Source of the DNA: Prolixibacteraceae bacterium
GTDB lineage: Bacteria; Bacteroidota; Bacteroidia; Bacteroidales; Prolixibacteraceae
Direction of reading: 5' to 3'
Length of the DNA: 64,000 nucleotides
Assembly: GCA_019856515.1 (NCBI GenBank)
Contig: CP082230.1
Coordinates: 2,790,001-2,854,000 of the forward strand
Each line of letters begins with the position of its first letter. The stretch's first letter is position 1. The position numbers and the translations under genes are program-made. The notes below the pieces were generated by a model. It worked only from the letters and a program-made list of their open reading frames with translations. It was not told the DNA's origin and did not search any database. Positions 1 through 64,000 of this stretch are shown one piece after another.

Positions 1-1248
1 TCTCACCTTAAATTCATCTAAAGAAAACAATCTAGATTGGTTACTGTTTTTTTCCACAAACCATATCTCATCTCTTCTAAGTAAATCAAGATCGAGTAGT
101 AAAGATTCGTGTGTGGTAACCACCAACTGACTTTGATTGTTTTTACTAATATCCAAAAACAGTTCGATGATAGCATAAGTTAACTTGGAATGAAGGCTCC
201 TGTCTATCTCATCAATTAGAAATACTGAATCAGAACTAGCCAACGATTTTAAGGCGGGAATAAAGTCGAACAGACGCTGTGTTCCGTCCGATTCATCAAT
301 CATATCAAACACCACGGCCTTTCCTTGATCTGAAAGGTGCTCTAAACCGAGCTTTTTAACTTTGTATTTATTTTGATCCCCACGCTCTAAGGCATAGGAG
401 ATTTCATTGAACTCAAATATGATAATTTCATTCTCAACAATCTTACTCGACAGTTCATCCTTCATTTTTTTCGGAAGCTCAAAACTATCTAGATCCATCT
501 CTTCAGAAGTAACCCCATGTATCCCTGTTTGAAAAATAGACAAGAATGAATTAAACGATTGCGCCATCTCATTATCATCTCCAATAAAACTTAAACCTTT
601 AAATTTCGACTGTGGGAATAGTACGGTAAGCTTGTGATCAAACCACTTATACACGCTTTGGAAATATTTGGCTTCGGAAAGCCCCTCTAAACTCTTTCTA
701 TTTATCTCATTTAAAAACAGCGTACTGTCCGACTTCGCAAAATCTTCTCTATAAACATCAAACCGAATCTTTGCTTTCCCTTTTAATGAAATCCCAAACT
801 CAATATGATGCGTCCCTTGATCATCACGAAAACGTTCAAATATCTTCTTTTCTCCTTTGGCACTAATTTCAAGCAACCACTCTTCTATAATAAGATTATC
901 TTTAAGAATCGCTGCAAACCCGTAGTTATAGCACTTCCCCTCCACCATTATCTCGTATTGGAAAGTAGAAGGTAATAACTCATTTCCATCCTTTAATCGA
1001 TAATGACAATTAATGGGATCCACCTTATCTATACCTGAAAGAATTACCCTTTGTGAGAAATCAATAGCTTTAATAAAATTAGACTTACCAGAAGCATTGG
1101 CGCCATAAAGAATCCCTGTCTTGAGAATTGACAGACTATTCCCTTTATAAAGATGGGATGGTTTACGTCGCTCCTGATTTGCAATCATAGAGAACTCAGA
1201 CACCTCATTAAACGACAGAAAATTCGAAGTATTAAATCGTATTAGCAT
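1..1248 (-). CDS. AAA-family ATPase (COG1106/AAA_15-like), 3' end beyond window
   Basis: The reading frame starts at an ATG (1248, minus strand) and stays open to base 1, so the C-terminus is missing. About 25 codons in, the translation shows the ordered start MLIRFNTSNFLSFNE, then a Walker A loop GANASGKSN at roughly residues 40-48. A Walker B region reads VFLIDEIDRS, and further on come the family signatures TTHESLLLD and LLRRDEMWFVEK. This combination is typical of the COG1106 predicted ATPases, which include AbiLii/RloC-like abortive infection proteins and are often followed by an RloB-type partner; that partner would lie just outside the left edge. Function in phage defence is inference from family and from the decaying accessory genes next to it. 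The ATPase assignment itself is firm. Confidence 0.85.
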   Translation of the reverse strand, partial: MLIRFNTSNFLSFNEVSEFSMIANQERRKPSHLYKGNSLSILKTGILYGANASGKSNFIKAIDFSQRVILSGIDKVDPINCHYRLKDGNELLPSTFQYEIMVEGKCYNYGFAAILKDNLIIEEWLLEISAKGEKKIFERFRDDQGTHHIEFGISLKGKAKIRFDVYREDFAKSDSTLFLNEINRKSLEGLSEAKYFQSVYKWFDHKLTVLFPQSKFKGLSFIGDDNEMAQSFNSFLSIFQTGIHGVTSEEMDLDSFELPKKMKDELSSKIVENEIIIFEFNEISYALERGDQNKYKVKKLGLEHLSDQGKAVVFDMIDESDGTQRLFDFIPALKSLASSDSVFLIDEIDRSLHSKLTYAIIELFLDISKNNQSQLVVTTHESLLLDLDLLRRDEIWFVEKNSNQSRLFSLDEFKVR

Positions 1249-1498
1249 ATCTTACAGTTATATTACCACATAAAGTAACGAAAAAATCTCATATACTATC
1301 ATATCCTATAACAACCTTTTAAGAAATATGTTGCAATTAAACACTCCTCTTAACTACCAATTCACATCCCCTTATGTTTCATCGCAAAGAGAAAGAAAAT
1401 TAAAGCAACAAGCTTCCTATATTATTATCTAAAAGCATATTTTTGTCTTTGTTATTTATACAATAAAACTAACACTACAGAATCATCAAAGATCAATT

Positions 1499-2198
1499 AT
1501 GAACGAAAATAAAAACAGGTACAGATACAACTGGAGTCTAATAATCATCATATCAATACTTCTCATTCTCGCTCTAGGATCTTATTGGTGTCAATTCTAT
1601 AATTATCCAATATCAAAAGATCCAACAGATTGGGCTAACTTTGGAGGCTATCTTGGCGGAACAACTAGTTTTATTACTGTACTTGTTGCTCTTTGTATTA
1701 ATTATCAAACAATCAAACTAACGAAAAAAAATTCAATCCGAGAATATTAAATTTAATAAAGAACAAGCAAAAGAGCAGTTTGAGTTTAATAAAAAATTGA
1801 ATCAACCTTTAGCATACATTCATCTTATTAGTTCCCAAACGAATATTAAAATAACGATTCAAAATTTAGGAATTGGGCCTTTAATTGTAAAAAACACTAC
1901 GATAGAAACTAAAGATGGTGTCTGTTATTCAGATTTTAAGAAACTCTTACTAGATAGCAACTTTACATTCAAAAGTCTCAAAGAAATTGATGAAGTTTAT
2001 ACTGCTAAAGAGTACATCCTTGGACCGAATAAAGAAAGAACCTTATTATCATACACTCGTAAGAATAATGAGGATAAAGATTTTGAAAAGCTTAAAAAGA
2101 TATTAGGCAACTATGGTATCCATATTGATTATGAAGATATCTTCAAACAGAACTACCCTTTCGATGATAAACCATTAGATCTGTTCAGTAGGTCTTGA
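1499..2198 (+). pseudogene. Membrane-anchored accessory protein, frameshifted in an A8 run
   Basis: Two consecutive open frames look like one broken gene. The first (1499-1750) encodes a short N-terminal region, one hydrophobic segment (residues 13-33) and a second one, with the motif DPTDWANFGGYLGG between them. The second (to 2198) continues with a charged, helical segment rich in K, E, Q and N and then a soluble domain. The frames meet at eight A residues (1724-1731). Removing one A gives T-K-K-I-Q-S-E-N and fuses both into about 232 residues. The layout (TM, GDFVGG-like motif, TM, coiled coil, soluble domain) resembles membrane proteins of the putative phage abortive infection class, but I do not recognise the soluble domain. 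It may be a true pseudogene, a phase-variable gene or an assembly error. Confidence 0.6.
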
Positions 2199-2343
2199 GA
2201 CTAATATCTGATTCTCCTTTAGACTATAAATCACACTTTGTATAGATGAAATAGTTGCGACTCCATTAAAATAAACAATAAACCCATGCATATTTAAATA
2301 CACATTATATACTAAAAAAGGGTCGAGTACACATCAGGCTGAC

Positions 2344-2547
2344 TTGGTTGCTTATCTATATACAAAAGAGGACAGACAAATGACCATGACCACCTATGCA
2401 GATAAACATCAAATTGTTAGACAAACTGCTCGACGTGATCTTAACGAGCTTATAACTATTGGTCTTATTGAAGAGAAAAAGAGTGGACGTGAAATCTTCT
2501 TTACATTGAAATCACATAAAGCAGTCGAGAAGTATATCGAAAGCTAA
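2344..2547 (+). pseudogene. Winged-helix fragment, probably C-terminus of a Fic-like or DeoR-like protein
   Basis: This is a 67-codon open frame with no ATG at its 5' end (the first usable codon is TTG) and no clear ribosome binding site. Its open frame continues upstream to about 2280 without a start. The translation contains a helix-turn-helix with the segment QTARRDLNELITIGLIEEK followed by a wing. That pattern closes many Fic-family proteins and also occurs in DeoR-type regulators. The length and missing N-terminus suggest the stump of a larger gene rather than a working protein. It sits in the same decaying strip as the frameshifted gene upstream. Confidence 0.45.
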
Positions 2548-2913
2548 TTTGTCTCTCTTAAATAAAATCATTTTTGAAGAACTCGAAGTGTCTTATCAAA
2601 TAAATTATGAAAACAGTTTACACAATCCTAAAGCCAAAACTCTTGACTACAAATAGCTAGTGCCTTCAGTGCACATGTTTCATTATCATCCATCTTAAAA
2701 ATCTATACATCAATACATTTCGATTCGATTCTATTTTTACAGATAACGATAAAGAAGGCGAATAACCATTGATAGACAAAACAGTGATACCCGTTGTAAG
2801 CTCTCTCTTTCAACGTTTTTGTTATATAGATTAGAATCACTACATTACAGGTTCTTTACATAAAAAAAGAACCTTATAGAGGGTTACGTCACTTATTCAC
2901 GAAAAAACAGACA
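2548..2913. other. Intergenic stretch, no gene seen
   Basis: About 370 bases of AT-rich sequence between the winged-helix fragment and the VOC lipoprotein. I found no open frame with coding character, no strong hairpin and no convincing promoter apart from AT-rich sequence ahead of 2914. Confidence 0.5.
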
Positions 2914-3411
2914 ATGAATAAAATGAGAAAGATTGCTTACACCATGATGATGATTGCTATCGTATTAAGCATTTATAGCTGTTCTTCTACCACAAAAAAA
3001 GAAGAACCATCTCCTAGATTTAGAGTTGGTCTCACTACGATATTTACGGATGACATTGATGGTATGAAATCTCTATTCCATGATAAAATGGGAATTCCTA
3101 TCACAAGTGAACTAGCCGATTTTATTGAATTTAAGACTGGGCAAAGTAGGTTCTCTATTGGATCGAGAGAAGCCATGTTTAAAACACTCAAAGATAGCAC
3201 CTATATAATACAAAGAAGTGGAGCATCGGTAGGCATTGGATTCATGTTTGACACCAAAGAAGAGGTAGACTCTCTATTTCGATCAATGAAAGCACAAGGG
3301 GTTTTCTTTAACCAAGCTCCCAAAATGATGCCTTGGAATGAATACACGGCCTTTTTTAAAGATCCAGAAGGAAATATACATGAGTTAATCTATACACCTC
3401 CTCAGGATTAA
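2914..3411 (+). CDS. VOC-superfamily (glyoxalase-fold) lipoprotein
   Basis: A 165-residue protein with a lipoprotein signal peptide: basic start MNKMRK, hydrophobic core, and lipobox LSIYSC (Cys at about residue 23). The mature part has the beta-alpha-beta-beta-beta pattern of the vicinal oxygen chelate fold. This includes an early DDIDGMKSLFHDKMGIP segment, and the closing metal-site strand FFKDPEGNIHELIY, whose E of HELIY is the usual metal ligand. VOC proteins bind divalent metals in glyoxalases, dioxygenases and resistance proteins; here the substrate is unknown. A lipid-anchored VOC domain is unusual and suggests a periplasmic or outer-membrane location. ATG 2914 and ATG 2923 are both possible starts. 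It stands alone, with no partner gene in the same direction. Confidence 0.75.
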   Translation: MNKMRKIAYTMMMIAIVLSIYSCSSTTKKEEPSPRFRVGLTTIFTDDIDGMKSLFHDKMGIPITSELADFIEFKTGQSRFSIGSREAMFKTLKDSTYIIQRSGASVGIGFMFDTKEEVDSLFRSMKAQGVFFNQAPKMMPWNEYTAFFKDPEGNIHELIYTPPQD

Positions 3412-3524
3412 CAAAAAACAACTTAATAGCCCTTCTCCATAAAGATAGATTATATCATGAGTAGGGCTATATCTCTATATTCACGCCTTTTTATACCAAT
3501 TAGGAGAGCTCATCTTACTTCCTC

Positions 3525-3850
3525 AACAGAGTTAATTTTACACCGTCTACAAGGTCTCTTACACCACCACCGTCTCCCCCTAGAATTAGATATTCAACCT
3601 AGCCAAACAGGGGAATACCCTATACTTTCTCCCAACTTAATCCGTCCACAATCCGTCGTTAATATATCCTTAATCCGTCCTTTGTCCATGGTTCAGCCAT
3701 GGTTCCTCCATGGTTTGTCCATCGATTTCGGGGTTTTGGATGGATGAACCATGGATCAATGATGGCTGAATCATGGACAAAGGACGGATTAAGGACGGAT
3801 TAAGGATATATTAACGACGGATTAAGTTGGGAGAAGGTATAGGGTGTTCC
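3525..3850. repeat. Long palindromic repeat element, copy 1
   Basis: An imperfect inverted repeat folds nearly the whole stretch 3612-3850 into one hairpin centred near 3731. For example 3681-3700 pairs with 3762-3781 with one mismatch, and the outer arms around 3616-3645 pair with 3815-3845. Each arm carries short tandem units containing ATTAAGGACGG or its complement, and several CCATGG sites. Sequence to its left (3525-3546 and 3591-3615) is also shared with copy 2 at 35.2-35.6 kb, which lies in the opposite orientation. An open frame on the + strand inside it is a by-product of the palindrome. Confidence 0.85.
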
Positions 3851-4334
3851 ATAGGTTAGTATTAGATTGCTTCAGTTTTTAAACAGACCTAGACTGTGTT
3901 TCTTTTACCTTCGCACGCCATGGTCCTCTCTCTGATAAATTTTATACCGTCAGTTTTTTTTATACTTCCCTCTTATTTTTAACGAGTGTATGGGCAATGG
4001 ATTAGGCATAATTGCAGTTGGTTGTTTACTCTTTGTTGAAAAAACATTATCTTTGTTGCTTTATGACAACTACTTTATTCCATATCGCCTCACGCGTTGG
4101 GATGTCCGTTTAAGGGACAGGATCCTACACATGCGTAATACTTCTACTCTCTAAGTGATCGTAACGATCTTCTCAGAGTATAGTGTAGCACCTGTCATTT
4201 TCCATTTTTTTACTTGTTCATAATACGTCAATCCATCAGGGTAGTTGGCATCATTCGTTTTATGGCTTATTAGTAATATAGTTTTATTCCTCATGCGGAG
4301 CATAAGAGATAAAGGCTCTGTGGAATAGTATTTT
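3851..4334. other. Region upstream of rsgA, no convincing gene
   Basis: There is a possible -7 box TATCTTTG at 4048-4055 on the + strand, matching TAnnTTTG. If used, it gives rsgA a leader of about 290 bases. A minus-strand frame at 4151-4369 overlaps the rsgA start and has no recognisable features. A small dyad with GATCG/CGATC arms lies near 4157-4171. Confidence 0.4.
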
Positions 4335-4355
4335 ATGATTTGGAAAGAATATATC

Positions 4356-5396
4356 ATGACCATAAACAATAGATCATATAAAAACGGTTTTCTTGGTTTC
4401 CCTTCAACATTAACAGACGAGTATAACTCACGTCAAGCTCAAGGGTTTGATATTGGGCGAGTTATCGAAGAGCATAAACAACGATATATAGTAGAGACTG
4501 AAACAGGAGTTGTTGAAGCAGAGGTGATTGGCAACCTACTTTATACAGCGCTATCGAGAGAGGATTTTCCTGCCGTAGGTGACTGGGTTGTTTTGATGCC
4601 TTACGATGAGGATAAAGCGATTATTCATGAGGTACTACCTCGATTCAATACCCTTTCGAGAAGAGATCATTTGGTTGCAACAAATATTGATGGGGCTTGT
4701 ATTGTGACTACCCCCAATAGGGACTTTAGTATGGCACGATTGGAGCGATATGTATCGCTATGCCATCAATCAAATATCACTCCATTTATTGTGGTGAATA
4801 AGATTGATCTAGTATCTAGTGAAGATATTAACACCATACGTGAAGATATTGGTTCTTTGGCCACTAGCTTGTTTATAAGTTGTGTGGATAACATTTCAAC
4901 AGAGGAACTAAAAGCCTGTTTTCAACCAACAAAAACCTATATCATGTTAGGTTCATCTGGGGTTGGAAAGACATCAATCATTAATCATATTTTAGGGACA
5001 CCACTGTTGGCGACCCAAGAGATCAGTGAGAAGGTACAACGTGGAAAGCATCAAACAACCTCTCGTCATCTATTAGAGTTACCCAATGGTAGTTATTTGA
5101 TAGATAACCCAGGTGTAAGAGAGGTGGGAATAGCTGATCACAAAGAGGGAATCGAGCAGACCTTTGATCAGATAGAAGCTTTATCGTCACAATGCTATTA
5201 TGGCGACTGTAGCCATCAACATGAAAGAGGATGTGCTGTGACACAAGCAGTTTCTGACGGGACTCTATCCGAAGGTAGCTATCAACACTACTTAAAGTTA
5301 ATTAAAGAGGCGTCGCACTATGAGGCAACATCTTTAGAGCGAAAGCAAAAAGGGAAGCAGTTGAGTAAGCTGATTCGAAAGGTGAAGAACCGATAG
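4356..5396 (+). CDS. rsgA: Ribosome small subunit-dependent GTPase A
   Basis: A circularly permuted GTPase that helps late 30S subunit maturation. Numbering from ATG 4335, the protein has an N-terminal OB-fold-like part containing DFPAVGDWV. The motifs then appear in the permuted order G4 (NKID, 155-158), G1 (GSSGVGKT, 206-213) and G3 (DNPG, 257-260). The C-terminal zinc site is complete (Cys287, Cys292, His294, Cys300). I prefer ATG 4356 because GGAAAG lies 8 bases ahead of it; ATG 4335 would add seven residues. It is a single gene closed by a strong terminator. A second, quite different RsgA is encoded at 28.9-30.0 kb, so this genome carries at least two. Confidence 0.93.
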   Translation: MTINNRSYKNGFLGFPSTLTDEYNSRQAQGFDIGRVIEEHKQRYIVETETGVVEAEVIGNLLYTALSREDFPAVGDWVVLMPYDEDKAIIHEVLPRFNTLSRRDHLVATNIDGACIVTTPNRDFSMARLERYVSLCHQSNITPFIVVNKIDLVSSEDINTIREDIGSLATSLFISCVDNISTEELKACFQPTKTYIMLGSSGVGKTSIINHILGTPLLATQEISEKVQRGKHQTTSRHLLELPNGSYLIDNPGVREVGIADHKEGIEQTFDQIEALSSQCYYGDCSHQHERGCAVTQAVSDGTLSEGSYQHYLKLIKEASHYEATSLERKQKGKQLSKLIRKVKNR

Positions 5397-5417
5397 GTTC
5401 AGAGAGTTATTGACATT

Positions 5418-5443
5418 AAAAGGGGGCCAATAAGCCCCCTTTT
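5418..5443 (+). terminator. Intrinsic terminator after rsgA
   Basis: A perfect 10-bp stem (AAAAGGGGGC with GCCCCCTTTT) around a 6-base loop is followed by more T. The A run on the other side means it could also stop the convergent minus-strand gene ending at 5501. Confidence 0.9.
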
Positions 5444-5500
5444 TAATAACAACACTTTATACAGAAATAGTTTTAGTCACGTCCAAATGGCTAAATCATT

Positions 5501-6529
5501 CTACAAAAGTGAGTCAAAAAGTTTTACCAATTCAGGATCTGATGGTCTTGGAGCATCAGCAGTTACGATATTACCTTTAGGGTCGACAAGTAGGAAAGTA
5601 GGATAACCTCTTACACCAAATGCCTTAGTAAAGCTCTTGTCCATATTGGCAAAAAGCTGAACCCCACCTAATTTCTTGTCTTTGATCATATCGACCCATT
5701 TCTGATGATCTTTTTTCGAGTCATAAGAGATACTAACAAATTCGATGTTTTTTCCATGATATTTTTTCTCGATCGTCTTTAGGTATGGAATCTCTTGTTT
5801 ACAATATATACACCATGTTGCCCATATATCGATGTAAACATACTTTCCTTTCAGGTCGCCTAAAGAGGTCTTACCACCTTTTAAATTCTCAAAGTCAACG
5901 AATTTTGGCGCAGGTTTTCCTTTCGACAAATCTCCTTCTGTTAAGCGATATTCTCTTACCTTATTAACTACAGGACCAGTAATATTCACACGAGCGAAGT
6001 TCTTTGTTACTTTACTGATAGAGCTAATATAGATTGAATCTTGGCTTATCTCCTTGGCTCTTTCGGAGAAGTTCTCCGTGTATTCTTTCTTTGATGTTTC
6101 AGCGATATCAATAGTTTTAACATCCTTCAATTTATCTTTATAGGACAATGCATCAACATATGCATTTTTAAGAAGATCATTCTCTTTGGTTAAGTCATTT
6201 GAGAATGTCATTGTACTAAAATCATCTTTAGTGAACTTAACATCGACCTCTTTGTCGTTCTTTAAGTAGACAAAAGTAAAGTCTTTCTCTCCTATGATTG
6301 CAAGTAATCCTCCATTGTCTTTATTAAACCTAATGGTATCCATGAATATGCCACGCTCATTTCTTGTGATTATCTGAGACTTACTCCCCAATACTTGCAC
6401 ACGTAATGAGTCACTTGGATAACTATCGGCATGTACTGTTAGTAGTGCATAATCTCGTGGTGGAGTGTTAGCACAGGATGCTAGAATAATTATTAAAATT
6501 AAAAAACTTAAATTCTTAAGTGTCTTCAT
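5501..6529 (-). CDS. Thioredoxin-like lipoprotein (TlpA/ResA type), WCIYC
   Basis: A 342-residue protein with a type II signal peptide (lipobox ILASC). An N-terminal all-beta region at about 25-110 resembles DUF4369-type domains, followed by a helical linker. A Redoxin/AhpC-TSA thioredoxin fold starts near residue 205. The active site is WATWCIYC (Cys240/Cys243), with a downstream cis-Pro segment GYPTFLLVDPKGNI. Such proteins reduce or exchange thiols in the periplasm, often for cytochrome maturation or oxidative stress. It is one of three paralogues within 5 kb (also 8039-9067 and 9141-10175) and the only one that keeps the classical Trp before the CxxC. The CIYC dipeptide is not the usual GPC or EPC type, so its redox potential may differ. 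Confidence 0.88.
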   Translation of the reverse strand: MKTLKNLSFLILIIILASCANTPPRDYALLTVHADSYPSDSLRVQVLGSKSQIITRNERGIFMDTIRFNKDNGGLLAIIGEKDFTFVYLKNDKEVDVKFTKDDFSTMTFSNDLTKENDLLKNAYVDALSYKDKLKDVKTIDIAETSKKEYTENFSERAKEISQDSIYISSISKVTKNFARVNITGPVVNKVREYRLTEGDLSKGKPAPKFVDFENLKGGKTSLGDLKGKYVYIDIWATWCIYCKQEIPYLKTIEKKYHGKNIEFVSISYDSKKDHQKWVDMIKDKKLGGVQLFANMDKSFTKAFGVRGYPTFLLVDPKGNIVTADAPRPSDPELVKLFDSLL

Positions 6530-7212
6530 AACATTGCTATTTAGTGGCAGCCTTATCCTATTGAATCAAAGTCTGCAATTAATATCATATATTGAATTAC
6601 GGGGGAAGGGTAGTCGATATGGAGATTGTTTTCAAGAAAAGACATTCGGTATAACCTATTGCCAACAAATATGCAAAATCATTAATTATAACAGCACAAA
6701 GTAGCAATTTGAAAGCATATCATCCATATAAATACTGATGTAGAAACAAATGAATAAAATATTTGTTGCAAACACCACATAAATAATCTTTATTTTGATC
6801 ATTTAACAAGAGTAAACATCACCTAAAATCCTATTGTATGAAATCGAATTCATTGGGATCATTACTCTGTATCGGGTATTAGGGTATAGGATTTTGAAAA
6901 GTGACAGATTTACATTGCTACATGTAAAAGGTTAAAATCCTTGGATAGTACATTTAGTGCATTGCTCTCACATACATATATTGACAGTTTTAAGCAGATT
7001 CTCTACCTCCTGACGATATTTAAAGATTCTATATTCTTTATACATGAAGTATCATTCCATCAAAACAGCTATCTATTTACAATACAATTATCTGTTAATT
7101 AAACAGAACTAAATCGTACTCTAATATGTTCTGATTCTTAGGTAGGCATTGATGTCCATGCAATAATGGGCAAGGCATATAAATATATGAAACAATAAAT
7201 GACTTTGCAGAG
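6530..7212. other. Intergenic stretch between divergent genes
   Basis: About 680 bases separating the minus-strand thioredoxin-like gene and the + strand gene at 7213. It must contain both promoters, but I see no box with both elements at consensus spacing. No coding frame or strong hairpin was found. Confidence 0.4.
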
Positions 7213-7968
7213 ATGAAAAAGAAAAACAATAGGTTTTTATGGTTAGCCATCGTAATCTTAATATTCTTGGGATTGGATAAATTTAGGGGTACTCCAGATA
7301 GTGAAGTTCCCTATCCAGATATCAATAACCAACAACGCGGAAAAGCAGCTGTGTTTAAAGGGAGACCAATACCATATCATGAAATATTCTTGGCTTGGAG
7401 AAATTGGACTGACCTCCATCTTATTATTTACAATGATCTAAATAGTTTGATATCTGCCGATGATTGGGCTGATCTTAAAAGCAATGTCGATAAGATAAAG
7501 AAGGAGAGTGGGGCGGATTATGTTGTATTTAATGGCCCTAGATTTTGGGTTCTTGATGAAATTGGGGCAGGTAAATCAGTGCCTATAGGAGATATCATGG
7601 GTCATAAGATGCTTATTCCTGCATTTTTTACCATGAGTATGAAAGCGATGAAAGATAGAAAACCTTATCATGAAATAAAGATGAATCGTTTGACCAAATA
7701 CACCTATTATGCAAATGATTATATATACAAATTAATTTCTCCAAACGGAACTCAATATGTAATGCAGGCGGCTTCGAAGGAGATACTAAAGGATCTTAGT
7801 CTTGAAGATCTAAAAGGGTTAGGTGATCGCATGAAGGAGTTGCCTGAGGGTTGGAAGTATGAGGTAGAATGGATAGAGGAGGAGTTTGTAAATATCTCAA
7901 CTGGGCATACAATTATAGTGCAAGATGAATTTCGTAATACCTATCAGATTGCACCTGATCTTAAATAA
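7213..7968 (+). CDS. Conserved protein of unknown function with N-terminal membrane anchor
   Basis: A 251-residue protein. It starts with MKKKNNR followed by a hydrophobic stretch (residues 9-20), so it is probably anchored in the inner membrane with the rest outside the cytoplasm. The C-terminal third has a pattern I have seen in unnamed bacterial proteins: YVMQAASKEI, then LKGLGDRMKELPEGWKY, then IIVQDEFRNTYQ. That segment looks like a small beta-rich domain in which Asn-Gly-Thr and Asp-Glu-Phe-Arg-Asn turns are conserved. I cannot name a function. The gene is isolated and convergent with the thioredoxin-like gene at 8039. Confidence 0.75.
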   Translation: MKKKNNRFLWLAIVILIFLGLDKFRGTPDSEVPYPDINNQQRGKAAVFKGRPIPYHEIFLAWRNWTDLHLIIYNDLNSLISADDWADLKSNVDKIKKESGADYVVFNGPRFWVLDEIGAGKSVPIGDIMGHKMLIPAFFTMSMKAMKDRKPYHEIKMNRLTKYTYYANDYIYKLISPNGTQYVMQAASKEILKDLSLEDLKGLGDRMKELPEGWKYEVEWIEEEFVNISTGHTIIVQDEFRNTYQIAPDLK

Positions 7969-7983
7969 GATAGGCAACCAGAT

Positions 7984-8021
7984 AAACAGAGAGGTAAACA
8001 AAATATCTTTCCTCTCTGTTT
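7984..8021. terminator. Bidirectional terminator between convergent genes
   Basis: A perfect 11-bp stem (AAACAGAGAGG at 7984-7994 with CCTCTCTGTTT at 8011-8021) lies between the stop of the gene at 7968 and the stop of the minus-strand gene at 8039. Confidence 0.8.
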
Positions 8022-8038
8022 AGTCATCTAATGTGCGG

Positions 8039-9067
8039 TTATAGTAGTGGATCCAATAGTTCTATTAATTTAGGATTAGTAGGTTTTGGGGCATTTGCTG
8101 TTACAATATTTCCTTGTGGATCAATGAGTATGAATGTTGGGAAAGAATTTGTTGCATATGCCTTCATTAATTCATCATCACCATTGGCAAAAAGATGTAC
8201 TCCTGAGAGCTTCTCCTTTTTTACTCTTTTCATCCAACGATCATGATGCCTCTTTTGTGCAAGATCGATGTTCACATAAGTAATATTCTTATCTTTATAA
8301 CGCTTCTCTATCTCTTTAAGTGGGGCTACTTGTTTCCTACAAGCCCCACAATTAGATGATGAGATCTCTACTAATAGATATTTACCTTTTAAGTCTTCCA
8401 TCGATATTTTACCACCACTATAATTTTCATAATTGACAAATTTTGGGGCAGGCTTACCCTTCGACAGATCTCCAACAGTCAATCGTTGATGGCGGATTCT
8501 ATCTTGAACAGGGAATAGTATGGTTATTGCAGCATTATTGCCTACTGTCATCTTTACAACTCTTTTATAGATCGGATCTTTGGATATTAAAGTTCCTTTG
8601 CTTTCGTACTCTTTTACAAATTTGTCGACTTCCTCTTTCGCTTCTTCGATGGTCTCTATCATTTCCACCTTGTCCTTATACTGATTAAGCTCTTTGTCCA
8701 CTTCAGTAAATAGGTTGTTCTCCTTCGCAAGATCTTTATCAAATGTGGCTAGCGATAGGTTGTCTCCTGTTACATTCATCACCACACTCTTATTCTTTTC
8801 GATATATACGAATCTTATAGTCTTATTTGCAAACAAGAGAACTTGATCACTATTCTGTTTCTTAAAATGTATTGTATCACAGAATTCTCCATTAGAATCT
8901 CTCTTTAATACCTTCACCTTTCTTCCTATTCGTGCACGAATCTCTTTTAACGAAGAATCTTCTGTTTTAATGGTTAGTAGCGCACAATCCTTCGGTGGTG
9001 TTTTGTCGCAAGAAGCCAACATAAGGATGGCAAATAGTAAGGTAATTTGTTGTAATGTTTTCATCAT
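8039..9067 (-). CDS. Thioredoxin-like lipoprotein, CGAC active site
   Basis: A 342-residue paralogue of the genes at 5501 and 9141. It has a lipobox MLASC, an N-terminal beta domain beginning CALLTIKTEDS, a helical linker and the shared junction LSKGKPAPKFVNYEN. The thioredoxin fold has the active site NCGACRK; the Trp normally preceding the first Cys is replaced by Asn. The cis-Pro region reads SFPTFILIDPQGNI. Residue +2 after the lipidated Cys is Asp. It lies 73 bases downstream of the 9141-10175 gene in the same direction, so the pair is probably co-transcribed. Its role is likely extracytoplasmic thiol chemistry, with substrate unknown. Confidence 0.87.
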   Translation of the reverse strand: MMKTLQQITLLFAILMLASCDKTPPKDCALLTIKTEDSSLKEIRARIGRKVKVLKRDSNGEFCDTIHFKKQNSDQVLLFANKTIRFVYIEKNKSVVMNVTGDNLSLATFDKDLAKENNLFTEVDKELNQYKDKVEMIETIEEAKEEVDKFVKEYESKGTLISKDPIYKRVVKMTVGNNAAITILFPVQDRIRHQRLTVGDLSKGKPAPKFVNYENYSGGKISMEDLKGKYLLVEISSSNCGACRKQVAPLKEIEKRYKDKNITYVNIDLAQKRHHDRWMKRVKKEKLSGVHLFANGDDELMKAYATNSFPTFILIDPQGNIVTANAPKPTNPKLIELLDPLL

Positions 9068-9140
9068 CGTTTGAAATTTAGTATTAGTTTATATGATTTT
9101 AAGTTTGTTTTAGTTGTCAAAAAGGGGCTATCATTTCATC

Positions 9141-10175
9141 TTATAGCAGAGCGTCTAACAATTTGACCAATTTAGGATTAGAGGGGCGAGGGGGATTTGC
9201 ATTCACAATATTCCCTTGGGGGTCGATAAGAACAAATGAAGGCACTCCCATTTTCTCATATGCATGCATTAGATAACGATCACCATTTGCGAATAACTGT
9301 ATCACAGGGAAGTCTTTTTTGGACATCACCTCTTTCCACCAATCATGGTCCTCTTTTCTATTGTAATTGATATTTACAAAGGCGATGTTTTGATGTTGGT
9401 ATTTCCTTACTATACTCTTTAAGTAAGGTAATTCTTTTCGGCAGGGGCCACAGTTGATCGTTGAAAATTCGAGGTACACATACTTTCCTTTTAAATCATC
9501 TAGAGAAGTGGTTCCTCCATGAAGATTTTCATAATCGATAAACTTTGGTGCAGGCTTACCTTCCGATAGATCCCACTTTTTGGTTAGTCTCAAATGCTCC
9601 TTTTTTTTAAATGGATATATGATTGCATTCCTGGCCGCATTTGTTACCTCTCTTTTTACCAATAGTTTGTAGACTGGATCTTTTGATTTTTTCTTGGCTT
9701 TGACTACGTATTTATCGACAAACTCATCCAAGACTTGTTGTGCTTGTTGTAGGTTCTGGATCTTATCAAAATCATCTTTTAATGTGCGCAATTCAATACG
9801 AGCATCAATAAGGAATTGATTCTCTTTTTGGAGATCTTTGGTGAAAATAGCATCAATGAATTTACTTCCATTTATCTCCATTACCATGTCCGAACCATGT
9901 CTTGTATATAAAAATATCACTCCGGGTTTACCTTTAAGGAGTATCCCCCCTACGTCTAGATTGGAAAAACGAATCGTGTCGGTAAAAACGTCATCTTTAG
10001 TTTTCGTCAACAATTTAAAATCCTTACGCCCATAGCGTATTTGGAGTTGTGTTAATGTAGAATCAGTGCTTTTTATTGTCAACAAAGCATAGTCTCTTTG
10101 AGACGGTTTGCTACATGAACTCAAGAGTAAAACGACAGAGATATAGGTATACCCAAGTAAGGTTTTTAGCATCAT
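9141..10175 (-). CDS. Thioredoxin-like lipoprotein, CGPC active site
   Basis: A 344-residue protein, first gene of the minus-strand pair. It has a lipobox LLSSC and an N-terminal beta domain (YALLTIKSTDS), then a helical linker with LQQAQQVLDEFVDKY. The thioredoxin fold carries the classical thioredoxin dipeptide NCGPCRK, and the cis-Pro region is GVPSFVLIDPQGNI. Like its downstream neighbour it lacks the active-site Trp. The three proteins share architecture end to end but differ at the two residues between the cysteines (IY, GA, GP), which normally sets redox potential. This looks like tandem duplication followed by functional divergence. ATG 10175 gives a normal type II signal peptide; a start one codon later is also possible. 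Confidence 0.88.
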   Translation of the reverse strand: MMLKTLLGYTYISVVLLLSSCSKPSQRDYALLTIKSTDSTLTQLQIRYGRKDFKLLTKTKDDVFTDTIRFSNLDVGGILLKGKPGVIFLYTRHGSDMVMEINGSKFIDAIFTKDLQKENQFLIDARIELRTLKDDFDKIQNLQQAQQVLDEFVDKYVVKAKKKSKDPVYKLLVKREVTNAARNAIIYPFKKKEHLRLTKKWDLSEGKPAPKFIDYENLHGGTTSLDDLKGKYVYLEFSTINCGPCRKELPYLKSIVRKYQHQNIAFVNINYNRKEDHDWWKEVMSKKDFPVIQLFANGDRYLMHAYEKMGVPSFVLIDPQGNIVNANPPRPSNPKLVKLLDALL

Positions 10176-10357
10176 ATGTAGGATATTGATCTTTTAATAG
10201 GTTTTTCATAACCAGCTAGTTCTAACAATATAATGAAAATATTACACATAACACCGACTGTTTTGATTAAATAAAAAAACACATATTTTGTAACTTTCAG
10301 GAACTTCCACGTCTTATAGGTAAAAGTATGATGTGATAGAATAAAAAAACGACTATA

Positions 10358-10864
10358 GTGAATCAGAAAAAGAAAGAGTCGCTCTTCTATGAAATATTAG
10401 AATCAAACGACGAGAAAATAAAAAGAATATGTCACTACTATTATCGTGATCCTGAAGGGAGAAAAGACATATATCAAGAGGTTCTAACCAATATATGGAA
10501 GAGTTTAGAACACTTTCGTGGAGATGCGGCATTGAGTACATGGGTATATCGGGTGACTGTAAATACGGCGTTGACTCATATACGAAAGATCTCGCAAGAG
10601 AAACAACTTTTTCTTCATAAAGAACAGGATAACTTATCTGAATTGATTAACCATAATGAAGACAGTTGGCAATTAGAAGATCATATCGCACAGTTAGAGT
10701 GTGAGATTAATCAGCTCTCGATGATTGACAAAATGCTTATCACGTTAATGTTAGAGAAACTATCGATGGAAGAGATCTCTAATATTGTGGGGATTGGTGT
10801 GAGTAATGTAAGAGTGAAGATCCATCGCATAAAAGAAACCCTACGTAAAAAAATGATATTATGA
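10358..10864 (+). CDS. ECF-type sigma-70 family RNA polymerase sigma factor
   Basis: A 168-residue protein starting at GTG. It has the sigma region 2 pattern DIYQEVLTNIWKSLEHF followed by STWVYRVTVNTALTHIRK at about residues 35-75. Region 4 near 120-165 has the helix-turn-helix MEEISNIVGIGVSNVRVKIHR. Its stop overlaps the start of the next gene (ATGA), so it is translationally coupled to a small membrane protein. That is a common arrangement for a sigma factor and its regulator, although no recognisable anti-sigma domain is present. A diverged second sigma-like gene lies 2 kb downstream. Confidence 0.88.
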   Translation: MNQKKKESLFYEILESNDEKIKRICHYYYRDPEGRKDIYQEVLTNIWKSLEHFRGDAALSTWVYRVTVNTALTHIRKISQEKQLFLHKEQDNLSELINHNEDSWQLEDHIAQLECEINQLSMIDKMLITLMLEKLSMEEISNIVGIGVSNVRVKIHRIKETLRKKMIL

Positions 10865-11409
10865 GACTATTTAAAAGAAAAAAAGACCTCCCTGAAGATT
10901 TCAATTTTGTAGAGGAATTCAAGAAAGAGAATAATAAGATGATCAAAGGCAACTATCTCAGCATGGGGACACTTGTAGTCCTTTTCCTTTTAAATATAGT
11001 GATCCAAAGGGATACTATTATCAATAAACTCTTTATGACCCCCATTGTTGAATGGGATACGATAACAACCATTTTCGTTATAATGACACTAAACATCCCT
11101 TTTTTATTTATCGAAAGACATAGATACCATAAAAATTTCGATTTCGGACAAACCACTCTCTTATTGATGAAATCCTATTTAAATATGAGGAATCCTCAAA
11201 CTTTAGGTCAAAAGATAACCCTTGGTATCCATATATCATTAGTCTTAGCATCGGTTGTTTTCAGTATCATGCAAGGCGAATCAAAATTATTACTAATATT
11301 TATTTTGTGCGTTCCAACATTTTTCATCGTAATTTATTATGAAAAGAGAAAGAGAAAGCCAATGAGAGATTATGCCAAAAAGATCATTAAAGAGTTGGAA
11401 GAAGAGTAG
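10861..11409 (+). CDS. Small membrane protein coupled to ECF sigma factor
   Basis: A 182-residue protein overlapping the sigma gene by 4 bases. A charged N-terminal segment of about 35 residues is followed by four hydrophobic stretches in two pairs (about 38-50, 66-82, 125-140 and 144-160). A cytoplasmic loop between the pairs contains HKNFDFGQTTLLLMKSYLN. The C-terminus is strongly basic then acidic (KPMRDYAKKIIKELEEE). The position and charged N-terminal tail would suit a membrane anti-sigma factor or signalling partner, but this is inference from context. Two truncated relatives follow directly. Confidence 0.72.
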   Translation: MRLFKRKKDLPEDFNFVEEFKKENNKMIKGNYLSMGTLVVLFLLNIVIQRDTIINKLFMTPIVEWDTITTIFVIMTLNIPFLFIERHRYHKNFDFGQTTLLLMKSYLNMRNPQTLGQKITLGIHISLVLASVVFSIMQGESKLLLIFILCVPTFFIVIYYEKRKRKPMRDYAKKIIKELEEE

Positions 11410-11450
11410 CATGACATACAGGTTAGTCCACCTTAGGGCAAGAAATAAGA

Positions 11451-11930
11451 ATGAGTAGATTAACTTTATTTCTCTTCCTAATACTGACATATATATATAT
11501 TTCTTGTGCATCATATCAAGATATTAGATACTATAAAAATATAGATTATGGGCAACCCTCTACATTACTTATTAAATCACAACTAAACTGGCGGAAGTCG
11601 AAAACTAGAGGTCAAAAGATATGTTACACTCTAACCAGTGTATCTTTCGTGTTATATTTTATTTCTAATATTCAGAAACATGGTTTCTTAATATTATTAT
11701 TTTGTGTACCTGTTTTAGCGATCTCACTTTTCTTTGATTACAGAAGAAAGAAACCAATGCGTGATTTTGCAAAAAAACTCCTTAACGAGTTAGAAGGGGA
11801 CTATTCTCTTATTGTTTATTGTAAACTAATCTCAATACCTATAAATATGAATAAACATAATACTTTCACCTTGAATGATCACGATACTTTTATGAGGCTG
11901 ATAAGATCAAAGGTATCGGATCATGTTTGA
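11451..11930 (+). CDS. Paralogue of the sigma-linked membrane protein, N-terminally truncated
   Basis: A 159-residue protein sharing the signature YKNIDYGQPSTLLIKSQLN and the ending KKPMRDFAKKLLNELEGD with the gene at 10861. The charged N-terminal tail and most of the first hydrophobic pair are missing. After the shared ending it reads on for about 40 unrelated residues. These finish with MRLIRSKVSDHV, which resembles the normal N-terminus of the family and overlaps the next gene. This looks like the result of tandem duplication and partial fusion. It may be a decaying gene. Confidence 0.55.
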   Translation: MSRLTLFLFLILTYIYISCASYQDIRYYKNIDYGQPSTLLIKSQLNWRKSKTRGQKICYTLTSVSFVLYFISNIQKHGFLILLFCVPVLAISLFFDYRRKKPMRDFAKKLLNELEGDYSLIVYCKLISIPINMNKHNTFTLNDHDTFMRLIRSKVSDHV

Positions 11931-12339
11931 TTTACTCTTCATCACCTTCTCTTTGTTTTTTGTTGCGAAGTCTTTTGAGGTTGGAGAGGTACTCTATAAG
12001 GGAGTTAATCGTGTCAATATTTGGGTTCTATTGGAATGGTCAACTTTCGTTATCATTCTTTTCCCTATTAGAAGATCTTATCTTCAATATAAAAATATTG
12101 ACTATGGAGTTCCAAAGACCATGATGCTCCGTCAAACATTAAGAAGATACAAAAGTGTACAAGTTGGAGATTATCTTTTAGCAACCTTATTTATTGTCAC
12201 TATAACTTCAGCTAAAGTCTCTTCCCATAATATGGATATTGCCCTTTTTGTTATACGATTACTGATGTTGCTGTTTATCTTTACAATTATCGTAGCCAAT
12301 CTAATTTGGAGATATCGTTATCGTAGCATATATCAATGA
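11923..12339 (+). CDS. Third paralogue of the sigma-linked membrane protein, truncated
   Basis: A 138-residue protein overlapping the previous frame by 8 bases. It keeps the hydrophobic segments and the loop signature YKNIDYGVPKTMMLRQTL. It lacks the charged N-terminal tail (found out of frame just upstream) and ends early, without the KKPMRDxAKK closing motif. It is most simply explained as the third unit of a tandem array of membrane-protein genes that is losing function. Confidence 0.5.
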   Translation: MFDLLFITFSLFFVAKSFEVGEVLYKGVNRVNIWVLLEWSTFVIILFPIRRSYLQYKNIDYGVPKTMMLRQTLRRYKSVQVGDYLLATLFIVTITSAKVSSHNMDIALFVIRLLMLLFIFTIIVANLIWRYRYRSIYQ

Positions 12340-12432
12340 ACCAAATTATTACCTAAAGAACTTCAATAGTCCTTTTTATAATTACATATTTTATTCAACC
12401 CGACTGTATCTACATATAAATTTCCTTGAACT

Positions 12433-12918
12433 ATGATAAAAGCAAAATCAATAAGTCACTTACATAAAGATCTATTCTTCCAACAAATTATGGCTAAATA
12501 TGAATCTGAGATAAATAGCTTTTGTCTATACTATAATCTTGAAGACAATGAAGAGTCTCCTATTTACAAAGAGATCGTTTCTAATATATGGAAAAGTATA
12601 GACCATCTAAAAGATGAAGTAACGACTATTTGGGTTTATCGTGTTATTGTGAATAGCTCCTTATCCTATACGTGGAGAGGAAAAGACAGTCTGTCTATTT
12701 CAACATCACATTTTAAGCATGAACTACAAAAGAGTGTATACCAACTTCGCTTAGACAGAGAAGAAAATCTAGAGGGCTGTCTTGGTCAACTCTCTATGGT
12801 GGATAGGATGCTTATAATCCTTTGTCTAGAAGGGCTAAATACGGAAACAATTGCTCAAGTAATTGGGATTCCTGCAACCAAAGTAAGTTCGAAGGTTAAT
12901 AATATTATGACAAAATAG
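12433..12918 (+). CDS. Diverged ECF sigma-factor-like protein
   Basis: A 161-residue protein alignable by eye with the sigma factor at 10358. Shared segments are NIWKSIDHLKDE (region 2), IWVYRVIVNSSLSY, and LSMVDRMLIILCLEGLNTETIAQVIGIPATKVSSKV (region 4, written here in one run only to identify it). The acidic-aromatic core of region 2 (DIYQEV in the first copy) has become PIYKEI, and the C-terminus is about 10 residues shorter. It could still bind polymerase or promoter DNA, or be a decaying copy. With the three membrane proteins it closes the array sigma, M1, M2, M3, sigma-like. Confidence 0.6.
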   Translation: MIKAKSISHLHKDLFFQQIMAKYESEINSFCLYYNLEDNEESPIYKEIVSNIWKSIDHLKDEVTTIWVYRVIVNSSLSYTWRGKDSLSISTSHFKHELQKSVYQLRLDREENLEGCLGQLSMVDRMLIILCLEGLNTETIAQVIGIPATKVSSKVNNIMTK

Positions 12919-12943
12919 TTAATAGACTCAAAGTAAATATGCC

Positions 12944-12960
12944 GTCAATAAATTATTGAC
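12944..12960. other. 17-bp palindrome upstream of WYL regulator
   Basis: Arms GTCAATAA and TTATTGAC are separated by one A. It lies 150 bases ahead of the regulator gene and just after the sigma-like gene. It could be an operator or a weak transcription stop; no T tract follows directly. Confidence 0.35.
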
Positions 12961-13109
12961 TGTTCACTTTATGGCTACTATTCCCCTCTAGTTAGTATAA
13001 GTACTTTTGATTATAGTATCGATTACACCAGTACGACATATTATGGCATAGACGTTTTTTTTCTTGTCCATCGAAACGAAAACAAGTAGAAAAACAAACA
13101 GTAAAATCT

Positions 13110-13928
13110 ATGTCTATAAATAATGTAATACGTCGACATCATGCGATTGTAGATATGCTTTGGATAAAACCAGCAAGTTTCAAAGAGATATACTCGAAAC
13201 TAAACTACCAATCTAAACTTTCAGGAGTTGAGCTAACTACATCTTTGCGAACTTTTGGAAGGGATATTATCGATATTCATGAATTATATGGGATTAAAAT
13301 CAACTATGACCATATTGAAAAACGATATTATATCCATCAAAATAATATACTGGGCAATGAAGAGAGACTCTTCGATGCTATGCGGCTAAAGAAAGTACTG
13401 CACCTTAATGATAACTATGCTAGCCTCATACATCTAGAACATGAGGAGCTCTTCAATACCGTAATTTTTAAAACCATTATACGGTCGCTCATTAAACCTA
13501 GTAATTTAAAGGTCACTTCCTCTCAATCAATTACTATTGGTACTCCTGTATCTCTCATCGCTTTTGAAACGGAATGGTATCTTATGGTTCTCACTTCCCA
13601 CACAGATAGAATAATTTCGATATCTGTTCGTGAAATACATGAGCTTGAAATATTTGCACTTCAAACGGCACATCAAACGGCTGCAAAAGACCGATGGGAT
13701 AAGTTTGTCAAAGATCTATTGGATGTATTCGATAACCATCATTTTTCCGAACTCTGTTTTACGGAGACTGAAAATGGTCAACAACATAGATATAGTATTG
13801 AAAGCAAACATGCAAAAGAGTGGATATCATACCTTCTCACTTATAAACAAACCATCACAATTGATCAACCCTTAGCACTTAAAGAGATATATCATTCGAA
13901 TTTGATATGTGATAAATGGACACTGTAA
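13110..13928 (+). CDS. WYL-domain transcriptional regulator
   Basis: A 272-residue protein. An N-terminal winged helix-turn-helix at about residues 5-75 ends with LRTFGRDIIDIHELYGIKINYD, a common junction in this family. The central part, TIGTPVSLIAFETEWYLMVL, corresponds to the WYL beta-strand region: the WYL triad is present as W-Y-L in ETEWYLMVL. WYL regulators sense ligands, often nucleic-acid-derived, and control stress or defence genes. The gene is monocistronic. What it controls cannot be read from the sequence; the palindrome at 12944 is a possible binding site. Confidence 0.78.
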   Translation: MSINNVIRRHHAIVDMLWIKPASFKEIYSKLNYQSKLSGVELTTSLRTFGRDIIDIHELYGIKINYDHIEKRYYIHQNNILGNEERLFDAMRLKKVLHLNDNYASLIHLEHEELFNTVIFKTIIRSLIKPSNLKVTSSQSITIGTPVSLIAFETEWYLMVLTSHTDRIISISVREIHELEIFALQTAHQTAAKDRWDKFVKDLLDVFDNHHFSELCFTETENGQQHRYSIESKHAKEWISYLLTYKQTITIDQPLALKEIYHSNLICDKWTL

Positions 13929-14031
13929 TTTGATATTAAACATCAATCCAATCACTTATTATCATGGCTTTGGGGTGTATAATAATTCCAATTATTTTTC
14001 GTTATTGTAGTGAAACACATATAGACACTAA

Positions 14032-15240
14032 ATGATTATAATGAAACGAGTTACAAAATGGGGAGCCATTTTACTCATGCTTCTTTTATGGGGGTGTATA
14101 AGTGAAAAAGATACCATCGACTCACTTACAAAAGTAGATATTACGTCTAGCGAACAAGGGATTGTTCCGTTGCCTGATGATATCTCAAGTAAGATGAGGG
14201 ATGTTTTTTCGAAATATACTAAGGTAACTGCTCCTAATGGAAGACCTATCCATATCTTTGCTCAATCTGGAGTTAGTAATGCCAAGGTAGTTAGAGCTAG
14301 ACAGATTTTAGCTATGTATCTTACGGATGTCAAAGGTTCTAAGTATGGCAGCTTCAAATCTCTTATTGCGAACAGTATGGCAGACAGAAATGCTGCTCTT
14401 TACTTCTTTAATACAGAAGATGATAAAGAGCAGCATATGAGCTCTTTGACTTTTGCTCCATTTAACGGACAAGACCTGTATGCCTCTGAAGCATTTGTCG
14501 AAGGATCACCTGAATATATTCAGAATTCCCCAAGGGATGCCAGTTACGAAGAGATTCTTCATCTCACACAGGATTATGGCATTACTCCTATGCTTCCTCA
14601 ATATCAAAAAGAGATATATGATAGAGCACACGATGCAGTAAGTAGTAATATTTACATGCCACCAAGTGAACTTCCTAAGGCAGACTATGATCAAGAGTAC
14701 TTGGCATCTGTATGGGATGTGTATCTCGATGCATGGGCATATCAGGACCCACCTGCTCAGTATGGAGAGTATCTTTATAATACTAGAGAGATGTTGAAAG
14801 AGAAAGATCCTATTGGGTATGGACTCGTAGAGGCTTTCTTACCTGCAGTTCTAACTTACAATGCTCATATATATGAACTTTTTGAGGGAACTTTCCATCT
14901 TGACTATCGAGAAGATTTCTCTTATACCCATAAATCTAAACACTTGAGAGATGCCACGTTAACAGGAACTCTTAATAGTGGTTTGCAAGGGAATCAATAT
15001 GACAATAATTTAACTGGTAATATTGCAGACAATACCTTTATTGGGGGAAAAGGAGACGATTATATCGATGGCAATGATGGCACAGATACAGTTGTTTACG
15101 AAGGCATGTATAGCGAATATGAGATTACTATTACTGGGACAAAGACAGTAATAAAAGATAAAGTTTCTGATCGAGATCATACCGATACAGTTATCCATAT
15201 TGAAAAGCTACAATTCAAAGATCGTACTATCTCAATTTAA
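14032..15240 (+). CDS. Lipoprotein with C-terminal RTX-like calcium-binding module
   Basis: A 402-residue protein with a lipobox LLLWGC (Cys22; ATG 14041 would shorten the signal by three residues). Residues 35-300 form a domain of a type I have seen only in uncharacterised proteins; it contains EGSPEYIQNSPRDASYEEILH, with an EExxH arrangement at 173-177. Residues 310-400 resemble serralysin/RTX tails: the nonapeptide-like GGKGDDYIDGNDGTD, then the typical closing block with DTVIHIEKLQFKDRTI. RTX repeats bind Ca2+ outside the cell. An RTX-like end on a lipoprotein in a Bacteroidota suggests transfer from a proteobacterial type of gene. The EExxH motif hints at a metal site, but peptidase activity is unproven. 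Confidence 0.72.
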   Translation: MIIMKRVTKWGAILLMLLLWGCISEKDTIDSLTKVDITSSEQGIVPLPDDISSKMRDVFSKYTKVTAPNGRPIHIFAQSGVSNAKVVRARQILAMYLTDVKGSKYGSFKSLIANSMADRNAALYFFNTEDDKEQHMSSLTFAPFNGQDLYASEAFVEGSPEYIQNSPRDASYEEILHLTQDYGITPMLPQYQKEIYDRAHDAVSSNIYMPPSELPKADYDQEYLASVWDVYLDAWAYQDPPAQYGEYLYNTREMLKEKDPIGYGLVEAFLPAVLTYNAHIYELFEGTFHLDYREDFSYTHKSKHLRDATLTGTLNSGLQGNQYDNNLTGNIADNTFIGGKGDDYIDGNDGTDTVVYEGMYSEYEITITGTKTVIKDKVSDRDHTDTVIHIEKLQFKDRTISI

Positions 15241-15243
15241 TTT

Positions 15244-15945
15244 ATGAAACAACTAAGCATCATATTGATGGTTGTATTCCTTCTATGTATACAACCAGTA
15301 AAAGCACAACGTACAAAGAAAATTAGTTTTTCTTTATCAAATGGAGTTTCTTGGGTTGATAGACAAGCGGGCTCAAATCACTTGAACTCCATAAAGACAG
15401 TTCCCACAAAAGCAAGTTATTTTAACCAATTTGCAGTTCAACTCGTTACACAAAAAGCCGGAAGATTAAATCGATCCGTGTGGTCTCTGTCTCATCGATA
15501 CAATAGCTACTCCACCGAAGTATTAGACCCTTATACCAACTCTAATGGAGATCCAGCATTCCAGATGGCAAGTTCCCACGAAGGCTATAGTGCATTCACA
15601 ATGGGTTATATGAGACAATTTCAGCTAACAGATATATGTCAAAACAATATCTATCTAGGAGTTGGAGGTGAACTTAACTACTTCTATAGGCAGAAATTTA
15701 CAATGGATCTTTATCAAGGGAAAACGACTATCGTGAATACTTTTAATGCCATCAACGAGAACTTCGGAATTAACTCTAGTCCAACACTTATTTTAGAGTT
15801 AGGTACGGATTTTAAGATTAACGAAAAGTCGACACTGATGACAAGTATTACCTATAGAAAAGATTTTAGTTATTTTATTAAATCATCAATACCTATGTTT
15901 AGTGCTATAGGTATTAACTTACAGTTGATTGGACTTCCTTTTTAA
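15244..15945 (+). CDS. Secreted, probably outer-membrane beta-barrel protein
   Basis: A 233-residue protein starting three bases after the stop of the RTX-like lipoprotein, so probably in the same transcript. It has a clear signal peptide (MKQLSIILMVVFLLC, cleavage after KAQ). The rest is rich in alternating hydrophobic/polar strands with aromatic girdle residues and ends in Phe (LQLIGLPF), typical of outer-membrane barrels. I do not recognise a specific family. The pairing suggests the barrel and the lipoprotein work together at the outer membrane. Confidence 0.65.
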   Translation: MKQLSIILMVVFLLCIQPVKAQRTKKISFSLSNGVSWVDRQAGSNHLNSIKTVPTKASYFNQFAVQLVTQKAGRLNRSVWSLSHRYNSYSTEVLDPYTNSNGDPAFQMASSHEGYSAFTMGYMRQFQLTDICQNNIYLGVGGELNYFYRQKFTMDLYQGKTTIVNTFNAINENFGINSSPTLILELGTDFKINEKSTLMTSITYRKDFSYFIKSSIPMFSAIGINLQLIGLPF

Positions 15946-16030
15946 AGGTGACTCCTTTTAATATATTCCATCTAAAGCAATATGACCTATAATGAAGATC
16001 TTCTTATTATGGGTTGTATCGCTTTACCAC

Positions 16031-16189
16031 AAAAAACAAAAGGTTGTTCTTTGTGGTAAGAACAACCTCTTTCGGAATTTCAATCTGTTTTCTAATAAAT
16101 AAAATGCCGAGCAGAGAGAATACAGCCGAATTTTACGTTTTATGAGAGAGATAGGCTGTTGTTATCCCTGATAAGCTTGTGGTAACTTG
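16031..16189 (-). ncRNA. Candidate small RNA 2 (about 160 nt)
   Basis: No coding frame is present. On the minus strand a promoter (TTG at 16226-16224, 22 bases, TATTTG at 16201-16196) is followed by GTAATAACAAGTT. About 130 bases later there is an intrinsic terminator: stem AGGTTGTTCTT/AAGAACAACCT at 16068-16041, then TTTTGTTTTTT. The 5' part contains a hairpin TTATC-AGG-GATAA and arms ACAGCC/GGCTGT. The sequence TTACCACAA appears near the 5' end and again in the terminator loop, and its complement TTGTGGTAA lies just past the T run. I do not recognise the RNA family. Confidence 0.5.
16041..16068 (-). terminator. Terminator of candidate small RNA 2
   Basis: A perfect 11-bp stem with 6-base loop is followed on the minus strand by TTTTGTTTTTT. 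A competing 10-bp stem (16024-16033 with 16050-16059) overlaps it, so two exclusive folds are possible. Confidence 0.75.
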
Positions 16190-16195
16190 TTATTA

Positions 16196-16226
16196 CAAAT
16201 ATGGGGCAAAATTCATCTTCTTGCAA
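16196..16226 (-). promoter_or_regulatory. Promoter of candidate small RNA 2
   Basis: TTG, 22-base spacer, TATTTG on the minus strand. The same spacing and downstream sequence recur exactly at 16456-16486. Confidence 0.6.
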
Positions 16227-16269
16227 TCCCTATTTATGGGGATTTGTAATTCTACTTTTGCAAAGTCTT

Positions 16270-16449
16270 TAGAAAAAAAAAGTAGATCAAAGGAATCTCT
16301 GATCTACTTCAAGTGTACTAAATTTTGTTCTTGAAAAAAAATAATGGCTTTCTTTTAGATGGTTCTTATTATTTAGAATACTTTTAAGAGTTACGTTTGA
16401 TTGAGAAATTGTATTTAAATCTAAAAACCGTATCTGTTTGTTTAACTTG
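16270..16449 (-). ncRNA. Candidate small RNA 1 (about 180 nt)
   Basis: A minus-strand transcript predicted from the promoter at 16486-16456 to the terminator at 16309-16272. It begins with ATTAACAAGTT, nearly identical to candidate RNA 2, and is otherwise A-rich with no open frame of note. The two units are about 260 bases apart, and their internal sequences share only short stretches such as AACGTAA and GTATTC. A tandem pair of regulatory RNAs is the simplest reading. Confidence 0.5.
16272..16309 (-). terminator. Terminator of candidate small RNA 1
   Basis: A perfect 10-bp stem AAGTAGATCA/TGATCTACTT (16309-16280) is followed on the minus strand by a run of nine T. Confidence 0.85.
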
Positions 16450-16455
16450 TTAATA

Positions 16456-16486
16456 CAAATATCCACTATTTTTAATCATTCTACAA
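16456..16486 (-). promoter_or_regulatory. Promoter of candidate small RNA 1
   Basis: TTG at 16486-16484, 22-base spacer, TATTTG at 16461-16456 on the minus strand, with the 19-base stretch 16444-16462 matching 16184-16202 except at one position. Confidence 0.6.
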
Positions 16487-16538
16487 TACCTACAAATAGG
16501 GATATTGAAAATTCATTGTATTAAAGTTTGGAGCATAA

Positions 16539-16566
16539 AAAAGAGAAGCCATACGACCTCTCTTTT
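16539..16566. terminator. Bidirectional terminator downstream of dapD
   Basis: Arms AAAAGAGA and TCTCTTTT enclose a 12-base loop 20 bases past the dapD stop; the A run gives a T tract on the minus strand. Confidence 0.75.
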
Positions 16567-16585
16567 AAAATGATATTATACTTCA

Positions 16586-17404
16586 CTATACCGAAACACC
16601 AAAGTCTCTTAAAGCATCGTTTAATGAAGTCTTCTTATCTGTAGACTCTTTCCTCTTTCCAATAATTAATGCACATGGAACTTGGAATTCACCTGCAGGG
16701 AATTTCTTTGTACGTGTACCAGGAATTACAACAGAATTTTCAGGAATATACCCTTCATGCTCTTTTTCCGTGTCACCAGTAACATCAATAATCTTTGTTG
16801 ATTTTGTCAATACGACATTTGCACCTAATACAGCACCATCACCAACTTGTATTCCTTCAACAACAATACAACGAGAACCAACAAAACAGTTGTCTCCAAT
16901 AATTACTGGAGAAGCACCTACGGGCTCTAATACACCACCGATACCGACACCACCTGATAAGTGAACGTTTTTGCCAATTTGAGCACAACTTCCTACTGTT
17001 GCCCATGTATCAACCATTGTTCCTTCTCCAACCCATGCGCCAATATTTACATAAGAAGGCATTAATATTACACCTTTCGAAAGGAATGAGCCATAACGAG
17101 CAACCGCATGAGGAACTACACGAACTCCTAACGCTTCATAATTACGTTTTAAGTCAATCTTGTCATAAAACTCCAATGGTCCTACTTCTATCGTTTTCAT
17201 TCCCTGAATAGGGAAATATAAAAGGACTGCTTTCTTAACCCATTGATTTACGATCCACTCGCCATCAACCTTCTCTGCAACACGCACTTTACCTTGATCC
17301 AAAAGTTCTATCACCTCTCTTACACATGCCTGTGTTTCATTCTCCTGTAATAAAGAACGATCTTCAAATGCAGATTCAATTATCTTAATATAATCGTTGT
17401 ACAT
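16586..17404 (-). CDS. dapD: 2,3,4,5-tetrahydropyridine-2,6-dicarboxylate N-succinyltransferase
   Basis: A 272-residue enzyme of the succinylase branch of lysine and meso-diaminopimelate synthesis; it transfers succinyl from succinyl-CoA to tetrahydrodipicolinate. The left-handed beta-helix hexapeptide region spans about residues 105-210: YGSFLSKGVILMPSYVNIGA, GTMVDTWATVGSCAQIG, then HLSGGVGIGGVLEP. The latter carries the family's substrate-binding residues. Length is normal for DapD. The start at ATG 17404 fits the usual N-terminal helix. It is a single gene with a terminator directly after it and a strong inverted repeat in its promoter region (17453-17476). Confidence 0.95.
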   Translation of the reverse strand: MYNDYIKIIESAFEDRSLLQENETQACVREVIELLDQGKVRVAEKVDGEWIVNQWVKKAVLLYFPIQGMKTIEVGPLEFYDKIDLKRNYEALGVRVVPHAVARYGSFLSKGVILMPSYVNIGAWVGEGTMVDTWATVGSCAQIGKNVHLSGGVGIGGVLEPVGASPVIIGDNCFVGSRCIVVEGIQVGDGAVLGANVVLTKSTKIIDVTGDTEKEHEGYIPENSVVIPGTRTKKFPAGEFQVPCALIIGKRKESTDKKTSLNDALRDFGVSV

Positions 17405-17452
17405 ATTATTTTTATTTATATGAATTCTTTTATTTAACGCACCTTACCTTAC

Positions 17453-17476
17453 AAATCGTTACAAAAGTAACGATTT
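17453..17476. promoter_or_regulatory. Inverted repeat overlapping the dapD -7 box
   Basis: Perfect 10-bp arms AAATCGTTAC and GTAACGATTT are separated by AAAA. On the minus strand the centre reads TACTTTTG (17469-17462), an exact TAnnTTTG box, about 58 bases before the dapD start. I see no good -33 TTG, so the promoter may depend on a regulator, or the dyad may be a repressor site. Confidence 0.6.
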
Positions 17477-17649
17477 ATATTATTATTGTTATTTAAATCG
17501 ATGTTAAATATCGTAGGAAACACGACCATATGACATTGATTTTTCTCCTCTATTCGTGAAATATAAAATAGATTTTCTATTTCACGAACATGGAAACACT
17601 AGTATAATTTTAATAAAAATATTCATATGTTATATTTCATTATTATGGG

Positions 17650-17679
17650 TTGGAGTTAAACATTATGTTTGTATTTTTG
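17650..17679 (+). promoter_or_regulatory. Promoter of the secreted-cargo/PorP/PorE cassette
   Basis: TTG (17650-17652), 19-base spacer, TATTTTTG (17672-17679): both elements and spacing fit the Bacteroidota consensus. Transcription from about 17686 would give a leader of about 180 bases before the gene at 17867. Confidence 0.7.
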
Positions 17680-17866
17680 CAATGTGTAACTATTTGAATT
17701 TAAATTATATTTACGTATATTTAAATAAGTAATCGTAGTAAAAGCCTTTTTAGAGAGAAAGAGATGGAATTGTTTGAAAAAGGCAATTTGTTTGCGTAAT
17801 TTTACATAAAATATTACGTGTGAGATGTAAAGAATATCATTAAAATTGAATTATAAAGAATTGATT

Positions 17867-19750
17867 ATGAGTAAATTCATGTTTGCTCTAGTTTTGATCT
17901 ACTTTATGTTCTCTAGTATAGAGAATAAAGTACTGCAAGCAGCCTCTTTTGAAGAGGTTGAAGACAGTAGTATGATATCTACCCCTTTGAACCACATCCA
18001 AGAAGAAGAGACGGAATCGACAAAACCGATATTAATTATCAGAGCTGTCGAAGAGACTCGTCTATATACTCAAGATAATCCAACATTTCGATTTACCATT
18101 GTGAATGATCCAACCGTACCTTTAACAGACATTGATGTATTACCTACAGCAACGTGTGCGGCGACGAGATCTTCTTCAGAAGGGGATTACGAGATCATGG
18201 TTACAGGTGGTTCAGATGATGTATATGACATACAAGTTCAGAACTCGTGGCTTCATGTCAAAAAATTAATTAGTTCTGACATCGAATTACAAGTTATAGG
18301 AGATATTGAGACAGCATACGCCGGTACTAAGATTGACATACCATATGAGTTTACACCTAAATATTATAAGGGTACTCACAATGAGATTATATTAAATTAT
18401 GAAGTCATAAAAATGTCCGTAACCTATGAAGATGAATATGGTAACAAAGTAGAGCCTGTAAATGTAGGACAGTATTGGTATGAAGTGAAATTCGATGATG
18501 ATAACGTTATAGAAGGGAATAAAATATTTGGGTTTCTTACCATTACCAAAGCTCCTTTAGAGATCGGTGTAACAAACGTCACCAAAGAACAAGGGAAAGC
18601 AAACCCTCCTATAGAATATACTTTTAAAGGGTTTGTAAATGGAGAAACAAAAGACGTTATTGATCAATTACCCACGATTAATAATAGTGTAGATAAAAGT
18701 ACAGTACAGGGTTCTTACGACATTACACTTTCAGGAGGAAAAGATGATCATTATGACATCAAAACTACCAATGGTAAATTTACAGTCACAGGCCCATCTG
18801 TTGCAGTTGATTTCACTATGGATGATAAAAATGTGACTTATAATGGAACAGCCCATGGGGTCGCAGTAACTATTACACCATCTGATTTCACATATGAACT
18901 TACATACAACGGCTCATCTAAAGTTCCCAAAGAGGTCGGTACTTATGAAGTGATTGCAAAATGCACAGATAAGAGAGCTGGGTCAAATATTGGATATACA
19001 AAAAAATGTGTGTTAGTAATACAAAAAGCAACCATTTACATCACGGCTCATAACAAGGAGTGTTACTTTGGTGAAGAGATTCCCCCACTGACCCGTTCTT
19101 TTGATGGGTTTGTAGGTGAAGATAACAGTATCGCTGTATCTCCATCCATTTCATGCGCTGCCAACAAAGGAGACAGTCCCGGAGAGTATGATATAATATT
19201 AGTTGGAGGTAGCGACCCAAATTACAATATCCATTTGACCAATGGTAAGCTGACAATTAAGAATAAAAAGCTGGTGATTACATTTGGTCAGAAAGAGTTT
19301 GAGTACGATGGAGAAGCCAAGGAGATGGAAGTTACCACAGATCCAGAAGGAATTGCGATAGAAATAACATACAATGACAGCCATGAGTTGCCTGTAGCAT
19401 CTGGTCAATATACCGTAATGGTTAAATCGTTAGATCCGAACTATCAAGGTCAAGAACAAATTACAATGGCAATTTGGTCTAGAAAAGAAGAGATGGATGT
19501 AGTAAATGCAATCATTGATGATGGGACTAACGAAACACTGCTTCGAATTAACAATATCGATGCATATGCGAACAACAGCCTTATACTATATGATCGTGCT
19601 GGTCATATGCTATTTCAGAGTGTACAAGAGTATCAAAATGACTATGATTTAAAACCACTTCATGAAGGGACTTATTTTTATCTCTTTAGTTATGAATTTA
19701 ATGGTGAAAAGGTTTATGAAAAACGGTTCATTGAACTCATTCGACCGTAA
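17867..19750 (+). CDS. Secreted MBG-repeat protein with CHU_C-type C-terminal sorting domain
   Basis: About 627 residues from ATG 17867, which gives a normal signal peptide (MSKFMFALVLIYFMF, cleavage near LQAAS); an upstream TTG would add seven residues. The body is a string of MBG-type beta domains. Three copies carry the MBG_2 signature GFVNGE or GFVGED, a CAA.. strand, YDI.LSGG..D.YDI and NGKLTI, separated by related domains with VEYNGxAxxV-like strands. The last 85 residues (from VVNAIIDDG) resemble the gliding-motility C-terminal module: LILYDRAGHMLFQS, then LKPLHEGTYFYLF. These type B signals direct export by the type IX system and usually need a dedicated PorP/SprF partner, which is the next gene. 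It is probably a surface adhesin or matrix protein. Confidence 0.82.
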   Translation: MSKFMFALVLIYFMFSSIENKVLQAASFEEVEDSSMISTPLNHIQEEETESTKPILIIRAVEETRLYTQDNPTFRFTIVNDPTVPLTDIDVLPTATCAATRSSSEGDYEIMVTGGSDDVYDIQVQNSWLHVKKLISSDIELQVIGDIETAYAGTKIDIPYEFTPKYYKGTHNEIILNYEVIKMSVTYEDEYGNKVEPVNVGQYWYEVKFDDDNVIEGNKIFGFLTITKAPLEIGVTNVTKEQGKANPPIEYTFKGFVNGETKDVIDQLPTINNSVDKSTVQGSYDITLSGGKDDHYDIKTTNGKFTVTGPSVAVDFTMDDKNVTYNGTAHGVAVTITPSDFTYELTYNGSSKVPKEVGTYEVIAKCTDKRAGSNIGYTKKCVLVIQKATIYITAHNKECYFGEEIPPLTRSFDGFVGEDNSIAVSPSISCAANKGDSPGEYDIILVGGSDPNYNIHLTNGKLTIKNKKLVITFGQKEFEYDGEAKEMEVTTDPEGIAIEITYNDSHELPVASGQYTVMVKSLDPNYQGQEQITMAIWSRKEEMDVVNAIIDDGTNETLLRINNIDAYANNSLILYDRAGHMLFQSVQEYQNDYDLKPLHEGTYFYLFSYEFNGEKVYEKRFIELIRP

Positions 19751-19774
19751 TGATTATTAAAAATAGCTCTGTGG

Positions 19775-20779
19775 ATGCAATGTATAAAAACAACATATAA
19801 TTATTTTCTTCTTGTATTGACACTTACTATCTGTATGTTAAATATAAGAGTAAGTCATGCACAAGAAAAGTTAAACTTCAATACGATTGTAGATCATATC
19901 GGTCTTCTCAATCCTTCGTACACAGGAAAAGATACCACAGTATGGATTGATGCCATCAACACGACCCAATGGTCTGGTTTTGATGGTTCACCTACAACCA
20001 CAACAGCCTATATGCATGGTCATATTCAAAGCATCGAATCGGTAGATAGAGGTGAGGATGTAAAGAAGACACTTGGCTTTGGTTTCACCATCCAGAGTGA
20101 TAAAATAGGATTGCGTAATAATTCAACCGCATCGATACAATTAGAGGCAGGTGTTCAGCTAGGAAGTTACACCTATCTCTTCTTCGGTCTTGATGGAGGT
20201 TCTAACCTTATTCGATACGACCTAGGTAAGATGGATGCGGGAGTGGTTACACCAGTTGGAGATGATAGAAATGAATATTTTGTTGGAGGGGGATTAACAC
20301 TTGAAGCCAACTATTTAACAATAGGTGGATCTGCAAGGCGTCTTATTTCAACCAACACAGAGACCAATAACATGGTATACTACGGACATGCAGAATATAT
20401 GGCCATGCTACCAAGTTTTAGTCTACGGCCTGTAGGAGTAGTAATGTATGATGTAAATAAACAGTTAAACTGGGATGCAGGACTTTTTGCAGGGTTTGTT
20501 AGAGATAAAATTTGGGTGGGAGGAGTCTATCATAGCAACAAATCTATAACAGGAATATTAAGACTCCATGCATTAAAATTCTTTAAGCTTTCTTATGCCT
20601 ATACTTTAAATACGGGTGAACTAGTCAATTTTGCAAAGAATACCCACGAATTTAATGTATCTATTGATATTAGAAATCTATGGATGAAAATATTCGGAAT
20701 CAAACATGCAGTAATTATCGATGATTATTTGGGAGATGGAGATATTGGATCTCAAAAAAACTCGATAATGAACAAATAA
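19775..20779 (+). CDS. PorP/SprF family type IX secretion membrane protein
   Basis: A 334-residue outer-membrane protein with a signal peptide ending SHAQ. The mature start LNFNTIVDHIGLLNPSYTG matches the family's characteristic N-terminus (usually NPAYAG). The remainder is a predicted beta-barrel with motifs such as GFGFTIQSDKIGLRN and GHAEYMAMLPSFSLRPVGV. PorP/SprF proteins act with the type IX machinery to attach or export proteins with type B C-terminal domains. It lies 24 bases after the cargo gene and 73 bases before a PorE-like gene, so all three are probably one operon. Confidence 0.9.
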   Translation: MQCIKTTYNYFLLVLTLTICMLNIRVSHAQEKLNFNTIVDHIGLLNPSYTGKDTTVWIDAINTTQWSGFDGSPTTTTAYMHGHIQSIESVDRGEDVKKTLGFGFTIQSDKIGLRNNSTASIQLEAGVQLGSYTYLFFGLDGGSNLIRYDLGKMDAGVVTPVGDDRNEYFVGGGLTLEANYLTIGGSARRLISTNTETNNMVYYGHAEYMAMLPSFSLRPVGVVMYDVNKQLNWDAGLFAGFVRDKIWVGGVYHSNKSITGILRLHALKFFKLSYAYTLNTGELVNFAKNTHEFNVSIDIRNLWMKIFGIKHAVIIDDYLGDGDIGSQKNSIMNK

Positions 20780-20852
20780 ATTAATATATTGCAATAGCAA
20801 ATGAAATTAATCCATTATCTCACTAGATAATAGGACTTATTATAAGGAGAAT

Positions 20853-22847
20853 ATGAGATATTTACTTGGTATAATACTATTGTTGTCATCTTTTATTGTA
20901 CAAGCCGATAAACTTAGTCGTAAAGACAAATCCGACTTAGATAAGCTTATACGCAGCGAACAGTACGAGAAAGCGATCAAGAAAATTGAGATCTTGTCTA
21001 AACGCTACAAACGATCGTACCAGCTTCAAATGTTGAAAGGGATTATCTATACTGCTATGCCTGAACATATGGGGGAGGCAGATAAAGAAATTGCAAAAGC
21101 TCTTGAGTTAACAAAAAAACCTTTTGAGCAGCAACAGATTCGTTATCACGTAGCAAGGGCCTACCACAGACAGGAGAAATTTCAGGACTGTATCAATGAG
21201 TGTAAGAACCTGTTGAAAGATGTAGAGAAATGGAAACGTAATTCCGACGGTAAGATTGATCAATTAGTAACCATGGCACGTACTTCTAGTATGTATCTTG
21301 ATGCACCTATTGATGTAAATATAGACTCTTATGATGTAAACACTACTGGCTTTGAACTGGCTCCTGTTATCCCATTAAATGAAGAACAACTTCTTTACTC
21401 ATCGGGGAAAGGGAATTCGGTACTTAGAAAGCACTATTCAGGCGATAAAGACAACTCTTCCATGAAGCGACTAAGCTTCTCCAAAGGAAAAGTGATCACT
21501 AGCCTCTCTATGAACCTGCAAAGAGATGTAATGGTTCTTTCAGTAGCACGTAAAGACAACTATAAAGGAGAATCTACAATCTATATCTCGAAGAAAGACA
21601 AAGGGACATGGACCAAGCCTAGACCTCTTCCTGAAGAGATCAACTCTTCTTCGGAAGATAACTTTGCTTCCATAAGTCCTGACGGTCACTGGATCTTTTT
21701 TTCTAGTAAACGTTTTGGGGGAAAGGGTGGATATGATATCTACCGTGCAAGGTTAAATAGAGATTGGACCGTTGAGAAACCTAAGAATGTAGGAAAATTT
21801 GTAAATACCCATCGTGACGAAATATATCCAGTACTACACCCTAACGGTACATCACTATACTTTAGTACCAATGGACAGATGGGAGTAGGTGGTTTTGACA
21901 TCTACTATTCTGATGAATATGAGGGTACATTTACCGATCCTATTAACCTAGGTTATCCTTTAAACTCAACGGCAGATGATTTTGAATATGTAGAGTCTGT
22001 AGATGGTACGGCAGGATATCTTGTATCACGACGTATGAATGGTAAAGGAAGTACTGATATATACAAAGTATTCTATCCAGACAGAGAACGTAACGGCCTA
22101 TATGCTGTAGTCGGCAACTACGACACAGAACTACATGAAAATGACTCTATTGTCGGAGCTCTAGAAAACATTTCAACTGTCAAAGAACTTTCAGTTAATG
22201 ATGAGACAGGTGATTTCTCTGTCATTGCAAAGAGTGGTGAAAACTACGAACTATCTATAAAGACCAGCGAAAACCAAGACTCAGTATACCAAGCAAAGAT
22301 CTTTGTTTCGGGGAAAGAGTATGAGCAGATGACTCCTCCATTGGTTGACCTTGGAAATATTGATCCAAATGGTGTGAAAGACGAAGCACCGAAAAAAGAG
22401 GAGGTAGTAAATCTTTCCCGTGAAGAGTTACAACATATCTTCTTCGAAAGAAACTATGCTCGTTTAACTAACTATTCACAAAATGTTATCAGAAAACTTA
22501 TTCTTCGCGAAGGGTTAAAAGACAACGATGTTAAGCTAGCACTTTCAGGAACGATAGATGGCCAAGAAGTTCTATTAGAGAAATCATATCTTGCAAAACA
22601 ACGTTGTGAGATAGTCATGAAATATCTAATTAAGATGGGTATCCAGCCTGAAAGAATTAAGATCATTGATAATCCAGAAGTATATCGTCCGTTTGTAGTG
22701 GATCACTACTTCCATAAGTTATACTACTATCTATATCTAGACCAAAAGGTCGATGAAGAGTTTATCAAATCATTAGAATCACACGAACAAATGAGAATGG
22801 GTAACCTACTCAACCGAAGAGTAAAAATCGATATCTTAGATAAATAA
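20853..22847 (+). CDS. PorE-like protein: TPR, PD40 propeller, OmpA C-terminal domain
   Basis: A 664-residue periplasmic protein with a signal peptide (MRYLLGIILLLSSFIVQA). Residues 20-130 form TPR-like helices (LIRSEQYEKAIKKIEIL). Residues 160-410 hold WD40-like PD40 blades (SPDGHWIFFSSKRFGGKGGYD, HPNGTSLYFSTNGQMGVGGFD). Residues 425-500 look like a carboxypeptidase-regulatory-type beta domain, and 515-664 an OmpA-like domain closing with LNRRVKIDIL. This order matches PorE of the type IX system, which ties the secretion ring to peptidoglycan; unlike PorE I see no lipobox here. Position after PorP completes a cargo-PorP-PorE cassette. Confidence 0.85.
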   Translation: MRYLLGIILLLSSFIVQADKLSRKDKSDLDKLIRSEQYEKAIKKIEILSKRYKRSYQLQMLKGIIYTAMPEHMGEADKEIAKALELTKKPFEQQQIRYHVARAYHRQEKFQDCINECKNLLKDVEKWKRNSDGKIDQLVTMARTSSMYLDAPIDVNIDSYDVNTTGFELAPVIPLNEEQLLYSSGKGNSVLRKHYSGDKDNSSMKRLSFSKGKVITSLSMNLQRDVMVLSVARKDNYKGESTIYISKKDKGTWTKPRPLPEEINSSSEDNFASISPDGHWIFFSSKRFGGKGGYDIYRARLNRDWTVEKPKNVGKFVNTHRDEIYPVLHPNGTSLYFSTNGQMGVGGFDIYYSDEYEGTFTDPINLGYPLNSTADDFEYVESVDGTAGYLVSRRMNGKGSTDIYKVFYPDRERNGLYAVVGNYDTELHENDSIVGALENISTVKELSVNDETGDFSVIAKSGENYELSIKTSENQDSVYQAKIFVSGKEYEQMTPPLVDLGNIDPNGVKDEAPKKEEVVNLSREELQHIFFERNYARLTNYSQNVIRKLILREGLKDNDVKLALSGTIDGQEVLLEKSYLAKQRCEIVMKYLIKMGIQPERIKIIDNPEVYRPFVVDHYFHKLYYYLYLDQKVDEEFIKSLESHEQMRMGNLLNRRVKIDILDK

Positions 22848-22849
22848 TC

Positions 22850-22876
22850 AAAAAGGAGGCCAAGTGCCTCCTTTTT
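22850..22876 (+). terminator. Terminator of the cargo/PorP/PorE operon
   Basis: A perfect 11-bp stem AAAAAGGAGGC/GCCTCCTTTTT with a 5-base loop lies directly after the PorE-like stop codon. Confidence 0.92.
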
Positions 22877-22968
22877 ATCTTTCACATCACACCATACGAG
22901 AGCTTCTCTTTTAGAGGTCGTTTTTTATCCTTTTGTAAACTCTACAATCAAAGCGATCGATTCTCATA

Positions 22969-22997
22969 TTTGTTTCCCTAAAAAGGTAGTACTTTTG
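22969..22997 (+). promoter_or_regulatory. Putative purM promoter
   Basis: TTTG, 17-base spacer, TACTTTTG; the -7 box is an exact TAnnTTTG match, the spacer slightly short. Predicted leader is about 60 bases. Confidence 0.5.
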
Positions 22998-23066
22998 GTC
23001 TTATCCTAAAAAGCATAAGGATACAGAACCAAAACATTACATATCACCTTTTTATTTTAACGACCC

Positions 23067-24239
23067 ATGACAACCGAATCTAGGTACAACCAGAGAGGCG
23101 TTTCAGCATCCAAAGAGGATGTACATAATGCAATTAAGAATGTGGATAAAGGCCTTTACCCAAAAGCATTCTGTAAGATTATACCTGATATTCTTGGTGG
23201 AGATGACACTCACTGTAATATTATGCATGCAGATGGAGCTGGGACCAAATCCTCACTGGCCTATATGTATTGGAAAGAGACAGGAGATCTTTCTGTTTGG
23301 AAAGGGATAGCCCAAGATGCACTGATCATGAATATTGACGATCTACTTTGTGTAGGTGCAGTAGATAACATTTTACTTTCATCTACCATTGGTCGTAACA
23401 AAAACCTTATCCCTGGAGAAGTCATTAAAGAGATTATTGAAGGAACCGAGACCTTATGTCAAGAGCTTTCGAGCCAAGGAGTAAGAATACACCCTACAGG
23501 TGGAGAGACTGCCGATGTCGGAGATCTTGTAAGAACAATTATTGTTGACTCTACAGTTACGGCTCGCATGAAACGAAGTGACGTAATTAGTGCCGATAAC
23601 ATTAAAGATGGCAATGTCATTGTTGGTCTATCTTCATTCGGAACCGCAACTTACGAAAAAGAGTACAATGGTGGTATGGGTTCCAATGGATTAACCTCTG
23701 CACGTCATGATGTCTTCGCGAACTATCTAGCAGAGAAATACCCAGAAAGCTACGACCAACAAGTTCCAGCAGATCTAGTATACTCGGGAAGCAAATCGTT
23801 AACGGAGAAAGTAGAAGAGTTAGGTATCGATGTAGGTAAACTAGTGCTATCCCCTACCCGAACTTATGCACCGATAGTAAAAGAGATATTAGAGAAATAC
23901 CGTTCTGATATATTTGGAATGATCCACTGTTCCGGAGGAGCTCAAACCAAAGTATTACATTTTGTGGATAATGTTCACGTGGTGAAAGACCAAATGTTTG
24001 ACATACCACCTCTATTTAAAATTATCCAAGAAGAGAGTAAAACACCTTGGGAAGAGATGTACAAAGTATTCAACATGGGCCATCGATTCGAGCTATATGT
24101 CAACCCTGAAGTGGCTGATAAAATCATTGAAATCTCCAAATCATACCATGTCGATGCAAAGATTATTGGTCATGTAACATCTTTTGAAGGAAAAAAAGTG
24201 ACTATTAAATCTGAATTTGGTACTTTTGCATATTCTTGA
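23067..24239 (+). CDS. purM: Phosphoribosylformylglycinamidine cyclo-ligase (AIR synthetase)
   Basis: A 390-residue enzyme of purine synthesis that closes the imidazole ring (FGAM + ATP to AIR). The N-terminal ATP-binding part shows HADGAGTKSSLAYMYW, then DALIMNIDDLLCVGA and the glycine-rich HPTGGETADVGD. The C-terminal domain has IHCSGGAQTKVL and FNMGHRFELY. The opening TTESRYNQRGVSASKEDVHNAI matches the longer Bacteroidota form of PurM, which is about 40 residues longer than the E. coli enzyme. It lies 70 bases ahead of prfA in the same direction. Confidence 0.92.
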   Translation: MTTESRYNQRGVSASKEDVHNAIKNVDKGLYPKAFCKIIPDILGGDDTHCNIMHADGAGTKSSLAYMYWKETGDLSVWKGIAQDALIMNIDDLLCVGAVDNILLSSTIGRNKNLIPGEVIKEIIEGTETLCQELSSQGVRIHPTGGETADVGDLVRTIIVDSTVTARMKRSDVISADNIKDGNVIVGLSSFGTATYEKEYNGGMGSNGLTSARHDVFANYLAEKYPESYDQQVPADLVYSGSKSLTEKVEELGIDVGKLVLSPTRTYAPIVKEILEKYRSDIFGMIHCSGGAQTKVLHFVDNVHVVKDQMFDIPPLFKIIQEESKTPWEEMYKVFNMGHRFELYVNPEVADKIIEISKSYHVDAKIIGHVTSFEGKKVTIKSEFGTFAYS

Positions 24240-24309
24240 TTTCATGTGAAATGAAGAGTAATGATGTAACCCATCATTAGAAATAGAACAAGTGATCAAA
24301 AAATAGAAC

Positions 24310-25395
24310 ATGGCGAATAATAGTTTGCTTGAAAAGTTTGAAGCGATAAAGATGCGATTCGAAGAGGTAGGAAAACAAATTACCGACCCTTCTATAATCT
24401 CTGACATGAAAAGATATGTAAAGCTAAACCAAGAGTACCGACGTATGGAGGATCTTGTGCAAGCTTTTGAAGATTATCAACGTATCGTCAACAATATCAA
24501 CGAAGCCAAAGAACTTATTGCTGAAGAGAGCGATGAGGACATGAAGGAGATGGCTCGTGAAGAGCTTTCTGAGAACGAAGCATTGGTAGCTCCAAAAGAA
24601 CAGGAGATCAAAATGCTATTAGTTCCTGCTGACCCAGAGGATGCAAAGAATGCCATCATAGAGATTCGTGGTGGAACAGGAGGAGATGAAGCAGCTATAT
24701 TTGCTGGCGACATCTTCAAAATGTATTCTAAGTATGCAGAGAAGAAAGGCTGGAGAGTTGAAGTAACCAATTCCAATGAAGGCACCCTTGGTGGATACAA
24801 AGAGATCGTAATGAAGATCTCTGGAGAGAATGTATACGGAACAATGAAATTCGAAGCTGGAGTTCATCGTGTACAACGTGTCCCTCAAACAGAAACACAA
24901 GGACGTGTACATACTTCTGCTGCAACGGTTGCTGTTCTTCCTGAAGCGGAAGAATTCGATATTGATCTAAGAGAAAGTGATATCCGTAAAGATACTTACT
25001 GTTCTTCTGGACCTGGTGGACAGAGTGTAAACACCACCTATTCGGCGATTCGTTTAACACATATCCCTACAGGTATTGTGGTTACTTGTCAAGATCAGAA
25101 GTCACAGCTAAAGAACTTAGCAAAAGCAATGGTCGAGCTACGTACTCGTATCTATAACATGGAGCATCAGAAATACCTAGATGAGATTTCATCTAAACGT
25201 AAGACGATGGTCGCTTCAGGAGATAGATCAGCAAAGATTCGTACTTATAACTGGCCTCAAGGGCGAGTAACAGACCACAGAATCAATCTTACTCTTTATA
25301 GTCTTCAAAACATTATCAATGGAGACATTGATGAGATTATCGAGAAACTAAGAATGGAAGAAAATTCAGAACGTCTAAAAGAGAGCGAATTATAA
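24310..25395 (+). CDS. prfA: Peptide chain release factor 1
   Basis: A 361-residue class I release factor that reads UAA and UAG and triggers peptide release. The N-terminal coiled coil spans residues 5-100. The codon-recognition loop reads RVPQTETQGRVHTS, with the RF1-type P-x-T rather than the SPF of RF2. The catalytic GGQ loop is in SSGPGGQSVNTTYSAIR, followed by HIPTGIVV and the C-terminal helix block with DHRINLTLYSL. Full length, no anomalies. Probably transcribed with purM. Confidence 0.96.
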   Translation: MANNSLLEKFEAIKMRFEEVGKQITDPSIISDMKRYVKLNQEYRRMEDLVQAFEDYQRIVNNINEAKELIAEESDEDMKEMAREELSENEALVAPKEQEIKMLLVPADPEDAKNAIIEIRGGTGGDEAAIFAGDIFKMYSKYAEKKGWRVEVTNSNEGTLGGYKEIVMKISGENVYGTMKFEAGVHRVQRVPQTETQGRVHTSAATVAVLPEAEEFDIDLRESDIRKDTYCSSGPGGQSVNTTYSAIRLTHIPTGIVVTCQDQKSQLKNLAKAMVELRTRIYNMEHQKYLDEISSKRKTMVASGDRSAKIRTYNWPQGRVTDHRINLTLYSLQNIINGDIDEIIEKLRMEENSERLKESEL

Positions 25396-25488
25396 AGATG
25401 TACAGTCATTGGACATTAAACATATTTCATGAATTCTTTACATTGTTTGTCTACAAAAACAGTGTAGCAGGATTCTAATTTTATTAAA

Positions 25489-25516
25489 GTCGACAATTTA
25501 TTGTCGGCTTTTTTTA
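25489..25516 (+). terminator. Terminator after prfA
   Basis: Stem GTCGACAA/TTGTCGGC (one G-U pair) with a short loop, followed by seven T. Confidence 0.85.
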
Positions 25517-25572
25517 TGCGACAAAAACATTAAAAGAAGTTTATTGGTTTTATTATAAAAAATAAGGTTATC

Positions 25573-26400
25573 ATGAATTCACAAGAACTATTTGAACAGA
25601 TTAAAAAGAAAAGATCTTTCCTATGTGTTGGTTTAGACACGGATAAAACTAAAATCCCTGAACATCTATTAGATACTGATGATCCTATCTTCGAGTTTAA
25701 TAAAGCGATTGTAGATGCAACCCACGACCTATGTGTGGCATACAAACCCAACTTAGCATTTTACGAAAGCGAAGGAATCGACGGATTGAAGAGTTTAGAG
25801 AAGACAGTAAAATATATTCGTGAGAACTACCCTGAGTTATTTCTTATCGCCGATGCAAAAAGAGGTGACATAGGAAACACCTCTAAAATGTATGCAAAGG
25901 CATTCTTTGAACACATGAATTTCGATTCTGTAACAGTCGCACCATATATGGGAGAAGACTCTGTTACTCCATTCTTGTCTTATGAAAACAAATGGGTTAT
26001 TCTTCTTGCCTTAACCTCAAACAAAGGAGCATTTGACTTCCAATTTATGGAAGAGGATGGAACTCGTCTTTTCGAGAAGGTACTAGAAACATCAAAGAAG
26101 TGGGGAACACCTGAAAATATGATGTATGTTGTCGGTGCTACAAAAGCAGAGAGCCTTTCTGACATCCGTAAGATCATCCCTGAAAGCTTCTTGCTTGTCC
26201 CTGGTGTTGGAGCACAAGGAGGTAGTTTAACAGAAGTTGCCAAATATGGTCTAAATGACAAATGTGGTCTTCTAGTAAACTCTTCAAGAGGAATCATTTA
26301 TGCTGGTAAAGACGAAGACTTTACTCTTTTCGCTAGAGGAGAAGCAATGAAAGTACAAAGTGAAATGTCATCTCTATTAGAAGAGAAAGGGCTGATCTAA
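25573..26400 (+). CDS. pyrF: Orotidine 5'-phosphate decarboxylase (long-type PyrF)
   Basis: A 275-residue enzyme making UMP, the last step of de novo pyrimidine synthesis. The active-site motif is [20 protein letters not shown] with the catalytic K-D pattern. N-terminal [16 protein letters not shown] and C-terminal [13 protein letters not shown] bind substrate phosphate. The length and the first motif belong to the longer subfamily 2, common in Bacteroidota and actinobacteria. It is a single gene between two terminators. Confidence 0.95.
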
Positions 26401-26865
26401 CATACTCCTTGCATAATATTCAACCAATAAATGAAATGAATAAAGGGGGAGAACCATCATGACAATAATGAGTTAAATCAACAATAATGAAAAAAGATAG
26501 CACTTTTTTAATATTTAGTCAGGCTATCTCTAACTCAATCATATTATAAGTCATATGGAAAATAAATAAAAATGCATCGTCACAATAATACGATAAGTAT
26601 TATATCGTGGTGATGCATTTTTATTATTTGTATCAAATAAGATATTTTATTACCTAATGGTATCTTAGTATGGGACGAATCGTACTTTTTACACTTATTT
26701 ATTTCGAGTCTAGACAATTTTTCATACTATTGTTACAAAGTTTATACATCTGTCTCCGTAACATTATGATTAACGGTATTTTCTTATAACCTCTCCCTCA
26801 TCATAATTGTTATCCTCTTAAAGGCACAAGTATATTTAATCTAAAAACAATAATAGAAAAGGATT
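26401..26865. other. Intergenic stretch between pyrF and nhaD
   Basis: AT-rich, 465 bases. Apart from the hairpin at 26565-26625 I see no gene. The nhaD promoter presumably lies in the last 200 bases, but no complete consensus was found. Confidence 0.4.
26565..26625. terminator. Long bidirectional hairpin after pyrF
   Basis: Outer arms AATAAAAATGCATC/GATGCATTTTTATT are perfect over 14 bp. An inner CAC/GTG and ATAATAC/GTATTAT stem extends it to 61 bases. The A and T runs at the base give it terminator character in both directions. Confidence 0.75.
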
Positions 26866-28248
26866 ATGATCGCATTTAATGTCATGATCGCTGTCTTTGT
26901 ATTAGGCTACCTTGGTATTGTACTAGAACACAATACTAAAATCAACAAAGCAGCGGCAGCTCTCATTATGGGAGGCCTACTATGGGCAATTTACGCACTA
27001 TTTGGAACTGAAATTTTAGGCTTAGACTATAGTAGTAGCTGGCATCATTATCTTCATTCCGGTGGAGAAAAAAATGGTTTAGTTGACTTCATTGTTCACC
27101 ACGAATTGGTGGAACACCTATACGAAATTTCAGCTATTCTATTCTTCCTTTTAGGAGCAATGGGTATTGTTGAAATTGTTGACTCATTTCAAGGATTTCG
27201 CGTCATTACAGACCAGATAAAGACTCGAAATATTGTTAAGCTTATATGGGTTATTTCAATATTAACATTCTTCATGTCCGCCGTATTAGATAACCTAACA
27301 ACTACAATTGTCATGGTTACCCTAATTCGTAAAATACTTGATAACAAAGAAAATCGTTGGTTCTTCGCATCCATGATTGTTCTAAGTGCCAACGCAGGTG
27401 GTGCATTTTCACCCATCGGTGATGTCACAACCATTATGCTATGGATTGGAGGACAAGTAACATCAACTCATATTATCACATCTCTATTCATCCCGAGTTT
27501 GGTAAGTATGCTAATACCTCTATTCATCGCCTCTATAGTATTGAAGGGTAAGAGAGAGGAACCACAACTGGAAGAATCTGAAACAAGAGAATATACAACT
27601 CCGGGAGAGCGAAAACTAATCTTCTTTGCTGGAATCATCTGCCTGTTATTTGTTCCTGTTTTTAAAACAGTCACACACCTGCCTCCTTTCATTGGTATGT
27701 TATTAGGCTTAGGAGTAATGTGGTTTGTATCAGAAGTAATGATCCAAAAGAAGCCTCATGATGACCAACGTAAATTAAGTGTAATCAAGACTATTCACAA
27801 ACTGGATACACCAACCATCCTATTCTTCTTAGGAGTACTACTAGGGGTATCTGCACTTACATCTGCAGGTCAACTTGATATGATGGCCGAATTAATGGAC
27901 AAACATATTGGAGATATTTACGGTATCAATATCGCCATTGGGTTCTTATCTTCGATTGTAGATAACGTACCATTGGTAGCTAGTGCCATGGGTATGTACG
28001 AAGTGGCAGGAGCTGATGCAGTTGGCTACCTAACAAACTTTGTTCAAGATGGTCAATTTTGGTCTTTCCTTGCATACTGTGCAGGTACAGGAGGATCAAT
28101 CCTTATCGTCGGTTCTGCAGCAGGAGTAGCAGCCATGGGAATGGAAGGAATCACTTTTGGGTGGTACTTCAAAAAGATATCATGGATTGCAGCTATTGGA
28201 TACTTAGCAGGTGCTTTCACCTATATGTTCTGTAACGGCGTATTCTAG
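26866..28248 (+). CDS. nhaD: Sodium:proton antiporter, NhaD family
   Basis: A 460-residue inner-membrane protein with about 12 predicted segments, beginning MIAFNVMIAVFVLGYLGIVL. Typical NhaD motifs are KAAAALIMGGLLWAIYALFG, the charged DNLTTTIVMVTLIRK, NAGGAFSPIGDVTTIMLW, and IVDNVPLVASAMGMY near the end. NhaD exports Na+ or Li+ in exchange for protons and is common in marine and salt-tolerant bacteria, which fits the suggested habitat. It is a single gene closed by a terminator. Confidence 0.95.
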   Translation: MIAFNVMIAVFVLGYLGIVLEHNTKINKAAAALIMGGLLWAIYALFGTEILGLDYSSSWHHYLHSGGEKNGLVDFIVHHELVEHLYEISAILFFLLGAMGIVEIVDSFQGFRVITDQIKTRNIVKLIWVISILTFFMSAVLDNLTTTIVMVTLIRKILDNKENRWFFASMIVLSANAGGAFSPIGDVTTIMLWIGGQVTSTHIITSLFIPSLVSMLIPLFIASIVLKGKREEPQLEESETREYTTPGERKLIFFAGIICLLFVPVFKTVTHLPPFIGMLLGLGVMWFVSEVMIQKKPHDDQRKLSVIKTIHKLDTPTILFFLGVLLGVSALTSAGQLDMMAELMDKHIGDIYGINIAIGFLSSIVDNVPLVASAMGMYEVAGADAVGYLTNFVQDGQFWSFLAYCAGTGGSILIVGSAAGVAAMGMEGITFGWYFKKISWIAAIGYLAGAFTYMFCNGVF

Positions 28249-28267
28249 AGACGACATAAAAATCTAA

Positions 28268-28294
28268 AATGGGGGACTAATATAGTCCCCCATT
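28268..28294 (+). terminator. Terminator after nhaD
   Basis: A perfect 12-bp stem AATGGGGGACTA/TAGTCCCCCATT with a 3-base loop and AT-rich tail; it may also serve the convergent minus-strand operon. Confidence 0.85.
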
Positions 28295-28361
28295 ATATTC
28301 TCATATTGACAACACCGAGACAAATAATCTCTACTAAAGTACTTCCAACTTAAATAAAAAT

Positions 28362-28904
28362 CTATTTAAACTGTTCTGCAGGGTGACTCCACACAAATGG
28401 ATCTGCATATGGTCCTGAAATAGATGATGTTGATTCAATACCATCCAGAATTCCTGGAGTAAATACTTTAGCAAACCAGTTCTCAAGAGGCATCTCCGAT
28501 TCTGCAGGGATACCAATTTTATGTGGTGCATTATATCTTCTACCATAATGATGTTTTTCGCCAGCGATAAACACAACATCAGGATTAAGTTCTCTCTCAG
28601 CAATATCCATAAGTTCACTTGCCAATCCTTGTCGTTGAAATCCAGGCAAAACAGCTAGTGGTGCTAAAACATAACATTTTAACTCTGGTGCAGAATCAAT
28701 AGTAATAGGTGTATAACAAGCATGAGCCACCTCTTTATAAATAATCGAGTAACTACCATCTTTAATCAAATCTATAGCCAAGTTGGCATACAGTTTTGCA
28801 TGTCTTTCATCATATAACCCTCCTGCTTCTTTGAATGCAGTAAACTCTATATGTGAGGCCAATTCGATATGCTCTTTACTTTGAGCCTTTGTACAGTATT
28901 TCAT
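28362..28904 (-). CDS. GNAT family N-acetyltransferase
   Basis: A 180-residue protein. The acetyl-CoA binding region is clear: LAPLAVLPGFQRQGLASELM (motif A, with the R-Q-G-L-A turn) followed by a helix and the strand VVFIAGE. The C-terminal part (YGRRYNAPHKIGIP, then LENWFAKVFTPGIL) matches the class of small acetyltransferases annotated as putative acyl-CoA N-acyltransferases with unknown substrates. Start ATG 28904 lies 40 bases after the RsgA stop, so it is probably the last gene of the TetR-controlled operon. The combination with ribosome-assembly genes makes a ribosomal or translation-related substrate possible, but that is a guess. Confidence 0.85.
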   Translation of the reverse strand: MKYCTKAQSKEHIELASHIEFTAFKEAGGLYDERHAKLYANLAIDLIKDGSYSIIYKEVAHACYTPITIDSAPELKCYVLAPLAVLPGFQRQGLASELMDIAERELNPDVVFIAGEKHHYGRRYNAPHKIGIPAESEMPLENWFAKVFTPGILDGIESTSSISGPYADPFVWSHPAEQFK

Positions 28905-28944
28905 TTTTAAATAAGTATTAGCATTATTAAATAAGTACTTAAAA

Positions 28945-29964
28945 TCATCCGATAAACTTATGCTTCATCATCTTCTGCTTCAGCTTTGTGAAGTTCTTAT
29001 CATATTGTCTCTCTCCAGCAAAGGATTTCTCAGATCTCTTACGATCCCAAAAGTCAATCTCTCTCTTTAATTGCAGATAACTATCATACCTTTCAGGAGT
29101 TATATAACCTTCTTCTAGTTGCTCTTGCACAGCACACCCTGGTTCTCCCTGGTGTGTACAATCACGAAATTTACACTCATCAGAGATCGTGGATATCTCC
29201 TCAAACAGCTTATCTACATCATCATTATCTGCCCATGACTGGACATCTCTTAAGCCAGGAGAATCAATCACATAAGCCCCACTCTCTAGCTCGAACATAT
29301 AGGATGAAGTCGTGGTATGTCTTCCCCTCTTATTACTCCTTTTGACTTTAGATGTTTTTTGCAACTCTTCTTTCATTAAGAAATTAGTAATTGTTGACTT
29401 CCCAACACCTGAAGGACCGATAAACACCCCTACCTTCTCCTGCTCTAGATAACTCAAAATAGCATTGATACCAGTACCTTCAATAGTACTTGTCACCAAA
29501 ATATCAACTCCAGGAGCAATCGTTTCTGCCTGACACTTCACTAAATCAGATATACTATTTTGGTCCGATTTATTCAGAACAATAATAGGTGTTGCACCGC
29601 TATTCCAAGCAACCAACATCAACCTCTCAAGCAAGCGATCTGAATAGTTTCTACCTCCATCCAATCCTAATACAACAAAAACATAATCTATATTCACTGC
29701 TAATATCTGACTACGGCTAGATCTACCTACAGACTGTCGCATAATACAATTCTTACGCTCAAAGACTTCTGTTATTATAAAATGTCCATCTAAATCAATT
29801 GCTTCAATCCAATCTCCAACACATGGAATAACTTCACCACCATTTTCGTCAAAATAGATAGCTCCTTTAAGACTTGCATTATATATATCAGCACCTATCT
29901 TAATATTATATCGATCATATTGCTTCTCCACAACACGACCACGAACAGTCTGATTAATACACAT
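28945..29964 (-). CDS. rsgA: Ribosome small subunit-dependent GTPase A, second paralogue
   Basis: A 339-residue circularly permuted GTPase. G4 is NKSD (131-134), G1 GPSGVGKS (183-190) and G3 DSPG (234-237). The zinc site Cys264, Cys269, His271, Cys277 is intact. The N-terminal OB fold contains VEKQYDRYNIKIG. It differs strongly from the copy at 4356, so it is not a recent duplicate. Its start overlaps the end of the RNHCP gene by 11 bases, showing tight coupling. RsgA works in 30S maturation, and bacteria sometimes carry extra copies for stress. The TetR-type operator at the head of this operon suggests induced expression. Confidence 0.92.
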   Translation of the reverse strand: MCINQTVRGRVVEKQYDRYNIKIGADIYNASLKGAIYFDENGGEVIPCVGDWIEAIDLDGHFIITEVFERKNCIMRQSVGRSSRSQILAVNIDYVFVVLGLDGGRNYSDRLLERLMLVAWNSGATPIIVLNKSDQNSISDLVKCQAETIAPGVDILVTSTIEGTGINAILSYLEQEKVGVFIGPSGVGKSTITNFLMKEELQKTSKVKRSNKRGRHTTTSSYMFELESGAYVIDSPGLRDVQSWADNDDVDKLFEEISTISDECKFRDCTHQGEPGCAVQEQLEEGYITPERYDSYLQLKREIDFWDRKRSEKSFAGERQYDKNFTKLKQKMMKHKFIG

Positions 29965-30361
29965 TCTCAGCTCCTTTCTTTATCCCTAATTCATTCAATA
30001 AAGAGATAATTGAATCTGAAGTAAATGGCAAATTCAATACTGGTTTTAATGCAATTGTTAACAACAATAATTCATTATCATCTGCTGCAATCCGATTTAA
30101 TCGCGTCACACCACATTTGTTGCATTTATGAATAATAGACCACTCATTATTTTTCTGTACATATATACCTATTGGAACCATTGCACCTCGACAACTAGAC
30201 CGACGGTCGCCAGGAGTGATATCTACATGCAAACTACACAAACAGTGTGGACAGTGGTTACGATGGTTCCCTCCAATCGATAATGGAGCAACAGCTTTAC
30301 CACAAGAGCAACAAATAAAAGACTCTAATGGATTGTTTCTTAATATTTTATTTCGTGTCAT
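29954..30361 (-). CDS. RNHCP-domain zinc-ribbon protein
   Basis: A 135-residue protein with the family signature: FICCSCGKAV, then GGNHRNHCPHCLCSLHVD, PGDRRSSCRGAMVPIG, and a second ribbon HKCNKCGVTRLNRIAADDN. Paired CxxC knuckles indicate one or two structural zinc ions. RNHCP proteins are small and widespread, and have no established activity; they often sit near RsgA genes in Firmicutes as well. Here the gene overlaps rsgA by 11 bases. I infer a shared role in ribosome assembly or its control, unproven. Confidence 0.88.
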   Translation of the reverse strand: MTRNKILRNNPLESFICCSCGKAVAPLSIGGNHRNHCPHCLCSLHVDITPGDRRSSCRGAMVPIGIYVQKNNEWSIIHKCNKCGVTRLNRIAADDNELLLLTIALKPVLNLPFTSDSIISLLNELGIKKGAENVY

Positions 30362-30414
30362 TTCTACTCATCAATATTTCATTGTAAATGATTAGTAATG
30401 ACCAATCATCTACC

Positions 30415-30963
30415 TTATGATGTATACCTTTGGATCATCTGTTCTTTTACTGTTTCCAAAGGGTATTCATCCGTTTTATAGATATAGTTTATCGCTATAC
30501 CATCTAATTCTGAGGTGAACATATATTTAAGAATACTACTCTTTTCATGATGTACCCCCTTTAATAATCTCTCAGCAAAACCTAATAGGATATCTGAACG
30601 CTCTTCAATCAGATCAATCAATATTAACCGTGTTGTCGGATAGAACATTACACTCAAATAGAGCTGAAAGAACTCTTTATCTTCTTCCATCTGGTGAAAT
30701 ATTCTTTCAATATGCTGTCTTAACCGAACCTTCGGATCCATCCCTTCACTTTGCTCTTCGTACTCCTCAATCATCTTAACAACAATGCCTGTTGTAGAAC
30801 TAAAGATCTCTCTCAAAAGCTCATTCTTATTCTTAAAATGATGGAATACAAGTCCATTAGAAACATTCGCCATTTTGCAGATCGCGGATATAGAAGTATT
30901 CTCAAATCCTTGTTCAGAAAATAGCTTTGTCGCGGAATCAATTATCTGTTTTCTTTTGTCCAT
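30415..30963 (-). CDS. TetR/AcrR family transcriptional regulator
   Basis: A 182-residue protein with the canonical N-terminal DNA-binding region: KRKQIIDSATKLFSEQGFEN, TSISAICKMANVSNGLVFHHF, KNKNELLREIF (about residues 2-58). The rest is an all-helical ligand/dimer domain with no family-specific motif. It is the first gene of the minus-strand operon with RNHCP, rsgA and GNAT, 53 bases ahead of RNHCP. A perfect palindrome and consensus promoter lie directly upstream, so autoregulation by repression is very likely; the inducer is unknown. Confidence 0.93.
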   Translation of the reverse strand: MDKRKQIIDSATKLFSEQGFENTSISAICKMANVSNGLVFHHFKNKNELLREIFSSTTGIVVKMIEEYEEQSEGMDPKVRLRQHIERIFHQMEEDKEFFQLYLSVMFYPTTRLILIDLIEERSDILLGFAERLLKGVHHEKSSILKYMFTSELDGIAINYIYKTDEYPLETVKEQMIQRYTS

Positions 30964-30983
30964 AAAATCAATAAATTACAAAA

Positions 30984-31001
30984 ACCGAGTGATCACTCGG
31001 T
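30984..31001. promoter_or_regulatory. TetR-type operator
   Basis: The perfect 18-bp palindrome ACCGAGTGATCACTCGGT is of a type often seen for TetR-family repressors. It begins 4 bases downstream of the -7 box on the minus strand, covering the expected transcription start. Confidence 0.88.
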
Positions 31002-31004
31002 CAG

Positions 31005-31034
31005 CAAAAGTATGAAATAAATAATAAACTCCAA
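31005..31034 (-). promoter_or_regulatory. Promoter of the tetR-RNHCP-rsgA-GNAT operon
   Basis: On the minus strand TTG (31034-31032), 19-base spacer, TACTTTTG (31012-31005): both elements and spacing match the Bacteroidota consensus. The start point would fall inside the palindrome at 30984-31001. Confidence 0.85.
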
Positions 31035-31138
31035 CACTTAAGAAATATATTATACATTTTCAACAAACTAAAAACCACTATCTTCCATTCAAAGAGGATA
31101 CGTCAAGCAACTTCAAAACCGATCATTAGGATAACTCA

Positions 31139-31321
31139 ATGAAAGATTTTAAACACTCATCTGACATCAGACACAAAGGACATACATCAACATTATATAA
31201 ATATTATTCTCCAAATGATACGCCAAGAACCTCATCGATAAGTAATAATTCGACACCACCTGTTAGAGGATATAAAAAAAAGGAGGCCGTACCTTCCACG
31301 AATAACAACCGCTATCCATAA
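31139..31321 (+). CDS. Possible 60-residue polar protein
   Basis: Open frame with ATG start, rich in Ser, Thr, Asn, Lys and Pro (for example NDTPRTSSISNNSTPPVRGY). It has no hydrophobic segment or known motif. There is no clear ribosome binding site or promoter. It may be a chance frame. Confidence 0.25.
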   Translation: MKDFKHSSDIRHKGHTSTLYKYYSPNDTPRTSSISNNSTPPVRGYKKKEAVPSTNNNRYP

Positions 31322-31380
31322 AAAGACAAGATCCCCCTTTCCGAGTGATACTTTTATGTAGAATGTATCAAGTCATCGTA

Positions 31381-31557
31381 TTAATCCTTATTCTTATATA
31401 AATACCTAAACATCATAGCTATTCCCACTAAAGTGATTATCATACCAATCACTAAAAATAGAAAAACAGTACTTGTCAGATCGTTGAAAAACCACTCAGC
31501 AATACATCCAATAATAATTACACCTCCAATAATGTATACCCACAGTCCTTTTTTCAT
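31381..31557 (-). CDS. Small two-helix membrane protein (58 aa)
   Basis: ATG at 31557, stop at 31381-31383. It begins MKKGLWVYIIGGVIIIGCIA, followed by EWFFNDLTST and a second hydrophobic helix VFLFLVIGMIITLVGIAMMF with a basic end RYLYKNKD. The two well-formed transmembrane segments with positive termini make a real protein likely despite the small size. I do not recognise the family; small membrane proteins of this shape are common and mostly uncharacterised. Confidence 0.6.
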   Translation of the reverse strand: MKKGLWVYIIGGVIIIGCIAEWFFNDLTSTVFLFLVIGMIITLVGIAMMFRYLYKNKD

Positions 31558-31855
31558 AATACTCGATGTTAATATGCATTGGTTTATCTATAAGAAAACA
31601 ATATACAAAAAGGGACTAGACATAAAAAGTTAGACACAACAAACTAAGCATTGAAAATCCCCACAATTGGAACAATGCTATAACTATTCATATGCTATAA
31701 TCCCACAAGCTTTCATCCCAATAAACCACATTAATTAATTGTTATCTTATTGTTATAAAACATGTTAACTCACCTCTAGTTTTACACAACTTCTTTGTAA
31801 ATTTAAAGGACATCGTTAAGATGTAACTCGTTTATTAACCAAAAACTCTCTGAAT

Positions 31856-32104
31856 ATGGCAGAAAAAATGACTTTCAATGAGCTAAGAAGGATAAAAGAC
31901 AGTCTACCAGATGGCACGATGTCTCGCATAGCGTCAGAGTTAGGTATTACGACAGCTACAGTACGAAATTACTTTGGTGGATCAAATTGGAAAGATGGTA
32001 CCAGTGTTGGTATACATTTAGAGAGAGGCCCTGGTGGTGGAGTGGTCATGCTAGATGATACCACTATTCTAAACAGAGCAAGAAACATATTAGATGAATC
32101 GTAA
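31856..32104 (+). CDS. Small helix-turn-helix protein
   Basis: An 82-residue protein. Residues 5-40 read as a helix-turn-helix (ELRRIKDSLPDGTMSRIASELGI, quoted in parts: SRIASELGI, TTATVRNYF), like the DNA-binding part of Xre or Fis-type proteins. The following GGSNWKDGTSVGIHLERGPGG and the acidic end DDTTILNRARNILDES are typical of a short conserved protein found in many Bacteroidota. It is possibly a nucleoid or regulatory protein. A terminator-like hairpin separates it from convergent glmM. Confidence 0.7.
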   Translation: MAEKMTFNELRRIKDSLPDGTMSRIASELGITTATVRNYFGGSNWKDGTSVGIHLERGPGGGVVMLDDTTILNRARNILDES

Positions 32105-32134
32105 AGATTAGCACCTACGATTTACAAGAAGAAG

Positions 32135-32197
32135 AAAAAAGAGGTAAAAAGATCTATCCGACAACATAAGCACATCGATCTGTTTACCCCTTTTTTT
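32135..32197. terminator. Bidirectional terminator between the HTH gene and glmM
   Basis: An imperfect stem AGAGGTAAAAAGATC with GATCTGTTTACCCCT is flanked by A6 on the left and T7 on the right, giving T tracts on both strands. Confidence 0.65.
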
Positions 32198-32204
32198 ATC
32201 AATA

Positions 32205-33587
32205 TTAGATCAAACCTTTAATGTCTGAAATAATCTGATTTGCCAAAGCATCTGCCTCCTCAATAGAAGGAGCTTCTGAATAGATACGAATAATTGGCTC
32301 TGTATTTGACTTTCTTAAGTGTACCCAACGGTCTGCAAAATCGATTTTAACCCCATCGATATTATTCACATTCTCGTGAGCATACTTCTCTTCCATCTTC
32401 ACCAACAAACCATCAACATCAATTTCCGGAGTCAACTCAATCTTATTCTTAGAGATAAAGTATGCTGGATATGTCGCTCTCAATGCAGAACAAGTCATCT
32501 GCTTATTTGCTAGATGTGTCAAGAAAAGACCAATACCAACCAAAGCATCACGACCAGAGTGGCTCGCTGGATAGATAACGCCTCCGTTTCCTTCTCCACC
32601 AATAATTGCATTGGTAGCCTTCATCTGTGCCACTACGTTCACCTCACCTACAGCTGAAGCAGTGTAGCTACATCCGTACTTTTCAGTTACATCACGCAAT
32701 ACACGAGAAGAAGAGAGGTTAGAAACCGTGTTACCAGGTGTTTTAGAAAGAACATAATCAGCCACTGCTGCTAAAGTATACTCTTCGTTAAACATCGAAC
32801 CATCTTCATTGATAATAGCCAAACGGTCCACGTCTGGATCAACAACAAATCCAACATCAACACCCTCTTTCTTAATAATAGCAGAAGTCTCTACCAAGTT
32901 CTCAGGAAGTGGTTCTGGAACATGAGCAAAATGACCTGTTGCTTCGCAGTTGATCTCCACAATCTGCTCCACACCGAATGCTTTCAACAATTTAGGAATA
33001 GCAATACCTCCTACAGAGTTCACTGCATCGATAGCCACTTTAAAGTTTGCTCTCTTGATCGCCTCTACATCAACCAACTCTAAATTCAATACGTGATCCA
33101 CATGGTAATCCGTATAATCTTTCTCTGACACTTGACCTAGATCGTCTACCTCTGCAAAAGTAAAAGCCTCATTTTCGGCAATAGCAAGAATCTCTTTTCC
33201 AGCCTTGTCATTCAAGAACTCTCCATCTGCATTCAATAGCTTCAATGCATTCCACTGCTTTGGGTTATGACTAGCAGTAAGAATAATACCTCCATCAGCT
33301 TTCTCTGCAGTTACAGCAAGCTCTGTTGTAGGTGTTGTCGCCAAACCAATATTCACTACGTCTACACCCATTCCCATCAATGTACCAACTACAAGTGAGT
33401 TGACCATCTCTCCTGAGATACGAGCATCACGTCCCACTACAATTGTCATCTTCTTATCGCCTGCTTGCGATTGCATAAAAGTGCTGTAAGATGCAGTAAA
33501 TTTAACTACGTCTAGAGGACTTAACCCCTCTCCTGCTTGTCCTCCGATAGTACCACGGATTCCAGAGATCGATTTAATAAGAGTCAT
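32205..33587 (-). CDS. glmM: Phosphoglucosamine mutase (phosphohexomutase family)
   Basis: A 460-residue protein with all four family motifs: the catalytic serine loop TASHNPKQWN, metal site DPDVDRLAI, sugar-binding GEGNGGVI, and phosphate-binding RKSNTEPIIRIYSEA. The opening TLIKSISGIRGTIGG is typical for Bacteroidota proteins annotated as GlmM, which converts glucosamine-6-P to glucosamine-1-P for peptidoglycan and lipopolysaccharide. A phosphomannomutase role cannot be excluded from sequence alone. It is a single gene, divergent from the pseudouridine synthase at 33848. Confidence 0.9.
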   Translation of the reverse strand: MTLIKSISGIRGTIGGQAGEGLSPLDVVKFTASYSTFMQSQAGDKKMTIVVGRDARISGEMVNSLVVGTLMGMGVDVVNIGLATTPTTELAVTAEKADGGIILTASHNPKQWNALKLLNADGEFLNDKAGKEILAIAENEAFTFAEVDDLGQVSEKDYTDYHVDHVLNLELVDVEAIKRANFKVAIDAVNSVGGIAIPKLLKAFGVEQIVEINCEATGHFAHVPEPLPENLVETSAIIKKEGVDVGFVVDPDVDRLAIINEDGSMFNEEYTLAAVADYVLSKTPGNTVSNLSSSRVLRDVTEKYGCSYTASAVGEVNVVAQMKATNAIIGGEGNGGVIYPASHSGRDALVGIGLFLTHLANKQMTCSALRATYPAYFISKNKIELTPEIDVDGLLVKMEEKYAHENVNNIDGVKIDFADRWVHLRKSNTEPIIRIYSEAPSIEEADALANQIISDIKGLI

Positions 33588-33847
33588 CTTGGTTTAAAAT
33601 TTTTTGATTAAGATACAAAGTTGTATAATTTCTTCACCAAAGTCAAACCTACCAGTAGGGAATGAACCATCCGATACTTAACTTTGTATTATAAGTTATA
33701 ATGGTAAGATTATTTGGGAATATGGAACTTTTAAAGATATAACTTCTCGATTTTTTTTATCATCTTTGTGCCCGATTTATTCAAATTACGTACAATATTT
33801 CTGATTATAAGAATATTGAACTATAATATTTTACATTAAAACATTAA

Positions 33848-34870
33848 ATGATGGGAGAAAGAAGACAGGCCCGAAGTGAAAAAAGGACCGTCGGTAAAGG
33901 GGGCTCTAGCGCAGGTCAAAGAGTAGGTAAAAGCCGACCAAAATCATCCGATGCACCAAAAGGTCGTAAAGGGGATGACCGTAGTGCACGTAAAGCACAA
34001 AGAGCACCTCGCCATTACAAACAAGAAGAGCAAGAGTCTGACCAATACATGTCTAACGACGGTAAAGTATTTAAGCAGAAGCCTAAATTCTCGGATATGG
34101 GCAAAGCTCCTCAAAAAAGAATCAAGAAGAATACCAATGTAAGCAAGCGCAATGACGACACAATGCGTCTGAATCGTTTCATTGCCAATGCAGGAATCTG
34201 TTCTCGTCGTGATGCGGATACATATATTGCTTCAGGAGTGGTTACTGTCAATGGAAGCCCCGTTACTGAAATGGGATTCCGTGTAAAGCCAGGAGATGAA
34301 GTAAACTTCTCAGGAGAGAAAATTACCGCAGAACAAAAGCGTTATATCCTACTGAACAAACCAAAAGGTTTTGTTACAACAGTAGACGATCCACACGCCG
34401 ACAAAACTGTGATGGAGCTTGTATCATCAGCTTGTAAAGAGAGATTATATCCTGTAGGACGTCTTGACAAAGAGACAACAGGACTTCTTCTATTTACAAA
34501 CGATGGTGACCTAACAACTCGTCTTACACACCCAAAATATAATCGTAAGAAGATCTATCATGTTTACTGTGATAAGAAAGTAACCAAAAATCATATCCGT
34601 CAGATCTTAGAAGGTGTTAACCTTGAAGATGGATTTGTAAAAGCAGATGCAGTAAGTTACGTAGATCAAGACGACACAAAACAAGTAGGTATAGAAATCC
34701 ACTCTGGTAAAAACCGTATTGTACGTCGTATCTTTGGTGCGCTAGGGTACAAGGTGATGAAACTAGATAGAGTATATTTCTGTGGTTTGACAAAACTAAA
34801 CTTACCTCGTGGTAAATGGAGACATCTAACACCAGATGAAATCTCATTCCTTCGAATGGGAAACTTTTAA
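33848..34870 (+). CDS. 23S rRNA pseudouridine synthase, RluB/RsuA type
   Basis: A 340-residue protein. The first 110 residues are a basic, low-complexity extension (many K, R, S, G, Q). Then comes an S4 RNA-binding domain (MRLNRFIANAGICSRRDAD) and the catalytic domain with LLNKPKGFVTTVDD, and the active-site loop PVGRLDKETTGLLLFTNDG with the catalytic Asp. The end SGKNRIVRRIFGALGY and LNLPRGKWRHLT is as in RluB. It isomerises a uridine in large-subunit rRNA, probably position 2605. The long basic tail is common in Bacteroidota members and may help RNA contact. The second ATG (33851) is equally likely as start. Confidence 0.9.
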   Translation: MMGERRQARSEKRTVGKGGSSAGQRVGKSRPKSSDAPKGRKGDDRSARKAQRAPRHYKQEEQESDQYMSNDGKVFKQKPKFSDMGKAPQKRIKKNTNVSKRNDDTMRLNRFIANAGICSRRDADTYIASGVVTVNGSPVTEMGFRVKPGDEVNFSGEKITAEQKRYILLNKPKGFVTTVDDPHADKTVMELVSSACKERLYPVGRLDKETTGLLLFTNDGDLTTRLTHPKYNRKKIYHVYCDKKVTKNHIRQILEGVNLEDGFVKADAVSYVDQDDTKQVGIEIHSGKNRIVRRIFGALGYKVMKLDRVYFCGLTKLNLPRGKWRHLTPDEISFLRMGNF

Positions 34871-34895
34871 TCCAGATATCATATCTCAAAATACG

Positions 34896-34924
34896 AAAGG
34901 TTGCCACAATGGCAACCTTTTTTT
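34896..34924 (+). terminator. Terminator after the pseudouridine synthase gene
   Basis: A perfect 11-bp stem AAAGGTTGCCA/TGGCAACCTTT with a 3-base loop and a run of seven T. Confidence 0.92.
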
Positions 34925-35230
34925 ATCTCAAAACCGCCCTAATACCGACGAAATAAAAACAAAACACATACACCGCTCCTAAATTAAAATATTGATTACT
35001 CCTCCACCCCACACTACATATCCTACATAAAAATTCCCCCAACACACATCCACTGTTTTGTTTCAGCAAGACAATACGGATTCTAATCAACATATCTCAC
35101 ACCATAAAACAGAATGTAATAACCGAGAACCTAAACAACAGTTTATTAGACACTTAAATACGAGAACAAAAAAAGTATAAAGAGATCGTAAAAGGAAAAT
35201 AAAATGGGAAATCAGGAGGCCTATACTAAA
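34925..35230. other. Intergenic stretch, nothing recognised
   Basis: About 300 bases, rich in A and C on the + strand. No frame with coding character, no strong dyad. Confidence 0.4.
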
Positions 35231-35605
35231 GTATGACTTAACAGCTACCATCCTCTGACTTAACCCATCCTTAATCCGCCCCTAATACGCCCTTAATCCG
35301 TCCTTTGTCCATGGTTTAGCCATGCTTCCTCCATGGTTTGTCCATCGATTTCGGGGTTTTTGATGGCTGAACCATGGAGGAAGCATGGACGAATCATGGA
35401 CAAAGGGCGTATTAGGTACGGATTAGGGGCGTATTAGGTACGGATTAGGTTGGGAGGAAGTATAGGGTATTCCCCTGTTTGGTAAGGTTGAATAAGTAAT
35501 TCGTGAGGCTGTGAAGTCAATTCTGTTAAGGGAGTTAAATGAGCTATTCTAATTTGCATGACAATGTAAAATTAACTCGAGACGGTGTAGAATTAACTCT
35601 GTCTA
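35231..35605. repeat. Long palindromic repeat element, copy 2 (inverted relative to copy 1)
   Basis: It shares with copy 1 (3525-3850) the core of CCATGG sites, the tandem ATTAGG/ACGG units and the nearly identical centre TCCATCGATTTCGGGGTTTT. The flank TTCCCCTGTTTGG (35471-35483) and GACGGTGTAGAATTAACTCTG (35581-35601) appear as reverse complements on the left side of copy 1, so the two copies lie in opposite orientation. The folded hairpin spans about 35252-35470. The stem is less regular than in copy 1. No protein gene is inside. Confidence 0.83.
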
Positions 35606-36279
35606 AACTTTATCAATTTAGTTGGCATGGAGAGAGTTGATATAAAAACAGCACATATAGAAGCACTAGATCAGATCCATAATGTATGGTAATTCAATAT
35701 GCGCGAACGATTCCTTTGTTACAATATAATAAACACCTTTTTTTTGAGAAAGAAAATCATGGAACTCGAATGAAAGAAATATCAGTTTGGAGAAGAAAAA
35801 TTACGGAACTTAAATGAGAGAGAGATACACTCTGAGAAGGAAAATCACAAAGGAGTAATGACAAATGGATTTGTTTTGTAAGGCATTTGCATGGGGTATC
35901 GTTGTAGCCATTTATGATATTAAAAGCAGGCATAATGGTGACTCTAAATCCTTATTGAGGTGGCACTATTTTTAAACTGTTTGTATAATGAAATAGCAGT
36001 TTTAATAGTGGACTATCATGTAAAAAAGATTGTTAAGCAGTGAAAATAGAGTACTGTGAACAATTCATAACCGATCTTTATATTGAACATGGTGAAGGTA
36101 TCATGGGGATATTTAAGATAAAAGGTCAAATACAATCGATTGCCTAAGTGTTGTTTTGATTTTAAGAAAAAAAAGTGACGAAAGAAGTAAAGTGGCAGGT
36201 GTTTTATAAATCTTTAAAAGGATGTCAAGAAAAATATTAATTCCTACCTTTGTAACTGTGTAGAATTTAAAAGTTAGTT
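35606..36279. other. Gene-free stretch ahead of ppa, with short tandem repeat
   Basis: No real gene seen in 670 bases. It contains a 44-base direct repeat (35746-35789, 35790-35833 and a partial third from 35834). A possible ppa -7 box TACCTTTG lies at 36245-36252, 28 bases before the ppa start. Confidence 0.45.
35746..35872. repeat. Degenerate 44-bp tandem repeat, about 2.9 units
   Basis: Units start GAGAAAGAAAATCATGGAAC, GAGAAGAAAAATTACGGAAC and GAGAAGGAAAATCACAAAGG at 35746, 35790 and 35834. The exact 44-base period is seen by eye; units are about 70 percent alike. Confidence 0.6.
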
Positions 36280-36942
36280 ATGGCAGATAGATTTGCAGAT
36301 CCCATAGGACGACTGATGGGATTGCGCTACAAGTCACATCCATGGCACGGTGTCTTCATTGGGAAAGATGTGCCGGAGATGGTTACTTGTTATATAGAAG
36401 TGGTAAGTACGGATACTGTCAAATATGAAGTAGACAAAGAGTCTGGATATTTGAAGATCGATAGACCACAAAAGTATTCCAATCACGTACCTGCACTATA
36501 CGGTTTCGTACCACAAACTTATTGTGGCGATTCGTTGGGCGAATTATGTTGCCGAAGAACTGGCCGAGAAGGTATCAAAGGAGATGGTGATCCATTGGAT
36601 ATTATTGTACTGACAGAGAAAGAGATTTCTCACGGTGATATCTTAGTGAGTGCCCATCCGATTGGTGGATTTCGAATGATTGATGGCAATGAGGCGGATG
36701 ATAAAATCATCGCGGTGTTGAAAGAGGATTTTATTTATGGACATATGACGGACATAAGCGAAGTTCCAGCCAATATCATTTCACGACTAAAGCACTACTT
36801 CTTGACTTACAAGGATATTCCTGGAGAAGAGCGCAACTCGGAAATTGCAGAGATCTATGGCAAAGAAGATGCCGTAGAAGTAATTGAAACATCCATAAAG
36901 GATTATTCAAACAAATTTGACAACCTAGGCAAACTGTTATAA
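36280..36942 (+). CDS. ppa: Inorganic pyrophosphatase (family I)
   Basis: A 220-residue cytoplasmic enzyme hydrolysing pyrophosphate to phosphate. Family I motifs are PALYGFVPQTYCGD (substrate and metal site) and GDGDPLDIIVL, the D-x-D-P-x-D motif binding Mg2+. Further on, DGNEADDKIIAVL and LKHYFLTYKDIPG also match. The length fits Bacteroidota enzymes with a short C-terminal addition. It is a single gene behind a long gene-free region. Confidence 0.94.
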   Translation: MADRFADPIGRLMGLRYKSHPWHGVFIGKDVPEMVTCYIEVVSTDTVKYEVDKESGYLKIDRPQKYSNHVPALYGFVPQTYCGDSLGELCCRRTGREGIKGDGDPLDIIVLTEKEISHGDILVSAHPIGGFRMIDGNEADDKIIAVLKEDFIYGHMTDISEVPANIISRLKHYFLTYKDIPGEERNSEIAEIYGKEDAVEVIETSIKDYSNKFDNLGKLL

Positions 36943-37107
36943 ACCTCTACATAGACCTATTCCCTCAATCTATGAATTGGAATTATACCCTTATAACATG
37001 GTGGGACCATGAACTTTCGCCCTCCTATACCCCCAGCGATATATGTCAAAGAAGTATTCGTTTGAGTTCTCGAACAACTGTACCGAAAGATTCAATTTTT
37101 CGAGTAC

Positions 37108-37129
37108 AAAACGGGTCGTTTTCTTTTTT
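37108..37129 (+). terminator. Weak terminator between ppa and mdh
   Basis: Short stem AAAACG/CGTTTT with loop GGT, then C and six T. Another dyad (GTTCTCGA with TCGAGTAC) lies just upstream. Confidence 0.5.
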
Positions 37130-37221
37130 AAATGGATTAACTGATTTATCTTTGACATGTAAGATTTGAGTGATTTTTGTATAGTTTTTCAAGAAAATTT
37201 AATACCTAAAATACAGAAGAT

Positions 37222-38154
37222 ATGAAGGTAACAGTTGTTGGAGCGGGTAATGTTGGAGCAACATGCGCAGACGTACTAGCTTATCGCGAAATTGTTAACG
37301 AAGTGGTTATCGTTGACATCAAAGAAGGTGTAGCAGAAGGAAAAGCCCTTGATATTTGGCAGAAAGCGCCGATCAACACTTATGATACTCGTACAGTAGG
37401 TTCTACTAACGACTACTCTAAGACTAAAGATTCGGATGTTGTTGTTATCACATCAGGTTTGCCACGTAAACCAGGTATGAGTCGTGATGATTTGATTCAA
37501 ACCAACGCAGGTATCGTAAAGCAAGTGACAGAGAGCATCATAGCTCAGTCGCCTGAAGCAATTATTATTATTGTTTCGAACCCTCTTGATGTAATGACTT
37601 ATCAAGCACATATTACATCGAAACTACCTCGTACTAAAGTAATCGGAATGGCTGGTATTCTTGATACTGCTCGTTACCGTGCATTCTTGGCTGAAGCTTT
37701 AAATGTTTCACCAAAAGATATTCAGGCTGTATTGATGGGTGGTCATGGTGATACTATGGTACCACTTCCTCGTTACACTACTGTAGGAGGTATTCCAGTA
37801 ACAGAGCTTATCGAAGCGGACAAGCTAGAAGCTATCGTTGACAGAACAAAAAAAGGTGGTGGAGAGTTAGTGAAACTAATGGGTACATCAGCATGGTATG
37901 CTCCAGGTTCAGCAGCGGCTCAGATGGTAGAAGCTATTGTTAAGGATCAAAGACGTGTTTTCCCAGTGTGTATGCAACTACAGGGAGAGTATGGCATTGA
38001 TAACTGCTACTTAGGCGTTCCTGTAATTCTTGGCAAGAATGGTGTAGAGAAAGTTATCGAGCTTCAGTTGAACGATGATGAGATGAAATTATTGAAAGAT
38101 TCTGAAGGTCATGTACGCGAAGTTATGGCAGTACTAGATCGTTTGAACGGATAA
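37222..38154 (+). CDS. mdh: Malate dehydrogenase
   Basis: A 310-residue NAD-dependent enzyme of the LDH-like MDH group interconverting malate and oxaloacetate. It shows the Rossmann fold VTVVGAGNVGATCADVLA with the acidic NAD-specific residue in VIVDIKEG. Other motifs are SGLPRKPGMSRDDLI (active-site loop, substrate-binding Arg), VSNPLDVMTY, GMAGILDTARYRAFL and the catalytic His in MGGHGDTMVPL. Full length. A terminator follows. Confidence 0.96.
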   Translation: MKVTVVGAGNVGATCADVLAYREIVNEVVIVDIKEGVAEGKALDIWQKAPINTYDTRTVGSTNDYSKTKDSDVVVITSGLPRKPGMSRDDLIQTNAGIVKQVTESIIAQSPEAIIIIVSNPLDVMTYQAHITSKLPRTKVIGMAGILDTARYRAFLAEALNVSPKDIQAVLMGGHGDTMVPLPRYTTVGGIPVTELIEADKLEAIVDRTKKGGGELVKLMGTSAWYAPGSAAAQMVEAIVKDQRRVFPVCMQLQGEYGIDNCYLGVPVILGKNGVEKVIELQLNDDEMKLLKDSEGHVREVMAVLDRLNG

Positions 38155-38184
38155 AAATAATTTTATTTTTATTAACATATAAAG

Positions 38185-38218
38185 AAAGAGGATTGCATCT
38201 GCATCCTCTTTTTTTTAT
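38185..38218 (+). terminator. Terminator after mdh
   Basis: Stem AAGAGGATTGC/GCATCCTCTT with one bulge, followed by nine T. Confidence 0.85.
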
Positions 38219-38227
38219 CTTTAAAAA

Positions 38228-38674
38228 ATGATCTGGAGAAAAAAGAAGACCATCATTCCTATTCGTATAGTTGAATTGGAAGACAATGGCATTCATATTG
38301 TGTGTCAAAACACCAAAGAACCAGATCTTTGGTGGATAATCGACACAGGTGCGAGTTCGAGTGTTGTAGACCAAAGCTATGCAGAGAAGGTTGAAATAAC
38401 ATATGGTAACAGTTTACTCGTTCTGAAAGGTCTAACAGAGGAGACTATGAATTCAGAGCATGGTTATCTAAAAGAAATTGATCTAGGTAATGATACATTT
38501 TATCATGTCAGGGTCGCAGTGATGATGTTAGATCATATTCAACAGATATATGACGAAAATACGGATCTCAAGATATGTGGAATTATTGGATGTGATTTTC
38601 TAACGGCACAAGAAGCCGTGATAGATCTACATAAACAAAACATAATTATCAAGAAACATAACGTAAAACATTGA
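38228..38674 (+). CDS. Retropepsin-like aspartic protease domain protein
   Basis: A 148-residue protein. The hallmark is WWIIDTGASSSVVDQSY at about residues 36-52, the D-T-G-A motif of clan AA aspartic proteases. A hydrophobic-hydrophobic-Gly element (ICGIIGCDFL) follows near residue 120, as expected for the flap/psi-loop partner. These proteins act as homodimers, one Asp from each subunit. There is no signal peptide, so it is cytoplasmic. Close family members in Bacteroidota are uncharacterised. It starts directly after the mdh terminator. Confidence 0.8.
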   Translation: MIWRKKKTIIPIRIVELEDNGIHIVCQNTKEPDLWWIIDTGASSSVVDQSYAEKVEITYGNSLLVLKGLTEETMNSEHGYLKEIDLGNDTFYHVRVAVMMLDHIQQIYDENTDLKICGIIGCDFLTAQEAVIDLHKQNIIIKKHNVKH

Positions 38675-38795
38675 GATTCGATAGGAAACGTAATATATTA
38701 AAGATGGTAATACGAAAAATTTAGATATATTTGCGTTCAACGTAAAGAATATAGAAAGAAAACAATTAGATAATACAAAATTAAATCCAGATCCA

Positions 38796-41744
38796 ATGCA
38801 GAACAAAGGAGCAATAAAGCTTTTTACAATTCTTGTGGCTTTAGTTTGTCTGTACCAGCTGAGCTTTACGTTCAGAGCTAAGCAGGTCGAGAATGACGCG
38901 AGAGACTATGCGAATGGGGATGTAACGAAAGAGAGATTCTATCTAGATTCGATCTCGGGACAGCCAGTATATAACTTAGGGTTCAAGAACTTCACTTACA
39001 AAGAGGTAAAAGAGCAAGAGATTAATCTTGGTCTTGACTTGAAAGGTGGAATGAATGTTACACTTGAGGTATCGGTACCTGAAATCGTAAAATCTTTATC
39101 TAACAATAGCAGCAACAAAGATTTCATTGCTGCCATGGATAAAGCCGTTGCAGATCAGAAAGATAGCCAAGACGACTTCGTTACACTTTTCGGAAGAGCT
39201 TTTAACGAAGTAGCGCCAGGGAAAAAATTGGCCCCTATCTTTAGCACAATGGAATTGCGTGATAAAGTGAAGTTTAATGACACCAATGAACAAGTTATTA
39301 AAGTTATTGATGAAGAGACAGATAATGCTATCTCTAACTCATTCAACATTCTACGTTCACGTATCGACCGTTTTGGTGTAGCACAGCCAAATATCCAACA
39401 ACTACAAACTAAAGGTCGTATTCTTGTAGAGCTACCAGGTATCAAAGATCCTGAACGTGTTCGTAAACTTCTTCAAGGTACTGCTAAATTGGAGTTCTGG
39501 GAAACTTATGCTAATGCAGAAGTAGCACCTATCTTAGGTCAATTGAACCAACGTTTGTATGAGTACAACGAGGCGAATGCACCAAAAGAGGAAAAGGAAG
39601 CGAAAGCAGAAGAGAAGAAAGAGACAAAAGAGGGTGATCTTGTAGAAGCATTGAAAAATGACTCTACACAGACGGATATGGAAGACATGGCAAAACGTGC
39701 TCCACTTTTCCGTATTCTAAACCCAATGATTTCACAAACAGGACAGGCATATCCTGGTCCAATTGTAGGTATGGCTCACGTAAGAGACACTGCACAGATC
39801 AATAAGATCTTGGCAATGCCATCGATAAAGAGCATGATCCCAACAACGATGAGATTGGCTTGGGGAGCACAACCAACTGAAAAAGGTGGTAGTATTTACC
39901 AAATGTATGCATTGAAAGTGACTAACCGTGATGGTAGTGCAGCACTTTCAGGAGATGTTGTGATAGATGCTCGTCAAGAGTTTGGACAGAACAAAGCAAC
40001 GAGTGAAGTATCCATGGCCATGAATGCAGAAGGTGCAAAAGCGTGGTCACGTCTAACTCGTGAAAATATAAACAATTCGATTGCAATTGTACTTGATGGA
40101 TATGTACAGAGTGCACCAAACGTACAAAATGCAATTGAAGGTGGTCGTTCACAAATTACTGGAAACTTCTCTATTGAAGAGGCGAAGGATTTGGCGAACA
40201 TGTTGAAATCAGGTAAACTTCCAGCTCCAGCGCATATTGTTCAAGAGGAGATGGTAGGTCCAACACTAGGTCAAGAGTCTATTCAAGCAGGTTTTTACTC
40301 GTTTGTGATTGCATTTATCTTGATCTTGGTTTACATGATCTTCTTCTATAGTACAGGAGCAGGGGTTGTTGCGGATATCGCATTGATCACAAACTTGTTC
40401 TTCGTAGTTGGAATTCTAGCTTGTTTCAAAGCAGTATTGACACTTCCTGGTATTGCCGGTATCGTACTTACGATTGGTATGTCAGTGGATGCCAACGTGC
40501 TTATCTATGAGCGCATACAAGAAGAGCTACGTAGTGGTAAAGGATTACGTTTGGCAGTAACAGATGGTTATAAGAGTGCATTGTCTGCGATTATCGATGG
40601 ACAGATTACAACATTGCTAACTGGTATTGTATTATTCTATTTTGGATCAGGACCAATTAAAGGTTTTGCAACCACATTGATTATTGGTATTATCACTTCA
40701 ATGTGGTGTGGTATCTTTATCACTCGCTTGATCATTGAGCGTCGCCTTGACAAAGGAAAGAATATTACTTTCGTAACGTCAATGACTGCAACGTGGTTAA
40801 CAAATGTCAACATCAAGTTTATTGAGAAGAGAAAAGTAGCTTACATGGTGTCTGGAGTACTTATTCTAGCATCTATCGTTTCTCTAATGACAAAAGGTTT
40901 GAACTATAGTATTGACTTCCAAGGGGGACGTACTTATGTTGTTCGTTTTGATCAGCCAGTTAAAGTAGAAGGTGTTGCTAAATCTCTTGCAAAAGAGTTT
41001 GACGGTGCTCCTGAAGTAAAAACTTTCGGTGATGATAACCAAGTTCGTATTACTACAGACTACCGTATTGATGAAGATGGTATCACTGTTGATGAGCAGA
41101 TCGAATCAAAACTATACGAAGGTTGTAAAGGATTCTTCGCAAAAGCTCCAACAAAAGATCACTTCTTAAAAGTGGATCGTGTTAGTTCACAAAAAGTTGG
41201 ACCAACGATTTCTGATGATATCAAGAAAGATGCATTGATCTCTATCTTCTTCTCATTAATCATTATCTTCTTATATATCCTAATCCGATTCAGCGAGTGG
41301 CAATATGGACTAGGTGCAGTAGCTGCATTGGCCCATGACTCATTGATCGTACTTGGATTCTTCTCTATCTTTGATGGACTTCTACCATTCTCATTAGATA
41401 TCGACCAAGCATTTATTGCTGCGATTCTAACAGTAGTAGGTTACTCTATTAATGATACAGTGGTTGTATTTGACCGTTTGCGTGAGTACATTGGACTACA
41501 TCCAAAGAGAAATCGTGAAGAGATTATCGATTCAGCATTGAGTAGTACATTGCGTCGTACATTCAGTACTTCACTATCTACATTTGTTGTATTGCTAGCG
41601 ATCTTCCTATTCGGAGGTACATCAATCAAAGGATTCACATTGGCACTATTAATTGGTGTGGTTGTGGGTACTTATTCTTCGATTTTCATTGCGACACCAG
41701 TTGCATATGATACTCGTAAAAAAGCGATGAGCTCAAAAAAATAA
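38796..41744 (+). CDS. secDF: Protein translocase SecDF fusion
   Basis: A 982-residue fusion of SecD and SecF, common in Bacteroidota. It helps the Sec channel pull exported proteins out using the proton gradient. The SecD half has GLDLKGGMNVTLEV and the P1 domain with LRSRIDRFGVAQPNIQ, GRILVELPGI and DPERVRKLL. A Lys/Glu-rich insertion lies near residue 270. The membrane part has GMSVDANVLIYERIQEEL. The SecF half shows GLNYSIDFQGGRTYVV and SINDTVVVFDRLRE. About 12 membrane segments in total. A -7-like box TATATTTG lies at 38726-38733, but without a clear -33 element. Confidence 0.96.
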   Translation: MQNKGAIKLFTILVALVCLYQLSFTFRAKQVENDARDYANGDVTKERFYLDSISGQPVYNLGFKNFTYKEVKEQEINLGLDLKGGMNVTLEVSVPEIVKSLSNNSSNKDFIAAMDKAVADQKDSQDDFVTLFGRAFNEVAPGKKLAPIFSTMELRDKVKFNDTNEQVIKVIDEETDNAISNSFNILRSRIDRFGVAQPNIQQLQTKGRILVELPGIKDPERVRKLLQGTAKLEFWETYANAEVAPILGQLNQRLYEYNEANAPKEEKEAKAEEKKETKEGDLVEALKNDSTQTDMEDMAKRAPLFRILNPMISQTGQAYPGPIVGMAHVRDTAQINKILAMPSIKSMIPTTMRLAWGAQPTEKGGSIYQMYALKVTNRDGSAALSGDVVIDARQEFGQNKATSEVSMAMNAEGAKAWSRLTRENINNSIAIVLDGYVQSAPNVQNAIEGGRSQITGNFSIEEAKDLANMLKSGKLPAPAHIVQEEMVGPTLGQESIQAGFYSFVIAFILILVYMIFFYSTGAGVVADIALITNLFFVVGILACFKAVLTLPGIAGIVLTIGMSVDANVLIYERIQEELRSGKGLRLAVTDGYKSALSAIIDGQITTLLTGIVLFYFGSGPIKGFATTLIIGIITSMWCGIFITRLIIERRLDKGKNITFVTSMTATWLTNVNIKFIEKRKVAYMVSGVLILASIVSLMTKGLNYSIDFQGGRTYVVRFDQPVKVEGVAKSLAKEFDGAPEVKTFGDDNQVRITTDYRIDEDGITVDEQIESKLYEGCKGFFAKAPTKDHFLKVDRVSSQKVGPTISDDIKKDALISIFFSLIIIFLYILIRFSEWQYGLGAVAALAHDSLIVLGFFSIFDGLLPFSLDIDQAFIAAILTVVGYSINDTVVVFDRLREYIGLHPKRNREEIIDSALSSTLRRTFSTSLSTFVVLLAIFLFGGTSIKGFTLALLIGVVVGTYSSIFIATPVAYDTRKKAMSSKK

Positions 41745-41793
41745 ATCTGTAGGTAATTAACCAAAGCAGATCTTATTTAAGATGATAAAACAG

Positions 41794-41824
41794 TCCCGAT
41801 TGTGAAAACAATCGGGATTTTTTG
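41794..41824 (+). terminator. Terminator after secDF
   Basis: A perfect 10-bp stem TCCCGATTGT/ACAATCGGGA with a GAAA tetraloop and a T run. Confidence 0.93.
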
Positions 41825-41861
41825 TTTCTTTGTTATCATCTAATAGGAAGATATAGCACAT

Positions 41862-42152
41862 ATGACTACAATATTATTTATCAGTGGCACAGAGCTTGCG
41901 GTAGTATTTTTAATCGCATTGCTATTTTTTGGGGCAGACAGCATTCCTGGATTAGCACGATCGGCAGGAAAAGCAATGAGAGAGTTCAAGAAGGCAACGA
42001 ACGATATAAAGAAAGAGTTTGATGAGCATACTGGAGATATCCAGGATGAGGTAAAACGAACTCGCAATGTACTTGAAGAGGGAGGACGAGATATTGAGAA
42101 GGAAGTACGAAAAAGTGAATCTGAAATTAATGATCATTTAAATACCAAATGA
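41862..42152 (+). CDS. tatA: Twin-arginine translocase TatA/TatE-type subunit
   Basis: A 96-residue protein. An N-terminal transmembrane helix (TELAVVFLIALLFFGADSIPG) with the FG turn is followed by the amphipathic helix LARSAGKAMREFKKATNDIKK. A charged tail closes it. TatA oligomers form the pore for folded proteins. The usual TatC partner is not in this window. The last 4 bases overlap the exchanger gene (ATGA), so the two are coupled. Confidence 0.85.
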   Translation: MTTILFISGTELAVVFLIALLFFGADSIPGLARSAGKAMREFKKATNDIKKEFDEHTGDIQDEVKRTRNVLEEGGRDIEKEVRKSESEINDHLNTK

Positions 42153-43138
42153 TAGACAATCCTTATCTTCAATTGATCATCGGAATGGTGATTTTGATTC
42201 TCAGCGGCGACTATTTAGTTAAAGGTGGCGTTGAGTTGGCAAGAAAGTTTCGTATTTCAACCTTAGTGGTTGGATCTACGGTAGTAGCTATGGGGACCTC
42301 TGCTCCAGAGTTGATCGTAAGTTTGAAATCTGCAATGATGGGCCACACAGAGATGGCTATCGGTAATGTTGTGGGGTCAAACATCTCAAATATAGCACTG
42401 GTTCTTGGTGCAACAGCTATAATCATAGCTATACCTGTCAAGCTAGACACATTAAAAGTTGGATGGCCTACGCTTTTAGCTGCGACGGTAGTCTTTTTAC
42501 TGTTAGGTAGAGACATGGAGATTTCGACCCTTGATGGAGCAATACTTACCGCAGGAATGTTTGGGTTTATTATCCTTTCAATTGTCTCATCACGTAAAAG
42601 TAAAGAGGCTACAGAGTTCATTGAGGCCAAATATCCAGTATGGAAATCTATATTAATTATCGTTCTTTCATGTTTAGGTTTGGCTTATGGTTCAAACCAT
42701 CTGATTGAAGGAGCCAGTACGATTGCCAAAGGAATGGGGATCTCCGAAAGAGTTATTTCGGTAACGATCATAGCCATTGGAACGAGTCTTCCTGAGCTAA
42801 CGGCATCTATCATGGCAGCCCTAAAAGGCGAGACAGATATTAGTGTCGGAAATATTATTGGATCGAATATATTCAATCTTCTCGGTGTGGTAGGTATCAC
42901 ATCAATGATCAAACCAATTCATGTTGCATTGAATAAGTTTCACTATGACTTCATGTGGATGTTAGGAATTACCATTTTATTGGTGGTGTTCATATATCCA
43001 GTAAGCCAAAACAGACGCTATCTGAAAGAGGGGAAATATATGATGGCTGCGACGAACCTTAAAGGAGGTATTCTTCGCCGCTGGGAAGGAATTATCCTAA
43101 TTACAGCCTATGCTACTTATGTATTCTCTATCCTATAA
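42149..43138 (+). CDS. Calcium/sodium antiporter (CaCA family, YrbG type)
   Basis: A 329-residue inner-membrane protein with about 10 segments and two internal alpha repeats. Repeat 1 is VAMGTSAPELIVSLKSAMMG plus GNVVGSNISNIALVLG. Repeat 2 is IAIGTSLPELTASIMAALKG plus GNIIGSNIFNLLGVVG. The acidic residues in the G-T-S-x-P-E motifs coordinate the ions. It exchanges cytoplasmic Ca2+ for Na+ or K+. It begins a run of closely spaced genes reaching to 46487. Confidence 0.93.
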   Translation: MIDNPYLQLIIGMVILILSGDYLVKGGVELARKFRISTLVVGSTVVAMGTSAPELIVSLKSAMMGHTEMAIGNVVGSNISNIALVLGATAIIIAIPVKLDTLKVGWPTLLAATVVFLLLGRDMEISTLDGAILTAGMFGFIILSIVSSRKSKEATEFIEAKYPVWKSILIIVLSCLGLAYGSNHLIEGASTIAKGMGISERVISVTIIAIGTSLPELTASIMAALKGETDISVGNIIGSNIFNLLGVVGITSMIKPIHVALNKFHYDFMWMLGITILLVVFIYPVSQNRRYLKEGKYMMAATNLKGGILRRWEGIILITAYATYVFSIL

Positions 43139-43150
43139 ACTTGATTAACT

Positions 43151-43804
43151 ATGATTCTAAAAGCAACAAACATTCATAAGTCTTATGATGAACTACATGT
43201 TCTCAAAGGGGTTTCATTAGAAGTCGCGCAAGGAGAAGTTATTTCAATCGTTGGGGCAAGTGGTGCAGGAAAAACGACGCTATTACAAGTTTTAGGAACA
43301 TTGACCGAATCGGATAGCGGAGAGATATGGATGAATGGACAAGATATTTCTAAACTAAGCGAGAAGAAATTATCTCAATTTAGGAACAAAAATATTGGCT
43401 TTGTTTTTCAGTTCCATCATCTTCTTCCTGAATTTACTGCATTAGAGAATATATGTATACCTGGATGGATCGCCAACAGAGATGCCAAAGAGGTAGAAGC
43501 TCATGCTTTAGAGTTGCTTGAACTACTATCACTAAAAGATAGGATTCATCACAAGCCGAACGAGTTATCTGGAGGAGAGAGACAGCGTGTTGCCGTGGCA
43601 CGTGCACTTATCAATAACCCTAGTATCATTCTAGCTGATGAACCTTCGGGTAGCCTTGATACAAATAACAAAGAGGAGTTGTATGAATTGATCTATAAAC
43701 TTAGAGAGAAATACAACCAAACATTTGTTATTGTCACCCATGATAAGACATTTGCCCAATATACGGATCGCATGTTGACCATAAAAGATGGAATAATGGA
43801 GTAA
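43151..43804 (+). CDS. ABC transporter ATP-binding protein, LolD/MacB type
   Basis: A 217-residue ATPase: Walker [10 protein letters not shown] (about 35-43), Q loop in [18 protein letters not shown], signature [15 protein letters not shown], Walker [15 protein letters not shown] loop VTHD. The Q-loop segment H-H-L-L-P-E-F is the LolCDE/MacB-class signature. LolD drives lipoprotein release from the inner membrane. No permease gene is adjacent, which is usual for Bacteroidota lolD. It lies 12 bases after the exchanger gene. Confidence 0.9.
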
Positions 43805-43814
43805 AGGAGAGCAG

Positions 43815-44576
43815 ATGGATAAAGAGACACTAAAAGATCTATTAGATCATAAATATCATCAATTTAATGCTCCGGAGTTTATTGAGACAGACCCCATTCA
43901 GATTCCTCATATGTTCTCTAAAAAAGAGGATATTGAGATTAGTGGGTTTATCGCTGCAACTTTAGCTTGGGGGCAACGTATTTCGATTATTCGAAATAGT
44001 AAAAAGATCATGGAGCAGATGGATTATGCACCATATGATTTTATTCTGAATCATAGCCCCAAAGAGTTAGATCGATTTAGAGACATTAAACATCGTACTT
44101 TCCAATTTGAAGACACATGCTTCTTTATGGCATCACTTCAATCTATCTACCGTGATCACAATGGCATGGAGGCACTGTTTAAGGATGGCCTGCAAGAGAC
44201 CAATGATATTAAAGGTGCCATAGGCAAATTTAGAGAGGCATTTCTCCGAGGACAGCAACATAGAAGTCAGAAGCATGTTGCGAATCCATATAAAGGATCT
44301 GCAGCAAAGAGAATCAATATGTTCCTACGGTGGATGGTTCGTGAAGATGGCTTCGGTGTGGATTTTGGACTTTGGGATTTACCTAGCTCATCACTATGTA
44401 TTCCATTGGATGTCCATGTTGGGAATGTAAGCCGGAAACTAGGATTGTTGGATAGAAAAGCCAACGATTGGAAGGCTGTTAGTGAGCTTACAAACAACCT
44501 TAAGAAATTAGATGCAGAAGATCCTGTAAAATATGATTATGCCCTATTCGGATTAGGGGTATTTGAGAAGTTTTAG
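43815..44576 (+). CDS. TIGR02757 family protein
   Basis: A 253-residue soluble protein with the family's characteristic blocks: DPIQIPHMFSKKEDIEISGF, AATLAWGQRISIIRNSKKIM, KRINMFLRWMVREDGFGVDFG and CIPLDVHVGNVSRKLGLL. It has a helical fold resembling the HhH-GPD DNA glycosylase superfamily (LDVHVG is reminiscent of the helix-hairpin-helix Asp loop), but no activity is established. Conserved in Bacteroidota. The start ATG lies 10 bases after the previous stop. Confidence 0.88.
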   Translation: MDKETLKDLLDHKYHQFNAPEFIETDPIQIPHMFSKKEDIEISGFIAATLAWGQRISIIRNSKKIMEQMDYAPYDFILNHSPKELDRFRDIKHRTFQFEDTCFFMASLQSIYRDHNGMEALFKDGLQETNDIKGAIGKFREAFLRGQQHRSQKHVANPYKGSAAKRINMFLRWMVREDGFGVDFGLWDLPSSSLCIPLDVHVGNVSRKLGLLDRKANDWKAVSELTNNLKKLDAEDPVKYDYALFGLGVFEKF

Positions 44577-44584
44577 AATAAAGA

Positions 44585-45295
44585 ATGGGAAGAAACAACT
44601 ATTTTAGATTTAAACAATTCACTATTGTTCATGAGAAATCAGGAATGAAAGTGGGGACAGATGGAGTTCTAATTGGAGCTTGGTCTGATCACCCGGCTCC
44701 ACAACGTGTTTTAGATATTGGTTCAGGCTCAGGTCTAACCCCACTAATGTTAGCGCAAAGATATCCCGTTGAGATTACCGGAGTTGAAATAGATCCGATT
44801 GCAGCAGCAGAGGCAGAGAGCAATATCGCACAATCCCCATGGAAAGAGCGTATCTCTATTGTACACACTTCTATTCAGGAGTACAAGAGCTCTCATTCAT
44901 TTGATTTAATTGTATCCAACCCCCCTTTTTTCCAGAATGGACCAACATCTCCCGATCCATTACGAAAGAGGGCAAGACATACTGACTCACTTTCGTTTGA
45001 GGACCTTATGAAATCCGTAGCAACCCTTCTTTCTGAGAATGGTTTTTTCTGTGTTATCCTACCAGCTAATCAGATTGATTACATCATTAATATTGGGCTG
45101 CACAATAAACTATACCTAAACAAGGTTTGTTATGTAAGACCGAAACAAGATAGTGCCCCCAAACGTGTAATGCTTCGATTCTGTCTTCATGAGAAAACGC
45201 GTATCATAGAGGAGAGTCTCTTTATTGAAAAAGATCGCCACCTTTATAGTGATGACTATATCTCATTAACAGAAGAATTCTATCTTAAAATGTAA
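44585..45295 (+). CDS. tRNA1(Val) (adenine(37)-N6)-methyltransferase family protein
   Basis: A 236-residue SAM-dependent methyltransferase. Opening FRFKQFTIVHEKSGMKVGTD, motif I VLDIGSGSGLTPLMLAQ, acidic motif VEIDPIAAAEA, and the catalytic NPPF in LIVSNPPFFQNGP identify N6-adenine methylation. The order and length match TrmN6 (YfiC), which modifies A37 of tRNA-Val. The NPPF motif alone is shared with other N-methyltransferases, but the N-terminal DGVLIGAW signature favours TrmN6. Tightly packed in the operon. Confidence 0.88.
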   Translation: MGRNNYFRFKQFTIVHEKSGMKVGTDGVLIGAWSDHPAPQRVLDIGSGSGLTPLMLAQRYPVEITGVEIDPIAAAEAESNIAQSPWKERISIVHTSIQEYKSSHSFDLIVSNPPFFQNGPTSPDPLRKRARHTDSLSFEDLMKSVATLLSENGFFCVILPANQIDYIINIGLHNKLYLNKVCYVRPKQDSAPKRVMLRFCLHEKTRIIEESLFIEKDRHLYSDDYISLTEEFYLKM

Positions 45296-45305
45296 TCTTA
45301 TCACC

Positions 45306-46487
45306 ATGAACAGATACGCAAAAATATTTATTTTCACACTGCTATTTTTTTGCTTTGGGCAGAAAAGCCAAGCGTCTACTGATCGAACGTTCTATTTAAT
45401 CACCTGTGAACCGGGAGATGAAATATATACACTATTTGGGCATTCGGCACTACGCTATGAAGACAAGCAGAACAATCTAGACATCGTATTTAACTACGGG
45501 CTTTTTAATTTTAATACGCCTAACTTCTTATGGAAATTTGTCTCTGGTGAAACGGATTATCTATTAGGGTATAGCCGTTTTGAACGTTTTGTTGATGCAT
45601 ACCGAAGAGATAAGAGGGCAGTGTATCAAGATACGCTACATCTTACTTCCCAAGAGAAAGATATTCTTTTTGAAAACCTAAGAGTTAATCTAAAAAAAGA
45701 GAATAGAGTATATAGATATAATTATCTACGAAACAATTGCTCTACAAAATTAGAGGAACAGACATCTACAGCTCTATCTAACAGCATTGAATGGAAGCAT
45801 AATGGGGAGTCTCCATTTACCTTCAGAGAGCTTTTAGATCAATACATGACATACTATTCTTGGGATGCCCTGGGAATCTATTTGGCACTTGGTGCAAAAT
45901 GTGACCAAACAGCTACATGGAAAGAGACTCAGTTTCTTCCAGAATATCTACAGAGTGCATTTACACATGCTCACGGCCCGAATGGACAAAAACTTACACA
46001 AGGAGAGACATATACCGCTCTAAAGAAAGATATTAACCAGACCAGCAACAAGACAAATCCAACATATATCTTTGTTATACTACTGGTGGTTGCCATGATA
46101 TTATACGCAGTTAGAGATCGATTTTACCCTATGGTATCCATCTTTTTAAAAGCATTTTGGCTGGTTAATGCAATCGCAGGTATGATTCTATGTTTCTTGT
46201 GCTTTGTATCGGTGCATCCACTAACAGGGTACAATCTTAACATATTGGTATTGACCCCAGTGACCTTGGTATTAGTTTTTCTAAAGAGCAGAGGTTCGAA
46301 ATATGTATGCTTCAAAGATGGTATATTAAAATTATACATCCTTGGACTCATCATCTTTGGTGCTACAACACTTATTTTTGGAGTTCAGAAGGTGCATATT
46401 ATTGTATACATATTAGCCTCCACTTATGCTGTACTAGCCTATACAGAGTACAGATTGAATACAGCCTCGTGTCGTATTACAAAATAA
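45306..46487 (+). CDS. DUF4105 membrane protein
   Basis: A 393-residue protein with a signal peptide (MNRYAKIFIFTLLFFCFG). The DUF4105 domain at about 25-240 contains LITCEPGDEIYTLFGHSALR, FNYGLFNFNTPNF and YRYNYLRNNCSTKL. The conserved G-H-S and N-N-C-S residues resemble the NlpC/P60-like permuted papain class and may be catalytic, though no activity is proven. Four to five membrane helices follow in the last 150 residues. It is the last gene of the run starting at 41862. Confidence 0.88.
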   Translation: MNRYAKIFIFTLLFFCFGQKSQASTDRTFYLITCEPGDEIYTLFGHSALRYEDKQNNLDIVFNYGLFNFNTPNFLWKFVSGETDYLLGYSRFERFVDAYRRDKRAVYQDTLHLTSQEKDILFENLRVNLKKENRVYRYNYLRNNCSTKLEEQTSTALSNSIEWKHNGESPFTFRELLDQYMTYYSWDALGIYLALGAKCDQTATWKETQFLPEYLQSAFTHAHGPNGQKLTQGETYTALKKDINQTSNKTNPTYIFVILLVVAMILYAVRDRFYPMVSIFLKAFWLVNAIAGMILCFLCFVSVHPLTGYNLNILVLTPVTLVLVFLKSRGSKYVCFKDGILKLYILGLIIFGATTLIFGVQKVHIIVYILASTYAVLAYTEYRLNTASCRITK

Positions 46488-46536
46488 TTTAAGAATCTCT
46501 TTACCATCGGGTAACGCAAAACCATCATCTAATCTA

Positions 46537-46544
46537 TATTTTTG
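46537..46544 (+). promoter_or_regulatory. Possible -7 box before the TatD gene
   Basis: TATTTTTG is an exact TAnnTTTG match, 20 bases ahead of the ATG; no clear -33 element. Confidence 0.35.
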
Positions 46545-46563
46545 TCTAAATTAACGATAGACT

Positions 46564-47334
46564 ATGATCATTGACTCTCATTCACATATTTATTCGAGTG
46601 AATTCAAAAACGAATATTCTGATATTATCCAACGAGCTAAAACGGCTGGTGTAGAGAAGATAATTCTGCCTAATATTGATAGCTCATCAATTAACGCCAT
46701 GCTACGTCTCAGCGACGAATATCCAGAAATCTGTGTACCTCTGATAGGGATACACCCAACATCGGTAAATGAAGATTACGACAAAGAGTTGGAAATTATT
46801 GAATATTGGCTAAATAAGAGAAAATTCCATGGTATTGGTGAAATTGGTTTAGATTACTATTGGGACCAAACATTCAAGGATGAACAGATCATTGTGTTGG
46901 AAAATCAACTCAATTGGTGCTTAAAATATGATCTTCCAGCTGTACTTCATATTCGAGATGCTTTCGATGACATCTTTGATGTGGTAACACCATTCTGTAA
47001 GAAAGGATTAAAAGGGGTGTTCCACTCTTTCACAGGAACAATTGAAGAAGCACACCAAGCGATGGAACTAGGTTTCTATATTGGGGTTAATGGTCTTGTC
47101 ACCTTTAAAAATGCAGGTATAGATAAACTGGTGGCACAGATACCCCTAGAAAAACTAGTAGTTGAGACCGATGCACCATACCTAGCACCAGTCCCATTTA
47201 GAGGGAAACGTAACGAATCGTCGTATGTTAGCTATGTAATAGATAAAGTAAGTGATTTAAAACAGGTTCCTAATGCTGATGTTTGCGAAATAACTACTGC
47301 AAACTGCAAAAAGTTATTCAATTTAGGAAAATAG
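46564..47334 (+). CDS. TatD family metal-dependent hydrolase
   Basis: A 256-residue TIM-barrel nuclease. Metal ligands are in MIIDSHSHIYSSEF (S-H-x-H, as in TatD D-x-H-x-H variants), the GEIGLDYYW strand (Glu), PAVLHIRDA (His), GVFHSFTG (His) and VVETDAPYLAPVPFRGKRNE (Asp). TatD-type enzymes have 3'-5' exonuclease activity on DNA and RNA and act in repair and quality control. Full length; the next gene starts about 40 bases later. Confidence 0.92.
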   Translation: MIIDSHSHIYSSEFKNEYSDIIQRAKTAGVEKIILPNIDSSSINAMLRLSDEYPEICVPLIGIHPTSVNEDYDKELEIIEYWLNKRKFHGIGEIGLDYYWDQTFKDEQIIVLENQLNWCLKYDLPAVLHIRDAFDDIFDVVTPFCKKGLKGVFHSFTGTIEEAHQAMELGFYIGVNGLVTFKNAGIDKLVAQIPLEKLVVETDAPYLAPVPFRGKRNESSYVSYVIDKVSDLKQVPNADVCEITTANCKKLFNLGK

Positions 47335-47339
47335 TTCTG

Positions 47340-47347
47340 TACCTTTG
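47340..47347 (+). promoter_or_regulatory. Possible -7 box before the asparaginase gene
   Basis: TACCTTTG, an exact TAnnTTTG match, sits 25 bases ahead of ATG 47373; no clear -33 element. Confidence 0.35.
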
Positions 47348-47372
47348 GGTGGCTGTAAAAAGATAAACCGTG

Positions 47373-48413
47373 ATGAATACAATGGAGAATAGCGCAAACG
47401 TCCTAATTATATATACAGGGGGAACTATCGGAATGAAAGAGAGCAGTGAAACAGGTGCACTTGTTCCGATGAAATTTGAACAATTAACTGACGAAATCCC
47501 TGAGATTAAAAAAATGGGAATTAACATCGACAGTTATGCATTCAACCCACCTATAGACTCTTCCAACATGGATCCAATCTTATGGGGAAGACTAGCAAAG
47601 CTTATTAAGAAAAAGTATATGCTCTATGATGGTTTTGTCATTCTTCATGGAACGGACACCATGTCTTATACTGCATCTTCATTAAGCTTTATGCTGGAAA
47701 ATTTAGGTAAACCAGTTATTCTTACAGGATCACAACTACCCATTGGTGTGTTAAGAACGGATGGTAAAGAGAACCTAATTACTGCTATCGAAATCGCTGC
47801 AGCACAGAAAGACGGAGCTCCAATAGTACAGGAAGTCTGCGTTTATTTTAGCTCAAGACTTTTTAGAGGAAATAGAACGACAAAAGAAGATTCGGAGCAA
47901 TTTAGTGCTTTTGCTTCACATAATTTCCCAAGACTTGCCAAAGCAGGTACAGATATTGTATTCAATGAAGACCTTTTGCATCGTTCAAAAAATAAAGGGA
48001 TTTTTAACATCAACACAAAATTATGTGATGACATCGTGGTAATTACACTGTTTCCTGGCATTCAAGAAAAGGTTTTTAAGCAGATATTAGCGATTCCAGA
48101 TTTAAAAGGGGTCGTTCTACAAACATATGGATCTGGTAATATCCCAACTCATCCATGGCTAATAAACTCAGTTAAAGAGGCTTCAGATAACGGAGTTATA
48201 TTTCTCAATGTAACCCAATGTTCGGGAGGAAGAGTTATGATGGGCCAATATGAGACCAGTTGTGAACTGAGAAAAGCAGGGGTTGTAAGTGGTCATGACA
48301 TCACAATTGAAGCGGCTGTAACTAAACTTATGTTTCTTCTAGGACAGGAGCTTAGCATAAAAGAAAAAAAAATGCATCTGGATCAAAATATGAGGGGTGA
48401 AATATGTATTTGA
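47373..48413 (+). CDS. ansA: Type I asparaginase
   Basis: About 346 residues from ATG 47373 (a GTG three bases earlier is less likely). It hydrolyses asparagine to aspartate and ammonia. The first catalytic Thr is in LIIYTGGTIGM, the second in VILHGTDTMSYTASSL, with the Lys of the catalytic set in GVLRTDGKENL. There is no signal peptide, so it is the cytoplasmic type I enzyme. The length with the C-terminal domain (VTQCSGGRVMMGQY, then SGHDITIEAAVTKLMFLLG) agrees. Confidence 0.93.
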   Translation: MNTMENSANVLIIYTGGTIGMKESSETGALVPMKFEQLTDEIPEIKKMGINIDSYAFNPPIDSSNMDPILWGRLAKLIKKKYMLYDGFVILHGTDTMSYTASSLSFMLENLGKPVILTGSQLPIGVLRTDGKENLITAIEIAAAQKDGAPIVQEVCVYFSSRLFRGNRTTKEDSEQFSAFASHNFPRLAKAGTDIVFNEDLLHRSKNKGIFNINTKLCDDIVVITLFPGIQEKVFKQILAIPDLKGVVLQTYGSGNIPTHPWLINSVKEASDNGVIFLNVTQCSGGRVMMGQYETSCELRKAGVVSGHDITIEAAVTKLMFLLGQELSIKEKKMHLDQNMRGEICI

Positions 48414-48417
48414 AAAG

Positions 48418-48446
48418 TTTGACTTTCATATTTTTTTTGTAATTTG
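48418..48446 (+). promoter_or_regulatory. Promoter of the exbB-exbD operon
   Basis: TTTG, 18-base spacer that includes T8, TAATTTG. Transcription from about 48453 gives a leader of about 160 bases before the exbB start. Confidence 0.6.
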
Positions 48447-48611
48447 CGTCCCTGAAAAATGAGCTACTTCGAGTAGTCCATGATTCATGGAAGATATTTT
48501 ACCGTAAAAAGTTACAGTTAGATTCTTCCGAAAAATCTAATAAGATTGAACATTTATCGAGTTCAAAAAGAAAATAATACAGAAATTGTTAATTAAAATT
48601 CAAAACCAGTT

Positions 48612-49439
48612 ATGAAAAAGCTATTTGCATTATTCGCAGTTTTCGCAATGCTTAGTTTTGGAGCAGCTAATGTAGCTGTATCTCAAGATCAAACAGAAGC
48701 AGCACAAACAGAAGTGGCTCAAGAAGAAAGTACGTCTGTTGAAAATGTTGCAGACACAAGTGTAGACCAAATGGAAGATGCTGCAAAAGAAGCTGAAGCA
48801 AATCTATCATTGCACAGCCAATTGAAGCAAAAGTTTATCCAAGGGGGTCCAGGATTTATGGCGACAGTATTGATCTGTCTTATTTTAGGTCTTGCTCTTG
48901 CAATTGAAAGAATTCTATATCTTAATCTTGCAACAACGAACACTAAGAAACTTCTTTCAAAAGTTGAAGAGGCTATCGCTAATGGTGGTGTTGAAAAAGC
49001 AAAAGAAGTTTGTCGTGAGACTAAAGGTCCTGTAGCTGCAATCTTCTATCAAGGACTAGATCGTTATGATGAAGGTCTTGACGTTGTTGAGAAATCAGTT
49101 GTTTCATACGGTGGTGTTCAAACTGGTCTTTTAGAAAAAGGTCTTTCTTGGATCGCTCTATTTATCGCTCTTGCACCGATGCTTGGTTTCATGGGAACTG
49201 TAATTGGTATGATTTCTGCATTTGATGCAATTGAGATCGCTGGAGATATCTCTCCTACATTGGTAGCAGGTGGTATTAAGGTAGCACTTATTACAACGGT
49301 ATCTGGTCTTGTTGTTGCAATTATCCTACAGATTCTTTACAACTATTGTGTTGCAAAAATCGATAGTCTAGTAAATGATATGGAAGATGCTTCTATCTCA
49401 TTCATGGACATCCTAGTTAAATACAACTTGAAGAAGTAA
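48612..49439 (+). CDS. exbB: MotA/TolQ/ExbB family proton channel protein
   Basis: A 275-residue protein. A signal peptide (MKKLFALFAVFAMLSFG) is followed by a Glu/Ala/Thr-rich periplasmic segment of about 50 residues, then three membrane helices. The family pattern is visible: ATVLICLILGLALAIERILYL, the cytoplasmic loop with ETKGPVAAIFYQGLD, and WIALFIALAPMLGFMGTVIGM with the channel-lining G-T-V motif. It forms the proton-driven motor with ExbD for TonB-dependent or similar outer-membrane work. The acidic N-terminal extension is typical for Bacteroidota ExbB. Confidence 0.93.
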   Translation: MKKLFALFAVFAMLSFGAANVAVSQDQTEAAQTEVAQEESTSVENVADTSVDQMEDAAKEAEANLSLHSQLKQKFIQGGPGFMATVLICLILGLALAIERILYLNLATTNTKKLLSKVEEAIANGGVEKAKEVCRETKGPVAAIFYQGLDRYDEGLDVVEKSVVSYGGVQTGLLEKGLSWIALFIALAPMLGFMGTVIGMISAFDAIEIAGDISPTLVAGGIKVALITTVSGLVVAIILQILYNYCVAKIDSLVNDMEDASISFMDILVKYNLKK

Positions 49440-49463
49440 TTTATAATATCTAAAAAATTACCC

Positions 49464-49934
49464 ATGAGTAAAAAAGTTACAACATTTCTAAAAGTTTTGC
49501 TTTGGGTCTTAATGGTTACTTCATGTATAATAATGTATTTATTAATAAGTAATCTTTCAGATCCAATTACTGCAGAGGGAGATAAATATATCACTCTTGG
49601 TTTGAATTGGTCATATACTTTGTTAGCCTTCGTTTCTTGTTCAACAATACTATTCTCAATACGTAGTCTTTTCCTTAGTGGAAAGGATGCTATTTTAAAG
49701 AGTGTTGGTGGATTGGTTGCTATGATTGCAGTTGTTGCTATTGCTTGGGCAATGGGATCAGATGCATTACCGGTTTTCCACGGATCAGACAAGCTTGTTG
49801 CTAGCGGAGAATTAACTGCATCAATATCACATGGAACAGATATGCTATTGAATACAACTTATATCCTTATGGGATTGGCAGCTGTAGCTATAGTTATTGT
49901 ACCTCCAGTATTGAAGTTGGTGAGAAGAAACTAA
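49464..49934 (+). CDS. Four-helix membrane protein in the exbB-exbD operon
   Basis: A 156-residue protein with four hydrophobic segments (about 8-28, 45-65, 75-100 and 125-150) and short loops. I recognise no domain. Its position between exbB and two exbD genes, with 24- and 60-base gaps, recurs in other Bacteroidota operons, so it probably assists the proton-channel complex. Confidence 0.72.
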   Translation: MSKKVTTFLKVLLWVLMVTSCIIMYLLISNLSDPITAEGDKYITLGLNWSYTLLAFVSCSTILFSIRSLFLSGKDAILKSVGGLVAMIAVVAIAWAMGSDALPVFHGSDKLVASGELTASISHGTDMLLNTTYILMGLAAVAIVIVPPVLKLVRRN

Positions 49935-49993
49935 TAATTGATTCATATTAACGAGGTGGTACTCGATATCACCTCGTGATAAAATATTTAATT

Positions 49994-50572
49994 ATGCCTA
50001 AGAAATTACCAGAATATAATGCATCATCTTTGGCCGATATTGCCTTCATGTTGCTTATCTTCTTCTTGGTTACTACTACCATGGATGTGGATAGTGGTCT
50101 AAGGCGTAAGTTGCCTCCTATGCCTCCAAAGGATATGCAAATTGATCCCAATAATAAGATTAAGGATCGAAATATCTTTGAGGTTTTGGTAAATAGTAAG
50201 GATCAATTACTAGTTGAAGGCGAACTTATGCGTGTGGAAGATTTGTATGAAGCTACGCAAGAATTCATGCTAAATGATGCTAATGCATCACACTTGCCAG
50301 AGAAGAAAATGATGGATGTTCCTTTCTTTGGTGAAACATTGGTTACCAAAGGTGTGATTTCACTACGAAATGACATTGGTACAACTTATGGTACTTATAT
50401 TGCTGTTCAGAACGAACTTGTTCGTGCGATCAACGATCTAAGAGATGATATTTCTAAGAGAAAGTGGAATAAAAAATACGAGGATCTTAATACTGATCAA
50501 CAGAAAGCGATTCGTAAATTGATGCCACAAAAGATCTCTGAAGCTGAACCTAAAAAAGTTGGAGGAAATTAA
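49994..50572 (+). CDS. exbD: ExbD/TolR family biopolymer transport protein, first copy
   Basis: About 192 residues from ATG 49994, which gives the classical start MPKKLPEYNASSLADIAFML; an upstream GTG would add six residues. One membrane helix (residues 12-32, with the conserved proton-carrying Asp in LADIAFMLLIFFLVTTTM) is followed by a periplasmic domain. The C-terminal 100 residues form a lysine-rich extension (LNTDQQKAIRKLMPQ). It works with ExbB; a second ExbD lies 3 bases downstream. Confidence 0.92.
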   Translation: MPKKLPEYNASSLADIAFMLLIFFLVTTTMDVDSGLRRKLPPMPPKDMQIDPNNKIKDRNIFEVLVNSKDQLLVEGELMRVEDLYEATQEFMLNDANASHLPEKKMMDVPFFGETLVTKGVISLRNDIGTTYGTYIAVQNELVRAINDLRDDISKRKWNKKYEDLNTDQQKAIRKLMPQKISEAEPKKVGGN

Positions 50573-50574
50573 TA

Positions 50575-51045
50575 ATGGGAAAATTTAGAAAAGACGGGAA
50601 GAAAGAAACCCCACCTATTTCTACATCAGCACTTCCTGATATTGTATTTATGCTTCTGTTCTTTTTCATGGTAACAACCAGTATGAGGGAAACAGACCTT
50701 AAAGTAAAGGTTCGTGTACCTCAAGCTACAGAGCTTGCAAAATTAGAGAAAAAGTCGTTGGTAAGTTATATCAATGTGGGGGAACCACTACCTCAGTTCC
50801 AAAAGTCATTCGGTACAGAGCCACGTATTCAGTTGAATGATACTTTCGCAACTACATCAGAGATTGCGGAATATATCACATCAGAGCGTGCGCAACGTGA
50901 CGAAGCAGAGGTACCATATATGATTACATCTCTTAAAGTAGATGAAAACACTAAAATGGGAATCGTTACTGATATCAAGCAGGCTCTTCGTAGAGTATCT
51001 GCATTGAACATTAACTACTCTGCAAGAAAGAAAGTACAACGATAA
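50575..51045 (+). CDS. exbD: ExbD/TolR family biopolymer transport protein, second copy
   Basis: A 156-residue protein. The cytoplasmic start MGKFRKDGKKETPPISTSAL is followed by the single helix with the key Asp, LPDIVFMLLFFFMVTTSM, and a periplasmic domain ending with VTDIKQALRRVSALNINYSA. It starts 3 bases after the first exbD. Two different ExbD subunits per operon are usual in this phylum. A terminator lies just downstream. Confidence 0.92.
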   Translation: MGKFRKDGKKETPPISTSALPDIVFMLLFFFMVTTSMRETDLKVKVRVPQATELAKLEKKSLVSYINVGEPLPQFQKSFGTEPRIQLNDTFATTSEIAEYITSERAQRDEAEVPYMITSLKVDENTKMGIVTDIKQALRRVSALNINYSARKKVQR

Positions 51046-51078
51046 ACGTACAAATGTGGCATTATGCCGATATTATAT

Positions 51079-51107
51079 AAGGGTTGCTTTCGCAACCCTT
51101 TTTTTGT
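51079..51107 (+). terminator. Terminator after the exbB-exbD operon
   Basis: A perfect 9-bp stem AAGGGTTGC/GCAACCCTT with loop TTTC and a T run. Its position rules out the upstream ATG 51064 as start of rnhB. Confidence 0.92.
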
Positions 51108-51114
51108 GTTCATT

Positions 51115-51720
51115 ATGAGAGAAAAACTTTTACCATTTCTTAAGGGCAATATCTTAGAAGCAGGTTGTGATGAAGCAGGAAGAGGATGTCTTGCTGGTCC
51201 TGTTTTTGCTGCAAGTGTAATTCTTCCACACGACTTTGAACATCCAGATATAAATGATTCGAAACAACTCTCTGAGAAGAAGAGAGTGCAATTAAGACCC
51301 TTTATTGAGGAGCATGCAATAGCATTTGCAGTAGGTGTTGTCGATGAAAAAGAGATTGATCAAATCAATATATTAAATGCATCCTTTCTTGCAATGCATC
51401 GTGCTATTGATGCTTTAGACAAGATACCTGAACACTTAATAATCGATGGAAATAGATTTAAAACCTATAAAGACATTCCACATACAACCATAGTAAAAGG
51501 GGATGCAAAGTATAAGTCGATTGCTGCTGCATCTATCTTGGCCAAAACTTACAGAGATGAATTTATGGAGAAAATAGCCACAGAGTTTCCTCAATATGGA
51601 TGGGATAAGAACAAAGGATACCCCACAAAACCACACAAACAAGCAATCAAAGATCATGGTGTAACGAAATATCATCGGTTGACATTCAACCTTGGATTGG
51701 AAATGCCAACACTATTTTAA
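51115..51720 (+). CDS. rnhB: Ribonuclease HII
   Basis: About 201 residues from ATG 51115 ([20 protein letters not shown]). It removes ribonucleotides and RNA primers from DNA-RNA hybrids. The D-E-A-G-R-G motif ([12 protein letters not shown]) supplies two catalytic acidic residues. Others are in HLIIDGNRF and [19 protein letters not shown] (D-E-F). The C-terminal [16 protein letters not shown] is the usual substrate-contact block. A longer start would run through the upstream terminator and is unlikely. Confidence 0.94.
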
Positions 51721-51820
51721 ATAGAATTAAATCATGTGTTAAGCAATCAAACTATTGTATCTTTACACCTATTGACTAAAAATGTTTATTCACTATTTTA
51801 TTTCTTTATATAAACAAAGT

Positions 51821-53959
51821 ATGAAAAGAACACTAATAACACTGTTTTTAGCAGTAACCGTTTCATTCAATCTACTTGCAGATGAAGGGATGTGGTTACC
51901 ATCATTGATCCACAAACTTAACATTAAGGATATGCAAGCAGATGGTCTTCAGCTTACCGCTGAAGATATCTATTCGATCAATAAGTCAAGTCTAAAGGAT
52001 GCCATTGTTGCTTTAGATCATGGAAGTTGTACGGGAGAGTTAATCTCCAACGAAGGGCTTCTTCTGACTAACCACCACTGTGGATTTGGTGAGATCCAAG
52101 CACACTCTTCTGTGGAGCACGATTATCTTAAAGATGGATTTTGGGCATTAAAAAAAGAGGACGAACTACCAAACCCGAGTAAGAGTGTTTCATTTCTTGT
52201 TCGTATCGAAGATGTAACCTCAAAAGTATTAGAAGGGGTAAATGAGAAGATGACCGAATCTGAAAGACAAAAGGCGATATCAAAGGTTGGAAATGATCTT
52301 ATCACTGCGGCGATCAAAGATACTCACTACGAAGCAAAAGTGAAGAATATGTTCGATGGGAATAAATATCTTCTTTTTGTTTATGAGACTTTCCGTGATG
52401 TTAGATTGGTAGGAGCACCACCAGAGTCAATTGGTAAATTTGGAGGTGATACAGACAACTGGATGTGGCCAAGACACACTGGAGACTTTTCTATGTTCCG
52501 TATTTATTGTGCGCCAGATGGAACTCCTGCAGACTACTCTAAAGAGAACGTACCTTTGAAGCCGAGACATTTCTTACCGATCTCTTTAAAAGGAGTAGAA
52601 AAAGATGATTACGCCATGGTGATGGGATACCCAGGATCAACAGATCGTTTTAAGACTTCATGGGGAGTAGAGAACACCATGGAGGTTACAAACTCAATTC
52701 GTGTTAAGGTAAGAACTGAAAAGCTGCGTATTCTTAAAGATTACATGAACACGAGTCAAAAAGCGAAGATTCAATATGCATCAAAATATGCACGTTCTTC
52801 AAACTACTGGAAGAATAGTATTGGACAAAATAAAGGTCTTAAGAAACTTCATGTAGTTGAAGACAAGCAAGAGATTGAGAATGCATTTGCAAAATGGGTT
52901 GCAGCCTCTTCTGAAAGAAAAGCAGAATATGGCAATGCACTTTCGTTAATTGCAAATAGCTATAAAAATAACAGTGCTCAAATCGCACAGAGCTATTTCA
53001 TTGAAGGTCTTATTCGTGGTCCTGAAGTATTGGGCTATGCTTATGGTTTTACTCGCTTAGAAGATGCTTTAGCTAAAGACGATAAGGAAAAGATTAAGAA
53101 GAATGTTGCACGTATTCAGAAATCTATTGATGATTATTTCAAAGATTATGATGCTGCAACAGATGCAAAGCTACTTGCTTCTTTAGGTTATATCGTGAAA
53201 GAAAATGTAGATGCAAAATACTTACCTGAAGAGTTAGACGTAAAATCTAAAAAGGATCTAGAGAAGAGAGTAAACAAGTACTTCAAAAAATCTATGTTTG
53301 GAAATAAGGCAAAGCTAGAGGCATTCCTTGAAAATCCATCTCAGAAACAACTAGAAAAAGATCCCCTATATACTTTATCTAGAGATGTTATTTCACAGTA
53401 TCGTGAATTAGCAAAACAACAAAAGGAGAGCGTAGATGAGAGAACCAAAGGGCGTAGGCTTTTTGTTAAGGGGTTACTTGAGATGAATCCAGACAAGAAA
53501 TATTATCCAAATGCGAACTCGACAATGCGTGTTACCTATGGAACAGTAAAAGGGTATGATCCTGCTGATGGAGTTCACTACGAATACTTCACAACACTGA
53601 AAGGATATATTGAAAAATATGACCCTAAAAACCCAGAGTTCCAAACACCTCAACGTCTGATTGATCTTTACAACGCAAAAGATTTTGGACAGTATGCAGA
53701 CAAAGATGGAACAGTACACACTTGTTTCATCTCTGACAATGATATTACTGGTGGTAATTCAGGAAGTCCTGTTATCAACGGTAAAGGAGAGCTAATTGGA
53801 GCTGCTTTTGATGGTAACTGGGAGGCAATGAGTGGTGATATTGCATTTGAGCATAAACTACAACGTTGTATCTGTGTTGACATCCGTTTTGTACTATGGG
53901 TTGTTGACAAATATGCAGGAGCTACAAACCTAATTAATGAGATGACATTAGTTAAGTAA
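51821..53959 (+). CDS. S46 family dipeptidyl-peptidase (DPP7/DPP11 type)
   Basis: About 712 residues from ATG 51821, which gives a proper signal peptide (MKRTLITLFLAVTVSF, mature start DEGMWLP). A periplasmic serine peptidase releasing dipeptides. The catalytic His is in GLLLTNHHCGF, the Asp in FGGDTDNWMWPRHTGDFSMF, and the Ser in GGNSGSPVINGKGELIG. An additional helical domain lies between residues 330 and 560. The S1 pocket segment AFDGNWEAMSGDI has Gly where DPP11 has Arg, so specificity for hydrophobic rather than acidic residues (DPP7-like) is inferred. It supports amino-acid-based nutrition. Confidence 0.9.
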   Translation: MKRTLITLFLAVTVSFNLLADEGMWLPSLIHKLNIKDMQADGLQLTAEDIYSINKSSLKDAIVALDHGSCTGELISNEGLLLTNHHCGFGEIQAHSSVEHDYLKDGFWALKKEDELPNPSKSVSFLVRIEDVTSKVLEGVNEKMTESERQKAISKVGNDLITAAIKDTHYEAKVKNMFDGNKYLLFVYETFRDVRLVGAPPESIGKFGGDTDNWMWPRHTGDFSMFRIYCAPDGTPADYSKENVPLKPRHFLPISLKGVEKDDYAMVMGYPGSTDRFKTSWGVENTMEVTNSIRVKVRTEKLRILKDYMNTSQKAKIQYASKYARSSNYWKNSIGQNKGLKKLHVVEDKQEIENAFAKWVAASSERKAEYGNALSLIANSYKNNSAQIAQSYFIEGLIRGPEVLGYAYGFTRLEDALAKDDKEKIKKNVARIQKSIDDYFKDYDAATDAKLLASLGYIVKENVDAKYLPEELDVKSKKDLEKRVNKYFKKSMFGNKAKLEAFLENPSQKQLEKDPLYTLSRDVISQYRELAKQQKESVDERTKGRRLFVKGLLEMNPDKKYYPNANSTMRVTYGTVKGYDPADGVHYEYFTTLKGYIEKYDPKNPEFQTPQRLIDLYNAKDFGQYADKDGTVHTCFISDNDITGGNSGSPVINGKGELIGAAFDGNWEAMSGDIAFEHKLQRCICVDIRFVLWVVDKYAGATNLINEMTLVK

Positions 53960-53983
53960 TAACGACTTCATTAAAGATAATGT

Positions 53984-54013
53984 AAAAGGGCTATTCTAAA
54001 CAATAGCCCTTTT
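53984..54013 (+). terminator. Terminator after the S46 peptidase gene
   Basis: A perfect 12-bp stem AAAAGGGCTATT/AATAGCCCTTTT with a 6-base loop. Confidence 0.9.
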
Positions 54014-54188
54014 CTTATGTCTAAACTTTTTTACTGAATAATATCTCATGATTTAATTCTTATTATAGACTGTTTTTTCATCCTAACACAACTGAATCAA
54101 TCCAATAATAATCCTTTTAAACCCACTTTTAAGCTCGTTTAAGCCAATTAAAGTCAAAAGCAGTACATTTTATTGTAAGGCATTAAAA

Positions 54189-54215
54189 AAGGGTACGCAA
54201 ATAATGCGAACCCTT
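54189..54215 (-). terminator. Terminator of the adhesin-PorP operon
   Basis: Stem AAGGGTTCGCA/TGCGTACCCTT on the minus strand with one mismatch, then six T; lies 25 bases after the PorP stop. Confidence 0.8.
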
Positions 54216-54239
54216 CCTTCAAATAGTTGACCTTAACGA

Positions 54240-55298
54240 CTATCGTAATTTCAAATCTCTAGGTCTTTTCTTATTAAACCTTAAACCTGCTCTTTTAGTA
54301 AAACAGTCTAAGTATCTTGCTCCACAACCGAAAATATCACCGAACTCCATAATCAAGGAGATCTCATGTGCTCCAGCTGACGTGGCATTTAACTCTGAGA
54401 TGGGTATATCATAACTATATCCAATCTTGAATATTCCAAAAATCATTGCTGCAGATAGGATTACAGCTGATTGGTCCACCACCTTATCAATTCGATTATT
54501 AAATATTGGAACACCTCTCCACCAAGCCCCCACTTCAAAATTACGATTAAACCAGTAGCCTCCAAGATCTAATTGATTGAAATCATTTTGATATGTATAT
54601 CTATAAGATACACAAAAACTCCTTGGAAGGGTCTGTCTTTGCGTTGGTTGTCTCCAAATATTCATTCCACCAAAAACAGAGAAATACAAAGGAACTTCAT
54701 TTTTTTGACCTACAAATGAATAAGATGGAGTAGTTAAATGGAAAAGATTAAATCCTCCCCAAAACTTCCTATTATAGAAGAATGAACTGAACTTAAAATC
54801 AAGATATGAAGCTTGTCCACTTTCAAAATAACTTATACCAGTACCACCACCACTATTAATATCATTACCTGTAACAGCTTTAGTTCCATCGACACTCTTT
54901 TGTTCAAAACCAAACTCTAGACCTGGTATCCATGTCCATGTGTCAGATATCTGCAATCGATAGGTATACTGTAGTCCAAAATGGGTAGTAGAGAGAGAAG
55001 TGGTTCCTGCAATATCTCTCCATATAATAGCTCCAAAACCACTTTTCAGAGTATTCACATAAATATCCCCTGCTGCGGAAAATGTATTATATGAGTTTGG
55101 AATACCTGGCCATTGATTCCGGTAATTAGCTACGACTCTCATACCTCCCGTTGATCCTGCCAATGAAGGGGACATGAAAGTTGGAGCAGAAAAGAATTGT
55201 GAAAATTGTGGCTCTTGTGCTTTAACGGCAAGCATGCTTGCCGTTAAAGTTATACACAAGAACGCGCGTTTTAAATAGTTTTTCATATTCCGCGTCAT
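54240..55298 (-). CDS. PorP/SprF family type IX secretion membrane protein
   Basis: A 352-residue outer-membrane protein. Family signature at the mature N-terminus: PQFSQFFSAPTFMSPSLAG, then RVVANYRNQWPGIPNSY and the barrel strands, e.g. LQYTYRLQISDTWTWIPGLEFG. Its ATG at 55298 overlaps the stop codon of the giant upstream gene (TAATG), so it is translationally coupled. A second in-frame Met (55286) would give a shorter signal peptide. SprF, the best-known relative, is required for export of the giant adhesin SprB in gliding bacteria; here the same pairing is repeated. It differs from the PorP at 19775. Confidence 0.92.
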   Translation of the reverse strand: MTRNMKNYLKRAFLCITLTASMLAVKAQEPQFSQFFSAPTFMSPSLAGSTGGMRVVANYRNQWPGIPNSYNTFSAAGDIYVNTLKSGFGAIIWRDIAGTTSLSTTHFGLQYTYRLQISDTWTWIPGLEFGFEQKSVDGTKAVTGNDINSGGGTGISYFESGQASYLDFKFSSFFYNRKFWGGFNLFHLTTPSYSFVGQKNEVPLYFSVFGGMNIWRQPTQRQTLPRSFCVSYRYTYQNDFNQLDLGGYWFNRNFEVGAWWRGVPIFNNRIDKVVDQSAVILSAAMIFGIFKIGYSYDIPISELNATSAGAHEISLIMEFGDIFGCGARYLDCFTKRAGLRFNKKRPRDLKLR

Positions 55299-58200
55299 TA
55301 TCGTATTAGTGTTACATCTCCTGCCTGAATAACAGTATTACCATCATCAAAAGAGACATTTATTTGCCACATATAAACATCTAGTGGTGCGAGTTTACCA
55401 TTATAGTATCCATCCCATCCTGTGTTGATATCTCTAGAGTGGAAAACCATGTTCCCCCAACGGTTAAAGACCTTCAGGTCATAACTCGAAACTTTTGCTT
55501 CTCCTGATGGTACAATTGGTAAGAAAGTTCGATTATAAACATCAGATTCTCCAGGAGTAACTGTTCCTCCTGTTGGACCATTAGTACTTGGAGTAAAAAC
55601 ATTCGGCACTTTTACTCGACCATTGGATACTGCTGTAACTGCCGCTTTTTGTTCAAAAGATGCTTCACATCCATCTTCAGAGACAACCCTTAACGTTACG
55701 TCATGAACGCCTTGCGCTACATATTCATGGGAAGGATCGACTTCTGTCGACTTGGTTCCATCACCAAAATCCCAATAGTTTTCATAGTTATTCACAGATA
55801 AGTTAGAGAATATCGCTTTCTGACCAGGGATCTCTACTCTAGAAGGAAGAACTGTAAAATATGCCTTTGGTACAGGTAATACATGTATTGTCTTCTCCAT
55901 TACATCCGCTGTTCCTTCTTCATTGCGAACTGTCAGCCTAACATTATAGTATTTCTCTTCTGTAAAGGTGCGTGTAGGCTCTCGATCATGTGAAGCTCCT
56001 ACACCATCAAACTCCCAATAATATGTGCTCGCATTCTTAGAGCTATTCTTAAAAGTCACTGTTAAAGGACTACACCCCTCAACTACAGAAGGAGTAAAAT
56101 TAGCAACAGGAACTCCTGGTCTAATTGTTACTGTCTCTTCATAACTATTTGAACACTCCTCTCCTGTAGCTTCTAACTTAATCTTAAATGTTCCTACTCG
56201 ACCATAAGTATATGGATCTGGGTCTTTCTTATCAATAGTTACCCCATCATGCTCTCCAAAGGACCATTTATACTTCCAAGGACCTTCATTCGTGATATTA
56301 GAGACACTCACGGTTGCTTCTGGCCAAATCATAAAGACTGGTGTGATACCAAAATCAACTTTTGGTGTTGGATTTACTTTATAAGTCTTAGTCATGTCAT
56401 CCGTACAACCTTGATTTGAAGCTACAGTCTGTTTAATCGTATAGATTTTATCTGTTGCTTCTTCATTCAAGAACAAATGCTCTGGGTTATCTGCAATGGA
56501 AGTTGACCCATCACCAAAGTCCCAAGTTACATTGTAGTTATGATCCGCTGTCGATATAAAATTAACTTTGGCTGGACTACAGTGTCCATCCCCACTTAAT
56601 TCAAATCCAGCTTTAGCAGGTGCAAATATTACAATCTGTTCTTTTGCTGGTTTCTTTTCTTTACAATACCTATTCGAAGCAAAAAGAGAAACAGTCCGAG
56701 CATCCTTAAATTTTCCTTTTTTACTATCATGAACAAACGTTCTAGTAAACTCCAGATCTGGAATATTCTCAGTTGTCTTGCCATCATCAAATGACCATAA
56801 ATAATCGATACAATTTATAGATGTATTCTTAAAGCTCACCTCCAGAGGAGAACACCCTTCCATCTTATCTACAACGAATTTTCCTTCCATATGTGGTTGA
56901 ATTTCCAACTTCTTTGTCATTTGACTATCACAGAATCTTGTACTTACAGTCAATGTAATATCAAAACTCTTTGGGGCATCGGTATCATTTTCAAATGTTT
57001 TCAATGGAGCACCATCATATTGTATATCAGATCCATCGCCAAAATTCCATTGATATGTATCTCCACCAATTGATTTCGCCCTTGCATCGAATTGCACATC
57101 AACAGGAGAACATATCATACCTACATCCATATCAAAATCAGCCGAAACTTCAGGGTGTACAATCATATTTATTGGATCTGGCTCTTGTTTACATCCATAA
57201 GCATTCTCACCTACAAGCCTTACGGAAAAAGATCTATCAAAATTATCCTTATTGTTATAGATATGATCAAACTCTTTCTTGTATGTAGCAGCGGTTTCTG
57301 TGATAGTCATGCCGTCATCAATATACCAAGTAAATGTATCTACACCACTCGAGGCATTCGTAAAATGAGCAGTAAAAGGAGCACAACCAACACGTGGTGT
57401 CATGTCAAAAGAGACATTCGGTTGTGGGTTTACCGTAATCTTCTTTGGAACAGCTGTTGCTGTACATCCAAACGAAGACCTCGCAGTTAGAGTTACTGTA
57501 TACTCTATAGGGACATTCGTTGTATTGACATAGTGATACGATGGGGACGGTATCGTTGTTGTAGCTTTAGGGTCTGTTGGCACTCCAAAATCCCAACTCC
57601 AACTATCTGCTCCAACACTCTTATCTGTAACAGTTGCAGTCACAGGAGAACATCCCCCTGCACTCAAATCAAAATCAGCAGTAACAGATGGTCTCACCTC
57701 TACCATTTGATTTATTGTTTTTGAACAACCTCCACCTGGACTAACAGTTAAAGTGATATCATACTTATCAATTCTCTTGGAATCATTTGTAAAGATACGT
57801 TCAACTGTTTCACCTGGTTTCATCGCCGAAACATCCATCGGAGGAGTTCCATCTCTGAAATCGATAAACATAGTATTGGCACCAGAAGTAAGGTTTGTTA
57901 TCGTCACCTTCACTGGAGAACAAGTACCATCAGTTACAACCTTCATTTTTGGTTCCACATCGCGAATAACAGTAATGTCCTTCTCTATAAAATCAGTACA
58001 TCCAAAAAAGTTTTCAACATCCAAACGAACTGTTTGTGTAATATCCTTAGTCGTTTTATTCGAATATGTATGATAAGAATCTTTTGCTTTTGTTCCATCA
58101 CCATAATCCCACTTATACTCTGTAAATCCAACAGTCGTATTGTTTAGAATCATTATTTCATCCGAACAATAAGTCGTTTTATCTCCAGCAAATGAGAAGT

Positions 58201-61200
58201 CTGCATTAATAACAGGATACACACGAATCACATCACGAAGTGTTTTATCACAAAGCCCAGCAGCATTTGCTGCAACTTTCATACTTACATTGTATAATGT
58301 CTCGGAAACTTCCGTATTAGTAAATGTATGTGTAACCGAAGCACCACCTGCTAGAGTCGCTGTAGTACCATCTCCAAAATCAATGGTTGCATCTTCCCCT
58401 CCTGTTGTGGTATTTGTAATCTCAACCTCTAATGGAGAACATCCTTCTTTAATATTAAATGTCCATCCAGGAACCATTTCATGAATAATATTCACATTCT
58501 TAGTTACTGTAGAAGAACATCCAAAATCATTGTCTGCTGTCAATGTAATTGTATGAGTTGCATCTGCAGGACCATGGTTCGTATATGGATGATATCCCTT
58601 ATCATCTGGAGCAGTTCCATCACCATAATCCCAAGAGAATGTCTTGCCTCCAATGGTTTTATTTGCGAATACGACCTGCTCTCCTGAACAGAATGTATCT
58701 TTTCCGGCAGCAAAATCAAAGTCAGCTTTCGCCTTAGGATTAACATTAATCACCTGTGTAGATATATCCTCACACTTAGCTCCTTTTACCTTTAATGTCA
58801 CATTCATCGGTACCTGACCAAAACTAGCTGAAATAAAGGTATGAGTAAATGTGGGTTCAAATCTATTCTGTACCAACTCCTCAACTCCATTAACAATCCA
58901 TGTATAACTGTCTGCTCCTGGCGTAGACAGGTTATCAAACACCACTGTCTCTCCAGAACAAATAGTCGTTTTACCAGCAGTGAAAGTTGCCTTCATTTCA
59001 GGGTGAATTTCAATATTAGCTGTCTCTGATGCTTTACACCCTCCAGGGAATATTGCATCGACCTTCACCACATAATTCTGTGCAGTTGGCTCCATATGAC
59101 TAAACTCATGATCCACCATGGAAACATAATGGGTCACTTGTTCTGGGGTTTTATCTCCAAAATTCCATGTATAGTCAATGGCTCCAGGACTAGCTACAAA
59201 TGCGACCTCCTCAGGAGAACATGCTCCACCAGCTGGAATATTACTTGATAAACTAAATGTAGGTTTAGGTGCTACCGCAATAATCTGCTCTTGATCATTT
59301 GTACACACATAATCCTTGGTTCCAGCTAAATTAGGTGTCGTCTTTGTTCCTGTTAACTTAATCTTAAAGTTGAACTTAGTGAAATCAGTATTTGTAAATG
59401 AATGCACAGGATTTTCATCATTGGCATCCTCAACACCATCTTCATTAAAATCCCACGAGTAGCTATCAGAAAACTGTGATTTATTTGTAAGTGTTGCTTC
59501 AACAGGACTACAGTTTCCATCCTGTGTATAACTAAAGTCAATCAGTGGCATTGGATGAACATTCACTGCTATCGGAGCAGCTGTACTTTCACAATAACCA
59601 TTTGATACCACAAGAACAATATTACGATCTTTAGCTCTATTACCCATATGGCGAATTACAAAATCCGTTGCTGGGTTCTCGTCATATGATAAAACTCGCA
59701 CATCAGTTGGATCTGCAGGATCCACCTCTTTCCATTGATAACGATATTTTTTTAGCTCATCCCCTGTAGATGTATTCGTTACTCCAACATCAAGAGGAGA
59801 ACAACCTTCAAGATCCGTATTGATAGTAAAATCAGCATTAGGCTGCGACAAGAAAGTATAAGTTACTTCTACCACTTGAGGAGTACACACTCCATTTTCA
59901 ACTGTAACTTTAAATGTATAATTTCCATACTCATTTACATCAACAGAAGTTATCCTATTATCAGCTGGAGTAAAGTTTGCTGTCGCAGTACCACTTGGCC
60001 CACTCTTCAACTCCCATAATACACTTTGATAATCACCTGTAATAACCGCTTCTAGATCTGCATCCTTATCACATTCTGGATGTGCAGGCGGATCCACATT
60101 TACCACTGGAGTCTCTCTCATATGAACTGTTATTTCATCTACAGCTTCACATGTATGGGCAACTCCTCCTCCTGCATCTATAGCTTGATGCTCAATGACC
60201 CATTCAAAGATATATTTACCCTTATTGGTTACAATAAAGTCAGTCTTAACATCATGTAAATTAGGCATCGCGATAACAGCTCCATCTGAGCCAGCACCTC
60301 CATCTTTCAATCTCCATGTTCCAACTTCTTTATCTGTACGCGTTGCCACCATTAATGCATCTGCAGTTAAACTTCCTCTAAGTCCACAAAATTCAGTAGT
60401 AGTATTATGGATATTAGGAGTTGGCATCTCTACAATTACCACGTCCACAGCACCTGCACCTTGGCACACAGTTCCTTCTTTATCATCCAACGTTACAGAC
60501 AAAGGATATACGCCTGTAGCCTTTCCTGTTGGATCAAATGTATATGCTGCATTGACAGCTCCAACAACAACAGCTCCTTTTTCTGTCCAGATAAAGTTTT
60601 TATAATCAATCTCACTACCACCAGCATATATAGGTGTAATATCAAAAGCAGGACTTCCTTCACAAACATAGACCGTAGGGTTAGCAAAAGTAACCGTAAT
60701 TGGTGCCTTCACCTCAACAGTTATAATCTTTGTACTTGGACATGTTGTCTTATCCACATTGTATACAGTCCAACTTATTTCGTAAGTGCCTGGTTGATCA
60801 AATTCAGCAGTTGCTAAAGGATCCACCTTTCCAGATGGTGCTCCTGGGGTGTTTACTGTAAATACAACATTGCCTGGACCTGAAGCTTTACTCCACTCCC
60901 CTTTTATCGATGCAAACCCAACTCCAGTACCATTTACTTTAGTCCCTGCACCATCATCAACTTTACCGATGTTAGTTCCTTCTAAATCAACTGTTGTTTC
61001 ACAAGTAAAGTAATGATCTGCGGCCATAGTCTTAACCGAGGCACTAGGCTGAACAATTGCTTCAGCTACGGGAGCTTCTTTTACTTCAATCGTAAAATCT
61101 CTTGTGGTTACACAAGTTCCACTTATTGGGTCATTCACTTCTAAAATGACCTCGTAATTATTAGGTGGAATATCTGTGGTTCTCAGTGTTAGATTTCGAA

Positions 61201-64000
61201 GATTTGTAGCTGCAATACCTGTGGCTGGATTGACTAAATGATTGGTAATATCGAAACCACCTGCAGCTTTCATTCTCCACGTGTAATTATACTTATCATA
61301 ATCACCTGTAGCTTCCTCTGAACCGCCACTAATCACAGGTCTGATTGGCAAATCATTACCAATACATACTTGAGCATTAGCACCTAAACCGTCGAAGAAC
61401 TCAGCAATTTCAATCGGCTGCACAAAATATGCTTGCATATCATCAGTCTCAACACAATTGAAACCTTTATAAGATGAAGTAATAGTCCACGTTAAAGTGA
61501 AATTACCACTCGTGCCTGGTAAACGAAGCGCTTTAGCTCTTGGATCATTGACATTGGTAAATGCAACAGCACCAGCTGGAGTAACACTCCATTCTCCTGT
61601 TCTTGTCAAACCTGGTACACCTACAATCGGATTTGCATCTAACTGGATCTCATTCAAACAAGTTTCTTGATCACCATTAGCATCAGCATTCTGCTGTGGG
61701 ATCACTGCCACAACAAAAGTTGCAGTTGCACCACCGACTCCTTTGGCATCTAAAGCAGTCAAGGTAATATGATATAAACCTTCGTTATCTAATCTTAACG
61801 ATGCATTTTTATCCGTAATATTACCATCAACAATTTCAGTAGCCGTAACATCGACACCTGGTGGAGTATCATTGAAATCTCGTTTCTCTGCAGCCCAGTT
61901 ATAAGATGCAAAAGCACCAGAACCCCCAGCCAGATCAATCAAATCTTGTAATTGGAATAATCCACCAGCTTGTTGACAAACTTCTTGATCACCTTTTGGC
62001 CTAGCTGTGGATCCTTTTACAAACTCAACTTCTATATCTTTATGGGTCTCACATAATCGATCACCATCAGGTGTTACATTCAACATGCTCCATCTGAAGA
62101 CATATGTTCCAGGATTTGTAATCGAAGCTGTTGAATTAGCTGAGTTAGATGTCCATGCCACAATACCTGCCACAATATCTGGTCCAGATACCATATTCCA
62201 TCTTCCTTCCAATAAATCACCAACTAGATCTGGATCGGTTGCTAAAGCAGATATATTAGCTCCATTTAATTTTATTTTATTGTCTGAAGTTATCACCTGT
62301 AAGTTAACACTTGCCCCAGAAGTTCCTTTCTTATATTGAACTGTTGCTCCTGCTGTTCCAGATGCCTTTGCATCAGGTACAGTGATACTCGCAATTGGTT
62401 TTTCAAGTACATGAATATCGAACGTCTCCGTCACCACTTGAATACTTCCATGATTATCAGTGGCGGTCAACGTCGCAGTATAAACACCTTCAACCACAGC
62501 ATTAGTCATATTAATTTGTGGTGCTTTTACATTACTTGCATTTAATATCGTAGCTGTAACATCCGTTTTACCAGCATCGACGACATTCCAACGATAAGTA
62601 ATTCCATCTGCACTTCCACCTTTAATACTGACCACTCCATTTAATGGTGCATTATTATCACCTCGACAGAAATAGAAATCATCAATCGGATCGATTTCAA
62701 TAGGCTCAATAAAGTTAAGTAATACAGGTAAATCAACTTGACATATTCCATTATTCAATCTCCAATTAGCTCTTACTTGTCCAAAAACAGTAGAGGTATA
62801 ATCATACAATGGCTTAACGGTTTCATTAACCCATTTGGTTCCATCAAAACGTTGCCAAGTACCATTTACTAATCCCGCAGGAGCCATTCCATCATCACTA
62901 CCCTCTAATTGAATATGCTTCCCAATAATAAAATACTCAGGAGCAGCTACATTAAACACTTGTGCTTTTTGAACATCTGCAATCGTTCCATAAACTTCAG
63001 GAGTCGTCCCCATCACCCTTATCTGTGGCAACATAGCTTTGGTGACATGAATCGTACGTATTGCATTATCACTACTTACAGAATTGAATGGATCATTTAT
63101 AGTAAGCGTTACTTTATATGTCCCCTCTGTAGCATGCAATGCATCAAATCGAAGATTCTTGTCGGCTGCATTATCATCCAATAATAAATGAGAGAAATCT
63201 GTTGGATCTCCATCTTTTGTTACAGTATAAGTATAATTAGTAATTGGAGCAGAACCACCGGTCACAGTAAATTCATTTCCAATCTCTAATTCACCATTAG
63301 ATGGACAAAATGTTGACTCTCCGACTGTGTTCACCTCAATTGGTGCAACGAAAGTTACTTCAACTGTAATTTGTGATGCTCTTAAAGTAGCTGGAGTCAA
63401 TCCACTATTAATCGTATAAGTAAACTCATACGTTCCATAGTCTGTAACTTTAACTGTTGGATTATGAATATCCCATCTATCAACATATCCTGTTGGTTTA
63501 TTCACTGTCCACTCTCCAGAAATATGGTCCAAAGGAGCCGCATCAGGTTGTATTCCTCCAACGAGTTCATTAAAACCATTTATCTGCACCTGTTTTCCAA
63601 CAACAATATATTTCGGATTAATAAGAGTATGTCCTGTATATTCTTGGACAGGGTCTCCTACTGTCGTTGTTGCAGTTAGAATATTTGCTCCTGCTACAGG
63701 AACTTCCAATACATGTACATGAACGACTTTTGAAACATCAGTACAAATACCTGCCTTATCTGAGATAGTTATGGTAAGATCAAAATCCCCTTTTACAGTT
63801 GTATCAAACGTCGGCTTCTCAATATTAGTTGCTCCTAACTTGCCACTCGCATCTGTCCATAAGATATCATATTCTGCCGTCAATGCGCCACCTGTAAGAA
63901 CCGTTCCATCTCTTTCAACATTCGGGTTCATTGTCGGTGCATCACCAACATTAAAATAGATATCATCTGCAGCAAATGCTACCGTTACTGGTGCATGATA
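55298..64000 (-). CDS. Giant PKD-repeat adhesin with CHU_C C-terminal sorting domain, 5' end beyond window
   Basis: Open to the right edge, so the N-terminus is missing; about 2,900 residues are present. The first 1,350 visible residues are repeating beta domains (Ig- or PKD-like) separated by segments such as IEVxEAPVA and TFCPSNG. From about residue 1,400 there are about 16 PKD modules of 80-90 residues, with W-x-F/Y-G-D-G-T cores (WDYGDGT, WNFGDGS, WDFGDGT). Most open with a G-C-S-P motif and carry a second Cys near the end, suggesting a disulfide. The last 90 residues (VPNVFTPSTNGPTGG, YDLKVFNRWGNMVFHS, TGWDGYYNGK) are the type B sorting domain. It is probably a SprB-like surface adhesin exported by the type IX system. 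Confidence 0.93.
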   Translation of the reverse strand, partial: YHAPVTVAFAADDIYFNVGDAPTMNPNVERDGTVLTGGALTAEYDILWTDASGKLGATNIEKPTFDTTVKGDFDLTITISDKAGICTDVSKVVHVHVLEVPVAGANILTATTTVGDPVQEYTGHTLINPKYIVVGKQVQINGFNELVGGIQPDAAPLDHISGEWTVNKPTGYVDRWDIHNPTVKVTDYGTYEFTYTINSGLTPATLRASQITVEVTFVAPIEVNTVGESTFCPSNGELEIGNEFTVTGGSAPITNYTYTVTKDGDPTDFSHLLLDDNAADKNLRFDALHATEGTYKVTLTINDPFNSVSSDNAIRTIHVTKAMLPQIRVMGTTPEVYGTIADVQKAQVFNVAAPEYFIIGKHIQLEGSDDGMAPAGLVNGTWQRFDGTKWVNETVKPLYDYTSTVFGQVRANWRLNNGICQVDLPVLLNFIEPIEIDPIDDFYFCRGDNNAPLNGVVSIKGGSADGITYRWNVVDAGKTDVTATILNASNVKAPQINMTNAVVEGVYTATLTATDNHGSIQVVTETFDIHVLEKPIASITVPDAKASGTAGATVQYKKGTSGASVNLQVITSDNKIKLNGANISALATDPDLVGDLLEGRWNMVSGPDIVAGIVAWTSNSANSTASITNPGTYVFRWSMLNVTPDGDRLCETHKDIEVEFVKGSTARPKGDQEVCQQAGGLFQLQDLIDLAGGSGAFASYNWAAEKRDFNDTPPGVDVTATEIVDGNITDKNASLRLDNEGLYHITLTALDAKGVGGATATFVVAVIPQQNADANGDQETCLNEIQLDANPIVGVPGLTRTGEWSVTPAGAVAFTNVNDPRAKALRLPGTSGNFTLTWTITSSYKGFNCVETDDMQAYFVQPIEIAEFFDGLGANAQVCIGNDLPIRPVISGGSEEATGDYDKYNYTWRMKAAGGFDITNHLVNPATGIAATNLRNLTLRTTDIPPNNYEVILEVNDPISGTCVTTRDFTIEVKEAPVAEAIVQPSASVKTMAADHYFTCETTVDLEGTNIGKVDDGAGTKVNGTGVGFASIKGEWSKASGPGNVVFTVNTPGAPSGKVDPLATAEFDQPGTYEISWTVYNVDKTTCPSTKIITVEVKAPITVTFANPTVYVCEGSPAFDITPIYAGGSEIDYKNFIWTEKGAVVVGAVNAAYTFDPTGKATGVYPLSVTLDDKEGTVCQGAGAVDVVIVEMPTPNIHNTTTEFCGLRGSLTADALMVATRTDKEVGTWRLKDGGAGSDGAVIAMPNLHDVKTDFIVTNKGKYIFEWVIEHQAIDAGGGVAHTCEAVDEITVHMRETPVVNVDPPAHPECDKDADLEAVITGDYQSVLWELKSGPSGTATANFTPADNRITSVDVNEYGNYTFKVTVENGVCTPQVVEVTYTFLSQPNADFTINTDLEGCSPLDVGVTNTSTGDELKKYRYQWKEVDPADPTDVRVLSYDENPATDFVIRHMGNRAKDRNIVLVVSNGYCESTAAPIAVNVHPMPLIDFSYTQDGNCSPVEATLTNKSQFSDSYSWDFNEDGVEDANDENPVHSFTNTDFTKFNFKIKLTGTKTTPNLAGTKDYVCTNDQEQIIAVAPKPTFSLSSNIPAGGACSPEEVAFVASPGAIDYTWNFGDKTPEQVTHYVSMVDHEFSHMEPTAQNYVVKVDAIFPGGCKASETANIEIHPEMKATFTAGKTTICSGETVVFDNLSTPGADSYTWIVNGVEELVQNRFEPTFTHTFISASFGQVPMNVTLKVKGAKCEDISTQVINVNPKAKADFDFAAGKDTFCSGEQVVFANKTIGGKTFSWDYGDGTAPDDKGYHPYTNHGPADATHTITLTADNDFGCSSTVTKNVNIIHEMVPGWTFNIKEGCSPLEVEITNTTTGGEDATIDFGDGTTATLAGGASVTHTFTNTEVSETLYNVSMKVAANAAGLCDKTLRDVIRVYPVINADFSFAGDKTTYCSDEIMILNNTTVGFTEYKWDYGDGTKAKDSYHTYSNKTTKDITQTVRLDVENFFGCTDFIEKDITVIRDVEPKMKVVTDGTCSPVKVTITNLTSGANTMFIDFRDGTPPMDVSAMKPGETVERIFTNDSKRIDKYDITLTVSPGGGCSKTINQMVEVRPSVTADFDLSAGGCSPVTATVTDKSVGADSWSWDFGVPTDPKATTTIPSPSYHYVNTTNVPIEYTVTLTARSSFGCTATAVPKKITVNPQPNVSFDMTPRVGCAPFTAHFTNASSGVDTFTWYIDDGMTITETAATYKKEFDHIYNNKDNFDRSFSVRLVGENAYGCKQEPDPINMIVHPEVSADFDMDVGMICSPVDVQFDARAKSIGGDTYQWNFGDGSDIQYDGAPLKTFENDTDAPKSFDITLTVSTRFCDSQMTKKLEIQPHMEGKFVVDKMEGCSPLEVSFKNTSINCIDYLWSFDDGKTTENIPDLEFTRTFVHDSKKGKFKDARTVSLFASNRYCKEKKPAKEQIVIFAPAKAGFELSGDGHCSPAKVNFISTADHNYNVTWDFGDGSTSIADNPEHLFLNEEATDKIYTIKQTVASNQGCTDDMTKTYKVNPTPKVDFGITPVFMIWPEATVSVSNITNEGPWKYKWSFGEHDGVTIDKKDPDPYTYGRVGTFKIKLEATGEECSNSYEETVTIRPGVPVANFTPSVVEGCSPLTVTFKNSSKNASTYYWEFDGVGASHDREPTRTFTEEKYYNVRLTVRNEEGTADVMEKTIHVLPVPKAYFTVLPSRVEIPGQKAIFSNLSVNNYENYWDFGDGTKSTEVDPSHEYVAQGVHDVTLRVVSEDGCEASFEQKAAVTAVSNGRVKVPNVFTPSTNGPTGGTVTPGESDVYNRTFLPIVPSGEAKVSSYDLKVFNRWGNMVFHSRDINTGWDGYYNGKLAPLDVYMWQINVSFDDGNTVIQAGDVTLIR

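What the first reader, a model, noticed from the sequence alone, without database searches (positions are those of the whole stretch)
3525..3850. Long palindromic element shared, in opposite orientation, with 35.2-35.6 kb
A hairpin of about 240 bases built from short tandem units (ATTAAGGACGG, CCATGG-containing blocks), with additional flanking sequence shared with a second copy 31.7 kb away. The core centre is nearly identical between copies while the arms vary, and arm changes are partly compensated (for example AATCCGTCC versus AATACGCCC pairing with matching partners). Compensating changes suggest selection on the folded form or frequent gene conversion between arms. It encodes no protein, so it could be a non-autonomous mobile element, a REP-like structure or a source of structured RNA.
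Basis: partly seen in the sequence, partly recalled or inferred. Interest (0 to 1): 0.7.

Follow-up and report, generated by a model that had tools for sequence, protein, structure and literature searches.

The report
Evenly spaced chromosomal hairpin repeat family
The long palindrome is one of about 40 to 60 related non-coding DNA hairpins that a group of Bacteroidota bacteria carries in the gaps between genes, never close to one another, which suggests that something controls where they sit.

Summary
The palindrome is real: arms 3612-3723/3739-3850, second copy 35258-35346/35362-35450. Both cores have the same orientation; the inverted flank is an IS256-type insertion-sequence end. They belong to a genus-wide family: 38 copies here, 39 in G002, about 62 in G003; 4 of 4 genus genomes match, 0 of 57 other relatives. 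Each is an 11-nt modular hairpin; 35 copies align over 107 columns without a gap, 52 invariant.

The unexpected result is spacing. Copies avoid each other in three genomes (smallest gaps 27.6, 24.5, 15.9 kb; P 1e-4, 8e-5, <5e-5). No decayed copies were found, within capped searches. Positions turn over between species, with empty sites; sequence looks homogenised within species. IS256-like ends cluster beside hairpins. REPIN/RAYT membership fails: no Y1 transposase found in G003. Best reading: a maintained, spaced chromosomal site; close rival: a selfish element with insertion exclusion.

The parts
3612..3850 (+). Hairpin copy 1 (long subfamily): arms 3612-3723 and 3739-3850
   Evidence: the repeat finder; fold; genome place 2793612-2793850
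3675..3781 (+). 107-nt conserved core of copy 1 (TTnnnCCATGG units)
   Evidence: gapless alignment A1 of 35 copies; letters
3724..3738 (+). Apical spacer of copy 1, GATTTCGGGGTTTTG; its first ten bases are invariant or nearly so in the 35 aligned copies
3525..3547 (-). IS256-type terminal motif (1 mismatch to GACGGTGTAAAATTAACTCTGTC), outer end facing the hairpin
   Evidence: orientation
35258..35473 (+). Hairpin copy 2: arms 35258-35346 and 35362-35450; match to copy 1 runs to 35473
35298..35404 (+). 107-nt conserved core of copy 2
   Evidence: letters
35581..35603 (+). IS256-type terminal motif (1 mismatch), outer end facing the hairpin; a partial second motif at 35560-35578
2914..3411 (+). 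Left neighbour of copy 1: glyoxalase-superfamily protein (PF00903)
4335..5396 (+). Right neighbour of copy 1: RsgA-type GTPase (PF03193)
33848..34870 (+). Left neighbour of copy 2: S4/pseudouridine synthase (PF00849); this gap also carries a hairpin in G003
36280..36942 (+). Right neighbour of copy 2: inorganic pyrophosphatase (PF00719); this gap also carries a hairpin in G003

Best explanation
The two palindromes belong to a genus-specific family of about 40-60 non-coding hairpin sites spread over the whole chromosome. Shown: modular 11-nt hairpin with a strongly conserved core, location between genes, mutual avoidance (no gaps under 16 to 27 kb) in three species, turnover of position between species. 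Seen by reading, not by a formal test: sequence alike within a species even at gaps shared between species. Inferred: the folded or arrayed core is read by a trans-acting host protein, and the site is kept because the chromosome needs one at intervals (a chromosome-organising or domain-marking site). New copies arise elsewhere, redundant near neighbours are lost, and conversion between copies or co-evolution with the protein keeps each species' set alike.
For: Spacing: G002 39 copies, CV 0.43 (0 of 50,000 simulations as even), smallest gap 24.5 kb, P 8e-5; this genome, 38 copies, smallest gap 27.6 kb of mean 136 kb, P 1e-4; G003, 61 copies on 25 contigs, 0 gaps under 15 kb against 10.3 expected, smallest gap reached in 0 of 20,000 shuffles. 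Neighbour orientation makes no clear difference, so deletion between direct repeats is not an obvious cause. Intactness: all 80 BLAST matches at E <= 0.001 lie in the 38 loci (40 of 44 candidates scored); of 79 model matches in this genome 57 are listed, 38 on the core strand and 19 on the other, all in those loci. Core of 35 copies without an indel. The hairpin lies about 640-890 bp upstream of the first 16S in 5 of 5 tandem rRNA arrays here and 3 of 4 in G002, always on the opposite strand, but at 0 of 6 single operons (Fisher P 0.0014). Partial positional memory: 17 flank genes in 10 of 35 loci shared with G002 hairpin loci against 5 genes in 4 loci for midpoint controls.
Against: Most positions are not conserved: of 3 hairpins of this genome and 4 of G003 in the best collinear stretch, one gap is shared. 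In this genome the gap CV alone is not significant (0.80, P 0.10) and density is uneven. No replication-strand polarity (15:23 here with the origin guessed from GC skew; 11/8 and 12/8 in G002) and no gene-orientation rule. No binding protein identified. Near-identical cores exist outside rRNA arrays (10 of 595 pairs at 97% or more), as recent copying would give. rRNA-array copies are duplicates of each other, so that association is few events. Insertion exclusion would give the same spacing.
Confidence: 0.4

Rival explanations
1. A selfish non-autonomous mobile hairpin that copies itself with an enzyme supplied in trans; an insertion-exclusion process like target immunity keeps copies apart. 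No host function.
For: Presence/absence with short empty gaps: the gap of the 2875221 copy is 859 bp here and 227 bp in G003; that of the G003 210784 copy is 700 bp there and 258 bp here. Genus-only distribution. Ten of 595 core pairs at least 97% alike, as recent copying would give. Avoidance over tens of kb resembles transposon target immunity (recalled).
Against: No flanking terminal repeats or readable target duplications. No transposase found that all carriers share: Y1_Tnp not found in G003; other transposase families were not surveyed. No relics found within capped searches, unlike the partial IS ends beside the hairpins.
Confidence: 0.37
2. A structured RNA or transcription signal: the strand carrying TTTCGGGG is transcribed and folds.
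For: G.U exceeds A.C in arms on that strand: 237:93 here over 35 copies, 263:105 in G002, 119:96 in G003. That strand folds better in 32 of 35, 30 of 39 and 49 of 57 copies.
Against: Copies share ancestry, so few independent changes; outer arms of the long subfamily show 43:37, no bias. No covariation. No Rfam match at the hairpins of the window or of 20 fetched loci. No orientation rule relative to neighbour genes.
Confidence: 0.12
3. A break-and-conversion hotspot: the long palindrome is cut as a cruciform or lagging-strand hairpin, and repair from other copies homogenises the family. No spacing function.
For: Long palindromes are nuclease targets (SbcCD, recalled). Species-specific sequence even at shared gaps, by reading. 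Unit order differs between arms and copies.
Against: Does not explain mutual avoidance. Arms of the window copies carry 17-21% mismatches, which should weaken cutting.
Confidence: 0.08
4. Ends of one larger duplicated segment, or chance.
For: Two copies 31.7 kb apart in the window. A few other pairs share flank: 1263877 and 1960681 over 928 bp at 82%, and three pairs over 376-510 bp at 70-74%; five copies share rRNA arrays.
Against: 38 copies, 0 matches of the reversed control pattern; beyond those pairs, IS ends and other short repeats the flanks do not match.
Confidence: 0.01

Closest known systems
REP / REPIN elements with RAYT (Y1) transposases
   Same: Dispersed, between genes, hairpin-forming, non-coding, many copies per genome
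   Different: REPINs are REP doublets tied to RAYTs and randomly distributed in extragenic space (PMC3116915, abstract read). Here single 100-240-bp hairpins of 11-nt units, avoiding each other, with no Y1 gene found in one carrier genome.
BrickBuilt MITE of Porphyromonas gingivalis (PMC4596501; abstract, section 7 part 1 of 2 and section 9 read)
   Same: Bacteroidota; between genes; tandem short units; unit gain and loss; shared and unshared loci between strains and species; one copy between IS elements; 19 copies
   Different: 23-nt direct repeats between leader and tail with IS5-type inverted ends and some target duplications; not described as a central palindrome in the parts read. Spacing is not treated in the parts read.
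MatS, Noc or SlmA site sets; DNA uptake sequences (recalled; only a search listing seen)
   Same: Many sites spread over a chromosome, some evenly
   Different: Those are short sites of about 10-30 bp; here the site is a 100-240-bp hairpin and no protein is known.
parC of plasmid R1 (11-bp direct repeats bound by ParR; recalled)
   Same: 11-bp repeats in two arrays
   Different: Plasmid partition locus with its own genes; here chromosomal, about 40 copies.

Membership tests
REPIN / REP-RAYT | Y1 transposase in each carrier genome | tested here: not met
   PF01797: 2 in this genome, 1 in G002, 0 in G003 (99% complete, about 62 hairpins), 0 in G001 (77% complete)
REPIN / REP-RAYT | Transposase gene beside or flanked by the elements | tested here: not met
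   Y1 genes of this genome at 4668281 and 4678198; nearest copies end at 4629963 and start at 4761519. The G002 gene lies 4.8 kb from one copy
REPIN / REP-RAYT | Random spread in extragenic space | tested here: not met
   Over-dispersed in three genomes
MITE | Terminal inverted repeats matching an autonomous transposon | tested here: not met
   IS256-type ends lie outside the hairpin, outer end facing it for 20 of 25 ends, so they are neighbours, not ends of the element; 18 of 38 copies have none within 700 bp
MITE | Target-site duplication against an empty site | tested here: inconclusive
   Empty gaps found, flanks too diverged at the junction
MITE | Non-coding and dispersed | tested here: met
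   two copies overlap only mechanical frames of 97 and 113 codons
BrickBuilt | 23-nt direct repeats with leader and tail | tested here: not met
   11-nt units in inverted arms
Chromosome-organising site set | Even or patterned genome-wide spacing | tested here: met
   Mutual avoidance in three genomes; evenness by CV significant in G002 only (P 0.10 in this genome, not computed for G003)
Chromosome-organising site set | Dedicated binding protein | not testable with these tools
   needs pull-down or ChIP
Structured RNA family | Covarying pairs | tested here: not met
   2 of 25 pairs with a double change, covariation -0.36

The most novel reading that the evidence does not exclude
A Bacteroidota genus marks its whole chromosome with one large, protein-read hairpin roughly every 60-136 kb; positions drift over evolution but spacing and intactness are selected, so these are structural punctuation marks of the nucleoid of a kind not described before.
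Probability: 0.32. Interest if true: 0.86.

Novelty: new variant of a known kind. Interest (0 to 1): 0.62.

Why it matters
Dispersed palindromes in bacteria are usually filed as selfish leftovers scattered at random. A family whose copies keep a constant core, avoid one another over tens of kilobases in three species, and look alike within each species shows either an unusual long-range insertion exclusion or selection for regularly placed chromosomal sites. Both are directly testable: delete copies, move copies, pull down the protein.

Tried and rejected
Larger duplicated segment: rejected. RAYT mobilisation: rejected as the general mechanism, though the one G002 gene lies 4.8 kb from a copy. 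IS256-MITE: the IS ends mostly face the hairpin from outside and 18 of 38 copies lack them. Compensating arm changes: rejected. In G002 and G003 arms of one copy were even less alike than arms of different copies (33 of 39 and 55 of 57 copies tested); part of this follows from how I oriented copies, and apical segments seem flipped against flanks in 6 of 57 G003 copies, 6 more unclassified, so I draw nothing from it. Terminator or promoter by gene context: rejected as a rule (left|right neighbours -|+ 13, +|+ 9, +|- 9, -|- 6, one undetermined). Replication polarity: none. Deletion between near direct copies as cause of avoidance: same-strand neighbours are among the closest pairs. Carriage on phage, plasmid or viral records: no match (exact pattern). 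Four hits in other taxa (L104, L113, L114, L139) are single motifs without a hairpin array; the Marinifilaceae and Vallitalea MAG contigs (L102, L105, L140) look like misbinned pieces of the same genus (inference). Literature: searches listed no description of this family; only PMC4596501 and PMC3116915 were opened, and subscription papers are not covered.

Post hoc choices: even spacing was first seen by eye in the G002 list, so G000 and G003 are the independent checks; the 24 and 15 kb limits were set after seeing the smallest gaps, the smallest-gap tests need no such limit. One search used 33 of the 39 G002 copies and is replaced. One G003 copy (C30) was left out because its contig length was not known, and contigs without copies are not in the test. 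G001 was not tested for spacing. Three of five rRNA-array copies were dropped from pair counts, from A1 and. Searches oriented some G002/G003 copies wrongly; redo this.

Full report
What is in the window. Two long imperfect palindromes, 3612-3850 and 35258-35450, fold far better than shuffles as single strands (z -16.7 and -13.6). Arms are rows of 11-nt units: inner TTnnnCCATGG units, outer TTAATCCGTCC-type units, around an apical GATTTCGGGGTTTT. Both cores run on the + strand.

A family, not a pair. The window lies at 2790001-2854000 of a 5.19 Mb single-contig genome. BLAST, a core pattern (35 sites, 0 in the reversed control) and a looser core scan of the fetched stretches (one chance match set aside) give 38 copies; the listed places of a unit pattern (about 100 of 155) all lie in the same loci. 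Among 61 genomes searched, 4 of 4 of the genus and 0 of 57 others match. The genus name Halosquirtibacter is my guess only. G002 has 39 copies and G003 about 62. No match was found in viral contigs by exact pattern, nor in plasmid or phage records.

Anatomy. 35 non-duplicate copies of this genome align over 107 columns without a gap; 52 columns are invariant. Core pairs are 86% alike at the median, and 10 of 595 pairs reach 97% or more. A long subfamily has TTAATCCGTCC arms, a short one CTCCTACC arms. G002 and G003 have their own versions with different loops and unit choices. A covariance model finds 79 matches here, 78 in G002, 127 in G003, 61 in G001, about two per locus because the element is palindromic; 57 of the 79 of this genome are listed and all fall in the 38 loci. 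That search scored 150 of 1836 first-look candidates, so decayed copies may have been missed. At the depth none was seen, in contrast to the partial IS ends nearby.

Placement. Copies lie between genes, in no fixed relation to gene direction; two overlap only mechanical frames of 97 and 113 codons. They avoid each other: smallest gap 27.6 kb of 38 here (P 1e-4), 24.5 kb of 39 in G002 (P 8e-5; CV 0.43, 0 of 50,000 simulations), 15.9 kb of 61 in G003 (0 of 20,000 within-contig shuffles). The CV in this genome alone is not significant (0.80, P 0.10). Jittering copies by up to 150 kb, which keeps regional density, gives zero gaps under 24 kb in 0.04% of runs here and 0.14% in G002. Neighbour orientation makes no clear difference, nor does replication strand.

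Turnover and homogenisation. Compared with a 220 kb contig of G003 (120 reciprocal best hits over the compared regions), one gap in the collinear part carries a hairpin in both species, that of copy 2 of the window. The 2875221 copy and the 2924113 copy (here beside about 5 kb of extra genes) are missing in G003, and the G003 copies at 139313, 156133 and 210784 are missing here. Aligned gaps show the empty sites of 2875221, 156133 and 210784; no target duplication could be read. Copy 1 of the window lies where G003 keeps few orthologues. The 4904310 gap carries a hairpin in three species. At the shared gaps that I read, the sequence is of the species' own type; this was not tested formally. 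Genes flanking our copies are found near G002 copies more often than at midpoints between them (17 genes in 10 loci against 5 genes in 4 loci, of 35 loci counted, after dropping genes with near-equal second hits). In two species the hairpin precedes tandem rRNA arrays (8 of 9) but no single operon (0 of 6), about 640-890 bp upstream of the first 16S and always on the strand opposite to the rRNA; the five arrays here are copies of each other.

Insertion sequences. An intact IS256-type element (PF00872 transposase, 403 aa) lies with its end 38 bp from the hairpin match at 4372037. Of 38 mapped ends of this type (12 of 22 and 6 of 16), 18 lie within 300 bp of a hairpin core, against about 0.4% expected per end. 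One place is called by both patterns and two pairs abut, so these are not 38 independent ends. Within 700 bp, 20 of 25 ends turn their outer side to the hairpin, in 20 of 38 copies (up to 5 errors allowed, so the weakest may be chance). So these elements tend to land beside hairpins; they do not contain them.

Is the fold selected? Arms of one copy are not more alike than arms of different copies, and covariation is negligible. On the TTTCGGGG strand G.U exceeds A.C (237:93, 263:105, 119:96) and the fold is better than on the other strand. Outer arms of the long subfamily show no bias (43:37). With shared ancestry this is a hint only.

Mechanism. I favour a maintained chromosomal site read by a host protein, with spacing under selection (0.40), narrowly over a selfish hairpin with insertion exclusion (0.37). 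What separates them, a binding protein and strain-level movement, cannot be reached with these tools.

Noticed in passing
L075 31-661 (G000 about 4369.1-4369.7 kb): Direct repeats mostly at 66-bp steps, CRISPR-like array, about 0.9 kb from an intact IS256 transposase gene.
   Followed up: partly
G000 2961082-2973081, 3339327-3346088, 3521816-3528577, 3819770-3826531, 4064518-4071273: 13 16S genes, 11 of them in five head-to-tail rRNA arrays at about 5.2 kb steps; G002 has 12 with four arrays.
   Followed up: partly
L189, L159, L187, L169, L186, L188: A second repeat of about 130 bp, in several copies at some loci, unrelated to the hairpin.
   Followed up: no
window 55298-64000 minus (G000 2845298-2859599): A giant reading frame of 4766 codons, 58% identical in G003.
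   Followed up: no
L252 4140-4302: Group II intron match (RF02001) about 0.7 kb from a G002 hairpin upstream of rRNA.
   Followed up: no
G000 2.65-4.84 Mb: 17 of 18 long-subfamily hairpins lie in this part (subfamily set by eye), which includes the origin side judged roughly from GC skew; the short subfamily is spread more widely.
   Followed up: partly
L102, L105, L140: Contigs filed under Marinifilaceae and Vallitalea MAGs carry G003-type hairpins; probably misbinned.
   Followed up: partly
G002 2532862-2533119 (L373): A weak Y1 transposase match (30.8 bits) 4.8 kb from a hairpin copy; the only one in G002.
   Followed up: no
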